The notes below the pieces were generated by a model that saw only the letters and a list, made by a program, of their open reading frames with translations, was not told the DNA's origin and did no database searches. From Alkalihalobacillus sp. FSL W8-0930 (GTDB lineage Bacteria > Bacillota > Bacilli > Bacillales > Bacillaceae_D), in the NCBI GenBank assembly GCA_037965595.1, contig CP150183.1, forward strand, positions 868,001-932,000: a DNA stretch of 64,000 nucleotides, read 5' to 3'. The position numbers and the translations under genes were made by a program. How positions within the stretch are numbered: the stretch's first letter is position 1; each line of letters opens with the position of its first letter. This document shows, piece by piece, positions 1-64,000 of this stretch.

Positions 1-66
1 AACCATGTCACAGCGACAAACAACGAAAACGGTGTAGCCAAGGCCATTAACGAATTTGTGCTTTAG
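1..66 (+). CDS. C-terminal tail of a Cof-type HAD-IIB hydrolase (partial)
   Basis: Frame 1 reads 21 codons from the window edge to a TAG stop. The last residues (VTATNNENGVAKAINEFVL) match the end typical of Cof-type HAD-IIB phosphatases, where a V-T-x-S/T-N-D/N-E/D-G-V-A-K-A motif precedes the C-terminal helix. Such enzymes dephosphorylate sugar phosphates or flavin/PLP phosphates in the cytoplasm. Only the tail is visible, so the substrate cannot be judged and the family assignment rests on one short motif. Confidence 0.6.
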   Translation, partial: NHVTATNNENGVAKAINEFVL

Positions 67-90
67 TAACTAAATGAAACATAGATGAAG

Positions 91-314
91 CTGGGACATA
101 ACACAAAACTAATATGAAAATGGCGAATGATTTAACAATCAAATCATTCGCCGTTTGTATTTTTTACAAAACGAGCGGAAGGAGAACCCGAGACTCCTGT
201 GGAAAAGTACGCGGTGAAGACACTGCAGCAGCGTCTTTCCGCGAAAGGGATTCTCCAGTAGCGGATGCATTGCTATGTTTAAGTTCTCGTAGGTGAACTG
301 ATGTTTTGTCCCGG
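91..314 (+). repeat. Interspersed repeat copy A
   Basis: About 224 bp bounded by imperfect terminal inverted repeats (CTGGGACATAAC at the left; GTTTTGTCCCGG at the right). A perfect hairpin at 122-152 (GGCGAATGATTT and its complement) precedes a T-rich stretch and looks like an intrinsic terminator for the upstream HAD gene. It is followed by the GGAGAACCCGAGACTCC and GGTGAAGACACTG blocks shared with the copies near 10.3, 14.7, 22.3 and 32.4 kb. A 60-codon open frame across it is not conserved between copies and was not called. The remainder of the gap up to position 412 shows nothing recognisable. Confidence 0.85.
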
Positions 315-412
315 CCTCTAACTTATTTTCATAAAACTAGCGGAAATATCTACTTCGAACGACTTTAAGTAGCCAAACCGCATCCTTACTATGAAGTAAA
401 AGGAGAGATTCT

Positions 413-616
413 GTGAAAGGGGTAGAAGTCATCCGAGCCATTCAAACCACACTTAAACTATTAGCGATCTTTGTGTTAGGGTATCTTCTCTTTTCACTAG
501 AAGATCCTACTCGTGGTGTAACGGGCATGTGGTTTTTGCTTATTGTGATCTGTTTTACTATTTACTTTTTATCTAAGATTACTAGAAACATTCGAAACCA
601 AAGCAGGGGTGGATAA
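413..616 (+). CDS. Small two-helix membrane protein, unknown function
   Basis: A 67-residue protein starting at GTG, preceded by AAAGGAGAG about six bases upstream. Two hydrophobic segments (about residues 14-28 and 37-55) flank a short D/P/G-containing loop, and the C-terminus is basic (KITRNIRNQSRGG), so a two-pass membrane protein is expected with positive residues inside. It lies two bases upstream of the VOC gene and is probably cotranscribed with it. I do not recognise the family and infer no function. Confidence 0.65.
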   Translation: MKGVEVIRAIQTTLKLLAIFVLGYLLFSLEDPTRGVTGMWFLLIVICFTIYFLSKITRNIRNQSRGG

Positions 617-618
617 CA

Positions 619-1002
619 ATGATTCATCATATTGAACTGTACGTATCAAACGTAGAAGAATCAAAAGCATTTTGGGGTTGGCTTTTAGAAGATTTAGGTT
701 ATACGTTATACCAGGAATGGGACGAGGGCTTTAGTTTTAAGCAAGATCACAGCTATATTGTCTTTGTTCAAGTAGAGCCACGTTTTATAGAAGAAGGATA
801 CCATCGTAAACGAATTGGGTTAAATCATCTTGCATTTTTCGGTCGCTCCCGTGTACATATTGATGAATTAACCAACTCATTACAAGAACGAGGCACGCGT
901 CTCTTATATCAAAATACTCACCCCTATGCTGGAGGAGACAAGCACTACGCTGTTTATTTTGAGGATCCAGATCGAATAAAGGTTGAAGTTGTCGCTCCTT
1001 GA
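619..1002 (+). CDS. VOC (glyoxalase/bleomycin resistance) family protein
   Basis: A 127-residue single VOC domain. It opens with MIHHIELYVSNVEESKAFW, the usual first beta-alpha unit, and has candidate metal ligands in the N-terminal HH, in LNHLAFFG, and in the final FEDPDRIKVEVV strand (Glu). Cytoplasmic VOC proteins of this size act on small electrophiles or antibiotics as dimers; the substrate cannot be read from the sequence. The start ATG follows a GGGTGGATAACA site inside the end of the upstream small membrane gene, which suggests coupled expression. Confidence 0.8.
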   Translation: MIHHIELYVSNVEESKAFWGWLLEDLGYTLYQEWDEGFSFKQDHSYIVFVQVEPRFIEEGYHRKRIGLNHLAFFGRSRVHIDELTNSLQERGTRLLYQNTHPYAGGDKHYAVYFEDPDRIKVEVVAP

Positions 1003-1134
1003 CAGGTTTTAATTTCTTCTAAGCGGGTACTTAATTTTTATCTATTAAATGAACGTTTCCCGCGTATTACTAGTCATAATCTAGTAAAACACTGCATAAA
1101 CTATAGTGTTGAAGAATAAAAAGGAGTGAGTAAT

Positions 1135-1245
1135 GTGAGATCATTATTTGTGCATGTCTTTCATCCTCTGTTTGTGAAGCTATTCGAAAAAGAGATTGAG
1201 CAACATGAAATGATTTTGCATGATGACCTTGGCCCAAAAAGCTAA
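1135..1245 (+). CDS. Short ORF (36 aa) ahead of glutamate dehydrogenase; possible leader peptide
   Basis: GTG start seven bases or so after a strong AAAAGGAGTGAG ribosome site; the 36 codons end at a TAA that lies inside the 3' arm of the terminator at 1227-1254. The product (MRSLFVHVFHPLFVKLFEKE...) is amphipathic and rich in Phe, His and Leu; I do not recognise it. Its good ribosome site and its overlap with a terminator just upstream of the dehydrogenase make it a candidate leader peptide for transcription attenuation. It could equally be an independent small gene with its own terminator. Confidence 0.5.
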   Translation: MRSLFVHVFHPLFVKLFEKEIEQHEMILHDDLGPKS

Positions 1246-1254
1246 GGTTTTTTT
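1227..1254 (+). terminator. Intrinsic terminator/attenuator before glutamate dehydrogenase
   Basis: CCTTGGC pairs with GCTAAGG (one G-T wobble) across a CCAAAAA loop and is followed by seven Ts. It lies 56 bases before the dehydrogenase start. I see no clear promoter in the gap, so transcripts may have to read through it. Confidence 0.65.
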
Positions 1255-1309
1255 GTTTGTAAAAAATAGTTTCGGGAAAAGATCTGTAACGATAAAGGGG
1301 GCCAATCGA

Positions 1310-2560
1310 GTGAGTGAGAAGAATGCAACAGCATATGATCATGTGATTGAGCAAATAGAAGAAGCTACAAAGCGAATGAAAATCGATCCAATCATTGAGG
1401 ACTTTCTTAAGACCCCAAAACGGGTGGTACACGTTGCATTTCCAGTTGAACGTGACGACGGTTCAACGACTTTATTTCAAGCCTACCGTTCTCAACATTC
1501 TGATGCACTAGGTCCGTATAAAGGAGGGTTGCGGTTTCATCCTGATGTCGATCTTGAGGAAACAAAAGCTTTATCAATGTGGATGAGCTTTAAATGTGCA
1601 TTAGTAGAGATCCCACAAGGGGGAGGAAAAGGTGGAGTGGTTTGCGATCCAAGTGAATTAAGTGATCGCGAAATTCGCAGAGTCAGCCGGGCATTCATGG
1701 AAGCAATGGGCGATCTTGTCGGTCCAACTCAGGATGTTATGGCTCCTGACGTCAATACGAATCCAACAATCATGGGTTACATGATGGATACATATTCTAA
1801 GCGTCAGTCCGGTTTTATTCCTGGCATTATTACAGGAAAGCCATTAATTCTCGGTGGATCTGAAGGCAGAAATCAGGCTACTGCACAAGGGGCCGTTTAT
1901 CTGATTGAACGAATGTTACAGGACTTAGATATGAAGGCTGGTTCAACCACGGTTGCCATTCAAGGGTTTGGCAATGGTGGCCAGATTGCGGCCAGACTTC
2001 TGTACGATCTAGGATGTAAGGTCATTGCAGTGAGTGATTCCAAAACCGCCTTATACAATCAAAATGGGTTAGATATTCCGAAGGCACAAGAAGCGAAGGA
2101 AAACGGAGATCTCTCTTCTTATGGTGAGGATGATTGTATGAGCTCACCAGACGAATTACTTTACGTGGAAACGGATATTTTAGTGCCAGCAGCTCTTGAT
2201 GGCGTGATCCACGAAAACAATGTGAAACAAATAAAATCTCAGTTAATTGTTGAACTTGCAAACGGTCCTACGACTCCTGCTGCAGAAAAAGCACTGGTAG
2301 AACAAGGTGTGCGTATCATACCTGATATTTTAGCAAATAGTGGAGGTGTCATTGTTTCTTATTTAGAAACGGTTCAAAACCAAATGAATTATTATTGGGA
2401 GGAAGAGGAGATCCTCAAGCAATTAAAAGATCGTGTGATTACTAGCTATGAAAAAGTAGTGCAACGCGCTGAAACATATGAGACAAGCTATCGCACAGCA
2501 GCTATGATTACAGCAATTGAGCGTTTGCAGGAAGCGATGATTGCAAGGGGCTGGCTATGA
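1310..2560 (+). CDS. Glu/Leu/Phe/Val dehydrogenase family (glutamate dehydrogenase)
   Basis: Catalyses reversible oxidative deamination of an amino acid, most likely glutamate to 2-oxoglutarate, with NAD(P). The GTG at 1310 is preferred because AAAGGGGGCC lies eight bases upstream and the 416-aa product then matches the family length; a longer frame back to 1220 would run through the terminator. The catalytic region PYKGGLRFHP and PQGGGKGGVV holds the substrate and catalytic lysines, PDVNTNPTIMGYMMD is the conserved hinge, and GFGNGGQIAARLL is the nucleotide-binding loop. It resembles RocG/GudB of B. subtilis. Substrate could be another amino acid, so no symbol is given. Confidence 0.9.
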   Translation: MSEKNATAYDHVIEQIEEATKRMKIDPIIEDFLKTPKRVVHVAFPVERDDGSTTLFQAYRSQHSDALGPYKGGLRFHPDVDLEETKALSMWMSFKCALVEIPQGGGKGGVVCDPSELSDREIRRVSRAFMEAMGDLVGPTQDVMAPDVNTNPTIMGYMMDTYSKRQSGFIPGIITGKPLILGGSEGRNQATAQGAVYLIERMLQDLDMKAGSTTVAIQGFGNGGQIAARLLYDLGCKVIAVSDSKTALYNQNGLDIPKAQEAKENGDLSSYGEDDCMSSPDELLYVETDILVPAALDGVIHENNVKQIKSQLIVELANGPTTPAAEKALVEQGVRIIPDILANSGGVIVSYLETVQNQMNYYWEEEEILKQLKDRVITSYEKVVQRAETYETSYRTAAMITAIERLQEAMIARGWL

Positions 2561-2636
2561 TGTTTGTCTTTACGATAGACGGGGTATTTTGATAAGAGTA
2601 CTTACTTTTTATAACTGAAAGGAATGACTAAATAAA

Positions 2637-3281
2637 ATGAAGGTTTTAGTAGTAGGAGCAAATGGACAAATTGGGAAGCAAGTAGTAGAAAAGATTCAAA
2701 AGGAAGGTAAGCACACAGCTAAAGCAGCCGTTCGTAAAGAAGAGCAATTATCTCAATTTCAAGATCTAGGAGCTGAAACAGCCCTAATTGATCTAGAAGG
2801 TAGTATTGATGATATCGCAGAAGCTGCAAAAGGAACAGATGCTGTCATTTTTGCTGCTGGATCAGGTGGACATACTGGTGCAGACAAAACCATTTTAATT
2901 GACTTAGATGGCGCGATAAAAACAGTGGAAGCAGCTAAACAAGCAGGTGTGAAGCGTTTCTTAATGGTCAGTGCGATTGGGGTTCACAGACGTGAGAATT
3001 GGAGTAGTGAAATCCAGCACTATAGCGCGGCGAAGCACTATGCAGATGTATGGCTTGAGTCAAGTGGTCTTGACTACACAATTGTGCGTCCAGGAGGACT
3101 GACAAACGACGAGGGCACAGGCAAGGTTGTTGCAGCGAAGGATCTCGATCGTGGGTATATTCCACGCGAAGACGTAGCGAACACACTTGTTGCAGCACTT
3201 GACGAAGAGTCTGTTATCAATAAAGGCTTTGACTTGGTGTCGGGTGAATTATCCGTTGAAGAAGCACTAAAAGAAGTATAA
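2637..3281 (+). CDS. NAD(P)-binding atypical SDR (YhfK-like)
   Basis: A 214-residue Rossmann protein starting VLVVGANGQIGKQVVEKI, the GxxGxxG loop of atypical short-chain dehydrogenases (SDR_a5/NmrA-like). MVSAIGVHRREN and IVRPGGLTNDEGTG are the typical second-half motifs; the classical YxxxK is replaced by YSAAKHYAD. It is similar in length and motifs to YhfK/YwnB of Bacillus. Physiological substrate unknown; roles in quinone or redox metabolism have been proposed for relatives. RBS GAAAGGAATGA precedes the ATG. Confidence 0.85.
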   Translation: MKVLVVGANGQIGKQVVEKIQKEGKHTAKAAVRKEEQLSQFQDLGAETALIDLEGSIDDIAEAAKGTDAVIFAAGSGGHTGADKTILIDLDGAIKTVEAAKQAGVKRFLMVSAIGVHRRENWSSEIQHYSAAKHYADVWLESSGLDYTIVRPGGLTNDEGTGKVVAAKDLDRGYIPREDVANTLVAALDEESVINKGFDLVSGELSVEEALKEV

Positions 3282-3292
3282 GTTGTATCTGA

Positions 3293-3328
3293 AAACAGGT
3301 AAACAGCGGTGCTGTTTACCTGTTTTTT
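3293..3328. terminator. Bidirectional terminator between SDR and fosB
   Basis: A 15-bp near-perfect stem (AAACAGGTAAACAGC and complement, loop GGT) with T tracts on both strands ends the convergent SDR and fosB genes. Confidence 0.85.
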
Positions 3329-3759
3329 TATGTGGTCGGATCCTTAACAAGTAGAGATGAATTGGTTTTCTTAAGGTGCTCCAACCGCTGTGTAAGCGAT
3401 CCTGTATGAAATTCAATAAGGTGTCCATCAGGATCACGCACATATATGGATTCCCCCTCACTAGATGGATCACGGCTTCTCCCTGGAACGACATTCGCCT
3501 GAAGCGAGTTGAGTGTATCATGCATCTGATCCATGTCCTCTGGCTTCATAGAAAAGGCAACATGTGAATACGAGTCGTAGATGTCATCTCGCCTAATATC
3601 AGTTTGAAGATTCAATGCAATCCAGATACCACCCGCTTCAAAATACGCGGTTTTCTCTCCTAACACAACGGGTGAAACACCTAAAAGAGATGAATAAAAT
3701 GGTACAGACCGTTCCATGTTTGAAACAGAAAAAGTAATATGGCCAAGTCCTTGAATCAT
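3328..3759 (-). CDS. fosB: FosB-type metallothiol transferase (fosfomycin resistance)
   Basis: A 143-residue VOC enzyme that would inactivate fosfomycin by adding bacillithiol (or cysteine) to its epoxide, in the cytoplasm. The three metal ligands of FosB are in place: His7 (GLGHITFSV), His66 (YSHVAFS) and Glu116 (GHLIEFHTG). The family segments WIALNLQTDIRRDDI, PGRSRD and RDPDGHLIEFHTGSLTQRL are also present. RBS AAAGGAGTGATATC lies before the ATG. The gene stands alone on the minus strand, as chromosomal fosB usually does in Bacillus. Function is inferred from family residues. Confidence 0.88.
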   Translation of the reverse strand: MIQGLGHITFSVSNMERSVPFYSSLLGVSPVVLGEKTAYFEAGGIWIALNLQTDIRRDDIYDSYSHVAFSMKPEDMDQMHDTLNSLQANVVPGRSRDPSSEGESIYVRDPDGHLIEFHTGSLTQRLEHLKKTNSSLLVKDPTT

Positions 3760-3946
3760 GATATCACTCCTTTATTTTAGGCTAGCATAAACGTTTAAGG
3801 AATAAAATAGAAAAAAGAGTCATTTTATGCGTATGAAGAATGAAAAATATAAAATATTTATAAAAGATTACGGATTTTAGATTAATTTTGTGAGAATTGT
3901 GGTATTAAATAGAATAAAAATGATCGTAGCAGAGGAGAGATGTTTG

Positions 3947-4066
3947 GTGCTCATTGATCAAGAGTTATTTCTTCAAGTCATTCGAGATTTCGAAGAGAAG
4001 CTTGACAGGCGTTTAACGAAAGACGAAATTGAGTTACTGTATACCGTCCTCCAAACGAAGAATTGA
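3947..4066 (+). CDS. Small ORF, 39 aa, unknown
   Basis: GTG start eight bases after GAGGAGAG; the product (MLIDQELFLQVIRDFEEKLD...) is highly charged and predicted helical, ending QTKN. A terminator follows at 4093. The good ribosome site, own terminator and codon composition favour a real small protein of soluble helical type. I do not recognise it. It precedes surE but the terminator separates them. Confidence 0.5.
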   Translation: MLIDQELFLQVIRDFEEKLDRRLTKDEIELLYTVLQTKN

Positions 4067-4092
4067 ATAGAATAATCTTGGCGATAACGGAC

Positions 4093-4124
4093 ACGGCTTC
4101 TACTAAGAAGGCCGTTTTTGTTTT
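4093..4124 (+). terminator. Intrinsic terminator after small ORF
   Basis: ACGGCTTC pairs with GAAGGCCGT (one bulge) followed by TTTTTGTTTT. Confidence 0.7.
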
Positions 4125-4241
4125 GGTTGCGTTTACAAAGAATTCATAAAAATAAGATCTAAGATTCACATTTTATCAAACATTACAAGGTAGCATATAT
4201 ATAAAAGCTGAATATATGAGGCTATTCGGAGGTGACTGACT

Positions 4242-5024
4242 GTGAAGATTCTTGTGACGAATGATGATGGGATCTTCAGTCCAGGAGTAGCAGCCTTAGT
4301 AGAAGTACTGCAGCATTTTGGAGAGATTTTTGTCGTGTGTCCTGATCAAAAGCGTAGTGGCATTAGTCACTCTGTTACATTACGACAGCCCCTTAAAGCA
4401 ACGGCAGTGAAGGCGTTTGGAGACAGTGTGAATTCTTGGGCGGTGAAAGGAACGCCTGCAGATTGTATTAGACTTGCACTGGACGTGCTTATGGATGAAA
4501 AACCTGAAATTGTTATTTCAGGTATGAATATTGGCGCAACAATCGGACGAGATATCTATTATTCGGGTACCATGGCGGCAGCATCAGAGGCGTCTCTCTA
4601 CCAAGTCCCTGGTATGGCAATCTCAATCGACCATTTAAATGATTCAGAAATCAAGTTTCACAAACCAAAGAATTTACTTTATGGATTACTTGAAACGATG
4701 TTTGCTGAACGTCTTCCTCGGAATGTCTTTTATAATATCAACGTCCCTTATTTAGAAAAAAAGGATTGCAAGGGAGTCTATCCTGTCGCGGCCGATAGTA
4801 GTGTAAGTCGTTATAATTATGTGGAGCTTAACGATCCAGATGGATTTGTCTACTATTGGGTAAAAGATCGCCTAAATCAGCCAGTCATGTATCAAGATGG
4901 ATTGGATTTTTCAAAATTAAAAGAAGGCTACATCACTATTTGCCCAATTGAAGGCATGGTCACACAGAGGAAGCAGTTAAAGCGATTAGAGAAATGGTTT
5001 CCGCCCTTAAATGAATCTCAATAA
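4242..5024 (+). CDS. surE: 5'/3'-nucleotidase SurE
   Basis: Divalent-metal-dependent nucleoside monophosphatase of 260 residues. The start is GTG with GGAGGTGA seven bases upstream. VTNDDGIFSPG carries the metal-binding DD; SGMNIGATIGRDIYYSGTMAAASEA is the second signature, with Asn and Ser expected at the active site. SurE dephosphorylates nucleoside 5'- and 3'-monophosphates and short polyphosphates in the cytoplasm and is tied to stationary-phase survival in other bacteria. Not linked here to pcm or the pur operon. A terminator follows directly. Confidence 0.93.
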   Translation: MKILVTNDDGIFSPGVAALVEVLQHFGEIFVVCPDQKRSGISHSVTLRQPLKATAVKAFGDSVNSWAVKGTPADCIRLALDVLMDEKPEIVISGMNIGATIGRDIYYSGTMAAASEASLYQVPGMAISIDHLNDSEIKFHKPKNLLYGLLETMFAERLPRNVFYNINVPYLEKKDCKGVYPVAADSSVSRYNYVELNDPDGFVYYWVKDRLNQPVMYQDGLDFSKLKEGYITICPIEGMVTQRKQLKRLEKWFPPLNESQ

Positions 5025-5036
5025 AAACAGGGAACG

Positions 5037-5070
5037 AGCGAATGATCCTTTAAAGGACATTCGCTTTTTT
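5037..5070 (+). terminator. Terminator of surE
   Basis: AGCGAATG and CATTCGCT flank TCCTTTAAAGGA, then six Ts. The GCGAATG/CATTCGC arms are the same as those in the hairpin of the interspersed repeats, so it could be a remnant of one. Confidence 0.85.
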
Positions 5071-5181
5071 GTGATGTGGCTTTGTAAAAGGTTTGTAATG
5101 AATGTGTAAATCGACACAATCAGACATAAGGATCTACTAAACTATTGAATAGTGAGTACATAAAAGGAGGATAAGTAGCAG

Positions 5182-7899
5182 ATGAAAAAAGCACAGCTAA
5201 AGCTATTAATAGCCTGCACGGTTTTTACTTCAGTTGCCTTCATGCCTACAGCATTCGCTGAACAAGAAAGTGAAGCAGTTCAGACGGAAGAAACGGTTGA
5301 ATCAACGGAAGTAGAAGAAGCAGAAGAAGTTGTAGAAACAGAAGTCGTTACAATAGAAGATGAACGATTAGCGGAAATACTTCTTGAGCAAGTCGAAGCG
5401 AATGGGTTCGAAGAGTTAACAACAGAAGCCATGGAGAGTATCACTGAACTGAAAGCAACAGGTATTGGTATCTCTAAGTTAACTGGACTCGAGCATGCAA
5501 CAAATCTTATCACGTTAAACCTCTCGGAGAATCATATCTCTGATTTATCACCACTACAAGACTTAACAAAGCTTGAAGATCTGAAGCTAGAATCAAATCA
5601 GGTGAGAGATGCCAGTCCGCTTTCAGGCTTAACGTCTTTAAAGAAATTAAACCTACGTACGAATAGTGTAAAGGATTTAAATCCATTGCAGCCCCTTGAA
5701 CAACTAGAGAAGTTAGATGTACGTGAAAATGGTTTATCCTCAATTGATGTAGTTGCTTATTTTCCAAAACTAAAGGAGCTAAACCTTAGGGAGAATGCCG
5801 TAACGGATCTTGAACCGATCAGAGGTTTAACTGAGCTTGTTGAGTTGAATCTTCATACAAATCACGTCCAAGATCTTGATCCTTTACGTGAGCTAGTAAA
5901 GCTCGAAGTCATTACGATGAGACGAAATCAGATTTCAGATATCTCAATTCTAGCTAATTTACCGTTACTAAAAGATCTAAACCTACGTGATAATCAGATT
6001 ACCTCTATTGAAGCGTTACGTAATCATCAGTTTTTAACAGTTCGCTTAAATCTACGAGATAACCCAGGGCTAACAGACTTTTCACCGGTTGCTTCGTACT
6101 ATGATCAAATTGAAGATGTAGACTTCGTTATTCCGGCTGATAGCGGGAAGGACTTTGAAGATCTAGACCTTAAAGACGGTGAGGAGAGAATAGCCATCCT
6201 TACCAAACGTTTTATTGAAAACAACCGCTATATCCAAGATCCTACGGTTCGTAACCAAAAGTTCAGTTTAATTGAAAGCAGTCCTTTTTCATTCTATCGT
6301 GGTTCAGCACATCTTTTCTTTGAGGATGCAGCAGAGGATGGATTGATTGTACCGAGTTCATGGGCGAGTGCACCAGTGGACACGTGGATCACTGGAGATT
6401 TTCACGTCGAGAACATCGGATTCTATGGAAATGGTGATCGTCAGGCGATCTTTGATTTTAATGACTTTGATGAAGTAGCGGTTGCGCCGTATTACTACGA
6501 TCTATTACGGTTTGGGACAAGCCTCTATTTGTTAAATGATGTAGCTCCTGCTCTTCAACTTGATAAAGAAACAATGAATGATACCCTTCATATATTTACA
6601 ACGTACTATCAAGATGCATTAGAAGACATCATAAATCAACAAGTAGATGTTCAATCGTTTCAATTTACAGCAGATCAGCTTTCAGGATTTGTTGGAAATC
6701 ATGCAGCAGACCTAGCCTCACTTGATCCGTTTTCAGAGCTTGGACGCTGGACACAAATCGTTGATGGAACAAGAACATTAGATCCTTCCAATGCTCGTTT
6801 GGCAGAGGTGACTGATGAGGAACGCGCGGAGCTTGAGAATGATTGGAGCGCTTATGTAGAAGGTATTGATGCTGCGATTCTGGATGAAGTCGGAGAGGAT
6901 TACTTTGCGATTAAAGATATTGCGAGAAGAACAGATGCTGGATTAGGCAGCCTTGGCACAGAAAGATATTATGTATTGATTGAAGGAGCAACAGCTGGTC
7001 AACAGGATGATGTTATTTTAGATGTGAAGTCACAGCTTCCTTCCGCAGTGGATCGAGCAGGTGTAGGCAAGACATCATCGTATCCAAACCATGCTGATCG
7101 TACGATTGATGGAATGTCAGCACTCCATAACAATCCAGACATTCATTGGGGTAGCTTAACAACAGACAAGCATTCCTATCTTGTAAAGGAACGTTCGGCA
7201 TTTAAGGATGAATTTGACCAATCTTCGTTTAGAAATGCTGATGACTTTGATTCATACCTGTTCTATAGTGCGAAAGCGTCTGCCTATGCGCATACGAGAG
7301 CAGCGAACAAAATTGGTAACACTCAGTTTGCTCAAACGGCGCATACACTTATGAATCAAGACACGTTCCAACAGGAATTTGCTGACTTGTCCTTCCAGTA
7401 CTACGGACAAACATTAAAGGACCACCAAAACTATCGCACCCTTTATAATGCAGGGGCTTTAAGTGATGAAGCATTTGAGCCAATTGAAGAACCAACACCG
7501 CCACCAGCGGGAGAGGAGCCACCCGGAGGAGAACCAACACCGCCACCAGCAGGAGAAGAACCACCTGTAGAAGAGCCGACACCGCCACCAGCGGGAGAGG
7601 AGCCACCAGGAAAGAATCCAACTACGCCACCAATAGTGGAGGCTCCAAAAGGTGAGGACCCACCAAAGTCTAATGGTGGGAATTCAACGGTTACGCCTGG
7701 TCAGAAGGGATCGAATCAATCAAACGATAGCACGAAGACTCCTAGCAAAACGGAGCAGCCAAAACCATCTGCTTTAGGAGGACTCCTTCCAAAAACAGCT
7801 ACAGAAACGATTTTGTATCTTGCATCTGGATTAACTCTAGTGGTCATTGGAGTAGGATTGTACATCACTCAACGTAGAAAGAAAGCGAATGTGAAGTAA
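5182..7899 (+). CDS. Cell-wall-anchored LRR-DUF2252 protein
   Basis: A 905-residue exported surface protein. Residues 1-26 are a signal peptide (cleavage after AFA). An acidic stretch to about 60 is followed by some ten 22-residue internalin-like leucine-rich repeats (about 85-330, pattern LxxLxxLxLxxNxIxDLxPL). Residues about 345-765 are a DUF2252 domain with GDFHVEN (405-411), DFNDFDE (425-431), GLGSLG (587-592) and Lys616. Three identical-length Pro/Glu repeats (EEPTPPPAGEEPP) form a wall spacer, then LPKTA (869-873), a hydrophobic helix and a basic tail form a sortase signal. HxxN and DFND resemble the catalytic loop and metal-binding Asp of kinase-fold phosphotransferases, with the Gly-rich loop and Lys placed after them. 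Activity is unknown. Confidence 0.88.
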   Translation: MKKAQLKLLIACTVFTSVAFMPTAFAEQESEAVQTEETVESTEVEEAEEVVETEVVTIEDERLAEILLEQVEANGFEELTTEAMESITELKATGIGISKLTGLEHATNLITLNLSENHISDLSPLQDLTKLEDLKLESNQVRDASPLSGLTSLKKLNLRTNSVKDLNPLQPLEQLEKLDVRENGLSSIDVVAYFPKLKELNLRENAVTDLEPIRGLTELVELNLHTNHVQDLDPLRELVKLEVITMRRNQISDISILANLPLLKDLNLRDNQITSIEALRNHQFLTVRLNLRDNPGLTDFSPVASYYDQIEDVDFVIPADSGKDFEDLDLKDGEERIAILTKRFIENNRYIQDPTVRNQKFSLIESSPFSFYRGSAHLFFEDAAEDGLIVPSSWASAPVDTWITGDFHVENIGFYGNGDRQAIFDFNDFDEVAVAPYYYDLLRFGTSLYLLNDVAPALQLDKETMNDTLHIFTTYYQDALEDIINQQVDVQSFQFTADQLSGFVGNHAADLASLDPFSELGRWTQIVDGTRTLDPSNARLAEVTDEERAELENDWSAYVEGIDAAILDEVGEDYFAIKDIARRTDAGLGSLGTERYYVLIEGATAGQQDDVILDVKSQLPSAVDRAGVGKTSSYPNHADRTIDGMSALHNNPDIHWGSLTTDKHSYLVKERSAFKDEFDQSSFRNADDFDSYLFYSAKASAYAHTRAANKIGNTQFAQTAHTLMNQDTFQQEFADLSFQYYGQTLKDHQNYRTLYNAGALSDEAFEPIEEPTPPPAGEEPPGGEPTPPPAGEEPPVEEPTPPPAGEEPPGKNPTTPPIVEAPKGEDPPKSNGGNSTVTPGQKGSNQSNDSTKTPSKTEQPKPSALGGLLPKTATETILYLASGLTLVVIGVGLYITQRRKKANVK
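7489..7614 (+). repeat. Three 42-bp tandem repeats coding the Pro-rich wall spacer
   Basis: Three contiguous 42-nt units starting GARCCRACACCGCCACCAGC encode E-P-T-P-P-P-A-G-E-E-P-P-x-x. In-frame unit length means copy-number change would alter spacer length without a frameshift. Confidence 0.9.
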
Positions 7900-7912
7900 G
7901 AGGTTTACGAAG

Positions 7913-7942
7913 GCCTGCCGTGGATAACGGCGGGCTTTTTTT
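7913..7942 (+). terminator. Terminator of the LRR-DUF2252 gene
   Basis: GCCTGCCGT and ACGGCGGGC around GGATA, followed by seven Ts. Confidence 0.85.
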
Positions 7943-7959
7943 CTCAAAAAGATAGCTGC

Positions 7960-8018
7960 TTGACAAATGAAACAAATAGGAACATAATGCAGACATAAAC
8001 ACGGACAATTGTTATCCG
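7960..8018 (+). promoter_or_regulatory. SigA promoter and palindromic operator of the Rrf2 operon
   Basis: TTGACA (7960-7965), 17-bp spacer, CATAAT (7983-7988) is a near-consensus promoter. Just downstream an inverted repeat CGGACAATTGTTATCCG (8002-8018) overlaps the expected start of the transcript. The second gene of the operon encodes an Rrf2 regulator, so an autoregulatory operator is a reasonable inference. Confidence 0.65.
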
Positions 8019-8057
8019 GGTTAGTCGTTATTAATAGATTTTCTAGGGGGAGTTTCT

Positions 8058-8435
8058 ATGAATAATTTAAACAAGTATTTTGACCTATTTGACCAGTCGC
8101 GCGCGAGTGAGCAGGCTTTCGAAGAATTAGTCAGTCTTTTCTCTGAAGATATTACGTTTGTTTTAAATGGTCATAAAAAAGAGGGCATCCATAATTGGAG
8201 AGCATTTGTAACAAAAATCTACGAAGAAAACGTAGATTTGAAACATATGTTTGAAGGTTGGTTACCGGTTGAAGGAACAGAAACCTATCAAACAAATTGG
8301 GCTATTTGTGGAAAACATAAATCGGGAAAAGTGTATACCCAAACAGGTAAAGATATTGCAAAACTAAATGAACAAGGTGAAATTTGTTACTTAGAAAATA
8401 TGCCAGATAACACAGATTTGTTTAAGGGATACTAA
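8058..8435 (+). CDS. NTF2/SnoaL-like fold protein
   Basis: A 125-residue protein with the cone-fold pattern of SnoaL/NTF2-like proteins: an N-terminal helix with Phe residues (LNKYFDLFDQS), LFSEDITFVLNG, and a later WAICGKHKSGKVY strand pair. Members are enzymes on small hydrophobic substrates or binding proteins; no catalytic residues can be assigned. It is the first gene of a four-gene operon with Rrf2, luciferase-like oxidoreductase and DUF896 genes, 14 bases before the regulator. RBS is TAGGGGGAG. Confidence 0.75.
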   Translation: MNNLNKYFDLFDQSRASEQAFEELVSLFSEDITFVLNGHKKEGIHNWRAFVTKIYEENVDLKHMFEGWLPVEGTETYQTNWAICGKHKSGKVYTQTGKDIAKLNEQGEICYLENMPDNTDLFKGY

Positions 8436-8449
8436 AGGAGTGAGGATGT

Positions 8450-8932
8450 TTGCACATTAAATCTGGTTTTGAACAGGCTGTTTACGCCCTATTATTACTT
8501 GATATGCTTCCTGAAAAAGCTGTTTTACCTGGAGAAGCGATTAGCGAACACTTAAGTAATTCGCCTTCCTACTTGCAAAAATTAATTCGTAAGCTGGTCC
8601 ATGCTGGTATTGTTACGTCAGTCACTGGAGTAAAAGGTGGCTTTAAATTAAGCAAAAATCCGGAGGACATTCAAATATACGATGTGTACGTAGCGATTGA
8701 GGGGAATCAATCTATGTACTCATCGAATGGTGTGCTAAGCAGTTTATTACGTATCGATAAAGATGACTGTGAATGCTTATTAGAAAACATCATGCTAGAA
8801 GCTGAATCAAACTGGATTAAAACGTTAAAACAAAAGACCATTTCTACTTTGGCAAAGGACTTACAGAGTGGTCCGTTTGATTCTAAAGTGAAGCCGATCG
8901 AAAAATGGATACAAGAAAAAATGGTCTTGTAG
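8450..8932 (+). CDS. Rrf2 family transcriptional regulator
   Basis: A 160-residue winged-helix repressor. TTG start with AAAGGAGTGAGG upstream; the overlapping ATG frame stops at once. MHIKSGFEQAVYALLLLDML is the usual Rrf2 N-terminus, LQKLIRKLVHAGIVTS the recognition helix region and GVKGGFKLSKNPEDI the wing. Only a CEC pair near residue 105 is present rather than the three-cysteine Fe-S cluster motif of IscR/NsrR, so it resembles YwnA/HypR-type members that sense redox stress or small molecules. It probably controls its own operon through the palindrome at 8002-8018. Confidence 0.88.
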   Translation: MHIKSGFEQAVYALLLLDMLPEKAVLPGEAISEHLSNSPSYLQKLIRKLVHAGIVTSVTGVKGGFKLSKNPEDIQIYDVYVAIEGNQSMYSSNGVLSSLLRIDKDDCECLLENIMLEAESNWIKTLKQKTISTLAKDLQSGPFDSKVKPIEKWIQEKMVL

Positions 8933-8954
8933 CTTAAGATCACAGGAGAAGAAA

Positions 8955-9905
8955 ATGAACTCGATCATTAACCATAAAGGATATAAACAAACATTTATTG
9001 AGAATAAATTAACGCTAGGCTTAGCTTTTCCGTTAGAAGCACGAACGAGTATGGATATAGGTGAACAAGTTAGACTTGCTCAAAAAGCAGAAGATCTTGG
9101 TTTCTCTGCTCTTTTCGTAAGAGATTCACCTTTACACGATCCAAAGTTCGGGGATTCTGGTAATCTCTTTGATCCTTTTGTCTTTCTGTCCTATCTAGCT
9201 GCACATACGAAAAAAATTGCACTTGGTACTGCTAGTGTTGTGACTCCTTTAAGGAATCCCTTACACTTAGCGAAATTAGCTGCTTCCTTAGACATTCTTT
9301 CAAGTAATAGATTTCTATTTGGAGTGGCAACTGGGGACCGCCCCATTGAATATCCGGCCTTTAAGGTAGAATCAGATGATAAGGGACGATTATTTAGAGA
9401 ATCAATCGAAGTGATGAAGAAGGTTTGGAGCGAAGACTTTCCGACTATTGAAACGGAAAAAGTGAACCTTACTGTAGGGGATGTATTACCAAAACCAAGT
9501 CAATCTCACATCCCTCTCCTTGGGACGGGCTATGCAAACCAGTCGATGGAATGGTTAGCTGAGCATATGGATGGTTTTATGTTCTATATGCAGGAAGGGT
9601 TTAGACAGAAGGAACTAATTAAGACGTGGAGAGAACACACGGGTACGTTTAAACCATTTATCCAACCAATTATTTTGGATTTAACAGAAGATCCAAAGAA
9701 ACCGCCATTTCCAATACCTATTAAAGCTAGTCTAAAAACCGGAAGAAACTTCTTAATAGACTATCTTTATGCATTGCAGGATATGGGAATTAACCACACG
9801 ATGTTGTACTTGATGCCTGGAAATCGACCAGCTGAAGAAGTGATTCAAGAAATTGGAGAGTACGTTGTACCACTCTTTAACAAAACGAAAGGAGTATTCA
9901 AATGA
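8955..9905 (+). CDS. LLM-class (luciferase-like) flavin-dependent oxidoreductase
   Basis: A 316-residue TIM-barrel flavoenzyme using FMN (or F420 in other groups) with a reduced flavin donor. LTLGLAFPLEAR begins strand 1; AQKAEDLGFSALFVRDSP, IALGTASVVTPLRNPLHLAK and RFLFGVATGDRPIEYPAF are the conserved barrel segments. It fits the TIGR03571-type subfamily common in Bacillus. The substrate is unknown. It is the third gene of the Rrf2 operon and its stop overlaps the next gene start by four bases (ATGA), implying translational coupling. Oxidation or detoxification under Rrf2 control is inferred. Confidence 0.88.
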   Translation: MNSIINHKGYKQTFIENKLTLGLAFPLEARTSMDIGEQVRLAQKAEDLGFSALFVRDSPLHDPKFGDSGNLFDPFVFLSYLAAHTKKIALGTASVVTPLRNPLHLAKLAASLDILSSNRFLFGVATGDRPIEYPAFKVESDDKGRLFRESIEVMKKVWSEDFPTIETEKVNLTVGDVLPKPSQSHIPLLGTGYANQSMEWLAEHMDGFMFYMQEGFRQKELIKTWREHTGTFKPFIQPIILDLTEDPKKPPFPIPIKASLKTGRNFLIDYLYALQDMGINHTMLYLMPGNRPAEEVIQEIGEYVVPLFNKTKGVFK

Positions 9906-10126
9906 AAGAACTATTAAACAAAATTAACGCATTGGCCAAAAAAGAACGTGAGGTTGGACTAAGTTCTCTTGAAAAAGAAGAGCAGCAACAATTGCGGAAA
10001 GAATATATTAAAAATTTTAGAGGACAAGTCTTAAGTACACTCACTGGTTTAACCATTGTAGATCCACTTGGTAATGATGTAACTCCAGAGAAGGTTAAGA
10101 AACTAAGTTCAGACAATGAAAAATGA
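9902..10126 (+). CDS. DUF896 family protein (YnzC-like)
   Basis: A 74-residue two-helix protein. LLNKINALAKKEREVGLSSL, EQQQLRKEYIKNFRGQV and DPLGNDVTPEKVKKL match the DUF896 pattern (RINELA..., E..EQ..LR..YL..FR, DP.GNDVTP.KL) seen in YnzC and YlaC-type proteins. YnzC of B. subtilis belongs to the SOS-linked yneA operon, but here the gene is translationally coupled to an oxidoreductase, a different context. Function unknown. Confidence 0.85.
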   Translation: MKELLNKINALAKKEREVGLSSLEKEEQQQLRKEYIKNFRGQVLSTLTGLTIVDPLGNDVTPEKVKKLSSDNEK

Positions 10127-10173
10127 GGATTTTAAGAAATAGTTTGGATTATAATTAGCTCTTTTACAAAAAA

Positions 10174-10397
10174 ACTGAGTCAGAACAGAAAATCACTCTG
10201 GAAACACGAACATAGCAATCTATCTGATGCAGGAGAATCCCTCCCACCCGCGGGGTACGACCTCAGCTTCTTACGCGGAACCCCATTGCTACAGAGTCTT
10301 CACCGTGAACTTATCCATAGGAGTGTCGGGTTCTCCTTACGCTCGTTTTGAAAATACAAATAGCGAATGATTCAATCGTAGATTCATTCGCTATTTT
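10174..10397 (-). repeat. Interspersed repeat copy B
   Basis: Reverse-orientation copy with the shared blocks GGAGAATCCCTC, GTCTTCACCGTG and GGGTTCTCCTTACGCTCG and the hairpin at 10361-10393 (TAGCGAATGATTC...). Terminal repeats are degraded: the GGGAC core is not recognisable at either end. The rest of the gap (10398-10626) is AT-rich; TTTTCA and TATGAT near 10550-10580 could be the promoter of the next gene, otherwise I see nothing in it. Confidence 0.8.
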
Positions 10398-10626
10398 CAT
10401 CTACCTCTTGTTAGCCATTTAACATTATTTTATCTATCCTAATAAATGAAAGCTATATTTTAATCTCGAGTTCACCTACTATTTTCTACATTAATTTCCT
10501 CTATTCCCCTACAAACGTTTCAGTTTCATTACGAATCTCCTTCATGGCTTTTCAACTTGTGTAATTTCATGTATGATGTCAAAAGAACAAATGGGTACTT
10601 TCTGCAAAAGAGAAAGGATGAATGAT

Positions 10627-11460
10627 TTGAAAGAGATAAAGCGAGCGTGTCTTTTAACGATGGCAACGTTTCTGATTGCAAGTCTTGGTTTTAGTCAATT
10701 CGCACTTGCTGAAGGATCAGAGGGGCAGACTTTTTTCTATAAGGAACAAACATTATTAACGCCGATCGAAGCAGAATGGTCTTATGAGGGAAAGAATGGT
10801 CCTGAATATTGGGAAACGTTAAGTAATGAATATGAAGCATGTGGAAAAGGGGAAGCTCAGTCTCCAATTGATATTGAGACAGAACCGGCTTCTAAATTAG
10901 ATGTGTCAGATCTTGAGCTATCGTTTGATTACAATGAAACGATCTACTCTGTTGAAGATCATGATGAGATCTTCCAGGCTAATTCATTTGATTTAAATAA
11001 TAATACACTTACTCTTGATGATGAAGATTATAGATTAAAACAAATTGCCTTACATACTCCTAGTGAGCACACCATTGACGGAGAAGAATACCCACTTGAG
11101 ATTCAGTTGGTTCATGAGAACGAGGATGAAGAGCAATTAATCATTAGTGTAATGGCTGAGGAAGGTAAAGAAGATAAGGTGCTTAAGAAGGTTTGGATGG
11201 CGTTACCTAAAGCGGATGGCGTGGCTAACCGAGCTGTTGACTTCGATGCATCTGAGCTTATTCCGGAATTAGAAAGCCTCTACACGTATGAGGGATCATT
11301 AACAACACCACCTTGTACAGAAAATGTGAAGTGGTTTGTGTCAGATGAGCCAATTAGCTTATCTGGAGAGCAGATTGAGGCCGTGCAAAAGGTGTCATCT
11401 GAAAATAATCGTCCGGTTCAAGACCTAAACAAACGTGATATCTTAAAAGTACAGCCATAA
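10627..11460 (+). CDS. Exported alpha-carbonic anhydrase homologue lacking zinc ligands
   Basis: About 277 residues. The TTG at 10627 is chosen because AGAAAGGA ends eight bases before it; in-frame ATGs at 10573 and 10618 lack usable sites. Residues to ALA form a signal peptide. The alpha-CA fold is clear: WSYEGKNGPEYW, GEAQSPIDI, TPSEHTIDGEEYPLEI, LTTPPCTENVKWFV. However, the three zinc histidines should read HxH...H: the QFHFH motif is QIALH and ELHLVH is EIQLVH, so two of three ligands (human CA II His94 and His119) are Ala and Gln. It is therefore unlikely to be a normal CO2 hydratase. The protein is very acidic, suiting an extracellular location. Ligand-binding or structural role is inference. 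Confidence 0.85.
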   Translation: MKEIKRACLLTMATFLIASLGFSQFALAEGSEGQTFFYKEQTLLTPIEAEWSYEGKNGPEYWETLSNEYEACGKGEAQSPIDIETEPASKLDVSDLELSFDYNETIYSVEDHDEIFQANSFDLNNNTLTLDDEDYRLKQIALHTPSEHTIDGEEYPLEIQLVHENEDEEQLIISVMAEEGKEDKVLKKVWMALPKADGVANRAVDFDASELIPELESLYTYEGSLTTPPCTENVKWFVSDEPISLSGEQIEAVQKVSSENNRPVQDLNKRDILKVQP

Positions 11461-11468
11461 CAAATAGG

Positions 11469-11503
11469 AGCCACCAAAGAATGTTTTTCTTTGGGGCTTT
11501 TTT
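11469..11503 (+). terminator. Terminator of the carbonic anhydrase-like gene
   Basis: AGCCACCAAAGAA and TTCTTTGGGGCT form the stem; six Ts follow. Confidence 0.8.
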
Positions 11504-11611
11504 GGTTCGTATGATTCTTGTAATGGACTTCCTTTGTCTCATAGACTCGTAGTACGCTATACTTTAATAGAAAAGATCAGAATGTTTTTACAATGTAGGG
11601 AGGCGTTACGT

Positions 11612-12877
11612 GTGTCAAAAGTAAAAAAAGCGTATCAGATTGATAAAGAAATTGAGACGGTCTATTCTCATTTGTCAGCTCATCCAGATGTAAAGAAAGG
11701 ACTAGCCTTTTTAGAGGCTGATCAGGCAAAGACACTACAAGAACAAATTGAATTAGCCCAAATCAGTGCTCCTCCTTTTCAAGAGGAAAACCGAGCACGC
11801 GCATTGATGAACAAGTTAGAGGAGCTAGGACTTGAGGAAGTTCAGCAAGATCAGGAAGGGAATGTGTTTGGACGGTTAAAAGGGGAAAGGCGAAGCCCTG
11901 CTTTATTTGTTAGTGCCCACATCGATAGCGTCTTTTCTATCGAAACAGACGTGACAGTTACAGAAAAGGATGGCATTTACTACGGTCCTGGAATTACAGA
12001 CGATGCAAGGGGCCTTGCTGCCTTGTTATCGATTGTCCGCGCATTCAGGCAAACCGGTATCAAACCGGAAGCGGATATCATCTTTGGTGGGACAGTAGGA
12101 GAGGAAGGACCAGGAGACTTACGTGGAGTAAAGGCATTTTTTAATGAGCACCCGGAAGTAGAAGGCTTTATTTCTATTGATTCAGTGTCTCCAACTGAAA
12201 TTGTGTATAAGGGGACGGGAAGCTATCGTTATGAGATTACGTATACAGGTCCAGGGGGACATAGCTTTGGTGCATTTGGTACACCAAGCGCTGTTCACGC
12301 AGCAGGGAGAGCCATCTCAGCTATTGCTGACTTAACACCTGCGAAATATCCTAAAACGACATTTAACGTAGGTGTTGTACAAGGGGGAACGATCCCTACC
12401 GCAATTGCAGAGGAAGCGAAGCTGTATCTAGATATCCGTTCAAATGGAAAAAAAGAATTAGATGAACTCGACAGTCGCATTCACGTGATCCTACAAGAAG
12501 CAGCTGAAATGGAAAACCGCAAAACAGGTCAATATGGTGACGCAGGCATTCGCATAGATATTAACAAAGTAGGTGAACGTCCGGTTGGTGTGCAAGATGA
12601 TCAAGCGAGAATTGTCCAGACTGCATGGGCTTCTACGGAGCAGTTAGGGCTTGTTCCGACATTGGAGGATGCAGTTAGTACAGATGCGAATCTTCCTATT
12701 AGCATCGGTGTGCCGGCATTAACACTTGGCGCAGGTGGTAATGGCGGTGGATATCATTCGTTGGATGAATGGTTTGACCCGACAAACGCTCATTTAGGAC
12801 CACAAAGAGTGTTCCTGACGATTCTTGGCTTAAGTGGTATCGCTAAAACAACATTACCATTATTACCGGAGAAATAA
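11612..12877 (+). CDS. M20 family metallopeptidase
   Basis: A 421-residue dinuclear-zinc hydrolase of the M20/M28-like peptidase group. GTG at 11612 is preferred (TAGGGAGGCG nine bases upstream). Metal and catalytic residues are visible in order: SAHIDSVF (His), PGITDDARG (bridging Asp), GGTVGEEGPGD (general base Glu and ligand Glu), FISIDSV (Asp) and GGYHSLDEW (His). A dimerisation insert with GPGGHSFGAFG lies between, as in M20 enzymes. It probably trims peptides or deacylates amino acids in the cytoplasm; there is no signal peptide. The following membrane gene starts two bases after its stop. Confidence 0.88.
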   Translation: MSKVKKAYQIDKEIETVYSHLSAHPDVKKGLAFLEADQAKTLQEQIELAQISAPPFQEENRARALMNKLEELGLEEVQQDQEGNVFGRLKGERRSPALFVSAHIDSVFSIETDVTVTEKDGIYYGPGITDDARGLAALLSIVRAFRQTGIKPEADIIFGGTVGEEGPGDLRGVKAFFNEHPEVEGFISIDSVSPTEIVYKGTGSYRYEITYTGPGGHSFGAFGTPSAVHAAGRAISAIADLTPAKYPKTTFNVGVVQGGTIPTAIAEEAKLYLDIRSNGKKELDELDSRIHVILQEAAEMENRKTGQYGDAGIRIDINKVGERPVGVQDDQARIVQTAWASTEQLGLVPTLEDAVSTDANLPISIGVPALTLGAGGNGGGYHSLDEWFDPTNAHLGPQRVFLTILGLSGIAKTTLPLLPEK

Positions 12878-12878
12878 G

Positions 12879-13754
12879 ATGGATTCCGTTACGCATACGC
12901 TTTTTGGTTTGACCACTTACGGAGCTTTAGATAAATCAAAAGTAGATAAGCAGACTAAACGAGCATTGCTTTTTACTGCTTTGTTATCAAGTCAGGCTCC
13001 GGATCTAGATGTGGTTGCTAGAGTAACTGAAACCGGTCGGATTATGGACCAGATGTGGCACCGAGGACTGACTCACTCCGTTTTCGTTGCCCCGATCTGG
13101 GCCCTTTTGATCTATGCACTAGTTTGGGCCATTTGGCGAAAGAAAGATAAAATGATTTTTTATTTAGCATTTGTAAATGTCATGATTCATATTGGAACCG
13201 ACTCTCTTAATGCATGGGGAACTGGTTTCTTTGAACCTTTCTCAAATATGAGAGTGAGCATTGGGGTACTACCGATACTCGATTTTGTCATTTGGGGTAT
13301 ATTTCTTGGTGCATACATATATAAGAAAATGAGAAGCAATCAATCAACATATAAGGTCTGGCGTGTGGCATGGATTATTGTATTGGCTCACATTAGCATT
13401 CAAACAGCGCAAGGATTATGGATTCACCAGGACGCGCGTAGCACATATGAAGAAACAACGTTGACGGCAAGCTTTTTGCCAGCACACTTCACTGTCCTTG
13501 CCAAAGAGGACAATCGCATTCTCATTTATGATCAAACGTTATGGTCAAAGCAGGAAGAGCCCATTGTTATTGAATCAAATGAAGAAGAAGATTTAACACC
13601 TTTGTTTGAGGAGAATCCACGAGCTGAAGTCTTAATGACCTGGTCTCCTTTTGTTGTTATCACAACAGATGATGGCAAACTGGGCGTATATGACCCACGT
13701 TTTTATCGGGGAGACGGCCCAATGATCTTTGAGTCAATTGATCTGACAAACTAG
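12879..13754 (+). CDS. YdjM/YfhP-type membrane-bound metal-dependent hydrolase
   Basis: A 291-residue membrane protein of the DUF457 family. ATG at 12879 is preferred since GGAG sits eight bases before it. MDSVTHTLFGL, SSQAPDLDVVAR and HRGLTHSVF give the His/Asp motif set (H, PDLD, RGLTHS) thought to bind metal, as in YdjM and YfhP. Three or four hydrophobic segments lie between about residues 70 and 185. The C-terminal third is soluble with ILIYDQTLW and LGVYDPRFY strands. B. subtilis YfhP represses yfhQRST expression, but function here is not known. It appears cotranscribed with the M20 peptidase and the GNAT gene. Confidence 0.82.
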   Translation: MDSVTHTLFGLTTYGALDKSKVDKQTKRALLFTALLSSQAPDLDVVARVTETGRIMDQMWHRGLTHSVFVAPIWALLIYALVWAIWRKKDKMIFYLAFVNVMIHIGTDSLNAWGTGFFEPFSNMRVSIGVLPILDFVIWGIFLGAYIYKKMRSNQSTYKVWRVAWIIVLAHISIQTAQGLWIHQDARSTYEETTLTASFLPAHFTVLAKEDNRILIYDQTLWSKQEEPIVIESNEEEDLTPLFEENPRAEVLMTWSPFVVITTDDGKLGVYDPRFYRGDGPMIFESIDLTN

Positions 13755-13765
13755 GAGGGTGTTCA

Positions 13766-14611
13766 ATGAGGGTAGAAATCTTAACACAATGGAACCAACT
13801 TGAACCATTCATTGGCTTACTGCAAACAAAAGAGGTGGCTCACAATTTGGCGATTGGCTTAATTAAGAAAAATCAAAAAAGCCATGAGCAGGATCCACTT
13901 TATTTTTCTGCCGTCTTCTATGAAAAAGAAGAGCCAGTCTTGCTTATCCTACAAAGTATTGAGGAGCAGGCTATTCTTGCCGTTTTGGGTCAAGTAGCTG
14001 AAGAAGAGCTAAAAGATTGTGCGGAGATCTTAGCTAAACACAAATACAGTCTCCCTGGGGTAATGGGTGAAATTCCTTATGCTGATGCATTCTCGCTTCA
14101 TTATAGCGAGCAAACTAAAACAGCACGAATGCTCCATACCGCTCAACGAATTTATCAACTGCGACATGTGAAGCCTCCGAAAGGGATCCCTGGAGAGTTG
14201 AGATTAGCTACAAAAGATGAAACGGAACTTCTAATAAATTGGGCAATACAGTTTGGTGAGGATGCAAATGTTCCACTAACGGAAGACGAAGCACGTGGGC
14301 GAGTGGAACGTTTTTTAGGACAACAATCGATGTATGTTTGGGAGTTTGAAGGGAGACCTGTATCAATGGCTGCAACATCTAGACCAACTCAAACAAATAT
14401 TAATATTTCCTTTGTATTTACACCGGCAAGTGAACGGAAGAAGGGATACGCTTCAGCATGTGTAGCTTCACTTAGTGAAAAAATGCTAGAAGCCGGGTAT
14501 GAGACCGTTTCACTTTATACAGATCTCGCTAATCCGACTTCCAATCATATTTATCAAGAGATCGGGTATGAAATGGTCGTAAACTCAAAGCTGTATTATT
14601 TTCAATCGTAA
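13766..14611 (+). CDS. GNAT family N-acetyltransferase
   Basis: A 281-residue protein with a degenerate N-terminal half and a C-terminal acetyltransferase domain: ERKKGYASACVASLSEKML is the acetyl-CoA pyrophosphate loop (R/Q-x-x-G-x-A/G) and YTDLANPTSNHIYQEIGYEMV the final beta-alpha-beta. Two-domain GNATs of this size in Bacillus acylate small molecules; the substrate is unknown. Preceded by AGGAGGGTG and 11 bases after the membrane hydrolase gene, so probably the last gene of that operon. Confidence 0.85.
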   Translation: MRVEILTQWNQLEPFIGLLQTKEVAHNLAIGLIKKNQKSHEQDPLYFSAVFYEKEEPVLLILQSIEEQAILAVLGQVAEEELKDCAEILAKHKYSLPGVMGEIPYADAFSLHYSEQTKTARMLHTAQRIYQLRHVKPPKGIPGELRLATKDETELLINWAIQFGEDANVPLTEDEARGRVERFLGQQSMYVWEFEGRPVSMAATSRPTQTNINISFVFTPASERKKGYASACVASLSEKMLEAGYETVSLYTDLANPTSNHIYQEIGYEMVVNSKLYYFQS

Positions 14612-14620
14612 TGGAAAAAA

Positions 14621-14876
14621 ATGAGTAAGGCATAACAGTAAATCACTTATGAAAATATGAACATAGCACAATATCCGCTACAGGAGAATCTCTCGCTTTC
14701 CGCGGATACGGCCTCAGCCCCTTTTGCGGGTGGCACCGCTACAATGTCTTCACCACGTATTTAACCGCAGGAGTCTCGGGTTCTCCTTCCGCTCATTTTT
14801 GTTAAAGATACGAATGGCGAATGATTCACGTAGAATCATTCGCCATTTTCTAATTGATTTTATGTTATGTCCCACG
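14621..14876 (-). repeat. Interspersed repeat copy C
   Basis: Reverse-orientation copy between two convergent genes. The hairpin AATGGCGAATGATTC...GAATCATTCGCCATT is at 14814-14847 and the terminal repeat GTTATGTCCCAC at 14864-14875; the opposite end is AATGAGTAAGGCATAAC. It contains CGCGGATACGGCCTCAGCCCC, a block also present in copy E in inverted form. Confidence 0.85.
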
Positions 14877-14888
14877 CTCCTTTTACTA

Positions 14889-15467
14889 TTAGGCCGGAAC
14901 CTTTTCTTTTGTCACATGGTCTTGCATGATGTTCGCTGAGATAAGTCGCTTGCGAACGGTAATACCGATCCAGCTAGCTAGAAAGGCTTTGATTATCCCA
15001 GGGATGATGAATGGAGTCACACCTGCTGCGATCGCTCCAGCCCATGGTAGGGAGGCTGCATATTTTAACCAGATCGTACCGAGAGTTAATGCAAGTGTGG
15101 CTGCTAAAGTGTTGGCAATCATGGCGTGAACGAGAGTGAAGGACGTTTTTTCTAAATAATAGCCTGTAATAAATGCAGTAATAATAAAAGCGAAAATGTA
15201 GCCACCTGTTGGTCCAAATAAAATATGTACGCCACCTGTTGCTCCAGCAAATACTGGTAAGCCAACAGTACCAAGTAAGACGTAGCAGAGCATCGCTAGT
15301 GCGCCTTTACGGCTGCCAAGGATTGTTGCTGCAAGTCCTACAGCAAGGGTTTGTCCACTAATAGGCACAAGTGGAAGAGGGATCTCGAGTTGAGCAAGTA
15401 CGGCTGTAATGGCTGCGAAAATTCCACAATGGATCAAATCTCTTAGCTTGTTTGATTGTTCATTCAC
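14889..15467 (-). CDS. bioY: BioY, biotin ECF transporter substrate-binding subunit
   Basis: A 192-residue six-helix membrane protein that captures biotin and works with the shared EcfA/A'/T module. The GTG start has GGAGTGA six bases upstream. IPLPLVPISGQTLAVGLAA, GSRKGALAMLCYVLLG and GATGGVHILFGPTGGYIFAF are the BioY signatures, including the PxSxQ and GGxxxxxGPTGGY motifs of the biotin pocket. No bio synthesis gene is adjacent, so this is a stand-alone salvage gene. A BirA-type operator overlaps its promoter. Confidence 0.95.
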   Translation of the reverse strand: MNEQSNKLRDLIHCGIFAAITAVLAQLEIPLPLVPISGQTLAVGLAATILGSRKGALAMLCYVLLGTVGLPVFAGATGGVHILFGPTGGYIFAFIITAFITGYYLEKTSFTLVHAMIANTLAATLALTLGTIWLKYAASLPWAGAIAAGVTPFIIPGIIKAFLASWIGITVRKRLISANIMQDHVTKEKVPA

Positions 15468-15491
15468 GTCTAGTCACTCCACTTCTCTTTA

Positions 15492-15521
15492 TTGTTAACC
15501 TTATTTTATTGAAGGTTAACA
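15492..15521 (-). promoter_or_regulatory. BirA operator over the bioY promoter
   Basis: TTGTTAACCTT and AAGGTTAACA form an inverted repeat with the spacing of the BirA site (TTGTTAAC-N14/15-GTTAACAA). On the minus strand TTCACT-17-TAAAAT is a candidate promoter whose -10 region and spacer lie inside it. Holo-BirA binding would shut bioY when biotin is ample. Confidence 0.88.
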
Positions 15522-15583
15522 TAAAAGTGAAGAGAGGTGTTAGCTTTTTTTACACGTTTCAAAACATTTTATCCTTTTTCGTA

Positions 15584-15620
15584 CAAAAAGGGCAGAATCA
15601 TCAAGTGATGAACTACCCTT
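15584..15620 (-). terminator. Terminator of the small membrane gene
   Basis: On the minus strand AAGGG-AG-TCATCA and TGATGA-CT-CCCTT pair and are followed by TTTTTG. Confidence 0.7.
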
Positions 15621-15632
15621 AATACGTATATG

Positions 15633-15821
15633 TTATGTCTGTTCACTGTGATCCGTAGGGTTAGCGAGCGTGATAATTCCAATTACTCCGCATGGTACCG
15701 TTAAAAGAAGTGTCGTTAACATGTTGGCACCAATGTAAAAATGGAATAGAAGAAATGCTGCGATGGAAACAACAATATACACGTACCCAACTTTTTTTGA
15801 GAAATGAAATGGATTGGCCAT
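15633..15821 (-). CDS. Small two-helix membrane protein, unknown
   Basis: A 62-residue protein (MANPFHFSKK...) with two hydrophobic segments, about residues 12-30 and 35-54, and an acidic tail. ATG at 15821 is chosen because GGGGAGG lies eight bases upstream; a longer frame reaching 15929 has no such site. It sits between bioY and the yfhO operon, each with its own terminator. I do not recognise the family. Confidence 0.65.
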   Translation of the reverse strand: MANPFHFSKKVGYVYIVVSIAAFLLFHFYIGANMLTTLLLTVPCGVIGIITLANPTDHSEQT

Positions 15822-15904
15822 TGGAAAACCTCCCCTTTTTTGTTCTATAAAAAGCGTAACACGTTGAAAAGGGAGGATAAAGAGCCACCCTAACCTGATT
15901 GTGA

Positions 15905-15940
15905 CAAAAAACAGCCTGTGCACATGCATCAGGCTGTTTA
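15905..15940 (-). terminator. Terminator of the GT2-GtrA-YfhO operon
   Basis: On the minus strand AACAGCCTG and CAGGCTGTT pair, then TTTTTTG. Confidence 0.85.
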
Positions 15941-15949
15941 CATCTTACA

Positions 15950-18559
15950 TCATCGTTTACGTCTCCGGTCCACATACCAGCCACCTGTTAGCAATAAGCC
16001 AGCTATTGTAATTGCACTTGACTCGATAAAGTAAGGAGGGTAATACGAAAAGGTTATTTCGTTTTCTCCATCTTGAAGTGCAACCGCCATAAAGGCAAAG
16101 TTAGCCTTTTCGACAGGTACTTTCTCACCGTTTACGTTTGCTGTCCATCCTTTTTCAAAAGGCACTGGAATGGTAAGGTATTCGTTTGAGTTGGCATTTT
16201 CAACGGTAAATGACATCTTGCGTCCGTCAATGGAAACAGAGAGATCAGATTCATCTGCACGCTCAACCGCTTCATCTAGCTTCTCGTAGTTTTCTTGGTA
16301 GATGGAGAACTGATCGAGTTGGTAGCTTCCTTTACGCATCCGGAAAGAGACGGTCTTATCCATTGGCACACGTATTGTTAAATCATTCACGCCTGTTTTG
16401 TAAATAGACTCTCGTGATTTGCGATCGGTCACGTAGTCATTCACCTCAAGCTTAAAGAGCTTGGCTGTCTCTGATTGATTTAAAAGGTGGAAGGATACAT
16501 AAAGATCACTATCTTCGTCATCTGAAATGGACGTAGGAATCTGTAAATCAAGACCGCCACGATCCTCTGTGATCGTCAGGATTCCATCCTCATATGATCC
16601 ACCAACCGCCTCAAATTCAACATCTTGAATAAAGTTTTCGTTATTGCTTGGCTCGCTTAACGTGTTATCTGACGGATTCTCCAAAATTACACCGTCCAGC
16701 ATAGCATGTTCTCTTGTTAACATAGGTTGATCCTGCATTTGCTCCTCACTATAAATCGTTGATGTTACACGAGCAAATGGAAGCATGTTCTGATTTTGAT
16801 AGACTACATACGATTCATTTTCTTCAAAGGGTTCAAATCCATAAGGTGCATGAATCTCTTGCTCCTTAGGGAAAAGAATATATTTCCCACCAAGTAGGCT
16901 ATATAAATTTGCTCGATCTCCAAAACCAGAATAGCGACTGACGCTTTCTCGTTTCATATCAATTTGAAGATCATTATAGTAGAAAAAGAGCATGTGCTGA
17001 TTTAATACACTTGAATAGCTACTAATGCTAGGGAACCCCTGTACCATCCCTGTATTATTCCGCCCGCTTCGGCCGCCAACAACCCATTCAAGTCGTGCTA
17101 GTGGATCGTCATCCTGATCCAGCACGGAATGAATCAGATCAACCTGCTCACTTGGTTGATACTCTTCTGTGATAAAGGCAACATTTGCATTGGTTAAGTT
17201 TCCAGCCTGTGATAGCTGCTTATCTTGATAGTGGTAAGCAAGTAAAAGCTGGGTCGCAATGACAGAGGTCGCAAGTAATCCAATTGCATACGCTGGTCGC
17301 TTCCAAATGACCCATACAAAAGCCAAAAGCATGATCGGAACAAGGAGGAAGAATTCTTTTATCCCGACACGACTTAGTTGAAGGGTTCGGTCTGTCACAA
17401 ACACTATGATGAACAATAAGAATGTACTAACCGTAGAAAAGATCATTTGTTTTCGCGGCATGTGAGCGACCTTTGATAATGCAACCGACACTGCACCACC
17501 TATGGCAAATGAGCCCATGTATTCAAACCGATTCTGAGGAGCGGAGAAGCCATTAAAGACACTGGCTATAATCGGAATGTAGTGCATGATTATAAAAAGC
17601 AAAGATAGTACGGCAAAGAACCGAAACATTTTATCCTTGTACAGTGATTTGATAAACACGAATAAAAGAAAGAGTGCGGGTAAGATCAATGTCCGGCTTG
17701 TAAAGAAGATATTATCATGTAATGAAACCCAATCAATTGGATCTTCAAAGGGAGGACGATAGTTATTTAAGAACCCGTATACCGCAGGAACAAACGATAT
17801 CGCTCCGATGGCAAAGCTGAGTAGAATTGAAGGTATGTAGTATTTCACTTGTTCAAGGATGGATGCACGGTCATCCTTGAAGCGAATGAACCAACGCAAC
17901 AAAACATAGATTGCCACAAACAGGCAGCTCATATAAGCAAAATAAAAGTTATTAAATAAGGCGAGACTTAATCCGAGAATAAACCAGAATGGTTGTTTTT
18001 CCCGGATGATTTTTTCGATCCCTAAGACAAGCAAGGGGATCCAAAGATAAGCATCTGCGAAAAATTCCCAAAAAGCTGCGTGTCGATAATACATAACACT
18101 ACTAGCGTAAAGCAATGCTCCTGTAAACGTAGGAAGGTATCCAAGCTTAAATGTTCTGAAGGCAGCTGTTGTTAAAAGAATGATGATCATCATTCTGAAC
18201 ACACTCACAATTACGCTTGATTGCGCCCAGAAAAGGAGATCAGGACTACTTATAAATGAGAATGTTTCCATCAACCAAACAAAAAACACGGTTGCGAGAA
18301 ACACCATGTTTGTGGAAAAGTAATAAGCTAGCTGACCGAACGTGCCACTACCAAGTCCAAAGTCATGGGAGTAGAACCACTCTCCATTTGTATAATGTTG
18401 ATAAAGAAAATGCTTAAACGGAACCATTTGTGAGAGCCCATCATTGGGCCCCACCATAAACCGACCATGTGAAAGTTCTTTTAAGAAGAAAAAATGTGCA
18501 AGAATGGCAAAAGCGAGACTTCCAATGATCAGTAACCAAACTGTACTTTTACGTTTCAT
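15950..18559 (-). CDS. yfhO: YfhO family GT-C type glycosyltransferase
   Basis: An 869-residue polytopic protein: some twelve hydrophobic segments up to about residue 420, then a large extracellular beta-rich domain, and a last helix before a basic end (VDRRRKR). ATG at 18559 has GGAGC six bases upstream; an in-frame ATG at 18571 does not. Family knowledge: in Bacillus the GT2 CsbB makes undecaprenyl-P-GlcNAc, a GtrA/GtcA protein flips it, and YfhO transfers the sugar outside the membrane to lipoteichoic acid. The same three partners are encoded here as one overlapping operon. The N-terminal extracytoplasmic loop HGRFMVGPNDGLSQM is typical of YfhO. Confidence 0.9.
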   Translation of the reverse strand: MKRKSTVWLLIIGSLAFAILAHFFFLKELSHGRFMVGPNDGLSQMVPFKHFLYQHYTNGEWFYSHDFGLGSGTFGQLAYYFSTNMVFLATVFFVWLMETFSFISSPDLLFWAQSSVIVSVFRMMIIILLTTAAFRTFKLGYLPTFTGALLYASSVMYYRHAAFWEFFADAYLWIPLLVLGIEKIIREKQPFWFILGLSLALFNNFYFAYMSCLFVAIYVLLRWFIRFKDDRASILEQVKYYIPSILLSFAIGAISFVPAVYGFLNNYRPPFEDPIDWVSLHDNIFFTSRTLILPALFLLFVFIKSLYKDKMFRFFAVLSLLFIIMHYIPIIASVFNGFSAPQNRFEYMGSFAIGGAVSVALSKVAHMPRKQMIFSTVSTFLLFIIVFVTDRTLQLSRVGIKEFFLLVPIMLLAFVWVIWKRPAYAIGLLATSVIATQLLLAYHYQDKQLSQAGNLTNANVAFITEEYQPSEQVDLIHSVLDQDDDPLARLEWVVGGRSGRNNTGMVQGFPSISSYSSVLNQHMLFFYYNDLQIDMKRESVSRYSGFGDRANLYSLLGGKYILFPKEQEIHAPYGFEPFEENESYVVYQNQNMLPFARVTSTIYSEEQMQDQPMLTREHAMLDGVILENPSDNTLSEPSNNENFIQDVEFEAVGGSYEDGILTITEDRGGLDLQIPTSISDDEDSDLYVSFHLLNQSETAKLFKLEVNDYVTDRKSRESIYKTGVNDLTIRVPMDKTVSFRMRKGSYQLDQFSIYQENYEKLDEAVERADESDLSVSIDGRKMSFTVENANSNEYLTIPVPFEKGWTANVNGEKVPVEKANFAFMAVALQDGENEITFSYYPPYFIESSAITIAGLLLTGGWYVDRRRKR

Positions 18560-18944
18560 GTTGAGCTCCATTTTGTTTTAGGATTTTTCCGGTGACAAGA
18601 AACGTGACAGGGACCGTGATAAACATCGCAGCAATAGGAGCAATATTACTAGAGAGCGAGAAAAGCTCAACAAAGACAAACACTAAACTGGATGAAACGG
18701 TTATATTCACTAGCTGTGTCAGAGGAAACTGAAAGAATTTGCGCCAGGTTGGTTTAACCCCGTAGGTAAAATAACAATTAAGAAAATAGGAAATAACCAT
18801 GCTAATTAAAATACCAGTGACGTGCGCAATCATATAATAAACATTAAACACATTGTTGAAGAGTAAGAAGATGAGGTAGTAATTCAACGTGTTTACTCCC
18901 CCTACAATGACAAACCGAAAAAATTCATTATTTAGCTTTTTCAT
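18549..18944 (-). CDS. gtcA: GtrA/GtcA family polyprenyl-sugar flippase
   Basis: A 131-residue protein with four hydrophobic segments. FFRFVIVGGVNTLNYYLIF is the GtrA N-terminal signature and SYFLNCYFTYG follows helix 2. It is proposed to move undecaprenyl-P-sugar across the membrane for wall-polymer decoration. The gene overlaps the glycosyltransferase gene by 17 bases and yfhO by 11, which indicates translational coupling of the three parts. Confidence 0.9.
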   Translation of the reverse strand: MKKLNNEFFRFVIVGGVNTLNYYLIFLLFNNVFNVYYMIAHVTGILISMVISYFLNCYFTYGVKPTWRKFFQFPLTQLVNITVSSSLVFVFVELFSLSSNIAPIAAMFITVPVTFLVTGKILKQNGAQHET

Positions 18945-19884
18945 ACCTGATGCCTCGATCCAGATTTGTTTCTTTCACTAAGTAGTGTGGACGCCTTTTG
19001 GTCTCATTATAGATACGTCCAATGTATTCTCCGATGATTCCTAAGCTTACAAGCTGAATGCCGCCTAAGGCAAGAATAGCGGAAATTAACGTGAAGTAGC
19101 CCGGTACCTCAACGCCTGTTCGCATAATCTGGAAAAAAGTAAAAACAATATAAGCGAGTGAAAATAAAAGAATGCCAGAGCCTGCATATAAGCACAGACG
19201 CAATGGTTTCATGTTAAAGGATACGATGCCATCAATTCCGTAATTAATGAGCTTTTGCATCGACCATTTTGATTGACCATTCTTCCGCACAACATTCTCG
19301 TAATGAACCACTTTCTGGTCAAAACCAATCCAAGAGAACAAGCCTTTTGAGAAACGGTTTCCTTCACTTAAAACAAGCAGAGCATCAACCGCGCGACGAC
19401 TTAAAAGACGGAAGTCACCTACTCCATTTTCTAGCTTTACATCAACCACTTTGTTCATTAATTTATAGTACAATGTAGACAATGTACTACGAACAAAGCT
19501 TTCACCTTTTCGGTCGCGCTGGGCAATGACTTGATCGTATCCTTCTTCAAAACCAAGCAAAAGCTCATGCACAAGTTCTACAGGGTGTTGAAGGTCGGCA
19601 TCAATCACAATGAGACAATCACCTTTTGCATGTTGAAAACCAGCTAGAATGGCTGACTCTTTACCGAAATTCCGGGTGAACGATACATATTTAACATTTG
19701 AATGCCACTTAGAAAGACGTTGTAGTTCTGTGAGTGTACGGTCAGAGCTTCCATCATCAACAAAGATGACTTCAAGGCGATAGTGAGTGGATGCCACTTC
19801 ATCTCTCATTGCCCGATAAAAAGCATCGACATTTTCTTCTTCGTTATATGAGGGAACGATAACTGATAATAATGGTTTGTCCAT
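18928..19884 (-). CDS. csbB: Family 2 glycosyltransferase (CsbB/GtrB-like)
   Basis: A 318-residue polyisoprenyl-phosphate glycosyltransferase. LSVIVPSYNEEENVDAFYRA starts the GT-A fold; VFVDDGSSD, IDADLQHPVELV (DxD-type metal site) and KNGQSKWSM are the conserved motifs; two C-terminal helices at about 230-255 and 265-288 are typical of the GtrB/DPMS3 group. It would charge undecaprenyl phosphate with a sugar, probably GlcNAc if it is a true CsbB. It is first in the operon; RBS AGGAGG. A SigB-like promoter lies upstream, which matches control of csbB in B. subtilis. Confidence 0.88.
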   Translation of the reverse strand: MDKPLLSVIVPSYNEEENVDAFYRAMRDEVASTHYRLEVIFVDDGSSDRTLTELQRLSKWHSNVKYVSFTRNFGKESAILAGFQHAKGDCLIVIDADLQHPVELVHELLLGFEEGYDQVIAQRDRKGESFVRSTLSTLYYKLMNKVVDVKLENGVGDFRLLSRRAVDALLVLSEGNRFSKGLFSWIGFDQKVVHYENVVRKNGQSKWSMQKLINYGIDGIVSFNMKPLRLCLYAGSGILLFSLAYIVFTFFQIMRTGVEVPGYFTLISAILALGGIQLVSLGIIGEYIGRIYNETKRRPHYLVKETNLDRGIRYEKAK

Positions 19885-19956
19885 ATAAAGGCCTCCTACA
19901 TGTTATGTTTAGTTCAAATTTGTGGCCATAGAAAAGTAGTGGTAAGCAATAACATA

Positions 19957-19980
19957 ATACCCTTTTTCACAAAAAGAAAC
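19957..19980 (-). promoter_or_regulatory. Candidate SigB promoter of the csbB-gtcA-yfhO operon
   Basis: On the minus strand GTTTCT, 12 bases, GGGTAT. The SigB consensus is GTTTAA-N12/14-GGGWAT, so one half matches fully and the other in four of six positions. It lies about 75 bases before the first start codon. Confidence 0.5.
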
Positions 19981-20075
19981 CTACATTGCCCCTTGTTAAA
20001 AAAACAAAAATTGTGGTGTAAACAAGAGAGAATATGGAGAATGTTTCAATAAAGCCCAAGGGAGGCTCTTACTGT

Positions 20076-21131
20076 ATGAAACAAAAACGTTTAATAATAT
20101 GTTCAGTACTTGGACTTCTTGTCGCAGGAGGAGTGTGGTGGATGATACATCAAGAGAAGGAGACCATTCGTTCCTTAGCTGAAGACGACTCACTTTTGTT
20201 TGGAACGGCTATACGATATCTGCCTTTTTCTGAAGACCCTGACTATCTACATTTGATCAAAAACGAATATAATGCTGTTACAATAGAGAATGAGTTAAAG
20301 ATGGAACTCATGATGCCTGAAGAAGGAGTCTATGATTTTGAACAGGCAGATGAGATGATTCACTTTGCAGAAGAGAATCAAATAAGCGTTCGAGGCCACA
20401 CTCTTGTCTGGGAACGAGTCCCCTGGTGGCTTGAGCATGGTAATTATACAGATGCAGAAATCACCAGCTTATTAAAACAGTATGTCCAAACGACAGTTGA
20501 GCGATACAAAGGAAAACTGTACGCCTGGGATGTGGTGAACGAGGCATTTGAGTCAGACGGAAGCCTAAAGGATAATTTTTGGTTACGGCACATAGGACCC
20601 GACTACATTGCGCTTGCCTTTCAGTGGGCGAAGGAGGCGGATCCTGATGTATTGCTTTTTTATAATGATTACGAAAACGACGTATGGTCTCCTAAAACGG
20701 AAGCAGCTCTTACGTATCTCACATCGCTTCGGGGAAGTGGTGTGCCAATTGACGGGATTGGGCTACAAATGCACCTGGATCTTGCCAATGATTTTGAGCC
20801 GGAGCAACTTGAAGATGTAATGAATGTGATGGGGCAGGCAGGATTTCTTGTGCACATTACAGAATTAGACATTAAGCTTCAACATAGTGGTGAGGATCTT
20901 GAAACCAAAAGGCAAAAGCAAGCTGAACGATATGCAGACATTATGAGCGTATGTCTAGCAAATCATGCGTGCGATACATATATTGTCTGGGGTGCGGCAG
21001 ACCCTTACAGTTGGATCAGTTCTACAGATGAAGCATCAGCTGATCTGGCCTATCCTCTACTTTTTGACCACGAATTGAAACGAAAGCCAGCATATGAAGC
21101 AATCAAAAAGGTTATGAAATCAGAAAAATAG
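20076..21131 (+). CDS. GH10 endo-1,4-beta-xylanase, membrane-anchored
   Basis: A 351-residue retaining xylanase. ATG at 20076 follows AAGGGAGGCTC; an upstream in-frame ATG lacks a site. Residues 5-23 form a hydrophobic signal anchor without an obvious cleavage site or lipobox. The GH10 barrel shows TIENELKMELMMPEEG, GHTLVWERVPWWL, acid/base Glu156 in WDVVNEAF and nucleophile Glu263 in ITELDI. It lacks carbohydrate-binding modules, so it probably acts at the cell surface on soluble xylan or xylo-oligosaccharides. The next gene is an esterase 20 bases downstream. Alternative specificity (other GH10 beta-glycans) cannot be excluded. Confidence 0.92.
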   Translation: MKQKRLIICSVLGLLVAGGVWWMIHQEKETIRSLAEDDSLLFGTAIRYLPFSEDPDYLHLIKNEYNAVTIENELKMELMMPEEGVYDFEQADEMIHFAEENQISVRGHTLVWERVPWWLEHGNYTDAEITSLLKQYVQTTVERYKGKLYAWDVVNEAFESDGSLKDNFWLRHIGPDYIALAFQWAKEADPDVLLFYNDYENDVWSPKTEAALTYLTSLRGSGVPIDGIGLQMHLDLANDFEPEQLEDVMNVMGQAGFLVHITELDIKLQHSGEDLETKRQKQAERYADIMSVCLANHACDTYIVWGAADPYSWISSTDEASADLAYPLLFDHELKRKPAYEAIKKVMKSEK

Positions 21132-21151
21132 TTTAAAAGGAGCCATTACCT

Positions 21152-22144
21152 ATGATAGAGCCTGATCAGTTTATTGAAAGCCTTTACAGTAAAAGACAAC
21201 AAACAGCCTTAGAGCCATCTCTAGCCAGAATGGAGCTAGAAAAGCTTCTTGGAGACGTTCCACAAGCAAGTTTAGATGTGGATTTGACCAAACTAGAAAC
21301 AGTAGAATGCATCGGTTACACAAGAGAACGTTTCCGGTTTAAAGCAAGTGATGATCTATTTATCCCTTTTTATGTGTTAACGCCGCATACCACAAGTCAA
21401 ACGCAGTTTAAGAGCATTTTAGCGTTGCATGGACATGGGTACGGTAGTAGAGAATTAATTGGCTTAAACGCAGATGATACAGAAGAAGAAGGAGAACCGG
21501 GAATACATCGGCAGTTGGCTGTACAGCTCGTACAGAAAGGTTTTAAAGTATTTGCACCTGAAATTCTAGGGTTTGGTGATCGCAGATTTACGAAAGACAA
21601 GGAAGAGGATAACAAAAACTCATGCTTCAGTCTAGCGGCTGCTCTGATGATGTCAGGTTCAACCTTAGCTGGCATGAGAGTGTTTGAAGCAAGACGAATG
21701 ATTGATGTGATGGCTACGTTTCCTGACGTAGATGAAGAACAAGTTGGACTCGTAGGATTTTCAGGTGGAGGACTTGTCTCAGCGTTGGTTTCGGCACTGG
21801 ATACCAGAGTAAAAGCAACGGTATTAACTGGTTTTGCAAATACATTCAAGGATAGCATTCTTGATCGTAACCACTGCTTAGATAACTACATACCGGGCAT
21901 CCTCTCTATAGGAGAGCAGCCGGATATCCTTCGACTCGTTGCCCCAAGAGCTTTGTTTTTAGAGGCAGGAGACGAAGATCGTGTGTTCCCGCTACGTGGA
22001 GTGAAGACAGCCATTGAACAGGTTGAAGCGGTGTATAAGGAAAACAATATGCAGGATCAATTTGACTATGATATCTTCTCAGGTGGTCATATTATTAACG
22101 GGCGTACATTTATTGATTGGTTTGAGCGGGTGTTGGTGAGTTGA
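21152..22144 (+). CDS. Alpha/beta hydrolase (Abhydrolase_7/acetyl-esterase type)
   Basis: A 330-residue cytoplasmic alpha/beta hydrolase with no signal peptide. SILALHGHGYG is the oxyanion strand, VGLVGFSGGGLVSAL the nucleophile elbow (Ser), EAGDEDRVFP carries the acid Asp and FSGGHIING the His. The layout resembles dienelactone-hydrolase-like and Abhydrolase_7 esterases. Being directly behind a xylanase, a role in removing acetyl or other ester groups from imported xylo-oligosaccharides is plausible but inferred only from context. The gene ends at repeat copy D, whose hairpin probably terminates it. RBS is AAAAGGAGCC. Confidence 0.82.
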   Translation: MIEPDQFIESLYSKRQQTALEPSLARMELEKLLGDVPQASLDVDLTKLETVECIGYTRERFRFKASDDLFIPFYVLTPHTTSQTQFKSILALHGHGYGSRELIGLNADDTEEEGEPGIHRQLAVQLVQKGFKVFAPEILGFGDRRFTKDKEEDNKNSCFSLAAALMMSGSTLAGMRVFEARRMIDVMATFPDVDEEQVGLVGFSGGGLVSALVSALDTRVKATVLTGFANTFKDSILDRNHCLDNYIPGILSIGEQPDILRLVAPRALFLEAGDEDRVFPLRGVKTAIEQVEAVYKENNMQDQFDYDIFSGGHIINGRTFIDWFERVLVS

Positions 22145-22152
22145 AAACACAG

Positions 22153-22427
22153 AAAAGAGACTGAAACAAAACTATAAATCAACTAGAAAATGGCGAATGA
22201 TTCTACGATCGAATCATTCGCCATTCGTTTTTTTTATTATTTGGTGAGACGAGCGTAAGGAGAACCCGAGACTCCTACTGAACAGAACGCGGTGAAGACA
22301 CTGTAGCGGTGCTTTTCCCGCGGAGGGGGCTGCCGTTCACGGCGGGTGCGAGGGATTCTCCTGAAGCGGATTTATTGCTATGTTCGTGTTTTACTATCCA
22401 CATAAATGTTATGTCCCAGTCTCTTTT
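22153..22427 (+). repeat. Interspersed repeat copy D (longest, best termini)
   Basis: A 275-bp copy with 20-bp terminal inverted repeats, AAAAGAGACTGAAACAAAAC at 22153-22172 and GTTATGTCCCAGTCTCTTTT at 22408-22427. The hairpin TGGCGAATGATTC...GAATCATTCGCCA (22191-22222) is followed by eight Ts, giving a terminator for the esterase gene. An extra GGGGCTGCCGTTCACGG segment makes it longer than copy A. Confidence 0.88.
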
Positions 22428-22456
22428 CATTTTGAGGAATAAGTCTGTTTATTCAC

Positions 22457-22885
22457 TTAAATCTTCTTGCTAAACCCCGTACTTTTAGCCTGAAAGCCCA
22501 TTTTTTCATAGAAGGCATGCGCTGCTGCTCGTTCGGCGCGGTTCCCACTGTTTAACACCAGGGTGTTGATACCCTGCGTTAGAGCCCATTCCTCAATGGC
22601 TTCAATTAATGCTTTTCCCACACCGTTTCTCCGCTCATTTTCATCAACTACAAAGGCAACGATTCGAACGTATTGACCAGTTGCCTCATAAAAAAGACCA
22701 CGATGTAAGCCGGCAAAGCCGATACATTGATTGTTTGATTCTACAACCAATGTATGATAGTCAGCATTCTTTGATAGCGTGTCAAACCTAAGAATTAGGT
22801 CTGCCTCAGTGGTTGGATAACCAAGCTGTTCCATTAAATGAACTAATTTTTGAGGATCGTTTTTGTCTATCGGTCTAATATTCAA
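22457..22885 (-). CDS. GNAT family N-acetyltransferase
   Basis: A 142-residue single-domain acetyltransferase. TTG at 22885 is preferred (AAAGGAGCCCC seven bases upstream); the longer frame overlaps the ABC gene and has no site. Core motifs: YVRIVAFVVDENERRNGVGKALIEAIE (acetyl-CoA loop NERRNGVGKAL) and SGNRAERAAAHAFYEKMGF. Substrate unknown. It follows the bmrD-like gene by about 16 bases and is probably the last gene of that operon, which might link it to drug or toxin modification; this is only context. Confidence 0.85.
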   Translation of the reverse strand: MNIRPIDKNDPQKLVHLMEQLGYPTTEADLILRFDTLSKNADYHTLVVESNNQCIGFAGLHRGLFYEATGQYVRIVAFVVDENERRNGVGKALIEAIEEWALTQGINTLVLNSGNRAERAAAHAFYEKMGFQAKSTGFSKKI

Positions 22886-22901
22886 AGTGGGGCTCCTTTC
22901 T

Positions 22902-24911
22902 TTAACTCGCTTCATTTTTCTGAAGACGGTACATTTGTGCATACGATCCGTCGAGCTTCATGAGTTCATCGTGATTTCCTTGTTCTACAATCTCACCACG
23001 ATTTAATACTAAGATCTGATCGGCATCCTGTATGGTAGACAGTCGGTGTGCAATGATAAATGTAGTCCGACCCGTCTTTAAGGATTCCATACCCGTTTGA
23101 ATAAGTCCTTCTGTTTCCGTATCAATACTTGAGGTGGCTTCATCTAAAACAAGGATAGCAGGGTCGGCAACGAGGGCACGCGCAAAGCTGATCAATTGTC
23201 TTTGGCCACTAGAAAGGGTATTTCCTTTCTCCTGTACTTCTTCATCAAGTCCGTTTGGCAAGCTGTTAAACAGCTCCGTCCCTCCAACTAAATCAATCGC
23301 GCGTTCAATTTGCTCTCTTGTGATATCAGGGTTCTCCATTGCTACATTTGAAGCAATCGTTCCGGTGAAAAGATACGGTTCCTGTAACACAATTCCCATG
23401 TGCTCTCGTAAGCCTTGTGGAGATATGTCTTTTGTACTCTTACCATCAATCAGGATTTCACCTTTTTGACAGTCGTAAAAACGGAAGAGTAAATTCATGA
23501 TGGAGCTTTTACCGGATCCCGTATGTCCAACGAGCGCAACGGTTTCCCCAGGCTCGGCTTTAAATGTTAAATCTTTTAAAACATATTCCTCGTCTTTGTA
23601 CGCAAATGATACATGATTAAAAGCCACTTCGCCATGAGGTCGATCAATCACTGAATCATCGACATCACTGCCGTCTTTATCCATTAATTCAAACACGCGG
23701 TCACCAGATACACGCGCTTGCTCTAAATTAGCTAACTGATTCACAATTTGGCTAACCGGCTCAAACAAACGGTTTACGTAATCAACAAACGCATAGATGA
23801 CTCCAAGTGTTAAGAAGCTAGACCAGCCTCCGCCTCCAGTACCACCCATGATTACAACAATCAACGCAACAAAAACAAGGTTTCTAAGCACACCTGTTAA
23901 GTTATGAGACGTTAAGGAATTTAAGCGAAGCATGTTTGTTTGGAATCCGTAGTGCTCCTTATTTAAGCGCTCAAACTCTGTGGATTGCTGATTCTCTCGA
24001 TTAAATGCCTGAATGATTGGCATGCCTTGAATATTTTCATTCATGGCCGCATTAATTTCACTAATCTTTGATCGGATGTTTCGGTTGTAGTTAACGGAAT
24101 ACTTCCGGTAAAGCTTCATCCAAAGATATAGGATAGGAAGCAAGACAAGTGTAATCAGACCAAGCCTTACATCTAATAGGAATAAGGCAATGTACACCCC
24201 AATAATTGAGATGGCACTTGAGAAGAAGTTAGCCAAAACCGTCATATATAATTCGCGAATGGCTTCGGTATCATTTGTCACCCGAGATACGATTTTACCC
24301 GCTGGAAGATGGTCAAAAAATCGAACGGGTAAGCGGGACAAATGATTAAATGCATCTGTACGAATTCGCTGAATGATGCGGTTTGCTGACTTTTGCAGCA
24401 AGTATCTTTGACCGTATTGGAAAAAGGAAGAGCCTACGATCAGAGCGAGATACAGCCCAAGCAACATCATAATCGGTCGAATCTCCGGCTGATAAAAAGC
24501 CATAACCTCATCAGTTGAGAGAGTTTGAGCTGCTGCTTCAAACGTACCGTCTGCATTTGTTACTTGAAGCAGTCCGTCTTGATACCTAAATTCTCCGTCT
24601 GGTAATGGGTCTGATGTAACATAAAAGTCTAAGCCGTCTTGATGAATGTAGATGGCTTCACCAGTTTGATCGGCAGAGGATACATTACCACTGCGCGTAT
24701 ACGTTGTTCCTTCGTATTCAACAGATTGAGTTCCGCCCTCTGTCACATACCATGCTTCATCAATACTTGAAATGTGGTTATCAATGATCGTCTTAGCGAT
24801 GAATGGACCGGTTAAAGAAGCGGCTACCGACACGCTTAGTAGGAGCAAGGCAATGATGATCGTGTTTTTACTTGTAAGTGCGTATTGATATAAGCGTTTC
24901 TCTGTACTCAT
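22902..24911 (-). CDS. bmrD: BmrD-like half of heterodimeric multidrug ABC exporter
   Basis: A 669-residue type IV ABC half-transporter with six membrane helices, an unusual large extracytoplasmic insert between helices 1 and 2 (about residues 45-135), and a C-terminal ATPase. Walker A is GHTGSGKS, the signature NTLSSGQRQ is intact with S at position two, Walker B is AILVLDEATSS with catalytic Glu, and the H-loop is IIAHRLST. The insert and length (B. subtilis YheH/BmrD 673 aa) support BmrD. It pairs with the upstream gene, three bases away, to export drugs and dyes. The complete catalytic site lies between its Walker B Glu and the partner. Confidence 0.9.
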   Translation of the reverse strand: MSTEKRLYQYALTSKNTIIIALLLLSVSVAASLTGPFIAKTIIDNHISSIDEAWYVTEGGTQSVEYEGTTYTRSGNVSSADQTGEAIYIHQDGLDFYVTSDPLPDGEFRYQDGLLQVTNADGTFEAAAQTLSTDEVMAFYQPEIRPIMMLLGLYLALIVGSSFFQYGQRYLLQKSANRIIQRIRTDAFNHLSRLPVRFFDHLPAGKIVSRVTNDTEAIRELYMTVLANFFSSAISIIGVYIALFLLDVRLGLITLVLLPILYLWMKLYRKYSVNYNRNIRSKISEINAAMNENIQGMPIIQAFNRENQQSTEFERLNKEHYGFQTNMLRLNSLTSHNLTGVLRNLVFVALIVVIMGGTGGGGWSSFLTLGVIYAFVDYVNRLFEPVSQIVNQLANLEQARVSGDRVFELMDKDGSDVDDSVIDRPHGEVAFNHVSFAYKDEEYVLKDLTFKAEPGETVALVGHTGSGKSSIMNLLFRFYDCQKGEILIDGKSTKDISPQGLREHMGIVLQEPYLFTGTIASNVAMENPDITREQIERAIDLVGGTELFNSLPNGLDEEVQEKGNTLSSGQRQLISFARALVADPAILVLDEATSSIDTETEGLIQTGMESLKTGRTTFIIAHRLSTIQDADQILVLNRGEIVEQGNHDELMKLDGSYAQMYRLQKNEAS

Positions 24912-24913
24912 AA

Positions 24914-26668
24914 TTACACCTCCTGTTCCATTCCTCTTGTTTGTTCCCGAACCTGTTCAAAATACCAGCCACGTTCGTTCATTAGTTCGTTATGAGTGCC
25001 AAGCTCAGCTTTTTCCCCGTCTTCTAGAACCAGGATCTGATCTGCTTGTTCAACTGCTGACATTCGGTGAGCGGTAATAATGGTTGTTAAACCTTGTCGC
25101 ACCTCACGTAAGTTCGTGATGATCTTTGCTTCTGTTTTTGCATCGACCGCTGATAGTGAGTCATCTAAAATTAAGATCGGTGGCGCTGCGATAAGTGCAC
25201 GAGCAATTGAAATTCGTTGCTTCTGTCCTCCTGATAAAGAGACGCCATTCTCTCCAACGAGTGTATCAAGCCCATCGGGTAGGAAGGCTAAATCCTGTTC
25301 AAAGGCAGAGATCCGAATGGCTTCATCAAGTTCATGGTCAGTCGCCTCAGGCTTACCAAATAGAATGTTTTCTCGGACTGTTTTTGAAAACAAGATATGG
25401 TCCTGCGGGACGTAACCAATCTTCTGGCGTACCTGCTCCTTGCTTTGATCCGTAATGGACTGTTTTCCGACACGAACCTCGCCAGTTCCTGCTGGGTAGT
25501 ATTTTAGTAGTTGTTTAATAAACGTCGATTTCCCACTACCTGTTTTTCCAACAACACCAATGGTTTCTCCTGATTGAATCATAATGGAGAGTTCCTTTAA
25601 TTGTTTCTGACTGGAGGAAGGATAACCGAATGTGACCTGATTAAATGTTACATTGGCTAGTGGGTCTTCTTCAGTTGAATGAATAGGATCGGGTACAGCT
25701 TGATCGACCGCTAGTGTTTGATCGACTCGCTGCAAAGAAGCCGCCCCTCGTTGCATAATGTTAATTAATTCTCCAATCGCAAACATCGGCCAAATCATCA
25801 TGCCAAGATACACATTAAAAGTAATCAGCTGACCGAGCGTAATGGTCTGAGCAAACACAAGGTACGAACCATATCCAAGACCAATCACATAGCTTAGCGC
25901 AACAACAATGTTAACGACAGGCTCAAAAAACGATTCAATTTTAGCAACCTCAAGATTGCGTTTATACACGTCTTCACTCATGTTTAAGAACTTATTCTCA
26001 TCATGACGTTCCCGTCTAAACGCTCGAATGACTCGCATCCCGGCTACGGATTCTAGTACGCGCCCGTTAAGAGATCCAAATGCTTCTTGCGCCTTTGTAA
26101 AACGGGCGTGGATTTTTATCCCAAGGATCGAGATCATGATTCCAATCAAAGGAAGAGGGAGGACCGCTGCTATAGTCAGCTTCCAGTCCACAAGGATCAT
26201 CATGGCACCTAGGATAATAAGCATAAACACAACGGAATCAACTAGAGTTAAAATACCGAAGCCAGCCGTCATACTTACCGCTTTTAAATCATTTGTTCCT
26301 TGGGCCATTAAGTCTCCTGTTTTTCGTTTTTCATAGAATGGAATGTCCATTCGCAATAAATGATTCATAAATCGTGAGCGTAATTTTCGTTCAACAAGTA
26401 GGGCCCCTCCAAAGAGTTTGGACATCCAAATGTACGTCAGGCCGTAACTGGAAATAGCAATGACAAGAAAGACACCGATGTACATAAACCCTTTTTCTAC
26501 AGTAAGCGCATCACCCTGAAAGTCATCGACGATCAGACCGAGCAATCGTGCAGGCATTAAATCGATAAAACTCACAATGATAAGTAGAATAATAGCGACG
26601 GTATACCGCCTCCATTGCTCTTTAAAAAACCAAGACAACTGACTAAACACACGCAACACGAGCAACAC
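24914..26668 (-). CDS. bmrC: BmrC-like half of heterodimeric multidrug ABC exporter
   Basis: A 584-residue ABC half-transporter matching YheI/BmrC (585 aa). It has six N-terminal helices, Walker A GKTGSGKST, signature VSLSGGQKQ, and Walker B PPILILDDSLSA, in which the catalytic Glu is Asp. That is the degenerate site expected in one subunit of heterodimeric exporters such as BmrCD and LmrCD. The start codon is uncertain: GTG at 26668 lies only two bases after AGGGGA, with in-frame TTG at 26665 and GTG at 26659 as alternatives. A leader peptide and attenuator precede it. Confidence 0.9.
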   Translation of the reverse strand: MLLVLRVFSQLSWFFKEQWRRYTVAIILLIIVSFIDLMPARLLGLIVDDFQGDALTVEKGFMYIGVFLVIAISSYGLTYIWMSKLFGGALLVERKLRSRFMNHLLRMDIPFYEKRKTGDLMAQGTNDLKAVSMTAGFGILTLVDSVVFMLIILGAMMILVDWKLTIAAVLPLPLIGIMISILGIKIHARFTKAQEAFGSLNGRVLESVAGMRVIRAFRRERHDENKFLNMSEDVYKRNLEVAKIESFFEPVVNIVVALSYVIGLGYGSYLVFAQTITLGQLITFNVYLGMMIWPMFAIGELINIMQRGAASLQRVDQTLAVDQAVPDPIHSTEEDPLANVTFNQVTFGYPSSSQKQLKELSIMIQSGETIGVVGKTGSGKSTFIKQLLKYYPAGTGEVRVGKQSITDQSKEQVRQKIGYVPQDHILFSKTVRENILFGKPEATDHELDEAIRISAFEQDLAFLPDGLDTLVGENGVSLSGGQKQRISIARALIAAPPILILDDSLSAVDAKTEAKIITNLREVRQGLTTIITAHRMSAVEQADQILVLEDGEKAELGTHNELMNERGWYFEQVREQTRGMEQEV

Positions 26669-26697
26669 ATCCCCTGCAATTTAAGTAAAATGACAAA

Positions 26698-26730
26698 ACA
26701 AAAAGGAGCACCGCTATACACGGTACTCCT
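26698..26730 (-). terminator. Attenuator hairpin before bmrC
   Basis: On the minus strand AGGAGTACCG and CGGTGCTCCT pair (one G-T) around TGTATAG, followed by TTTTTGTTTTG, 30 bases before the bmrC start. A competing upstream hairpin GTGAGCTGT/ACAGCTTAC lies between it and the leader stop. Confidence 0.85.
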
Positions 26731-26787
26731 GAATAAATGAGTTCATTGTAAGCTGTTTTGACACACAGCTCACCTACATCCTACTGG

Positions 26788-26919
26788 TTAGGAAGAAATA
26801 AATGTAGTATGGGCGGAGCTGTGCGAGTATGAAATTAGTGTGTGATGTGGATGATGTACGTTTTCCATGACTCTTCGCTCCTTCCTTTTAATATCTTGAA
26901 TGTTTTTAATCTTCTTCAT
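26788..26919 (-). CDS. BmrB-like leader peptide
   Basis: A 43-codon ORF from ATG at 26919 (GGAAGGAG ten bases upstream) or 26 codons from the in-frame ATG at 26868, which has its own AAGGAAGGAG. The C-terminal part is extraordinarily rich in His, Ser and Thr (MENVHHPHHTLISYSHSS...). Its last codons can pair with sequence after the stop (TCCTA-ACCAG-TAGGA and CTACAT/ATGTAG), so ribosome position would affect folding. In B. subtilis, bmrB encodes a leader whose translation controls bmrCD by ribosome-mediated attenuation under translation-blocking antibiotics. The position and terminator match; the peptide sequence itself is not recognisably that of BmrB. Confidence 0.7.
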   Translation of the reverse strand: MKKIKNIQDIKRKERRVMENVHHPHHTLISYSHSSAHTTFISS

Positions 26920-26955
26920 TCTAACCAGACTCCTTCCAGTTAGCAACAGTTTTTT

Positions 26956-26985
26956 ACAATATTGCTCGCAAAAATGTTCTTGCAA
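26956..26985 (-). promoter_or_regulatory. Candidate promoter of the bmr leader
   Basis: On the minus strand TTGCAA, 18 bases, TATTGT; the predicted transcript would start about 30 bases before the leader ATG. Confidence 0.45.
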
Positions 26986-27013
26986 ACATCGACAGAGTGA
27001 GTTAAGGTTTAAT

Positions 27014-27028
27014 TGAGAATGATTATTA
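27014..27028. promoter_or_regulatory. Fur-like box upstream of the nitroreductase
   Basis: TGAGAAT-G-ATTATTA matches the 7-1-7 Fur box TGATAAT-N-ATTATCA at 12 of 14 positions. It lies between the bmr leader promoter and the nitroreductase start. PerR and Zur boxes fit less well. Confidence 0.5.
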
Positions 27029-27054
27029 GTGAGCTATAACTAGGAGGAACATAG

Positions 27055-27615
27055 ATGAAGATTGATGAAGTTATTCGAAATAGACGTTCCATTACAAGCT
27101 TTAAACCAGATCCGGTATCTACAGAGGAAATCATTGATTTACTTGAAGTGGCGAAATGGGCTCCAAATCATAAGATGACTGAGCCATGGCGCTTCCTTTT
27201 ATATAATGGAGAAGGCACAGAAACATTTGTTCAAGCTTTTATTGATGCACAGCCAGCTCCAAATGGAGAGGTGTCAGAAGGTGTAAAAAGAAAGGCAGAT
27301 CATTTTCGCTCGATCCCAGCTCATCTGGTCGTCGTTATGCCAGAGGATCCTCGCCAAAAAACTTGGGATGAAGATCATGCAGCTGTCAGTGCACTGATTC
27401 AAAACTTCCAACTAGCAGCCTGGGCTCGTGACATTGGCATGATCTGGCGTTCTAATGATTGGATTTACAACCCAGCTTTCAGAGAAAAAATTGGCGTGAA
27501 GCCTGGTGAAAAAATCGTTGCGACATTGATGCTTGGATATATTAAAGATGTACCTAAAGCGAAGAAACGTACCGATATTCGTGAGATGCTGACGATTATT
27601 GATCAACACCAATAA
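27055..27615 (+). CDS. Nitroreductase family protein
   Basis: A 186-residue FMN-dependent NAD(P)H oxidoreductase. IRNRRSITSFKPDPVSTEEI carries the RRS FMN-phosphate motif, EVAKWAPNHKMTEPWRFLL the second FMN contact (PN.....PW), and LAAWARDIGMIWRSNDWIYN lines the active site. The length and motifs resemble YdjA-type small nitroreductases. It reduces nitro groups, quinones or flavins; the physiological substrate is unknown. RBS TAGGAGGAACATAG. The Fur-like box upstream hints at control by iron. Confidence 0.9.
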   Translation: MKIDEVIRNRRSITSFKPDPVSTEEIIDLLEVAKWAPNHKMTEPWRFLLYNGEGTETFVQAFIDAQPAPNGEVSEGVKRKADHFRSIPAHLVVVMPEDPRQKTWDEDHAAVSALIQNFQLAAWARDIGMIWRSNDWIYNPAFREKIGVKPGEKIVATLMLGYIKDVPKAKKRTDIREMLTIIDQHQ

Positions 27616-27625
27616 AGGGATGTGA

Positions 27626-27661
27626 CCGACTGATTCTGAATGAGAATCAGTCGGTTTTTTT
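27626..27661 (+). terminator. Terminator of the nitroreductase gene
   Basis: ACCGACTGATTCT and AGAATCAGTCGGT form a perfect 13-bp stem around GAATG, then seven Ts. Confidence 0.9.
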
Positions 27662-27837
27662 GTATGGAGTGTATTTGGATGTACTTATGTGAGATACCGA
27701 TGTAATTATGTAAATGTTCTTAGTAAGGACCTACAAGAATTTCTTTGACAAAAAACGCCAAAAACTCAATAAGAATATGATAAACTGTTTTCAGATACAT
27801 AGATTGATTACTTTAGGCATCGAAAGGTGAGATAGAC

Positions 27838-29868
27838 ATGCGTCATACAAGAAAAGGTTTAATTGTGACAGGTCTTGCAACAAGCCTCCTATTAACAGGT
27901 TGTTTTGGGGATGAGCCTGATCCAAAAGAAACGCTGAATGCATTTTTAGAGAATTGGTCAGCTGAACAATATGAAGAAATGTACGCAAAGCTTGATGAAG
28001 CTACAAAACAGAATATCTCTCAGGATGAATATATAGAACGCATGACGACACTATATGAACAAATGCAGGCAAATGCACTGCAACTGGAAGCGGTTTATCC
28101 AGAAGACGCGGAGGAGAACGAGCCGGAAGAGGGTGTTTATACCGTTCCTTTAAATGTGGAGATCACAACGTCAATTGGTGAGCTTGCGTTTGAAGAAGAG
28201 ATCTCGTTAACTCTTGAAGAGCAAGAAGAGGGGGAAAACTGGGTCGTTAATTGGCAGGATACTCTCGTCTATCCTTCATTGTCTGAAGGAGGCGGATTTG
28301 AGCTTGCTTCCATTCAGCCCACTCGTGGAGAGATTTTTGATCGGAACGGGAATGGACTTGCGGTTAATGGTGAGGTATTGCAGATTGGTAGTGTGCCAGG
28401 AAGAATTGAGGACCGAGAAGACTTTGTCAGTGAGTTTTCTGAAGTCACTGGCGTATCACGTGAAACGATTGAGTCAAGGCTTGATCAATCTTGGGTAACG
28501 GACGAAGCGTTTGTACAAATTCACTATGCTCCAGCTTCTCAAATTGACTGGGCTCAAGAGGAATTAAGAGATGGTATTCCTGGTGCAAGCTACGAAGTTC
28601 ATGAGGGCCGCGAATACCCATACGGAGAAAGTGCCGCTCACATAACTGGATACATTCGTGATATTACAGCGGAGCAGCTTGAGGAATATAAAGATCAGGG
28701 CTACGGGCCAAACGATAAGCTAGGCCAAACGGGACTTGAGCGGGCATACGAAGAGCGACTTCGTGGCAAAAGCGGTGGCGTTCTCTATACAACCAATGAT
28801 GGAGAGAGAGAAGAGGCTATTTTAGAGACGGAAGCGGAGGATGGAGAAGACATTACACTGACGATCGACATGGAGTTACAACAGGAACTATCTGATGAAA
28901 TTGGAGATGATTCAGGTACGGCGACAGCGATCCATCCAACAAATGGTCAGGTGCTGGCACTCGTTAGTAAGCCTACATTTGATCCGAATTTAGCAGCAGT
29001 TGGCTTTACACAAAGGCAACGTGAAGATATAGACACACAGGATAACCCGCAAATGAATCGTTTTGCACAAACCTATTCACCAGGATCAACATTTAAGCTA
29101 TTAACAGCGGCTATGGGTCTTGAAGCGGGTACGCTTGATCCGAATGAAACGATGGATGTAAACGGAAAAAGCTGGCAGCCAGAAGGATCTGATTGGGGTG
29201 GCTATGAGGTCACGCGTGTTAATGATTACGGTGAGCCAATTGATCTTCGTAAGGCACTAGTGTATTCAGATAATATCTACTTTGCACAACAGGCTTTGAA
29301 TTTAGGGGAAGAGGAATTTACAAATCGGGCCAATGAATTTGGCTTTGGTGAAGATCTTCCCATCCCATTGTTCCATACGTCTTCATTAACGGCTGAAGGC
29401 AGTATGACAAATGATATTCAACTGGCGGACAGTGGGTATGGACAGGGTCAAATCCAGATGAATCCTCTTCATCTTGGGTTAACATTTACAACATTAGTGA
29501 ATGAAGGAAACATGATTAAACCAGTTCTTGAGCTTGATGAGGAATCAGGAATGTGGAAAGAGGGACTCATGACACCAGAACATGCGGAGCTACTTCAGCA
29601 GGATCTAGTTGATGTCCTTGAAGATTCAAAGGGAACAGCAAAAGCTGCAGCAGTTGAGGGTGTTCGAATTGCTGGTAAAACGGGAACAGCTGAACTGAAG
29701 GCGACAAAAGATAAGCCAGGACAGGAGCACGGTTGGTTTGTCGCACTTGAAGCAGACGAGGATCCTGAGCTACTTGTTGTGATGATGATTGATGATGTGA
29801 GTGATAAGGGAGGAAGTGGATACGTAGTTGATAAAGTCGCTTCCATTCTAGAATCAAATCTTCGTTAA
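27838..29868 (+). CDS. pbpC: PbpC/MecA-type class B penicillin-binding protein
   Basis: A 676-residue lipoprotein transpeptidase. LLLTGC is a lipobox (Cys21). Domain order: NTF2-like MecA_N (about 30-145), PBP dimer domain (about 160-330), transpeptidase (about 360-670) with SPGSTFK (Ser417), YSDN (about 477) and KTGTAE (about 612). This architecture is that of B. subtilis PbpC (PBP3), Enterococcus PBP5 and staphylococcal PBP2a, which often bind beta-lactams weakly. It would crosslink peptidoglycan outside the membrane. Monocistronic context. True beta-lactam affinity cannot be read from the sequence. Confidence 0.92.
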   Translation: MRHTRKGLIVTGLATSLLLTGCFGDEPDPKETLNAFLENWSAEQYEEMYAKLDEATKQNISQDEYIERMTTLYEQMQANALQLEAVYPEDAEENEPEEGVYTVPLNVEITTSIGELAFEEEISLTLEEQEEGENWVVNWQDTLVYPSLSEGGGFELASIQPTRGEIFDRNGNGLAVNGEVLQIGSVPGRIEDREDFVSEFSEVTGVSRETIESRLDQSWVTDEAFVQIHYAPASQIDWAQEELRDGIPGASYEVHEGREYPYGESAAHITGYIRDITAEQLEEYKDQGYGPNDKLGQTGLERAYEERLRGKSGGVLYTTNDGEREEAILETEAEDGEDITLTIDMELQQELSDEIGDDSGTATAIHPTNGQVLALVSKPTFDPNLAAVGFTQRQREDIDTQDNPQMNRFAQTYSPGSTFKLLTAAMGLEAGTLDPNETMDVNGKSWQPEGSDWGGYEVTRVNDYGEPIDLRKALVYSDNIYFAQQALNLGEEEFTNRANEFGFGEDLPIPLFHTSSLTAEGSMTNDIQLADSGYGQGQIQMNPLHLGLTFTTLVNEGNMIKPVLELDEESGMWKEGLMTPEHAELLQQDLVDVLEDSKGTAKAAAVEGVRIAGKTGTAELKATKDKPGQEHGWFVALEADEDPELLVVMMIDDVSDKGGSGYVVDKVASILESNLR

Positions 29869-29933
29869 GTCAGTCACTTTTCTTAGGCAAATAGCATAGC
29901 ATACATGGATTGCCCTAACAGGGAGGGAAGTAC

Positions 29934-30167
29934 ATGTATCCAATGAATCAATCAAGACAATTCAGACGTCCCGGGTATGGCCGTCCTCCATTTGGAGGTT
30001 TTGGAGGGTTCGGTGGTGGATTTGGCGGCGGGTTACTAGGTGGATTCTTAGGAGGATTTGCTGGAAGTACGCTTTTCCAGCCTCAACCATACGGTTATTA
30101 TTATCCTCCTTATCCGTATCCCTACCCGCCATACTCACCGTACCCTTATCCATATTACCGGTCATAG
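29934..30167 (+). CDS. Gly/Pro/Tyr-rich small protein, spore-coat-like
   Basis: A 77-residue low-complexity protein. After a basic N-terminus (QSRQFRRPGYGRPP) it has a Gly/Phe block of GGFGG repeats and then a Tyr/Pro block (YYYPPYPYPYPPYSP). Such composition is typical of spore coat and other self-assembling surface proteins of Bacillus. RBS is AGGGAGGGAAG and a terminator follows. It faces a YjcZ-like sporulation gene across a shared terminator. No catalytic role is likely; spore location is inferred from composition and neighbour only. Confidence 0.7.
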   Translation: MYPMNQSRQFRRPGYGRPPFGGFGGFGGGFGGGLLGGFLGGFAGSTLFQPQPYGYYYPPYPYPYPPYSPYPYPYYRS

Positions 30168-30169
30168 TA

Positions 30170-30202
30170 AAAAGGCTGTCAGCATACTGACAGCCTTTTT
30201 TT
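30170..30202. terminator. Bidirectional terminator between the two small spore-type genes
   Basis: AAAGGCTGTCAG and CTGACAGCCTTT around CATA, with T runs on both strands. Confidence 0.88.
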
Positions 30203-30386
30203 AGCAATAACCGACTCCACCAATAATAACGAATAGGATGAAGAGAAGAACGATTAATGCAAAGAAGAATCCTGTATTTCCGCCTTTTTTGTAACCAGGG
30301 TAGCCACAAGGCTGACAAGGAGCTCCGTACCCGTAGTATGGTTGACCATAGAAGGGCTGAGCGTATCCTCCACCATAGTATCCCAT
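30201..30386 (-). CDS. YjcZ family sporulation protein
   Basis: A 61-residue protein: an N-terminal Gly/Tyr/Pro-rich part (MGYYGGGYAQPFYGQPYY) with a CQPC pair, then a hydrophobic C-terminal helix ending GGVGYC. The GFFFALIVLLFILFVIIGG helix is the signature of YjcZ-type sporulation peptides, which occur in many small copies in Bacillaceae genomes and associate with the spore or forespore membrane. The RBS is AAAGGTGG before the ATG. The stop codon falls inside the shared terminator. Confidence 0.88.
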   Translation of the reverse strand: MGYYGGGYAQPFYGQPYYGYGAPCQPCGYPGYKKGGNTGFFFALIVLLFILFVIIGGVGYC

Positions 30387-30474
30387 ATGAATAAACCACC
30401 TTTCCTTTTAGTACAACATATGGAATGGTTACGTGTATGGTGTGCGCAAAACGAAGAATTGGGCGAGCTATTAA

Positions 30475-31314
30475 CTAGTTTTGAAAGTACACTTGGGTTC
30501 CATCATGAATTGCGTTCGCTGCGTTTTCTCTAAAGCTTGACGATTTCATCCGATCTGCTTCACCGGCATTTGTAATGAAACCGAGCTCGAGTAGAACTGC
30601 AGGCATTGCTGTATTGCGTAACACACTAAAATTGGCATCCTTTACACCGCGATCGCGAGTGCCTAGGTGACTTACAAGCTCGTTTTGAATATTCCCCGCC
30701 AGGCGTCGGCCATTTGTGCTTGTTGGAAAGTGATACGATTCCGTTCCAGTAGCACTTGTCGCCGCGGCTGCATTTGCATGAATACTAACAAAGATATCTG
30801 CATTTGCTCGGTTTGCAATGGCGGCTCGTTCTTCAAGGGCGATAAATTGATCAGATGACCGTGTCATGATGACGTTGGCTCCAGACGCTCGAAGCTTGTC
30901 CGCTGCTCGTTGTCCAACATCTAGAACAACATCTTTTTCTTGAAGTCCGTTTGCAACGGCTCCTGGATCATTTCCGCCATGACCTGGATCGATAACAATG
31001 GTTTGTCCAGATACGGAGGCTGAACTTCCTCCATTTGAGGAACCAGATGAAAGGTATTCAGTTGCTATGTAACCAGTTTGTCCATTATAATCAATCGATG
31101 CCCAACCACTTGCGACATCAACATATGTAACTTCTTCTCCTCGTGATAATGATCCGATAATCTTACTGGATGTAGAAGGTTCGGCACGAACGTTTAACGT
31201 ACTCCCTACATCAACAACCCCAGTTTGTGAAGCGTGTGCTAAAACGGGTGCTACTATCGATCCGATCATAAATAATAAGAATAGTAGCCCGACAAAACGG
31301 CTTAATTGTTTCAC
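30475..31314 (-). CDS. SH3b-containing N-acetylmuramoyl-L-alanine amidase
   Basis: A 279-residue exported amidase. The GTG start follows AAAAAGGAGTTG. Signal peptide to about residue 29 (HASA-like site), one SH3b wall-binding domain (TLNVRAEPSTSSKIIGSLSRGE, about 36-92), a Gly/Ser linker and an Amidase_3 domain. Zinc ligands are His in IDPGHGG, Glu in LQEKDV and His in SIHANA; the catalytic Glu is in LLELGFITN. It cleaves the muramic acid-L-alanine bond of peptidoglycan. Of CwlB/CwlC/CwlD group; role in vegetative growth or spore release is not determinable. Confidence 0.92.
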   Translation of the reverse strand: MKQLSRFVGLLFLLFMIGSIVAPVLAHASQTGVVDVGSTLNVRAEPSTSSKIIGSLSRGEEVTYVDVASGWASIDYNGQTGYIATEYLSSGSSNGGSSASVSGQTIVIDPGHGGNDPGAVANGLQEKDVVLDVGQRAADKLRASGANVIMTRSSDQFIALEERAAIANRANADIFVSIHANAAAATSATGTESYHFPTSTNGRRLAGNIQNELVSHLGTRDRGVKDANFSVLRNTAMPAVLLELGFITNAGEADRMKSSSFRENAANAIHDGTQVYFQN

Positions 31315-31658
31315 AGATTCAACTCCTTTTTCGCTTTAATATGAGAATGTGGGTTCATTATACAGAACCATGTGATGGTTTCAAAGAATGCGAGAAACGT
31401 AGTAAAAACTCACAAAGAGTCGAAAGTCCTGCTTTGTTTCGCTTTGCGTGTCAAGTTAAAAGCTTGTAACAGAAAAGCGGTTTGAAGAGGGAAACGGCTT
31501 TGAAGGATACGATTGAATATTGGGAAAAAGGAGAAGGGATCGACACCTGCTTCAAGAACTATAAATAAACAGTAATTGGATATTAGAATATACAAAAGAA
31601 CGGTTTTAAAAAAATCAGCGAAACCGCATGATTTTTAACTATTAGAGGATGTGTGGAG
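31315..31658. other. Intergenic region between divergent amidase and DUF218 genes
   Basis: 344 bases that should hold two divergent promoters. An inverted repeat GAACCATGTGATGGTTTC near 31364-31383 is visible. A 28-codon frame ending at TAA near 31566 (C-terminus ...DTCFKNYK) has only a weak ribosome site and was not called. No RNA gene was recognised. Confidence 0.4.
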
Positions 31659-32231
31659 ATGTATGTGAAGGTTACTCTTTACTTGTTAATTGGATTAGCT
31701 GTTTTATATATTCTTTTTTTACAGATTAAAATTTATCAACATAGTCACCAAGAACTTCCTGACGAAGCAGATTACTTAATTATTCTTGGAGCAAGAGTAA
31801 AAGTAGAGAAGCCATCGTTAAGTCTTCAATATCGAATTGATGCAGCTGCTGAGTATCTGCTTGAAAATAAGCAAACCATTGCAATCGCATCCGGTGGACA
31901 AGGACCTGATGAGGGGATATCTGAAGCATTGGCGATTAAGCGTGGACTTGTTCTGCTAGGAGTCGAGGAGGAACGTATTTACTTGGAGGATCGTTCAACG
32001 TCTACATATGAAAATCTTGAGTATTCAAAGGAATTCATTGATGACTCGCACTCAAAAGGGATTGTGGTGAGTAACAGCTTTCACTTATATCGAGCTGTTC
32101 TTATGGCCGAAGAACAAGGTCTCGATGTAACAGGACTTCCAGGCAAAACTCCAAGAATTGCAGTGATACAAATGCATGTAAGAGAATATGCAGCCTTAAC
32201 GAAACTGTATCTTGATTTGTTGTTGAAATAG
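31659..32231 (+). CDS. YdcF/SanA/ElyC family DUF218 protein
   Basis: A 190-residue single-helix membrane protein. ATG at 31659 is ten bases after AGAGG; the GTG at 31653 is too close to it. Residues 5-23 form the anchor; the DUF218 domain shows ADYLIILGARVK, IASGGQGPDEGISEA, YLEDRSTSTYENL and VSNSFHLYRAVLMAEEQG. The conserved Gly-rich and Ser/Thr-x-x-Glu-Asn motifs form a putative nucleotide-like pocket. ElyC and SanA of E. coli affect envelope integrity; the biochemical reaction is not established. Copy E of the repeat follows. Confidence 0.87.
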   Translation: MYVKVTLYLLIGLAVLYILFLQIKIYQHSHQELPDEADYLIILGARVKVEKPSLSLQYRIDAAAEYLLENKQTIAIASGGQGPDEGISEALAIKRGLVLLGVEEERIYLEDRSTSTYENLEYSKEFIDDSHSKGIVVSNSFHLYRAVLMAEEQGLDVTGLPGKTPRIAVIQMHVREYAALTKLYLDLLLK

Positions 32232-32243
32232 TTAAAAGAAGAG

Positions 32244-32478
32244 AAGAGTCTGGGACATAACTAAAATTAAACGCAAAACTGGCGAATGATCCAATCGTTG
32301 AATCATTCGCCAGTTTTTTTTTGCAAAAATGAGCGGAAGGAGAACCTGAGACTCCTGCGGTAAAATACGTGGTGAAGACACTGTAGCGGCGCATTTTCCG
32401 CGAAAGGGGCTGAGGCCGTATCCGCGGAAAGCGAGGGATTCTCCTGTAGCGGGTATTTTGCTAAATTCGTGTTTTGTC
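32244..32478 (+). repeat. Interspersed repeat copy E
   Basis: Forward copy with left terminus AGAGTCTGGGACATAAC and a right end (GTGTTTTGTCGATCATCTC) that keeps GTTTTGTC but not the CCCAG. The hairpin TGGCGAATGATCCAATC...GAATCATTCGCCA at about 32280-32312 is followed by nine Ts. It fills the gap between two convergent genes. Confidence 0.87.
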
Positions 32479-32480
32479 GA

Positions 32481-33440
32481 TCATCTCACCGACATGGGAA
32501 GATGTATTGTAAACTGATCTTTCTCCGAGTCAGTGTCCCGATAAAAATTGTACTGATCAAGATATGGAGAATAGGTTTTAACGGTTACCTCTGTGCTATT
32601 TGTTGGAATGGATAAAAGGCGCAGATAGCCTTGACCACCCATAGGCCCACTTTGGTAATCAGCCAGTAGCTGATATACAGTACGATCTGGCTTGCCATCT
32701 CCATCATCATCAAAGCGATCCACTTTCTTATTCGCACCGTGATAGTGCCCACATAATACAACGTGAATCGAAGCGTGTTTCGCGACAAGTTCTTTGAAAA
32801 GAAATTCGCCTTGTTCAGAACGGGCTCCATCTGCTTTTAAATACTCATGTACATTTAAAAACGCGATTCGTTCTGGGTATTTATTAAGAACTGAATGAGC
32901 CCATTCAAGATCCTTCTCAGTCATACCCCATCCTAAATAAAGCATGAGTAAGTCTCGGTCTCCAGCTGTGACAAGGTCAAAATGATTTCGGTTATTTTGA
33001 CTTGATCCTGCAAATTCCTTCTGATGCTTAAATCGTTTATCGCCAAAGTAATGGGTAAATTTCTCATAGTCAACTCTAGAATGACCAACATCATGATTTC
33101 CGGCGAGAACACCGTAAGGAATCGGTGAATGATCAAGCTTTTTTAAGGCTTTATGCGCCGTTTTCCATTGATCCTTTTCTTGATATTGGTCAATAATATC
33201 ACCTGTGTGAACAGCATATTTAATTTGATGGGGGACTTGATTTTCCTTTATCCAGTCTGTCATCTTAAAAAAAATCTCTGGATATTCTTTGGAATAATAT
33301 TGTGTATCCGTCATCCAGACAATGGTGTCGGATGTTGAGCTTGCTTCTGCGTGATCCACTGATGATTGACATATTGTAATCATGCTCACAATAAAGAAAA
33401 TTAAGCAGATACGACTTCCTAAAAGCGTAATCTTTTTCAA
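32481..33440 (-). CDS. Exported calcineurin-like metallophosphoesterase
   Basis: A 319-residue protein starting at TTG (AGGAGGTGCAGGG upstream) with a signal peptide to about residue 32. The dinuclear metal motifs are in order: VWMTDTQYYS (D-x-Q variant of D-x-H), HTGDIIDQ (GDxxD), LAGNHDVGHS (GNHD), LNVHEYL (His) and LCGHYHGAN (GHxH). DxQ in place of DxH is common in one subgroup of exported phosphoesterases. It would hydrolyse phosphomono- or diesters at the cell surface; the substrate is unknown. Confidence 0.9.
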   Translation of the reverse strand: MKKITLLGSRICLIFFIVSMITICQSSVDHAEASSTSDTIVWMTDTQYYSKEYPEIFFKMTDWIKENQVPHQIKYAVHTGDIIDQYQEKDQWKTAHKALKKLDHSPIPYGVLAGNHDVGHSRVDYEKFTHYFGDKRFKHQKEFAGSSQNNRNHFDLVTAGDRDLLMLYLGWGMTEKDLEWAHSVLNKYPERIAFLNVHEYLKADGARSEQGEFLFKELVAKHASIHVVLCGHYHGANKKVDRFDDDGDGKPDRTVYQLLADYQSGPMGGQGYLRLLSIPTNSTEVTVKTYSPYLDQYNFYRDTDSEKDQFTIHLPMSVR

Positions 33441-33525
33441 CCCTGCACCTCCTATTCATGACCTTAGGATGAGCAGGATGGGTGATGGATATGTATAATC
33501 GTTTGTTAAGAAACGCAAAGTAAAG

Positions 33526-34077
33526 TTAATGATCTAAATTGTACTTCTCCGTTAGATACTGAATGAACTCCCCAGATTTAACATCTTCAGCTAATGCATC
33601 TAAAAAAGTGTAATACGTTAAAGCCCCTTTTGTTTTTTCGATCATACGCAAGGCTTCCTGATACTCGTCTTCTGACTCGGAAGCGTTTAGCACGGCTTCA
33701 TATTTAACCTGAGCCTTTTGGAAGGTTTGTTCGTTTTTTTGAATATCTGTTTTCCATAGATTAGTGAAAAAAGTAGAAAAGATGTGAGTGAAATCTCCTT
33801 TCGTTTGATAAAGATCTTTGCGCTCATCTCTTCTATAGACACGCTCGATAAGTTTGTTATCTAGAAGCCTCCGCACTCCAAGACTCATACTTCCTTTACT
33901 CATTCCTGTTTCGTCTCTTAAGTCGTCCAGTGTCATCGGGCCGTTATGAAGATATAAAGTAGAATAAATCTGTCCTATCGAGCGACTGCCTCCATAGATT
34001 TCAACCGTTTCTGCCATGCTTTGTTTAATCATCTGATGAATCGCATGTATTTCATCAGTTAAGTTATCATCACGCAC
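33526..34077 (-). CDS. GbsR/MarR-type transcriptional regulator
   Basis: A 183-residue winged-helix regulator of the GbsR family (DNA-binding MarR-like domain about 25-90). SRSIGQIYSTLYLHNGPMTLDDLRDETGMSKGSMSLGVRRL is split by the turn before the recognition helix SKGSMSLGVRRLLDNKLIERV. GTG start with GAGGTGATTC upstream. Bacillus GbsR and OpcR sense choline or glycine betaine and repress osmoprotectant genes, but no such genes are adjacent, so the regulon is unknown. A palindrome in its leader suggests autoregulation. Confidence 0.88.
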   Translation of the reverse strand: MRDDNLTDEIHAIHQMIKQSMAETVEIYGGSRSIGQIYSTLYLHNGPMTLDDLRDETGMSKGSMSLGVRRLLDNKLIERVYRRDERKDLYQTKGDFTHIFSTFFTNLWKTDIQKNEQTFQKAQVKYEAVLNASESEDEYQEALRMIEKTKGALTYYTFLDALAEDVKSGEFIQYLTEKYNLDH

Positions 34078-34104
34078 TTAGAATCACCTCGAATTTATGA
34101 AAAA

Positions 34105-34163
34105 GATGAATGACTTTCATCGTTTAGTAGCCATAGTATAGACATTCGCTCATTTAAAATCAA
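34105..34163 (-). promoter_or_regulatory. Promoter and operator of the GbsR-type gene
   Basis: On the minus strand TTGATT (34158-34163), 17 bases, TATACT (34135-34140). Downstream the inverted repeat GATGAAAGTCATTCATC (34105-34121) overlaps the early transcript and is a candidate operator. Confidence 0.6.
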
Positions 34164-34306
34164 TGCGTCAAAAACGCTATGAGAGAGATGCCATCTTACA
34201 GGTGTTTCATTTGTATATTTCATTTTCATTAAGGTTGTCCCTTTCTTTTGCCTGATGATGGGGGGCATGGTACGATAGACCTTAGAATTAGATAGGAGGC
34301 AAGACT

Positions 34307-34870
34307 ATGGAAGAATTAAATCAATGGTTCGAAAAAGGATTAAGTCGCTACGCTTATATCCACTCAATGCAAGTAAATCAAGAAAATCTATTAAAAATAT
34401 ATAACTCTTTTCATTTAGATCCATTTGAAAAGGAAGCCTTACAACTCCTTCAATCCAAGAAATATCGAGCGCTTATCATCACTGCTGATTGGTGTGGCGA
34501 TGCCATGGTTAATCTTCCTATCTTCATGAGAATTGCAGACGAAGCTTTAATTGAAACACGTTATTTTATTCGTGATGATCATTTAGAACTTATGGATCAG
34601 TATTTAACGAATGGAACAGCAAGGTCTATCCCAATTATTGTGCTTATTGACCAGGATGGGAAAGAAGTCTTGAGATGGGGGCCAAGAGCTCCAGAGCTTG
34701 AAGAATTTGTAGCAGAGAAGAAAGCTCATTTGCCTGAGAAAGATGCAGATGATTTTGAAGCTGCATTTAAACAATTTGTTAAAGAAATGACAAGCACGTA
34801 TACAGAGGACCATACGAGCTGGGACTGGATCAAAAATGATCTATTAAAGGCTCTTCAAAAAACAGTTTAG
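34307..34870 (+). CDS. Thioredoxin-fold protein with single active-site Cys
   Basis: A 187-residue thioredoxin-like protein (Thioredoxin_9 type). RALIITADWCGDAMVNLPIF is the active-site loop: Cys is present at the first position but the expected second Cys of CxxC is Ala (WCGDA). The cis-Pro loop SIPIIVLIDQDG and GRAP-like RWGPRAPEL follow. A monothiol arrangement suits glutaredoxin-like or bacillithiol-dependent chemistry rather than dithiol exchange; this is inferred. RBS TAGGAGGCAAG. A hairpin at 34903 follows. Confidence 0.85.
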   Translation: MEELNQWFEKGLSRYAYIHSMQVNQENLLKIYNSFHLDPFEKEALQLLQSKKYRALIITADWCGDAMVNLPIFMRIADEALIETRYFIRDDHLELMDQYLTNGTARSIPIIVLIDQDGKEVLRWGPRAPELEEFVAEKKAHLPEKDADDFEAAFKQFVKEMTSTYTEDHTSWDWIKNDLLKALQKTV

Positions 34871-34902
34871 CACGACGACTAGCACTTGACAGGCTAAGTG
34901 AG

Positions 34903-34938
34903 ACGAACGATCCCTAATTGGGACCGTTCGTTGTTTGC
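34903..34938 (+). terminator. Probable terminator
   Basis: ACGAACGATCCC and GGGACCGTTCGT (one A-C mismatch) around TAATT; the following T tract is weak (TGTTTG). Confidence 0.55.
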
Positions 34939-35006
34939 ATAGAGTGAAACGTACCCGCTTACATATACGTCAACTCATTATGTATCTATACGAGAGGAGA
35001 CAGCTT

Positions 35007-35963
35007 ATGCATGCAGCAAAACAAATAGAAACGATTATCGAGAACATCGAGCGTGTGGTTGTTGGAAAACGGCAAGAAATTAGCCTGAGCTTGGTTGCGA
35101 TACTAGCAGGGGGGCATGTCCTTCTAGAGGATGTTCCAGGAGTAGGTAAGACAGTGATGGTTAAAGCCATTGCTAAATCATTTGGTGCACACTTTAAACG
35201 AATTCAATTCACTCCGGACCTTCTTCCTTCAGATGTCACGGGTGTGTCGATCTATAATCAAAAGTCACAAGAGTTTGAATTTAGAAGAGGACCAATTATG
35301 GCAAACATTGTACTTGCCGATGAGATTAACCGTACCTCTCCAAAAACACAATCCTCCTTGCTTGAAGCGCTTGAGGAGGGGCATGTGACAATTGATGGGG
35401 ACACACATGCGATTGAACAGCCATTTTTTGTGATGGCCACACAAAATCCGATTGAATATGCGGGAACCTTTCCTTTACCTGAAGCACAGTTGGACCGTTT
35501 TCTACTAAAGATCAAGCTAGGGTACCCGAGTCCAGATGAAGAACTAGACATATTAAGTCGCCTAGAGAATCAACACCCATTAGATCAGATCACTCCAGTA
35601 TTAGATACAGCCGAATTGTTACAGCTCCGAGCACAGGTAAGTTCGGTTTACATTGATGAAGCGATGAAGTCTTACCTTGTTTCAATTGTACAAGAAACGA
35701 GAAATGATGAATTCATTAGCCTTGGGGTTAGTCCGCGTGGCTCAATTGCTCTTTTAAAAGCAGCTAAAGCTCTTGCGCTGGTTAACGGGAGAGATTATGT
35801 TCTACCGGACGATATTAAGTATTTGGCTATTCCTGTATTATCTCACCGTTTAACGCTTTCAACACAGGCGCGAATGAGCGGAGTGACAACACACGAAGTG
35901 CTTGAAAAATTGATCAATCGAATCAGGGTTCCCGTTCCAAAAAGGAGGCTTACTTCTTCGTGA
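35007..35963 (+). CDS. yeaC: MoxR-type AAA+ ATPase (YeaC-like)
   Basis: A 318-residue AAA+ chaperone. ATG at 35007 follows GAGAGGAGAC. Walker A is DVPGVGKTVM, Walker B NIVLADEINR, sensor MATQNPIEY, and the arginine-bearing PLPEAQLDRFL motif follows. MoxR ATPases insert cofactors or remodel partner complexes, usually acting with DUF58 and transglutaminase/von Willebrand partners encoded next to them, as here. First gene of the three-gene block whose order (yeaC-yeaD-yebA-guaA) is the same in B. subtilis. Its stop overlaps the next start by four bases. Confidence 0.92.
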   Translation: MHAAKQIETIIENIERVVVGKRQEISLSLVAILAGGHVLLEDVPGVGKTVMVKAIAKSFGAHFKRIQFTPDLLPSDVTGVSIYNQKSQEFEFRRGPIMANIVLADEINRTSPKTQSSLLEALEEGHVTIDGDTHAIEQPFFVMATQNPIEYAGTFPLPEAQLDRFLLKIKLGYPSPDEELDILSRLENQHPLDQITPVLDTAELLQLRAQVSSVYIDEAMKSYLVSIVQETRNDEFISLGVSPRGSIALLKAAKALALVNGRDYVLPDDIKYLAIPVLSHRLTLSTQARMSGVTTHEVLEKLINRIRVPVPKRRLTSS

Positions 35964-37117
35964 AGAAGAGGCGAAATTTCATTAAAACGATGTTAAAGGG
36001 ACTGGCTGCCATACTTGTAATAGGAGGCTGTTTCGCCTATGCGATGTTTCAAGGGGGATTTGTAAGTTGGTTCTTATTTTATAGCGTGATCATTGTAGGA
36101 CTTATTATGACTATCTCGATTCTCTTTCCTGCCTCCTTTACCCCAAGCCGCACACTTGGAAGAGCAACGTGTTATTCGGGTGAAGCAGTGGAAGTGACCA
36201 TCACGGTGAAGAAGCGCAGGTTGCAGCCTTTTATGTATTTAACAGTAGAGGATGCTGTTCCTTCTCATGTTGGACAGGCAACAGATACGCGCGCCATGTT
36301 CTTTTTCACAACAGCGAGTACCTTATCCTTTACGTATCGTCTATCGAACCTAAAGCGGGGCTGCTATTCATTTCATGACATTCACTTAACATCGAGCGAT
36401 TTTTTTGGGTGGTTTGAAAGAAGACAAAAGGTAAAAGCAGAAACGGAGCTTTTTGTGTATCCTAGGTATCATCAGCTAGGAGATGTTCAAGCTTTCCAAA
36501 CACCAAATCATACAAACGGAGTTTCGGCAACATCCTCTTTTAAAGATGAAGAGAGATCCCTTGCAGGTGTAAGGAGTTATGTTCCGGGAGACAGATTAAC
36601 AAGTATTAATTGGAAGCAATCAGCCAGAAGGAAAGAACTCATGACAAAGGAGTTCGAAACCTACGAGGGCAAGCGAACGATTATCGCGTTTGATCCGTAT
36701 CGACGAACGGTCACTCCTGAGCAATTTGAGGATGTTGTGGAGCAGGTGGCATCCATTGCCTCTACATTTATTCAAGCAAACGTTGAAAGTCAGTTAGCTA
36801 CTTTTCATAACAATCAACATTGGTTGATTGAAGAGTTGCAAGCACACACGTGGGAAAAGGTGTTGAGAATGCTGGCATCTGTGGAAGCTTACCCGCAACC
36901 AGCACCAACAATTCATCCAATCTATAGTCAATGGACCAATCAAACGGTTATTTATGTCTGTGCAGAGCTGGATCAACAGGTGATGCATACGATCGAAAGG
37001 CTCGCTTTAGAGAGCATTGATCTAAAGGTCTGTCTTTTAGAGTTTGAGCCTGAGCAAATTAGCTTGGCAGAACAATTGCGTGTAAAGGGCATTGAACCAA
37101 TCTACATGACGTCTTAG
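35960..37117 (+). CDS. yeaD: DUF58 membrane protein (YeaD-like)
   Basis: A 385-residue protein starting at GTG, overlapping the moxR stop. Two helices at about residues 10-50 form the anchor; a beta-rich middle precedes the DUF58 motif RSYVPGDRLTSINWKQSARR, which has the conserved R-x-Y-x-x-G-D and I-x-W-K-x-S-A-R. DUF58 proteins have a vWA-like fold and partner MoxR ATPases. The molecular function is unknown; it is presumed to work with YeaC and YebA at the membrane. Confidence 0.9.
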   Translation: MKKRRNFIKTMLKGLAAILVIGGCFAYAMFQGGFVSWFLFYSVIIVGLIMTISILFPASFTPSRTLGRATCYSGEAVEVTITVKKRRLQPFMYLTVEDAVPSHVGQATDTRAMFFFTTASTLSFTYRLSNLKRGCYSFHDIHLTSSDFFGWFERRQKVKAETELFVYPRYHQLGDVQAFQTPNHTNGVSATSSFKDEERSLAGVRSYVPGDRLTSINWKQSARRKELMTKEFETYEGKRTIIAFDPYRRTVTPEQFEDVVEQVASIASTFIQANVESQLATFHNNQHWLIEELQAHTWEKVLRMLASVEAYPQPAPTIHPIYSQWTNQTVIYVCAELDQQVMHTIERLALESIDLKVCLLEFEPEQISLAEQLRVKGIEPIYMTS

Positions 37118-37135
37118 CAAGGAGGAAGGTATCTA

Positions 37136-39331
37136 TTGAATCAAAGAAAAAAACACATCCATTATGGTAGAGATGGATTCCTTTATGGCTTAAGCTTCTT
37201 GCTACTACTGGAGTGGTTGTTACCTTTACCATTAATGACAGATACAGGATCAATCAGATATTTTTTGATTGCTACGTTTCTTTTTTTTCTTATCTCCTTT
37301 TTACAAACACCACTAATTGTTAGTTTTTTGGCAAGAGTAGTTGTAATTGGAGGAAGCCTCTACGTTTTATTTCCTGCTGGAAGTGTCACTCCAATTGAGT
37401 GGATCCCATTATTCTTCTCAGATCTAACTACGAGTATTTGGAGTATTTTAACCGGAAGCTGGTATGACTTATCTGACGTATTTCGCAGCTTTTTATTTTT
37501 AGTCCTGCTATCAATTATGAGCTTTTTACTATTTTATTGGACGGTTTATCTAAGAAGAATCTTCTTTTTCCTCTTATCAACAGTCCTTTATGTTACAGTC
37601 ATTGACACGTTTACAATCTACGATGCAACCATAGCTATCATTCGTATCATTGGTATCGGGGTTCTGTTGCTTGGATTCATGTACATGTATCGAACGATTG
37701 AAGCGAATCGATATGCTACTATTCCTCGGTTATTACCTATTCGAATGGGACTTGTGATCACTGGATTATTTGTGATCACGGGTTTTATTAGTTTACTTCT
37801 TCCAAAGCCAGATCCTAAATGGGACGACCCTGTTCCGTTCCTTCAAGCTGCAGTGACAGGTGATGGAACAGGGCAAGGAGGCCCCCGAAGGATCGGTTAT
37901 GGTAATAACGACGAGCAGCTTGGCGGCGGCTTTGTTGATGATGATACCCCAGTATTTAGGGCTACTGTGGAGCGTGGGGTTTACTGGAGAGGTGAAACAA
38001 AAGACTTTTATACTGGGGCTGGTTGGGAGCAAACAACAACTGCTTCTGGAGGATACCCGGCGTCGGTGAGTTATGGTACGACTGAAGCAGCTGAACGTTC
38101 AATTAAAGAAGCGAATGTTAAGATGTACAACCAGATGCGTTTTTCACACTTGTTTTACCCAGGTGAGTGGTTTTCAACTACGATTGAGGAGTATCAAAAT
38201 GATCCTGTTGTAGTTGATGAGTTTACACAAAAAGCTGAAATCCTTTCTGGAGGAGAAGCACTTTCCCCTCAGGAATATACCTTTGAATATGTCGATACTA
38301 ATTATAATATTGATGGCCTTAGAAATCTAAGTGAGCCTGATCAGAACTCAGAGTTAAATGAGTACTATACTCAACTTCCTAATTCTGTACCAGAAAGAGT
38401 GTTTGAGTTAGCGGAGGTGCTAACAGCAGACGCAACGAATCGATATGATCAAGCAAAGGCGATAGAAGATCACTTTCGGGGACCGGAGTTCACATATGAA
38501 ACAGAGGATGTTGCTGTTCCGGCGGCAGGTCAGGATTACGTTGATCAGTTTCTTTTTGAGACACAGCAAGGTTATTGTGACAACTTCTCCACATCAATGA
38601 TTGTTCTGCTACGGACGCTTGATATTCCAGCTAGATGGGTAAAGGGTTTTACGGCAGGAACAATGGTTGATGTAGGGGAGGATGCGAATAGCTACACGAT
38701 TTCCAATTCAGATGCTCACTCATGGGTAGAGGTCTACTTTCCTGGAGAAGGCTGGGTTGCCTTTGAACCCACTAAAGGTTTTACAAACACGTACTCGTTT
38801 GACCAAGAATTTGAAAATGAAGCAGATCCAATAGAAGCACCTGATCGTGAAACAAATCAAGAGGAAGAAGAAACGGAAGAAGTAGACGAAGAGGAAGTAG
38901 AGGAAGAAGTGGAAGAGGACGATCAAACGGAGTCTGCTGTTGCAGAGGATCAGAGTACTCCTTCTTCACCTTTAATGTTATGGATAACAGCCTTGATTCT
39001 ACTAGTATGTTTAACGCTATTTGTTATCTATCGCAAGAAACTCATTACCTCAACGGTTTTATGGTATTATCGTTCGAAAAAAGACGATCGTGTGTTTAAC
39101 CAAGCGTATGAGAGATTGTTGTGGCTACTTGAGTTTAATGGTTATAAAAGAGAATCGAGTGAGACATTAAGTGAATTCGCAACACGCTTAGATGATCAAT
39201 TTGGATTGAACGACATGAGTGTATTAACTCGTGAGTATGAGCGCACATTATATAGTGGAAAGCCAGCTGATAATGGATGGGCTAGGCAAAGGCACCTTTG
39301 GGAACGAATTGTTATGAAAATCAAGCCTTGA
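37136..39331 (+). CDS. yebA: TgpA-type transglutaminase-like membrane protein (YebA-like)
   Basis: A 731-residue protein starting at TTG after AAGGAGGAAGG. Six or so N-terminal helices (to about residue 220) are followed by an extracytoplasmic domain with a transglutaminase core: FLFETQQGYCDNFSTSMIVL (catalytic Cys), RWVKGFTAG, SDAHSWVEVYFPGEGWVAFEPT (His and Asp). An acidic E-rich linker (about 570-605), one helix and a C-terminal DUF4129-like cytoplasmic part follow. TgpA of Pseudomonas is an essential periplasmic transglutaminase; peptidase or crosslinking activity here is not known. Third member of the MoxR/DUF58 set. Confidence 0.92.
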   Translation: MNQRKKHIHYGRDGFLYGLSFLLLLEWLLPLPLMTDTGSIRYFLIATFLFFLISFLQTPLIVSFLARVVVIGGSLYVLFPAGSVTPIEWIPLFFSDLTTSIWSILTGSWYDLSDVFRSFLFLVLLSIMSFLLFYWTVYLRRIFFFLLSTVLYVTVIDTFTIYDATIAIIRIIGIGVLLLGFMYMYRTIEANRYATIPRLLPIRMGLVITGLFVITGFISLLLPKPDPKWDDPVPFLQAAVTGDGTGQGGPRRIGYGNNDEQLGGGFVDDDTPVFRATVERGVYWRGETKDFYTGAGWEQTTTASGGYPASVSYGTTEAAERSIKEANVKMYNQMRFSHLFYPGEWFSTTIEEYQNDPVVVDEFTQKAEILSGGEALSPQEYTFEYVDTNYNIDGLRNLSEPDQNSELNEYYTQLPNSVPERVFELAEVLTADATNRYDQAKAIEDHFRGPEFTYETEDVAVPAAGQDYVDQFLFETQQGYCDNFSTSMIVLLRTLDIPARWVKGFTAGTMVDVGEDANSYTISNSDAHSWVEVYFPGEGWVAFEPTKGFTNTYSFDQEFENEADPIEAPDRETNQEEEETEEVDEEEVEEEVEEDDQTESAVAEDQSTPSSPLMLWITALILLVCLTLFVIYRKKLITSTVLWYYRSKKDDRVFNQAYERLLWLLEFNGYKRESSETLSEFATRLDDQFGLNDMSVLTREYERTLYSGKPADNGWARQRHLWERIVMKIKP

Positions 39332-39357
39332 CCACTTAAGGTTTGCCTTGTTAAAAT
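39328..39357 (+). promoter_or_regulatory. Promoter of the guaA leader
   Basis: TTGACC, 18 bases, TAAAAT; the -35 overlaps the yebA stop codon. Transcription would start near 39364 and give a 180-base leader. Confidence 0.6.
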
Positions 39358-39363
39358 AAGTCG

Positions 39364-39546
39364 GTGTATAGCAGAAGCTACGAATATCAGATGTTTTAAC
39401 TTCTTAAGGCCAATGCAACGTGCATTCTGATATGAAGCTGCTGGTATTCTGCCAAAGATTCACAATAAGGCAGAGTATCAGCTTTTTTCTTTACGTATGA
39501 CTTCATGGCAGAATTGTACAATTTAATAGGAAAAGGATGGAAGATC
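39364..39546 (+). ncRNA. Structured guaA leader RNA, class unknown
   Basis: ATATCAGA (39384-39391) pairs with TCTGATAT (39426-39433), enclosing a small hairpin AATGC/GCATT (39412-39426, partly competing) and a conserved-looking TTCTTAAGGCCAATGC segment. One base later begins the long terminator stem at 39435. The region does not match purine, PRPP, T-box, SAM or preQ1 consensus as far as I can see. The arrangement promoter-structure-terminator-gene suggests attenuation. Confidence 0.4.
39435..39488 (+). terminator. Terminator/attenuator upstream of guaA
   Basis: AAGCTG-GTAT-TCTGCC pairs with GGCAGA-GTAT-CAGCTT (small internal loop), followed by six Ts, 59 bases before guaA. It is too far from yebA and lies behind its own promoter, so it may regulate guaA. 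Confidence 0.75.
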
Positions 39547-41088
39547 ATGACTGAATTTGATCAAGAAATGATTGTTGTTCTCGACTTTGGAGGACAATAC
39601 AATCAGCTGATTACAAGACGTATACGTGATTTTGGAGTGTACAGTGAGCTTCACTCACATAAGATTACAGCTGAGGAAATAAAAAAATTAAATCCAGTAG
39701 GAATTATCTTCTCTGGTGGACCGAATAGTGCGTACGTGGAAGGTTCTCCACACTGTGATCCAGCGATCTATGACTTAGGTGTGCCAATTCTTGGGATCTG
39801 CTACGGAATGCAGTTAATGACTCAGCACTTCGGTGGTAAGGTTGAAGCTGCTTCTCATCGCGAATATGGAAAAGCAATTATCAGTGTTCAAAATCAATCT
39901 GAAGTATTTAAAGGCCTTCCTATTGAACAATCTGTATGGATGAGCCATGGTGATAAGATTGTGGCACCGCCTGAAGGATTTGTTGTTGATGCATCCAATC
40001 CATCGTGTCCTGTTGCGGCAATGAGTAATGAAGCAGCAAACCTATACGGTGTGCAATTCCATCCGGAAGTTCGTCACTCTGAGTTTGGGGACGAACTCCT
40101 TAAGAACTTTACCTTTGAAGTGTGTAAGGCAAAAGGTGAATGGTCTATGGAAAACTTCATTGAAGTTGAAACGGAAAAAATCCGTGAGCAAGTTGGAGAT
40201 AAGCACGTACTATGTGCACTTAGTGGCGGTGTAGATTCTTCAGTTGTCGCTGTTCTTTTGCATCAAGCAATTGGCGATCAATTAACGTGTATGTTTATTG
40301 ATCACGGACTTCTTCGTAAAGGTGAAGCAGAGAGCGTGATGAAGACATTTAGTGAAGGATTCAACATGAACGTCATTAAGATTGACGCAGCTGATCGTTT
40401 CCTTTCTAAGCTTCAGGGTGTATCTGATCCTGAGCAGAAGCGTAAAATCATCGGTAACGAATTTATCTATGTGTTTGATGAAGAATCAGCAAGCCTTAAA
40501 GATATGGATTTCCTTGCACAAGGAACCCTTTATACAGATATCATTGAAAGTGGAACCGATACAGCTCAAACGATTAAATCTCACCATAACGTGGGGGGTC
40601 TTCCTGAAGACATGCGTTTTGAACTGATTGAGCCATTAAAAGCATTATTTAAAGATGAGGTTCGTAAAGTAGGGACTGAGCTTGGTATTCCGGATGAAAT
40701 CGTTTGGAGACAACCATTCCCAGGTCCAGGTCTTGGTATTCGTGTACTTGGAGAAATTACGGATGAGAAGCTTACGATTGTTCGTGACTCAGATTACATT
40801 CTGCGCGAAGAAATCAAAAAAGCTGGACTGGACCGCGAAATCTGGCAGTACTTCACAGCCCTTCCTAACATGCGTAGCGTAGGTGTGATGGGTGATGCGA
40901 GAACATACGATTACACAGTCGGTATCCGTGCCGTGACATCAATTGACGGTATGACAAGTGACTGGGCTCGCATTCCTTGGGATGTATTAGAGTTAATCTC
41001 AACACGTATTGTAAACGAAGTAGCTCACGTAAACCGCGTAGTGTATGACATTACGAGTAAGCCACCAAGCACGATTGAGTGGGAGTAA
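39547..41088 (+). CDS. guaA: GMP synthase (glutamine-hydrolysing)
   Basis: Converts XMP, ATP and glutamine to GMP in the cytoplasm. ATG at 39547 gives 513 residues, the B. subtilis length, and follows AAAAGGATGG; an in-frame ATG 42 bases upstream is not needed. The class I amidotransferase has Cys85 in GICYGMQ and His/Glu in [10 protein letters not shown]; the ATP pyrophosphatase P-loop is [10 protein letters not shown]; the dimerisation domain ends [12 protein letters not shown]. It follows the MoxR block and precedes a nucleotidase and pbuG, within the purine region. Confidence 0.98.
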
Positions 41089-41095
41089 GAACAGA

Positions 41096-41130
41096 AGTCT
41101 CTGAGAATTTTTTCTCAGAGGCTTTTTTTT
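41096..41130 (+). terminator. Terminator of guaA
   Basis: AGTCTCTGAGAA and TTCTCAGAGGCT pair around TTTT, then eight Ts. Confidence 0.88.
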
Positions 41131-41236
41131 GTTGAGATCGTTATTTATATTTTAATATCACATTATCCCAATTGATACATGGCGTTAATGTTGCTAGTCT
41201 ACACTAGAAATAGATAAAAAAAGGGAGGAATGGAAA

Positions 41237-42949
41237 ATGAATCGACTAAGATATATTGGAGTGACAACGATCTTACTACTTGCATTTACTGCTGAGGCAA
41301 AAGCAGAAGAGACAACCATCCAGATTCTACATACAAACGATGTACATGGACGAGCTTTTGAGGGCGAGTTCGACGGGATGGGTTATGCAAAGCTAGCGGC
41401 TCTCATTGACGAAACCCGCTCTGAGCATTCCTTGTTACTTGATGCAGGTGATACATTTCACGGCACAACATTCGCTTCTCTTGAGGAAGGAGAAACGATT
41501 GCGCAGGCGTTAAATCTGTTAGGCTATGATGCGCTTGTTCCAGGGAACCATGATTTTAATTATGGCTTAGAGCGACTCCAGGAGCTTGGAAGTACATTGG
41601 ATTTTCCGATCCTTGGGGCCAACCTTTTAAACGATACGCAAGAGACGTTCTTTGATCCACATCTAATTAAAGAAGTAAACGGCATAAAGATAGGCATCTT
41701 TGGTCTTTCTACTCCAGAAACGGAATATAAAACGCATCCTAATAATGTTCGTGATGTAACGTTTGAAGATCCGTCCATCACGGCAAATCGGATGGTAGAG
41801 CAGCTTGAAGAAGAGGGTGTGGACTTAATTATTGCACTGGCACATCTCGGAATCGACAAGTCAAGCGAGATTACAAGTGAGAAAGTAGCTGAGGATGTAC
41901 CAGGCATTGATGTAATTATTGACGGACACAGTCACTCTGAATTAAAGATCGGAATGGACACAGGAAATGGAACACTGATTGCGAGTGCAGGAGAATACGT
42001 CCAAAATCTTGGAGTAGTTGAACTTGTATTCGAGGACGGCGAGCTCGTTGACCGGAGCGCACGATTAATTAATCAGACCGAGGTTGAAGAGATCGAACCT
42101 GATCAAGAGATGGAGTCCCTTTTAGAAGAGTTAGAAGAAGCCCAGCAAGTCATTCTAGCAGAACCCGTTGGAGAAACAAAGGTAGAGCTTGAAGGGGAAC
42201 GTGAGCAGGTACGAGTAGAAGAAACCAACCTTGGAAATTTCATTGCTGACGTGTTACGTGAATCAACAGACGCAGATATTGCCTTAACAAACGGAGGAGG
42301 AATACGCGCTTCTGTCGCTGCTGGCACAATCACAAAAGGGGATCTTGTGGAAGTCTCTCCATTTGGAAACTATGGAGTGACAAAGGATGTAACTGGTGAG
42401 CAGCTTTTGGAGATCCTGGAAATTGGAGTAAAAGATTACCCTGAGCCAAGTGGTGGGTTCCCACAAATAAGCGGATTCTCGTTTTATGTAGATGAATCAA
42501 AGCAGCCGGGGGATCGTGTTCATTCAGTCACTATAGAAGGTGCCCCACTAGACCTATCTAAAACATATACCCTGGCAACCAATGATTTTCTAGCAAGTGG
42601 TGGTGATGAGTATGAGCCACTAGCTGGGCTCCCTATTACTAATGAATATAGTGCGCTGGATGAGTTATTAATTTCATACTTAGGAGAATCAGGGGAAATC
42701 GCACCAAAGGTAGAGGGACGTATACAATTTGGAGAGCTTGAAAAAGAGGGATCCAGTGACAAAGCAGTTCAAACTGGATCAGATTCTTCGTCTTATGTTG
42801 TTCAACCAGGTGATACACTATTTAAGATTGGGCTGCGTGAAAATGTAACCTGGGAGACATTGATGGAATGGAATCCAACGATTAAAGACGAAGACTTGAT
42901 CTACGCAGGTGAAACAATTTATTTCTCTGAAGAACCAAGTCAAAAGTAG
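41237..42949 (+). CDS. Exported UshA-type 5'-nucleotidase with LysM domain
   Basis: A 570-residue extracellular nucleotidase. Signal peptide to about residue 23 (AKA). Metallophosphoesterase domain: ILHTNDVHGR, LLDAGDTFHGT, VPGNHDFNYG, ALAHLGID and IDGHSHSE, followed by a 5'-nucleotidase C-terminal domain (TNLGNFIADVLR, LTNGGGIRASVAAG, LATNDFLASGGD, about 320-500), and one LysM (YVVQPGDTLFKIGLRENV, about 520-565) for wall binding. It would dephosphorylate external nucleotides to nucleosides, feeding salvage. Placed between guaA and pbuG, which is a sensible functional position and differs from the B. subtilis order. Confidence 0.92.
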   Translation: MNRLRYIGVTTILLLAFTAEAKAEETTIQILHTNDVHGRAFEGEFDGMGYAKLAALIDETRSEHSLLLDAGDTFHGTTFASLEEGETIAQALNLLGYDALVPGNHDFNYGLERLQELGSTLDFPILGANLLNDTQETFFDPHLIKEVNGIKIGIFGLSTPETEYKTHPNNVRDVTFEDPSITANRMVEQLEEEGVDLIIALAHLGIDKSSEITSEKVAEDVPGIDVIIDGHSHSELKIGMDTGNGTLIASAGEYVQNLGVVELVFEDGELVDRSARLINQTEVEEIEPDQEMESLLEELEEAQQVILAEPVGETKVELEGEREQVRVEETNLGNFIADVLRESTDADIALTNGGGIRASVAAGTITKGDLVEVSPFGNYGVTKDVTGEQLLEILEIGVKDYPEPSGGFPQISGFSFYVDESKQPGDRVHSVTIEGAPLDLSKTYTLATNDFLASGGDEYEPLAGLPITNEYSALDELLISYLGESGEIAPKVEGRIQFGELEKEGSSDKAVQTGSDSSSYVVQPGDTLFKIGLRENVTWETLMEWNPTIKDEDLIYAGETIYFSEEPSQK

Positions 42950-43007
42950 AAACATTCGCGATTTTTATCCTTCCATTCTTTTCCTCGGACAAACAGAGTA
43001 ACCTAGT

Positions 43008-43048
43008 AAAACACACAAGAATGAAGGATCATTCTTGTGTGTTTTTAT
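43008..43048 (+). terminator. Terminator of the nucleotidase gene
   Basis: AAAACACACAAGAATGA and TCATTCTTGTGTGTTTT pair perfectly around AGGA. Confidence 0.92.
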
Positions 43049-43051
43049 TCG

Positions 43052-43126
43052 TTTTCCGAATAATGCATATGAAATCGCACTCATTGTTCGGTTTTTATTG
43101 ACAAATTGAATAAAGGTTGCTAAACT
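43052..43126 (+). promoter_or_regulatory. PurR operator and promoter of pbuG
   Basis: Two inverted PurBoxes: TTTTCCGAATAAT (43052-43064) and, reversed, ATTGTTCGGTTTT (43083-43095), whose complement AAAACCGAACAAT fits AWWWCCGAACWWT exactly. The CGAA/TTCG cores are 30 bases apart. TTGACA (43098-43103), 17 bases, TAAACT (43121-43126) follows. This is the layout of PurR-repressed promoters, relieved by PRPP. Confidence 0.82.
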
Positions 43127-43152
43127 CAATTCATAAACAACCACATATCATT

Positions 43153-43214
43153 TCTCGTATATTCGCGGAGATATGGTCCGCGAGTCTCTACAAGCTGCCT
43201 TAAAGAGCTTACTA
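43153..43214 (+). promoter_or_regulatory. Purine (guanine-type) riboswitch aptamer of pbuG
   Basis: Contains the family pattern: CGTATATTCGCGG, GATATGG-TCCGCG (P2), TCTCTACAAGCTG, CCTTAAAGAGCT (P3) and TTACTACGATG. The base equivalent to xpt C74 is C (ACTACG), giving guanine/hypoxanthine rather than adenine specificity. P1 appears short. It lies 27 bases after the -10 element. Confidence 0.92.
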
Positions 43215-43268
43215 CGATGTTATCCCAATAGAGGACGGACGGTCTTCTATTTTGCTGATAATGTGTAC

Positions 43269-43299
43269 GCTCGGAGCAGGATGCTCGGAGCTTATTTTT
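43269..43299 (+). terminator. Riboswitch expression-platform terminator (pbuG)
   Basis: GCTCGGAGC pairs with GCTCGGAGC with one G-G mismatch around AGGAT, then TTATTTTT, 29 bases before pbuG. Guanine binding would favour it. Confidence 0.78.
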
Positions 43300-43327
43300 A
43301 TGGGGAAAACCCCCAAGGAGGAGCAGC

Positions 43328-44629
43328 ATGGATCGATTTTTTGGATTAACAGAAAAAGGTACGACTATTAAAAGAGAGGCAATTGCTGGACTTACTACAT
43401 TCCTAGCCATGGCATACATTTTGGGCGTAAACCCAATGATTCTTGGTGATGCTGGTATGGATGTGAATGCAGTCTTTGTAGCAACAGCTCTTTCTGCTAT
43501 GATTGGATCACTGATCATGGGACTTGTTGCGAATTATCCAATCGCTGTCGCTCCTGGAATGGGATTGAATGCGTTTTTTGCTTATACAGTTGTTCTTGGA
43601 ATGGGATTAAGCTGGCAAGCAGCATTGTTTGCTGTATTTGTTTCAAGTATTATTTTTCTACTTATTACTGCATTTAAAATTAGAGAAATTATTATCAATG
43701 CAATTCCCGCAGAGTTAAAGCATGCGGCAGGTGCAGGTATTGGTTTATTCATTGCTTTTATTGGTTTAAAAAACGCAGAGATTATTGTTGCGGATCCAGC
43801 GACATTTGTTGCATTAGGTGATTTAACATCAGGTCCTGTATTACTTGCGGTGTTTGGTGTTGTTCTAACTGCCATTTTTGTCGTTATGGGTCTTAAAGCA
43901 GGCGTATTTTATGGACTAGCTATTACAGCTGTAGTTGGAATTATCTTTGGTTTAGTTGGTCGTCCTGAGGGCATTGTAGCGTCTGTTCCAAGCTTGTCTC
44001 CAACGCTTTTTGCAGCGTTTGATATTAGCAGTTCTGAAATTTTTAGTGCTCAAATGGGTATAGCTATCTTAACTTTCTTATTCGTTACATTCTTTGATAC
44101 AGCAGGAACATTATTTGCTGTTGCAAACCAAGCAGGATTCGTGAAAGACAATAAGCTACCACGTGCAGGAAAAGCGTTATTCTCCGATGCGAGTGGTGGA
44201 ACGATTGGTGCACTTCTGGGTACATCAACAACAACTGCTTATGTAGAGTCAACCTCTGGTGTAGCTGTTGGAGGCCGTACAGGTCTTACTGCGGTTGTCA
44301 CGGGAATTCTATTCTTAATCGCACTATTTTTCTCACCACTACTAGCAGTCGTTACAGGTCATGTAACTGCCGCTGCTTTAATTATTGTTGGTGTCATGAT
44401 GGCTTCATCTCTACGCTTTATTGACTGGACGCGTATGGAAGTAGCAATCCCAGCCTTTGTTACATTTGTAGCAATGCCACTAACGTATAGTATTGCAAAC
44501 GGAATTGCGCTTGGATTTATCCTTTATCCAATTACAATGGTTGTTAGTGGAAACGCGAAAAAAATGCATCCGATTATGTATTTCTTATTTGTAGTATTTG
44601 TTCTGTACTTTGCGTTTTTAAGTCATTAA
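43328..44629 (+). CDS. pbuG: Hypoxanthine/guanine permease, NCS2/AzgA type
   Basis: A 433-residue proton-coupled purine base importer with 13-14 membrane segments. GTTIKREAIAGLTTFLAMAYI is interrupted here by the helix start; the motifs ANYPIAVAPGMGLNAFFAY, ELKHAAGAGIGLFIAFIGL and FFDTAGTLFAVANQAG are those of PbuG/AzgA proteins. The RBS CAAGGAGGAGC precedes ATG. Its control region combines PurR boxes and a guanine-type riboswitch. Same relative position (after guaA, before purE) as in B. subtilis. Confidence 0.96.
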   Translation: MDRFFGLTEKGTTIKREAIAGLTTFLAMAYILGVNPMILGDAGMDVNAVFVATALSAMIGSLIMGLVANYPIAVAPGMGLNAFFAYTVVLGMGLSWQAALFAVFVSSIIFLLITAFKIREIIINAIPAELKHAAGAGIGLFIAFIGLKNAEIIVADPATFVALGDLTSGPVLLAVFGVVLTAIFVVMGLKAGVFYGLAITAVVGIIFGLVGRPEGIVASVPSLSPTLFAAFDISSSEIFSAQMGIAILTFLFVTFFDTAGTLFAVANQAGFVKDNKLPRAGKALFSDASGGTIGALLGTSTTTAYVESTSGVAVGGRTGLTAVVTGILFLIALFFSPLLAVVTGHVTAAALIIVGVMMASSLRFIDWTRMEVAIPAFVTFVAMPLTYSIANGIALGFILYPITMVVSGNAKKMHPIMYFLFVVFVLYFAFLSH

Positions 44630-44635
44630 TCCTTG

Positions 44636-44669
44636 AAAAACCGCCTCTCCAAATCGAGGCGGTTTTTTT
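44636..44669. terminator. Bidirectional terminator between pbuG and a GNAT gene
   Basis: AAAAACCGCCTC and GAGGCGGTTTTT around TCCAAATC; serves both convergent genes. Confidence 0.9.
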
Positions 44670-44670
44670 G

Positions 44671-45231
44671 TTATCGTATTTGCGCGTACACACAAGTGTC
44701 TCTTAACTCTTCACTATCAATCGCCTTTGCTTCCTGTTTTAATACGGCCTCGAGTTCAAAGTTCAGCCTCTCAGCAATCGCGCGGCTTTTCACGTTTTTT
44801 GCATCACAGCGAATTTCAACTCTGCGTGCCTTTAATTCTTGAAACGCAAAGGTTGTAATCCCTTGAACCGCTTCGGTCATATAGCCTTTTCCACTATATT
44901 CTGTTCGAATCCAATAGCCAATCTCCACTTTAGGAACGTCCCAATCGATTCGATGCAGGCCGGATGAGGCTACAAGTTCCCCAGTTTCTTTATGGAATAC
45001 GAGTAAACGAAGGTCTTTCCGGGTTAAAAAGTTGACGTGAGCTTCGCGGATGTTTGCTTCTGTTAGCTCTGGTGATTGTTCGAAATGTGCAAAGGGCAAC
45101 CATGGTTTAAGCTGCTCGATCGATGAACTGACCGCTTCGTACATCTTCGCGCCATCACCTGGTTTTGGAGCTCGAATGAGTAATCGTTCGGTTTCAAAGC
45201 TATCTGGAAAATCAATCATTAAAGGATTCAT
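44671..45231 (-). CDS. RimJ/RimL-type GNAT acetyltransferase
   Basis: A 186-residue acetyltransferase. ATG at 45231 is preferred: GAGGTGA is six bases upstream, while the GTG at 45240 lies inside that site. SFETERLLIRAPKPGDGAKM is the usual RimJ/L start, VEIGYWIRTEYSGKGYMTEAVQ the acetyl-CoA loop and CDAKNVKSRAIAERLNFELE the last motif. Family members acetylate protein N-termini or small molecules; target unknown. It sits inside the purine region on the opposite strand. Confidence 0.88.
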   Translation of the reverse strand: MNPLMIDFPDSFETERLLIRAPKPGDGAKMYEAVSSSIEQLKPWLPFAHFEQSPELTEANIREAHVNFLTRKDLRLLVFHKETGELVASSGLHRIDWDVPKVEIGYWIRTEYSGKGYMTEAVQGITTFAFQELKARRVEIRCDAKNVKSRAIAERLNFELEAVLKQEAKAIDSEELRDTCVYAQIR

Positions 45232-45357
45232 TTGTTTCACCTCATCTGTAGTTCTCTACAGTTTACTTGAATGAAAGGTTCCTGCCAATAGAATAAAATG
45301 AATATTTTCCCTATTGCGAGGCACGATAAGCTTATCAACGAGTGAGGTGGAACAAAC

Positions 45358-46458
45358 ATGCCTTCTATCTATTCAATTAGTACATATGCACCTCCGCACA
45401 AGCTTCGTCAGGAAGACACAATGGAGTTTGCGAGAGAATTATTTAGTGAAAGCTTTGAGGACATTGAACGTCTCTTAACCGTATTTGGCAACGGCCAAAT
45501 CGATGAGCGTTATTTTGCGGCACCAATGGAGTGGTTCCACGCGCCACATACGTTAAAAGAGAGAAACGACTTATTTATTGAACTGGCTGTAAAGTACGGT
45601 GTAGCTGCAATTCAAAGTTGCCTTCAAAATCATACGTTTCTAAAAAGAAGAGTCGGTGTGGATGAAATTGACGCGATTATTTGTGTCACCAGCTCAGGCA
45701 TGTCGACTCCCGGACTAGAAGCAAGAATGATGAATCATCTTTCATTTGATAAACATACAAAGAGAATTCCCATATGGGGGCTGGGCTGTGCTGGAGGAGC
45801 TGCGGGATTAAGCCGTGCCTTTGATTATTGTCAGGCTCACCCAAAGGAAAATGTTTTGCTCGTTTGTGTGGAATTATGTAGCTTAACCTTTCAACATAAT
45901 GACCATTCTAAGAGTAATTTGATAGGTACCTCACTATTTGCAGATGGGGTGGCCTGTGCGTTAGTGGGTGGAGATGAGAGCTCCCTTCGATTTGATCTTG
46001 TGAAAGAAACCTCCCCTCGCTTTCTAGGTAGCAGGTCAACACTTATGCCTCAATCAGAGGATGTGATGGGGTGGGATGTACGGGATTCAGGTTTACACGT
46101 TGTCTTTTCGCGAAGTATACCTGGAATTGTGGAAAAATGGCTTGAACCAAATGTGAAAGAATTTTTGCAGGAAGAAGGCGTACAGCTCTCTGACATTGAT
46201 GCCTTTATAGCACACCCTGGTGGGAAAAAGGTGCTTGAATCCTATGAAAAAGCTCTAGGCTTCTCCCCTGAAGAAACGGCTGTGTCTAGAGAGGTATTAC
46301 GAACGTATGGAAACATGTCCTCACCTACAGTGCTATATGTGTTAAAAGAATTTATGGAAGCAGACAGACCACTCGGTTATCGCGGGTTGATTGCTGCACT
46401 TGGGCCAGGTTTTTGTTCTGAGCTTGTTCATGTTGAGTGGGAGGGAATGGTTCATTGA
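45358..46458 (+). CDS. bpsA: Type III polyketide synthase (BpsA/alkylpyrone synthase-like)
   Basis: A 366-residue chalcone-synthase-fold enzyme. The catalytic triad is visible: Cys144 in IWGLGCAGGAAG, His286 in FIAHPGGKK and Asn319 in TYGNMSSPT. It would extend long-chain acyl-CoA with malonyl-CoA to triketide or tetraketide alkylpyrones. In B. subtilis BpsA works with the methyltransferase BpsB; the next gene here is that partner and its start overlaps this stop (TTGA). The gene pair is not located beside purine genes in B. subtilis. RBS is GTGAGGTGG. Confidence 0.92.
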   Translation: MPSIYSISTYAPPHKLRQEDTMEFARELFSESFEDIERLLTVFGNGQIDERYFAAPMEWFHAPHTLKERNDLFIELAVKYGVAAIQSCLQNHTFLKRRVGVDEIDAIICVTSSGMSTPGLEARMMNHLSFDKHTKRIPIWGLGCAGGAAGLSRAFDYCQAHPKENVLLVCVELCSLTFQHNDHSKSNLIGTSLFADGVACALVGGDESSLRFDLVKETSPRFLGSRSTLMPQSEDVMGWDVRDSGLHVVFSRSIPGIVEKWLEPNVKEFLQEEGVQLSDIDAFIAHPGGKKVLESYEKALGFSPEETAVSREVLRTYGNMSSPTVLYVLKEFMEADRPLGYRGLIAALGPGFCSELVHVEWEGMVH

Positions 46459-47015
46459 TACTCGTTTATCTTTTTATTGGACTTGTCATCTTGCAACGAC
46501 TAGCTGAAGTAGGGGTGGCTAAATCAAATGAACGATGGATGAAGGATCGTGGTGCATTTGAAGCAGGAGCAAACCATTATCCTGTTATGGTTGCTCTTCA
46601 CGTTTCATTTTTCCTTTCATTATTACTTGAGGTAACCTTAAGGCAATCAGAATGGACGATGTGGAGTATTTTGCCGCTTGCTCTCTTTGTACTTGCTCAA
46701 ACGATTCGAATATGGGCACTTGCCACACTGGGAAGAAGCTGGAATACCAAAATAATCGTCTTGCCGGGAGCGGAGCCTGTGAACCGAGGGCCCTACAAAT
46801 GGATTCGCCATCCTAACTATGTGGTTGTTGTCTTAGAAATTCTCTTTTTGCCGCTTGTTTTTCAGGCGTATGTAACGGCTATCGTATTTAGCCTGTTAAA
46901 TGTGGTGATGCTAAGCGTTCGAATTAAAGCGGAAGAAGACGCACTTAATCACGAAGGTAGCTATCAACAGACATTTAAACATGTGAGGCGGTTTATTAGT
47001 ATACGGAAGAAATAA
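46455..47015 (+). CDS. bpsB: Isoprenylcysteine carboxyl methyltransferase-type protein (BpsB-like)
   Basis: A 186-residue membrane methyltransferase. TTG at 46455 is chosen because GGAGGGA lies nine bases upstream and the TTGA overlap couples it to bpsA; a GTG at 46437 is possible. Four or five helices; GRSWNTKIIVLPGAEPVNRGPYKWIRHPNY is split by the AdoMet-site motif RGPYKWIRHPNYVVV, and EEDAL near the end is conserved. BpsB methylates alkylpyrone products of BpsA to ethers. Terminator follows at 47019. Confidence 0.9.
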   Translation: MILVYLFIGLVILQRLAEVGVAKSNERWMKDRGAFEAGANHYPVMVALHVSFFLSLLLEVTLRQSEWTMWSILPLALFVLAQTIRIWALATLGRSWNTKIIVLPGAEPVNRGPYKWIRHPNYVVVVLEILFLPLVFQAYVTAIVFSLLNVVMLSVRIKAEEDALNHEGSYQQTFKHVRRFISIRKK

Positions 47016-47018
47016 AAG

Positions 47019-47056
47019 ATCGGCGTTCCAGTCCTCTCGGATTGACGCCGATTTTG
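47019..47056 (+). terminator. Terminator of bpsAB
   Basis: ATCGGCGT and ACGCCGAT flank an inner CCTCTCGG segment; TTTTGTTTA follows. Confidence 0.72.
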
Positions 47057-47068
47057 TTTATCTTCCCT

Positions 47069-47833
47069 TTATTCGAGTTCATTGTAAACATCAAAGAGAT
47101 AAGGTTCAAAGGTGGTGTCCGTTCCATCAGGGAATAAGGCCCATCCTTCAGGCGCGGGGTGAAAAGCCTCGTTCCAAACAATCATGGGAAGAGCGAATGC
47201 TTGATTTGTCGCATCATAACGAACTTCATAAGGAAGGCCCAGGAGCGTGTAATAAAAAAGAGGACTCGTCTCAAATTGGATCTGAGTGTTCGTGTTGTTT
47301 TCAAATGTATTGACGTAGTTCAAGCTCGTCTGAACATAAACAGATGGTGTGCTTGTGGATTGTACCAGAGATGAAATAGTTTCGATATTCGGTACAATCA
47401 TCCAATCATTGTTGTCTTGTCTAAGATGGAATTCAAATTCATGCTCCCAGTACGCATCCCATTGAATGGTGACAGGGATGTAAACTCCACCTTCGCCTTG
47501 CTCATGCACCTCTCCGATTACGTAGCCTTCAAAAGGTTCAAACTCGTCAAGCTGCTGTTCAATGAGATCAAGAAATTCATCATCTACTTTTGAAGAATCA
47601 ATAAATGCTAAAACGTCGTCAGAACGAAAAGGAAAATCTGTTTGCTGTAATTGTTGGAGGTATTGATTTAATCGTTTTTCAGGTCCTGTTTGTTTTAGAA
47701 GGGTGAAAAAGAAGTACGAAAAAGTAACTGCGCTTATGATACTTATTAGGTAGAAGCGTGTTCTTCGTTTAGACAATTCATCACCCCAATTCCCTGACAT
47801 AAAATGGTGTGTCTCTAGTTTAGCGATCATCAT
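47069..47833 (-). CDS. Membrane-anchored protein of unknown function
   Basis: About 254 residues. The start is uncertain: TTG at 47845, ATG at 47833, 47830 and 47800 are in frame and none has a clear ribosome site. After a short basic segment (SKRRTR) a single helix at about 28-45 (FYLISIISAVTFSYFFFTLL) anchors a very acidic extracytoplasmic part rich in Glu, Asp, Phe and Tyr. The strand-like FEGYVIGEVHEQGEGGVYIPV suggests a beta domain. I do not recognise the family. It corresponds in position to none of the B. subtilis genes that I can name. Confidence 0.68.
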   Translation of the reverse strand: MMIAKLETHHFMSGNWGDELSKRRTRFYLISIISAVTFSYFFFTLLKQTGPEKRLNQYLQQLQQTDFPFRSDDVLAFIDSSKVDDEFLDLIEQQLDEFEPFEGYVIGEVHEQGEGGVYIPVTIQWDAYWEHEFEFHLRQDNNDWMIVPNIETISSLVQSTSTPSVYVQTSLNYVNTFENNTNTQIQFETSPLFYYTLLGLPYEVRYDATNQAFALPMIVWNEAFHPAPEGWALFPDGTDTTFEPYLFDVYNELE

Positions 47834-47922
47834 CCGTACATTCAATGGATCATTGGATTTTGTCGAACGAAAGAGGTCCTCATGCTACAATTAACACAAA
47901 GATCGTTTAAGGGGGAGTTACA

Positions 47923-48123
47923 TTGGCTAAAAAACGTAAACAACAATTTAGTGTTGCGCCAGAGGAGAGTATAGCAGAGTGTCTCGATCGTATGAAAGAC
48001 GAAGGATATCGTCCTATTCGACGCATGGAGAAGCCAGTTTTTAAAGAAAATGGCTCAAAAACTCCAGTTATTAGTCATCAGCAGATTATTTTTGAGGGAA
48101 TATTAGAGGAAGACGAACAATAA
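47923..48123 (+). CDS. yebG: NETI-motif family protein (YebG-like)
   Basis: A 66-residue basic-then-acidic small protein starting at TTG after AAGGGGGAG. KKRKQQFSVAPEESIAECLDRM and GYRPIRRMEKPVFKE follow the pattern of YebG/NETI proteins found just upstream of purE in Bacillus. The eponymous N-E-T-I is E-E-S-I here. Function is unknown. Its last codons overlap the first half of the purE PurBox pair. Confidence 0.82.
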   Translation: MAKKRKQQFSVAPEESIAECLDRMKDEGYRPIRRMEKPVFKENGSKTPVISHQQIIFEGILEEDEQ

Positions 48124-48185
48124 TTCTTTAATGAGATAAAACCGTTCGACTTTTAGTTGACACTCTTAAAAATACCTTGTAAGAT
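48109..48185 (+). promoter_or_regulatory. PurR operator and promoter of the pur operon
   Basis: GAAGACGAACAAT (48109-48121) and the inverted ACCGTTCGACTTT (48141-48153) are PurBox-like; their CGAA/TTCG cores are 31 bases apart, and the second lies 12 bases before the -35, close to the pbuG layout. TTGACA (48157-48162), 17 bases, TAAGAT (48180-48185) is a near-consensus promoter. Boxes deviate from AWWWCCGAACWWT at three or more positions. Confidence 0.68.
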
Positions 48186-48218
48186 TAATGTGCATTGTCG
48201 ATAAAAAACGAAATAACA

Positions 48219-48287
48219 CCTCATATAATTTTGGGAATATGGCCCATACGTTTCTACCTGATAACCGTAAATTATCAGACTATGAGG
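48219..48287 (+). promoter_or_regulatory. Purine (guanine-type) riboswitch aptamer of purE
   Basis: CCTCATA/TATGAGG form P1; GGG-AATATGG-CCC is P2 and CTGATAACCGTAAATTATCAG is P3 with its loop. The specificity base before TATGAGG is C (GACTATGAGG), as in guanine-sensing aptamers. It starts 34 bases after the -10 element. Confidence 0.95.
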
Positions 48288-48366
48288 GAAGATAGCGTAC
48301 ATTTGTCTACCGTTTTTAGTAGATGGGGTACGTAAAGCGCGGAATTAGCTGTCTTTCTCTCATTGT

Positions 48367-48398
48367 GCAGATTAGGATCTGATTCTGCGTTTTTTTTG
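48367..48398 (+). terminator. Riboswitch expression-platform terminator (purE)
   Basis: GCAGATTAG and CTGATTCTGC pair (one bulge) around GAT, then nine Ts. Ligand binding would stop transcription before purE. Confidence 0.85.
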
Positions 48399-48431
48399 TT
48401 TGAAACAAGCAGTCATACGAGGGAGTGAATG

Positions 48432-48923
48432 ATGGTGATGGAGCCAGCTGTTGGCGTAATCATGGGAAGTACATCTGATTGGGAAACAATGAAACACGCG
48501 TGTGACATGTTGGATGAGTTAAATGTTCCTTATGAAAAGAAAGTGGTATCTGCTCATCGTACACCAGACTTAATGTTTCAATATGCTGAGCAAGCAGTTG
48601 GACGAGGTCTAAAAGTCATCATTGCTGGAGCAGGAGGAGCTGCTCATCTACCAGGTATGGTAGCAGCAAAAACGCCACTACCTGTAATTGGGGTTCCAGT
48701 TCAATCCAAGGCTTTAAATGGACTTGATTCACTTTTGTCAATCGTCCAGATGCCAGGAGGTGTACCGGTAGCAACGGTTGCCATTGGTCGTGCCGGTGCA
48801 ACCAATGCGGGGATCTTAGCAGCACAAATTGTTGGGACTACGAATCAAGTGGTACAGGATGCCGTGCTAACCAAACGTAAACAAACAGAAGAAGCTGTTC
48901 TTGCGAGTAGTGATACGCTATGA
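48432..48923 (+). CDS. purE: N5-carboxyaminoimidazole ribonucleotide mutase
   Basis: Converts N5-CAIR to CAIR. Start ATG at 48432 is six bases from GGGAG; ATGs at 48429 and 48438 are alternatives. Class I PurE of 163 residues with [30 protein letters not shown] (catalytic His), [20 protein letters not shown] and [16 protein letters not shown]. First gene of the pur operon, overlapping purK by four bases (ATGA). Confidence 0.97.
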
Positions 48924-50053
48924 GCGATGTTCAAGTGAAACCAGGAGCAACCATCGGTATGATCGGTGGCGGACAATTAGGAAGAATGATGGCTCAATCA
49001 GCAAAGCAAATGGGGTACCGAATTGCGGTTTTAGAACCAGGACACGATTCCCCGTGTGCTCAAGTAGCTGATCATGTGATTGAAGCAAATTATGACGATC
49101 TTGACGGCGCAGCTAAGCTTGCGGAGTTAAGTGACGTCATCACATATGAGTTTGAAAACATAGATGAATCAACGGCAAAGTGGCTGACAGAACATGTTGA
49201 TTTTCCACAAGGTTTTGACGTGTTACGAGTGAGTCAGCATCGTTTAACTGAAAAACGAACAATTGAATCATTCGGCGTACCTGTAGCACCCTATGCTGAG
49301 GTATCATCACTTTCAGACATCCAAACAGCATATGAGACTGTTGGACTTCCAGCTGTTTTGAAAACATGTCGAGGAGGATACGACGGAAAAGGCCAGGCTG
49401 TTGTTCGAACGTTTGAAGAACTTGAACAGGCTGCAATAGAGCTAATACAAGCAGGTGAGCTGGTACTCGAAGGATGGATTTCATTTCAGTGTGAAGTATC
49501 GGTGATTGTGACACGTTCTCGAAACGGAGAAACAAGTACGTTCCCAGTAGCTGAAAATATTCATAAAAACAATATCTTGCACCAGTCGATCGTGCCAGCG
49601 CGTATCTCAGAAGAAACAGCTGAAGAAGCACGAGCCATTGCCTTAAAGCTTGCAGAAGGTCTTGAAGTAGTTGGGACGCTTGCAGTTGAAATGTTTGTTC
49701 AAGAGGATGGTCACATTCTTGTAAATGAGATCGCACCCCGTCCACATAATTCAGGACATTACACGATTGAAGGGTGCCTGACATCACAGTTTGAACAGCA
49801 AATTAGAGCGGTATGTGGGCTGCCACTTGGTAGCACAGAGCTCCTAAAGCCTGTTGTCATGGAGAATCTACTCGGTGAGGACATTAAGCCTTTATACGAA
49901 AAGCTACACCTTCTAGGTGATATTTCGCTTCATCTATACGGGAAAGCAGAAGCAAAGGAAAAACGAAAGATGGGTCATCTGACTGTTCTTGCAGATACAG
50001 TAGAAGCTGCACTTAGTCAGCTTGAGCAATTCAAGAAAGTAGCAACGAACTAA
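48920..50053 (+). CDS. purK: N5-carboxyaminoimidazole ribonucleotide synthetase
   Basis: ATP-grasp ligase making N5-CAIR from AIR, bicarbonate and ATP; 377 residues. [20 protein letters not shown] is the N-terminal nucleotide-fold loop, [18 protein letters not shown] the ATP-grasp phosphate loop and [17 protein letters not shown] the Mg2+/substrate motif. Coupled to purE by overlap and followed by purB after 30 bases. Confidence 0.97.
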
Positions 50054-50083
50054 TTTATAGATACTATATGGAGGCTTACTTAC

Positions 50084-51379
50084 ATGATTGAACGTTATAC
50101 TCGTCCGGAAATGGGCGCCATTTGGACTGATGAAAACCGTTATAATGCTTGGCTAGAGGTTGAGATTGTTGCGTGTGAAGCATGGTCTGAGCTAGGAATG
50201 ATTCCAAAGGAAGATGTTCAAAAGATTCGCGAGCATGCGAGCTTTGACATTGCACGAATTCTTGAAATTGAAGAAGAGACAAGACACGATGTGGTTGCCT
50301 TTACACGTGCGGTATCTGAAACACTTGGAGAAGAGCGCAAATGGGTTCATTACGGACTGACGTCAACAGATGTTGTAGATACAGCCCTTTCTTATTTACT
50401 TAAACAAGCAAATGATATTTTAGCTGCAGACTTAGATCGTTTTCTAGAAATCTTAAAAAACAAAGCTATTGAACATAAGTACACAGTAATGATGGGACGT
50501 ACGCACGGTGTTCATGCAGAGCCAACAACATTTGGATTGAAGCTTGGCTTATGGTATGAGGAAATGAAACGTAACATTGAGCGCTTTAAACACGCAGCGG
50601 AGGGCGTACGTTTTGGTAAGCTGTCTGGTGCCGTTGGAACCTATGCCAACATTGACCCACAGATTGAACAGCTTGTTTGTGAGAAGCTTGGTCTGAATGC
50701 AGCACCAATCTCTACTCAAACCTTGCAACGTGATCGTCACGCAGAATATATGGCGACTCTTGCACTGATTGCAACGTCTGTAGAGAAATTTGCTGTTGAA
50801 ATTCGTGGTCTTCAAAAGAGTGAGACGCGTGAAGTTGAAGAATTTTTTGCAAAAGGTCAAAAAGGATCTTCTGCAATGCCGCACAAGCGTAACCCAATCG
50901 GTTCTGAAAATATGACTGGGCTTGCTCGTTTAATTAGAGGCTACATGCTGACAGCCTACGAAAACGTACCATTATGGCACGAACGTGATATCTCTCACTC
51001 ATCTGCTGAACGAGTGATTCTGCCGGATGCAACGATTGGTCTGAACTACATGTTAAATCGTTTCTCAAATATCGTGAAGAATCTTACTGTTTTCCCTGAA
51101 AACATGAAGCGTAACATGACGCGCACATACGGGCTTATTTACTCTCAACGCGTGCTTCTTTCTCTTATTGATAAAGGCATGGTTCGTGAGGAAGCCTATG
51201 ACCTTGTTCAACCAAAAGCCACACAAGCGTGGGAAGAAGGTATTCAATTCCGCGAGCTTGTTGATGCAGAAGAGCGCATTACAGCGGTGCTATCTAAGGA
51301 AGAAATTGACGAATGCTTTAACTATGAACATCACTTAAAGCATGTAGATACGATTTTTAATCGCCTTGGCTTACAGTAA
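50084..51379 (+). CDS. purB: Adenylosuccinate lyase
   Basis: Cleaves SAICAR to AICAR and adenylosuccinate to AMP, releasing fumarate. 431 residues; the superfamily signature [17 protein letters not shown] holds the mobile catalytic-Ser loop; TSTDVVDTA and [14 protein letters not shown] carry the other conserved regions with the catalytic His. Acts as a homotetramer. The ATG follows TATGGAGGCTT. Same position as in B. subtilis. Confidence 0.98.
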
Positions 51380-51400
51380 ACCTTAGGGAGGTCCACACCA

Positions 51401-52111
51401 ATGGAAAAACAGCAGCAGCTTTACGAAGGAAAGGCAAAACGAATTTATCAAACGTCTGAACCGGGTGTTCTTTGGGTCACGTATAAGGATGACGCAACAG
51501 CATTTAACGGAGAGAAAAAGGACACGCTTGAAGGTAAGGCGAGATTAAATAATGAGATTTCCACGTTAATCTTTACTCATTTAAATGAAAAAGGGCTTCA
51601 TAGTCACTTCATTCGGAGATTATCTGACACGGAGCAACTTGTTCGTCAGGTGGAGATCGTTCCACTTGAAGTGGTTGTCCGAAATGTCGTTGCTGGAAGC
51701 ATGGCAAAGCGTCTTGGAATAGAAGAAGGCACGCCACTTGTTGAACCAATCGTTGAGTTCTACTACAAAGATGATTCGTTAGGTGATCCACTTATCACAG
51801 AGGATCATGTGTATCTCTTAGGGGCAGCAACAGCCGAAGAGGTTGAATCTCTTAAAATTCAAGCCAAAAAAGTAAATGAGTTATTAGTAGAGTTGTTTGC
51901 AGGAATTGGTGTAAGACTCGTTGATTTTAAACTAGAGTTTGGTCGTACAGACGAAGGGAAGCTGCTGTTGGCTGATGAAATTTCACCTGACACATGTCGT
52001 CTTTGGGACATTAAAACAAACCAGAAGCTAGATAAAGATCTGTTTCGTCGTAATCTAGGAAGCTTGCAAGATGGATATCAGGAAATACTAACACGCTTGG
52101 GAGGCCAATAA
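51401..52111 (+). CDS. purC: SAICAR synthetase
   Basis: Joins aspartate to CAIR using ATP; 236 residues, the single-domain bacterial form. YEGKAKRIYQTSEPGVLWV is the N-terminal glycine-rich lobe, VEIVPLEVVVRNVVAGS and LADEISPDTCRLWD the substrate and metal motifs. Its stop overlaps the purS start by one base (TAATG). Confidence 0.97.
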   Translation: MEKQQQLYEGKAKRIYQTSEPGVLWVTYKDDATAFNGEKKDTLEGKARLNNEISTLIFTHLNEKGLHSHFIRRLSDTEQLVRQVEIVPLEVVVRNVVAGSMAKRLGIEEGTPLVEPIVEFYYKDDSLGDPLITEDHVYLLGAATAEEVESLKIQAKKVNELLVELFAGIGVRLVDFKLEFGRTDEGKLLLADEISPDTCRLWDIKTNQKLDKDLFRRNLGSLQDGYQEILTRLGGQ

Positions 52112-52362
52112 TGTATAAAGTTAAAGTCTACGTAACGTTAAGAGAAAGTGTTCTTGATCCTCAGGGGGTAGCGGTTCAAAATGCGCTACACACAATGGAG
52201 TATAAGGAAGTAGAAGAAGTACGTATCGGAAAATACATGGAGCTGACACTTGCAGATACAAGCAATGTGGACGCTCGTGTAAAAGAAATGTGCGAGAAGC
52301 TTTTAGCGAATACCGTTATTGAAGACTATAGCTATGACATTGAGGAGGTTGTCTCTTCATGA
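52111..52362 (+). CDS. purS: FGAM synthase subunit PurS
   Basis: An 83-residue ferredoxin-like subunit that links PurQ and PurL in the three-part FGAR amidotransferase of Gram-positives. [20 protein letters not shown] and [12 protein letters not shown] are family motifs. Overlaps purQ by four bases. Confidence 0.96.
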
Positions 52363-53042
52363 AGTTTGCGGTCATAGTATTTCCAGGCTCAAACTGTGAC
52401 GCGGATATGTACCATGCGATCCGCGACCAGCTTGGGGAAGAGGTAGATTACGTGTGGCACAACGATACCTCACTTGATGGGTATGATGGCATTCTCTTGC
52501 CGGGTGGTTTCTCACATGGAGACTACTTGCGTTCAGGTGCCATTGCTAGATTTGCTCCAATTATGAATGCGGTCATTGAAGCGGCAAATGCAGGCGTACC
52601 CGTTCTTGGTGTTTGTAATGGATTCCAGGTTCTCTTGGAGGCTGGATTGCTTCCGGGTGCCATGAAGCGTAACGAGGGACTTAAATTTATCTGTCGTCCG
52701 GTACAACTATCGGTAGAAAACGCAGATACATTATTCACTTCAACTTATACAAAGGGGCAAGAGATTACGATTCCAGTCGCACATGGTGAAGGAAACTATG
52801 AATGTGACGAAGAAACGTATCAAGCTCTTGAAGCAAATAATCAAATTGTGTTCCGTTATAGCGAGAATGTAAATGGATCTCGTCATCAAATTGCAGGAAT
52901 TGTGAACGAGGCAGGAAATGTACTCGGTATGATGCCTCACCCAGAGCGTGCTGTAGAAGAACTTCTTGGCAGTGATCAAGGGCTACCATTATTTCAATCT
53001 ATTCTAAAAAACTGGAGGGACTCTCATGTCACTACTCGTTGA
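52359..53042 (+). CDS. purQ: FGAM synthase glutaminase subunit PurQ
   Basis: A 227-residue class I amidotransferase providing ammonia to Pur[18 protein letters not shown] is the N-terminus; catalytic Cys is in [20 protein letters not shown] and His/Glu in [12 protein letters not shown]. Overlaps purL by 17 bases. Confidence 0.97.
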
Positions 53043-55242
53043 ACCAACATCTGAACAGGTAAAAAAAGAAAAGCTGTATCAGGCTATGGGTTTAACTGAT
53101 GATGAATTCCAGCTTGTTGAAGAGATTTTAGGGCGTACCCCTAACTATACAGAAACCGGATTATTCTCAGTTATGTGGTCAGAGCATTGCAGCTACAAAA
53201 ACTCAAAGGTTCTTCTTAAGAAGTTCCCTGTAACAGGTGAAAAGGTTCTTCAAGGACCTGGTGAAGGTGCAGGAATTATTGATATTGGTGATGAACAGGC
53301 GGTTGTTTTTAAAATTGAAAGCCACAACCACCCTTCAGCGATTGAGCCTTATCAAGGAGCTGCAACCGGAGTTGGCGGAATTTTGCGTGATGTGTTCTCC
53401 ATGGGAGCACGACCAATCTCGATATTAAATTCTCTTCGTTTTGGTGAACTAACGTCTCCAAAGGTTCGCTACCTATTTGAAGAGGTTGTTGCGGGTATTG
53501 CAGGATACGGAAACTGTATCGGTGTCCCAACAGTAGGGGGAGAAGTACAATTTGATCCTTGTTATGAAGGAAACCCTTTAGTGAATGCAATGTGTGTTGG
53601 TTTAATTGACCATAAAGACATTCAAAAAGGGCAAGCAAAAGGTGTAGGAAACACAGTGATGTACGTTGGCGCAAGCACAGGCCGGGACGGGATCCACGGT
53701 GCAACCTTTGCATCTGAGGAGTTAAGTGAAAGTTCAGAAGAGAAACGCCCAGCCGTTCAAGTAGGCGACCCATTTATGGAAAAGCTTTTACTTGAAGCAT
53801 GCCTTGAGTTAATTCAAAGTGATGCGTTAGTTGGGATTCAAGACATGGGAGCGGCAGGACTAACATCGTCTTCTGCTGAGATGGCTAGTAAAGCTGGTTC
53901 TGGAATTGTGATGAACCTAGACCTGATTCCACAACGTGAAAAAGGCATGACTGCTTATGAGATGATGTTATCTGAATCTCAAGAGCGTATGCTTATCGTT
54001 GTGCAAAAAGGAAGAGAAGCTGAAATCAAAGAAATCGTCGATCGTTGGGGACTACTTTCAGCAGAGGTTGGTTACGTAACAGACGATAAACGTCTTCGTT
54101 TGATGCATAACGGCGAGGTAGCGGCAGATGTTCCTGTAGATGCACTAGCTGAAGAAGCACCTGTTTATCACAAGCCTTCATCTGTACCAGCTTATTACAA
54201 GGAGTTCCAAGAACAAGCTGCTTATGTACCTAAAGTAGAAGACTTTAATGAAACATTACTTAAACTACTAGCTCAGCCAACCATTGCGAGTAAGGAATGG
54301 GTCTATGATCAATACGACTACATGGTTCAAACAAACACGGTGGTATCACCTGGTTCCGATGCAGCTGTTGTGCGCATCCGTGATACACGTAAAGCACTTG
54401 CGATGACAACAGATTGTAATTCACGTTATCTATATCTAGATCCTGAAGTGGGTGGCAAGATTGCTGTAGCCGAGGCGGCTCGTAACATCGTCGCATCTGG
54501 TGGCGTACCTCTTGGAGTAACGGATTGCTTAAACTACGGTAGCCCTGATAAGCCTGAGATCTTCTGGCAGCTTGAAACATCAACAGACGGAATGAGTGAA
54601 GCGTGCCGTACGCTTGAAACACCGGTTATCGGTGGAAACGTTTCTCTTTACAATGAAACAACTGGTGGAGCGATTTACCCAACGCCTGTAATCGGTATGG
54701 TTGGACTAATTGAGGATCTTGATCATATTACAACGCAGGACTACAAGGCAGTTGGCGATCTTGTTTATCTTTTAGGCGAAACAAAACCTGAGTTTAGTGG
54801 AAGTGAGCTTCAAAAGCTTCAAGAAGGACGTATTTTCGGTAAGGCGCCTGAGATTGATTTATCTCTTGAGAAAGCTCGTTTAGAACAGCTTTTAAAAGCA
54901 ATTCAATCTGGTCTCGTTGCATCTGCTCATGATGTATCTGAAGGTGGTCTTGCGGTTGCATTAGCAGAAGGAATGACATCTGGTACATTTGGTGTTCGCG
55001 TTCAACAAGAAGGTACAAACCCGGTTAACCTTTTTGCAGAAAGTCAGTCTCGTTTTGTTGTGACTATTTCTCCTGAACATCGTACAGCCTTTGAAGCGAT
55101 TGTAGATGCGGAATGTATTGGTGAAGTCACAAATGAGAATCAATTAGTTGTATGTGACGAGAACGGCAAGGCAGTTCTTGATGTGTCACAAGAAGAAATC
55201 GTTAAGGCTTGGAAAGGAGCCATTCCATGTTTGCTGAAATAA
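53026..55242 (+). CDS. purL: FGAM synthase large subunit PurL
   Basis: A 738-residue small-type PurL that converts FGAR to FGAM with ATP and ammonia channelled from Pur[40 protein letters not shown] (metal/ATP site), and the second-half repeats [20 protein letters not shown] and [16 protein letters not shown] are visible. The internal duplication of AIR-synthase folds is typical. purF starts within its last 16 bases. Confidence 0.98.
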
Positions 55243-56639
55243 AAGGCTTAAATGAAGAGTGTGGAGTATTTGCTGTTTGGGGACATAAAGACGCAGCGCA
55301 AATTACGTATTATGGTTTGCATAGTCTTCAGCATCGAGGTCAGGAAGGAGCAGGCATCGTTGTTTCTGACGGAGACACGTTGAATGTTCATAAAGGACTT
55401 GGTCTCGTAAATGAAGTCTTTGACCAGCAAACCTTACATTCTCTTCACGGCTCTGCGGCGATCGGTCATGTTCGTTATGCTACAGCTGGCGGCGGTGGAT
55501 TCGCGAATGTACAGCCACTGATGTTTCGTTCACAGGTAGGCGGACTGGCCATTGCACACAACGGAAACATTGTGAATGCCAACAACCTTAAGCTTCAGCT
55601 TGAAAACCAAGGAAGTATCTTTCAATCTACATCCGATACAGAAGTACTCGCGCATCTCATTAAGCGTAGCGGCTATTGGTCTTTAGAAGACCAATTCCGC
55701 CATGCACTTGCCATGCTTAAAGGAGCCTATGCGTTTGCGGTGATGAATGAACATCAACTCATTGTTGCAATGGATCCAAATGGTCTGAGACCACTTGCTA
55801 TTGGTCGCATTGGGGAAGCATACGTTGTCGCTTCTGAAACCTGTGCCTTTGATATCATCGGTGCAACATATGAACGTGACGTATTGCCTGGAGAAATGGT
55901 GATTATTGATGACAACGGATTACGTAGTGAACAATATGACAAATCACCGAATCCTGCGATCTGTAGCATGGAGTATGTGTACTTTGCTCGCCCTGATAGC
56001 AACGTTGAAACCATCAACGTTCATACGGCGAGAAAACAGCTGGGGAAACAGCTTGCCATTGAAGCACCAATCGAAGCAGATGTGGTAACTGGTGTGCCGG
56101 ATTCTAGTATTTCAGCAGCCATTGGCTATGCCGAGCAAACAGGAATCCCTTATGAACTTGGATTAATTAAGAACCGCTATGTTGGACGTACGTTCATTCA
56201 GCCTTCACAGGAGCTACGTGAGCAAGGTGTGAAGATGAAGCTTTCAGCCGTACGTGGGGTTGTTGAAGGCAAACGAGTAGTTATGATCGATGACTCCATT
56301 GTTCGCGGGACTACGAGCCGGAGAATTGTGAATATGTTGAAGGAAGCTGGAGCCCTTGAGGTTCATGTGCGCATCAGTTCGCCTCCGATTAAGCATCCAT
56401 GTTTCTACGGAATTGATACATCGACCACTTCAGAACTTATTGCTTCGCAGCATTCATTAGAAGAGATGCGTGACATGATGGGTGCAGATAGCTTAGCCTT
56501 TTTAAGCACAGATGGGTTAATGAAGGGAATTGGACGCAATCCGGAAATGAGTAATTGTGGTCAATGTTTGGCTTGCTTTACAGGAGAATATCCAACAGAA
56601 ATTTATGCAGATACAGTTCATCCACACGCAAAGGTGTAA
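55227..56639 (+). CDS. purF: Amidophosphoribosyltransferase
   Basis: Commits PRPP and glutamine to purine synthesis. ATG at 55227 gives 470 residues with an 11-residue propeptide ([11 protein letters not shown]) before the N-terminal nucleophile Cys12, as in the self-processing B. subtilis enzyme; GAAAGGAGCC precedes it. A frame 18 bases longer would spoil this. The [4Fe-4S] cysteines lie in KHPCFYGID and [11 protein letters not shown], and the PRPP loop is [16 protein letters not shown]. Allosteric inhibition by AMP/GMP is expected. Confidence 0.98.
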
Positions 56640-56659
56640 TAAAGGGAGGCAGCATTCGC

Positions 56660-57697
56660 ATGTCAGATGCATACAAACAAGCCGGTGTTGATATTGAAGC
56701 AGGCTATGAATCAGTAAAACGAATGGGACAGCACGTGAAAAGAACAGCTCGTGCAGGTGTTCTTGGAGGTCTAGGTGGATTCGGAGGCAACTTCGATTTA
56801 TCTTCTCTAAACTACAAAGAACCGGTCCTTGTATCCGGAACAGACGGTGTAGGAACAAAGCTTATGCTTGCTTTTATGATGGATAAGCATGACACAATCG
56901 GTGTAGATGCCGTTGCGATGTGTGTGAACGATATTGTTGTTCAGGGTGCAGAGCCGCTTTATTTCCTTGATTACATCGCATGTGGAAAGGCTGATCCAGA
57001 GCGAATCGAAGCCATTGTCAAAGGAGTGGCAGATGGCTGTGAACAAGCTGGCTGTGCTCTTATTGGAGGCGAAACAGCTGAAATGCCGGGTATGTATGAT
57101 CCGGAGGAATACGATCTAGCAGGATTTTCTGTTGGAGCTGTAGAGAAGTCCGCACTGATTACGGGCGATGCAATCAAGCCTGGCAATGTTGTCATTGGTC
57201 TAAGTTCAAGCGGCTTACACAGCAATGGTTTTTCACTTGTGAGACATGTGCTACTTGAAAAAGCAGGGTATGCTCTTACCGATCAAGTGGATGGTTTAGA
57301 GGACACATTGGGTGAAGTGTTACTAACTCCAACTAAGATCTATGTGAAGCCATTACTTGCTGCGATTAAACACCACACTGTAAACGGGCTTGCTCACATT
57401 ACAGGCGGTGGTTTCTATGAAAATGTTCCGAGAATGCTGCCATCAGGTACAAAAGTAGAGATTGATAACGGCTCTTGGCCAGTTCCTTCCATCTTTAATG
57501 TGCTAGAAAGAGAAGGAGAATTGAGTGAAAAAGATCTTTTCTCTACTTTTAATATGGGAATTGGAATGATGCTTGTTGTTCCAGAAGATGAGCACCTTGA
57601 TGTCATTCGTACACTTGAGTCAGAAGGTGAGCAGGCCTACATCATTGGGCGTGTGTCTCGCGGCGAAGGTGTAACTATTGGAGGCATTGATTCATGA
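56660..57697 (+). CDS. purM: AIR synthetase (phosphoribosylformylglycinamidine cyclo-ligase)
   Basis: Closes FGAM to AIR with ATP. ATG at 56660 ([19 protein letters not shown]) follows AAAGGGAGGC and gives 345 residues, the usual length. [39 protein letters not shown] and [11 protein letters not shown] are diagnostic. Overlaps purN by four bases. Confidence 0.98.
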
Positions 57698-58280
57698 AGA
57701 TCGCTGTATTTGCTTCAGGTACAGGCTCAAATGCAGAGGCTCTAATGCAAGCCGCATCCCAAAAGCAACTAGGCGGCGAGGTCGCGCTTCTTATTTCTGA
57801 TAAGCCGGGAGCTGGTGCGCTTGAAAAAGCTGAACGCTACGGGGTTCCTGCTATTGCGTTAGCGCCAAAGGACTTTCCAACGAAAGCAGATTATGAAGCA
57901 AAAGTAGTCTCTCATTTGCACGAGTACGGTGTGGAATTTGTCTGTCTAGCAGGATATATGAGATTGATTGGTTCCACCTTGCTAGATGCATACGAGGGAC
58001 TAATTGTGAACATCCACCCATCGCTTTTACCAGCTTTTCCTGGATTAGACGCAGTGGGGCAGGCACTCGAAGCAGGAGTAAGTGAAACCGGTGTAACCAT
58101 TCATTATGTTGATGCAGGCATGGATACTGGACCGATTATTGCCCAAGATAAAATTGTCATTGAAGAGACCGATTCAAGTGAAGATGTGTTCAAAAAGATT
58201 CAAGAAATTGAACATAAGCTGTATCCGCAAACGGTTAAGCAAATCATGGAGAGAAAAGTTGTAGGAGGAGACGGACAAAA

Positions 58281-58284
<4 letters not shown>
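57694..58284 (+). CDS. purN: GAR transformylase, 10-formyl-THF dependent
   Basis: A 196-residue enzyme that formylates [19 protein letters not shown] is the phosphate loop; the catalytic Asn-His-Asp set is in [17 protein letters not shown] (Asn, His) and [15 protein letters not shown] (Asp). Overlaps purM and purH by four bases each. Confidence 0.97.
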
Positions 58285-61093
<2,809 letters not shown>

Positions 61094-61101
61094 AGATGAG
61101 T

Positions 61102-61132
61102 ACAGCATCTGCTTCGGCGGGTGCTGTTTTTT
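61102..61132 (+). terminator. Terminator of the pur operon
   Basis: ACAGCATCTGC and GCGGGTGCTGT pair around a TTCG loop, then six Ts. Confidence 0.85.
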
Positions 61133-61146
61133 GTTGAGTTGGGAGC

Positions 61147-61333
61147 GAGATCGATGCGATGGAGAGCAGGATCGATGCGATAGGGTGCTGGATCCATGTG
61201 ATGGAGGAGGGATCGATGGGATAGAGGGGTGGATTCATGCGATGGAGGAGGGATCGATGTGATAGAGGGGTGGATGCATGTGATGGGGGAGGGATGGATG
61301 CGATAGGGAGCAGGATCCATGGGATAGACGCTA
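61147..61333 (+). repeat. Degenerate 20-21 bp minisatellite
   Basis: About nine units of consensus GGATCSATGYGATRGAGGRG, alternating 20 and 21 bases so that a 41-base higher-order period appears twice between about 61190 and 61290. Many units contain ATCGAT, GGATCC or ATGCAT palindromes at the same place. Open frames cross it on both strands (for example a Pro/Ser/His-rich frame on the minus strand) but they have no ribosome site or homology that I recognise. Confidence 0.85.
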
Positions 61334-61439
61334 GGAGTGAAACGCTAACCCAAAAACAACTATTGCCCAGTACTCTATTTCCATGTTTTACTAATATTAT
61401 AAATGTCAATCAATTCTAATTTAGAGGAGACCAAGACTA

Positions 61440-61796
61440 ATGATCAGACGCATCACTTTGTTTCTGCTTTTTGCTTTAATCCCGTATGGTTATATTGGAA
61501 TGCAGTTGGACTTTTCGTATCATGCAGTTATAGGTTACATTGGGTGGGGCATTGTTTTTATTTTGGTTGGGTTCTTGACAAGACGTAAGGTCCTAGGTCT
61601 TGAAACGGTCGCCATTCCAATCATTTCATATGTCATTTCCTACCTCTGTGTTCAAGCCTTCCAAATCGAACGGTGGTCCTACTTTTTCATTCCTTTTGGT
61701 GTTGAAAGCACATTGCTTCTATTTTACATTCTTAGTTTACTTGGGCTAGGTATAGGGCTGTTAATTGGCAAAAAGAAAAAGAACCCAGCGCTATGA
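61440..61796 (+). CDS. Small four-helix membrane protein, unknown
   Basis: A 118-residue hydrophobic protein with four likely helices (about 4-22, 28-45, 54-72, 85-110) and a basic C-terminus (GKKKKNPAL). TAGAGGAGACC lies ten bases before the ATG. I do not recognise the family. Its stop overlaps the stop region of the convergent gene by six bases, so the two mRNAs are complementary at their ends. Confidence 0.7.
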   Translation: MIRRITLFLLFALIPYGYIGMQLDFSYHAVIGYIGWGIVFILVGFLTRRKVLGLETVAIPIISYVISYLCVQAFQIERWSYFFIPFGVESTLLLFYILSLLGLGIGLLIGKKKKNPAL

Positions 61797-62036
61797 TGGG
61801 TTCATCACACGTCCATCCTGATGATGTTCGTGTTTTTTTGTTTCTATCTGATTTGCCTTGTTCATATACTTAATAGGACAAAAGCGAGTAATTCCTTCGG
61901 CTACCTTTAATGCACCTAGAATAATGCCGATAAAACCAATAAGGGATGCTTGTTTCTTAGCCGAAAATAATCCGAGCAATGTGAGGCCACATGTAAGGCG
62001 AATAAATGATTCAATGAGATGTAAATTTGGTTTCAT
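61791..62036 (-). CDS. YgaP-like DUF2892 membrane protein
   Basis: An 81-residue protein. ATG at 62036 is preferred (GTGGAGGAAC upstream). MKPNLHLIESFIRLTCGLTL and FIGIILGALKVAEGITRFCP match the DUF2892 inner-membrane domain (N-x-x-x-x-E-x-x-x-R-x-x-x-G and G-x-x-E-x-x-T-x-x-C-P), with two helices. In YgaP this domain accompanies a rhodanese; here it stands alone. The His-rich tail (KKHEHHQDG) could bind metal, which is speculation. Confidence 0.85.
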   Translation of the reverse strand: MKPNLHLIESFIRLTCGLTLLGLFSAKKQASLIGFIGIILGALKVAEGITRFCPIKYMNKANQIETKKHEHHQDGRVMNPS

Positions 62037-62174
62037 GATCAGTTCCTCCACTTTAAAAAGTTATTTAATGCTTTTCACAATTAATGTGTGAAAAGATGTC
62101 ACAAGTTTTTCCTATATAGACTTGATTTTGTGATAACATATAGACAAAAGAAAAATGAAATGGGTGATCTGCCA

Positions 62175-63917
62175 ATGACGGAACGCATATATCGCTGGAC
62201 GAAGAAACGCTTACGCCAGCACCTTGATGTCGTCAGGGGAGAAAAAGCGCCTTCAATTGTTCTCAAAAATGCTACGTATCTCAATCACGCCAGACGTAAA
62301 TGGCTTAAAGCAAATATTTGGATTGCGGATGATCGAATTGTTTATGTTGGACAGGAGCTTCCCCCGGTAACAGATAAGGATACAGAAATAATTGAATGTA
62401 AGAACTCAGTCGTTGTACCTGGGTATATTGAGCACCATGCTCATCCGTTTCAATTATATAATCCCCATAGCTTTGCAAGATATGCTTCAGCTCGTGGGAC
62501 AACAACACTGATCAATGATAATTTATATTTCTTTTCGAATGTTGAAAAAAAGAAAGCGCTTTCTTTGATTGAAAAGCTAGAGGAGATGCCTGCAAGTATG
62601 TACTGGTGGGCAAGATATGATCCTCAGACTGAGCTTCAGAGCGAGGCTCACTTTACGAATTCTCGCATGAAAGCATGGCTTGAGCATCATCTGGTTGTAC
62701 AGGGTGGCGAGTTAACGTCATGGCCAAAAGTGCTAGAAGGTGATGATTCTACACTCCACTGGATGCAGGAGACCAGTCGCTTGCGTAAACCAATTGAAGG
62801 TCACCTGCCAGGAGCATCAGAACGGACATTATCTCAGATGGCCCTGCTTGGTGTCACATGTGATCATGAGGCGATAAACGGGGAAGAAGCTGTACGCCGT
62901 CTGGATATGGGGTATATGACTTCACTACGTCATTCTTCCATGCGTCCTGATTTGCCGAATCTGCTTCGTGAAATGCAAGAGCTTGGGGTTGACCATTTTG
63001 TACGTTGTATCATGACAACAGATGGATCTCCGCCTTCCTTTTATGAGGACGGAGTCATGGATAAATTAATTAAAATGGCACTTGATGCCGGGTTATCTGA
63101 CTTTGATGCGTATGGGATGGCCACGTATTATGTAGCCAGATATTACAACTTGGATCATAAGCTAGGAATGATTGCACCTGGGCGCATCGCACATCTTAAT
63201 TTCCTGTCTGACAAACATTCGCCAAAACCAATTGGTGTTTTAGCAAAAGGACAATGGATTGTTCGAGATGGAGTTGAATGTCAAGGAGAAGAGTCATTTG
63301 GCTGGAGCGATTATGGCATCAAACCACTTGATACGAGCTGGGACTTGGATGAGAGTGAATTGCACTTCTCTATGCCAATGGGAATCGAAATGGTAAATGC
63401 CGTTATCTTAAAGCCTTATCGCATTTCAGTTGAAGGAACAGTGAATGAGTTAAGTGATACTCATGATGAAAGCTTCTTTGTTCTGATCGACAAGAATGGT
63501 AAATGGATGATTAATACCATGATTAAAGGTTTCTCAAATAAAATCAAAGGGTTTGCTAGTTCCTTTTCGAACACAGGTGACTTCATTTTAATCGGCAAAA
63601 ATGTGAAGGACATGGTTGCAGCTTTTCGTGCTGTTAAGGCACAAGGCGGCGGAATGGCACTTGTAGAGGACGGCGAAGTCATTGGAAATATCGTTCTTTC
63701 CTTAAATGGTGCAATGTCCGATAAGTCAATGGAAGGCATTATGGAAGAAGAGAAGAAATTTGTGTCTCAATTGCGTGATCGAGGCTATAAGCATGAAGAT
63801 CCAATCTACAGTTTACAATTCTTTTCATCTACTCATTTGCCATATATTCGCGTTACACAAAGAGGAATCTATGATGTTACAAAGAAAAAGATACTCTTTC
63901 CTGCGATTATGCGCTAA
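62175..63917 (+). CDS. yerA: Adenine deaminase-like amidohydrolase (YerA-like)
   Basis: A 580-residue amidohydrolase-superfamily protein resembling adenine deaminase and B. subtilis YerA, found at the same place downstream of purD. ATG at 62175 gives the YerA length and follows GGGTGATC; longer frames reach 62088 without a site. VPGYIEHHAHPFQLYNP carries the HxH metal motif (with an extra His), GHLPGASERTLSQMALLGVTCDHEA the third His and MTTDGSPPSFYEDG the metal Asp. The C-terminal domain holds KAQGGGMALVEDGEV, typical of adenine deaminases. It may deaminate adenine to hypoxanthine, but YerA activity is not established. Confidence 0.9.
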   Translation: MTERIYRWTKKRLRQHLDVVRGEKAPSIVLKNATYLNHARRKWLKANIWIADDRIVYVGQELPPVTDKDTEIIECKNSVVVPGYIEHHAHPFQLYNPHSFARYASARGTTTLINDNLYFFSNVEKKKALSLIEKLEEMPASMYWWARYDPQTELQSEAHFTNSRMKAWLEHHLVVQGGELTSWPKVLEGDDSTLHWMQETSRLRKPIEGHLPGASERTLSQMALLGVTCDHEAINGEEAVRRLDMGYMTSLRHSSMRPDLPNLLREMQELGVDHFVRCIMTTDGSPPSFYEDGVMDKLIKMALDAGLSDFDAYGMATYYVARYYNLDHKLGMIAPGRIAHLNFLSDKHSPKPIGVLAKGQWIVRDGVECQGEESFGWSDYGIKPLDTSWDLDESELHFSMPMGIEMVNAVILKPYRISVEGTVNELSDTHDESFFVLIDKNGKWMINTMIKGFSNKIKGFASSFSNTGDFILIGKNVKDMVAAFRAVKAQGGGMALVEDGEVIGNIVLSLNGAMSDKSMEGIMEEEKKFVSQLRDRGYKHEDPIYSLQFFSSTHLPYIRVTQRGIYDVTKKKILFPAIMR

Positions 63918-64000
63918 AATGGTAAAGTATAAGTTCCTGGTCAAAAGATCAGGCATGCCGAAATTTTTGGAAAGGCGTGAAATGATTGCAAATCGATAAG
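63918..64000 (+). other. Region downstream of yerA at the window edge
   Basis: Contains a small stem CCTGGTC-AAAA-GATCAGG (63935-63952) and GGAAAGGCGTG followed by an open TTG frame at 63986 that runs off the window after five codons. It could be the start of the next gene (YerB follows YerA in B. subtilis), but too little is visible to call it. Confidence 0.3.

Follow-up and report, generated by a model that had tools for sequence, protein, structure and literature searches.

Can a secreted bacterial alpha-carbonic anhydrase (CA) lose its zinc site and persist as a conserved protein, and, if so, what might such a protein do? The question is raised by a gene on the + strand of the window (the whole stretch of 64,000 nucleotides that was analysed), which runs from a TTG codon at 10627 to a stop codon ending at 11460 and encodes an alpha-CA homologue of 277 amino acids, as delineated by its open reading frame, Pfam match and comparison with orthologues. 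The match to Pfam PF00194 (139.2 bits, E 2.4e-40, with a cut-off of 27) places the protein in the alpha-CA superfamily. Its top sequence matches among solved structures are bacterial alpha-CAs, the best being 4G7A (E 1.6e-48), and the 13 best bacterial alpha-CA chains are 33-41% identical to it.

An earlier note on this DNA had claimed that two of the three zinc ligands are replaced in this protein. Indeed, the sequence reads QIALH instead of QFHFH at 11041-11055, and EIQLVH instead of ELHLVH at 11098-11115. In human CA II numbering, placed by motif, His94 is replaced by alanine (Ala141, 11047..11049) and His119 by glutamine (Gln160, 11104..11106), while the equivalent of His96 is kept as His143 (11053..11055), the sole zinc ligand retained; the three assignments come from the alignment and from the codons of the orthologues described below. 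Both the 94 and the 119 column are His in 100% of 103 intact CA ORFs. The proton-shuttle His64, found in 76% of intact CAs, is replaced by Glu in all five orthologues, and in the window's copy the alignment places this Glu in an acidic loop, D-H-D-E instead of N-N-G-H at positions 61-64 (10957..10968); position 62 is His in two of the orthologues and Asn in three. The window's copy retains Q92, H96, E106, H107, E117, V121, T199 and both cysteines, the gate-keeper residues Glu106 and Thr199 being invariant in the zinc-less clade. SPIDI, PSEH and SLTTPPC are all present, so that the motifs said earlier to be kept (SPIDI, SEH and LTTPPC) are there. The mature chain contains 4 His in total. A catalytic alpha-CA (EC 4.2.1.1) is defined by three zinc histidines, and these proteins instead have Ala-His-Gln in five orthologues out of five; we infer that the zinc-less homologue would bind no zinc and have no CO2 hydratase activity.

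The orthologues come from a survey of 41 genomes of the family, five of which (G000-G004) belong to the window's own genus, Alkalicoccobacillus. In each of these five, one close copy of the gene (70-100% identity) is accompanied by a distant copy, or in G002 by two of them (39-42% identity). All five close copies are Ala-His-Gln and all six distant ones His-His-His. The close copy is absent from the other 36 family genomes, 15 of which have a CA match of at most 54% identity, in some cases a mere fragment. The survey for the same substitutions that the earlier note had proposed thus returned them in every orthologue, none having intact ligands, and the refutation it had foreseen, intact orthologues with a sequencing error in this copy, fails. 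The codons at the replaced residues vary among the five (GCC or GCT for Ala, CAG or CAA for Gln, GAG or GAA for Glu64); since H94A takes two base changes and synonymous codons vary in this way, a sequencing error is not credible. The five species represent one genus and hence are not independent. The window's genome also encodes an intact alpha-CA, about 2.07 Mb away, and a beta-CA, so CO2 hydration would be independent of the zinc-less protein.

To judge how unusual such ligand loss is, we can look at 161 CA ORFs, mostly from Bacilli and with other phyla barely sampled, of which 119 are distinct; 111 of these have the three positions aligned and 8 are partial. His-His-His was found in 103 of the 111, the remaining eight being the five members of the zinc-less clade and three others, L020, L144 and L154. 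L144 is a 144-residue fragment without the relevant stretch and is thus misaligned; it is not counted as ligand loss. L020 (genome G038, minus strand, from another family) is His-Asn-His, with one ligand replaced, and sits on a long branch in a single genome. L154 (positions 1477-2146; the small, unrelated genome G840) holds a frame-broken CA gene with Ser-His-Gln, apparently a decaying x-His-Gln case, among ORFs that by eye look dehydrogenase-like and transposase-like; in the order of this genome a CA was found in 1 of 10 genomes. Homologues on mobile elements are His-His-His in 16 of 16 cases (15 plasmid records and 1 phage record, chosen among 78 matches listed; records matched, 195 plasmid and 8 phage), and the 8 CA loci with aligned sites on viral contigs are all intact, 3 further loci being partial; repeated scans recovered these contigs and no others. 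The CA gene itself was found in 5 of 398 genomes for the phylum, 33 of 398 for the class and 51 of 397 for the order. Among the open-literature titles and abstracts found, none concerns a bacterial alpha-CA that lacks zinc histidines, and passages of PMC7662607 and PMC5574912, both of which deal with bacterial CAs, do not mention one; as evidence of absence this is weak. This is consistent with the earlier remark that bacterial examples are little discussed. Judged from sequence, the zinc-less pseudo-carbonic anhydrase is real and conserved and, as far as these searches reach, appears unusual for bacteria.

The sequence AAGGATG together with TTG 10627 is common to all five orthologues, and a ribosome-binding-like AGAAAGG lies at 10611..10617. 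Two other start codons, ATG 10573 and ATG 10618, were considered and rejected: in one orthologue the upstream frame contains stops and a one-base insertion, and the insertion places ATG 10618 out of frame. Because TTG 10627 is shared by the five and the frame of ATG 10618 is broken in one, we take the TTG as the right start, as the previous description of the ORF (10627-11460) had it. The first 28 residues (10627..10710), judged by eye, form a putative Sec-type signal peptide that ends ALA/EG and has no lipobox, suggesting that the protein is exported by the Sec route. The mature alpha-CA domain (10711..11457; 249 amino acids, delimited from the sequence and from a fold match with a weak model) has a pI of 4.1 and a charge of about -39 at pH 7.

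Upstream, on the same strand, a conserved footprint TTTCAGTTTCATTACGAATC at 10518..10537 is kept in the upstream regions of all five orthologues and may be a regulator site; the other four read TTTGCARTT, two bases, then ATTACGAAT, and the sequence farther upstream aligns poorly among the five. The footprint has one exact occurrence in the genome and a single other site at 3 mismatches. A promoter-like TTTTCA-17-TATGAT (10549..10577, consensus score 9/12) follows, of which TGTATGATG is identical across the five orthologues while the first hexamer varies. Directly past the stop codon is a terminator-like hairpin followed by a T run (11474..11494). Neither consensus scan exceeds chance by number of sites (promoters, 4 against 5.0 expected, so that the promoter-like site is weak alone; terminators, 2 against 1.5).

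The gene order CA, M20 peptidase, YdjM and GNAT, with BioY on the opposite strand, is the same in all five genomes, and the genes upstream of the CA differ among them. An operon with the M20 peptidase was considered, given the order kept in 5/5, but was rejected on account of the terminator-like hairpin between the two genes. No operon link, ligand or partner of the zinc-less protein was found. The interval that separates SurE from the CA gene (5025-10520 of the window) is an insertion-prone site whose content differs between species: genes of the Rrf2 and luciferase-like kinds lie there in the window, a chemoreceptor gene in L078, a gene for cation efflux in L079 and, in L080, an LRR/DUF2252 gene alone. 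The window's gene of the last kind (5182-7899) encodes a 905-amino acid protein that combines leucine-rich repeats with a DUF2252 domain and an LPXTG anchor; its Pro-rich repeat stalk varies among species, and it was not found in the L078 stretch. In L079 (genome G004) the M20 peptidase gene is in two frames, and it and the orthologues of an 873-amino acid membrane protein and of the LRR/DUF2252 protein are each in two or three frames, which reflects errors of assembly or else genes that are broken; the CA gene of L079 is intact.

Pairwise Nei-Gojobori counts put dN/dS at 0.037-0.076 among the zinc-less genes, where dS is finite in 7 of 10 pairs, and at 0.097-0.146 among the intact paralogues, where it is finite in 8 of 15. 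In most pairs dS is saturated; dN of the intact rows is raised by some leader sequence, and not all intact pairs are orthologous, since both G002 copies are included. For the unsaturated close pair G000-G001 the values were 0.076 for the zinc-less and 0.110 for the intact gene, and core-only intact pairs with finite dS (222 codons, with the G004 copy) gave 0.127 and 0.138. This comparison indicates that the zinc-less gene is constrained about like the enzyme gene, or more.

The changes in the protein are concentrated. Fifty columns are at least 80% conserved in the 103 intact CAs, and the window's copy keeps 43 of them; the seven that deviate are 63, 65, 94, 95, 119, 143 and residue 183. The first five deviate in all five orthologues and all belong to the catalytic centre, and at 143 and residue 183 the usual residue is found in one orthologue each. 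With active-site labels that were assigned post hoc from human CA II numbering, clustering at the active site had p 0.017 for the seven columns and 0.0096 for the five fixed ones. Among the orthologues 23 of 28 pocket columns are invariant, compared with 141 of 221 other columns (one-sided p 0.04, nominal only), which suggests that the emptied pocket is not drifting. On one set of 17 pocket labels applied to both, however, 15 are invariant in the zinc-less clade versus 17 in six intact paralogues, so the enzyme keeps its pocket more strictly. By the alignments the scaffold was spared and the catalytic centre was remade; the new centre has for the most part been kept, at a strictness no higher than the enzyme's.

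Two trees, both built without animal sequences, bear on the origin of the clade. In a 38-row tree, with rows picked by hand and most long rows omitted, the zinc-less clade joins the CAs of the genus and two CAs of the family with support of 99/98, the union restricted to the genus CAs being supported by 66/55; the stem of the clade is 1.52 changes per column long and its crown is short. In a 109-row tree, which raised long-branch warnings, a branch with 97/86 support leaves the clade outside the CAs of the genus. The sister thus varies between trees, and a duplication within the family, followed by a burst of change and then stasis, is in our view what would fit best. Nothing seen in the analysis, whose trees contain no animal sequences, points to descent from, or with, the animal carbonic-anhydrase-related proteins (CARPs).

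The earlier statement that the general fold is kept agrees with the PF00194 match and with a structural search. An AlphaFold2 model from 10 rows (mean pLDDT 62, pTM 0.68) is too weak for judging the pocket; a Foldseek search with this weak model retrieved 4X5S (E 3.4e-22, TM 0.72/0.80), with bacterial alpha-CA chains at ranks 1-13 and dioscorin at rank 14. Dioscorin, from yam (4TWL), is a zinc-free protein that shares the alpha-CA fold and differs in being a plant protein. With the bacterial alpha-CAs (4G7A, 4X5S, 1KOP, 4C3T) the window's protein shares the fold, the two cysteines, second-shell residues and 43 of the 50 conserved columns, and it differs from them in the replacement of ligands 94 and 119 and of proton shuttle 64.

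Between one and three zinc histidines are missing from the human CARPs, whose action is non-catalytic (PMC9032886, PMC6609565), and animal CARPs are assumed to work through other proteins (PMC6609565). The description of this type, at least one zinc histidine missing from a gene that is intact and constrained, also applies to the bacterial gene. Like CARPs VIII, X and XI and the cnidarian ones, the window's protein has an alpha-CA fold without the full zinc triad. An Arg-His-Gln triad is reported for CARP X, for the cytosolic CARPs of cnidarians and for those of sea urchin, oyster and sponge, and the authors regard it as non-random (PMC4981384); positions 94 and 119 are lost in these as in the bacterial Ala-His-Gln. 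The likeness to animal CARPs drawn in the earlier note, ligand loss with the fold kept, is thus borne out. The window's protein differs in being bacterial, in having Ala instead of Arg at 94, in having lost the His64 that the three human CARPs keep (PMC6609565) and in having no C-terminal cysteine extension of the kind seen in CARPs X and XI. Secreted cnidarian CARPs are described in PMC4981384 as having repeated origins and a poorly conserved site, the latter unlike the window's protein. 'CARP-like' is, on alignment evidence, an apt description of the make-up of the bacterial protein. Two plant proteins offer another comparison: PtCAL-1 and PtCAL-2 lack two and three zinc histidines, respectively, work in alkaloid scaffold formation, and have an activity unaffected by a zinc chelator or added zinc (PMC10700139). 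They resemble the window's protein as alpha-CA relatives minus two or three zinc histidines that are located outside the cell, and differ from it in that alkaloid chemistry is known for the plant proteins whereas no pathway was recognised around the bacterial gene.

What, then, might the protein do? The ligand loss, conservation in five species, constraint, spared scaffold and presence of an intact paralogue support the reading that we somewhat favour, a secreted zinc-free pseudo-carbonic anhydrase that would most likely be an extracellular binding protein and not a CO2 hydratase. A normal alpha-CA gene would probably have been duplicated in the family containing Alkalicoccobacillus (the time and place being conjectural); in one duplicate a burst of change would have removed His94, His119 and the proton shuttle His64, and the gene would have stayed near-constant since. 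Its product, which would be exported by the Sec route, keeps its fold and two cysteines and would most likely bind something outside the cell, either a small ligand in the remodelled, acidic-rimmed pocket or an envelope protein. A bolder version, which we hold only tentatively, is that a secreted CA independently lost the two ligands that many animal CARPs lose and became a zinc-free protein whose new pocket serves ligand binding or catalysis, perhaps for life at high pH, the whole protein being held more strictly than its parent enzyme.

A new enzyme, in which the zinc-free pocket (Glu64, Ala94, His96, Gln119, Glu106, Glu117 and Thr199) would catalyse a different extracellular chemistry in the style of the plant CALs, seems rather unlikely. 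The fixation of the replaced residues in all five orthologues would suit it, the conserved pocket is also compatible with it, and PtCAL-1 and PtCAL-2 set a precedent for the loss of zinc histidines with new chemistry (PMC10700139); the neighbouring genes (a peptidase, the YdjM membrane protein and an acetyltransferase), however, form no recognisable pathway and suggest no substrate.

Two further roles appear improbable to us in about equal measure. The acidic protein might act as a proton antenna on the outside of the membrane, passing protons to transporters in alkaline medium with no catalysis involved; an antenna role was proposed for CARPs VIII, X and XI, which enhance MCT1 transport non-catalytically (PMC6609565). 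The mature charge of about -39 and the new acidic loop on the pocket rim would fit this idea, but the acidity is not special (over the last 225 residues, -21 to -39 in ten intact family CAs and -36 to -43 in the zinc-less clade), no membrane anchor is seen, and the His64 thought to bind the transporter, kept in all three of these CARPs (PMC6609565), is lost here. Alternatively, the protein might partner the intact secreted paralogue, either regulating it or competing with it, and the two occur together in 5/5 genomes; these are five non-independent species of one genus, however, and in the window's genome the two genes lie about 2.07 Mb apart.

That zinc or another metal is still bound through His143 and new ligands, with hydratase or esterase activity kept, we consider very improbable: Q92, H96, E106, E117 and T199 are indeed there, but Ala and Gln take the place of two ligands out of three in all five orthologues, the mature chain has only 4 His, and the inactivity of CA VIII accompanies the absence of a single histidine (PMC9032886). 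A decaying gene or a sequencing error is hardly conceivable and was ruled out, since, although a broken Ser-His-Gln CA gene is known in the unrelated L154, nothing in the zinc-less clade supports decay and five assemblies with intact frames, low dN/dS, varied synonymous codons and a conserved start and promoter region speak against it.

Most work on CARPs has been done in animals, in which it is difficult to tell what they do apart from development, and a conserved, secreted bacterial counterpart beside an intact paralogue would make the function of a zinc-free CA fold tractable in a simple system. That the two positions lost are those missing from many animal CARPs (x-His-Gln) hints at a favoured route by which the site may be emptied with the fold unbroken.
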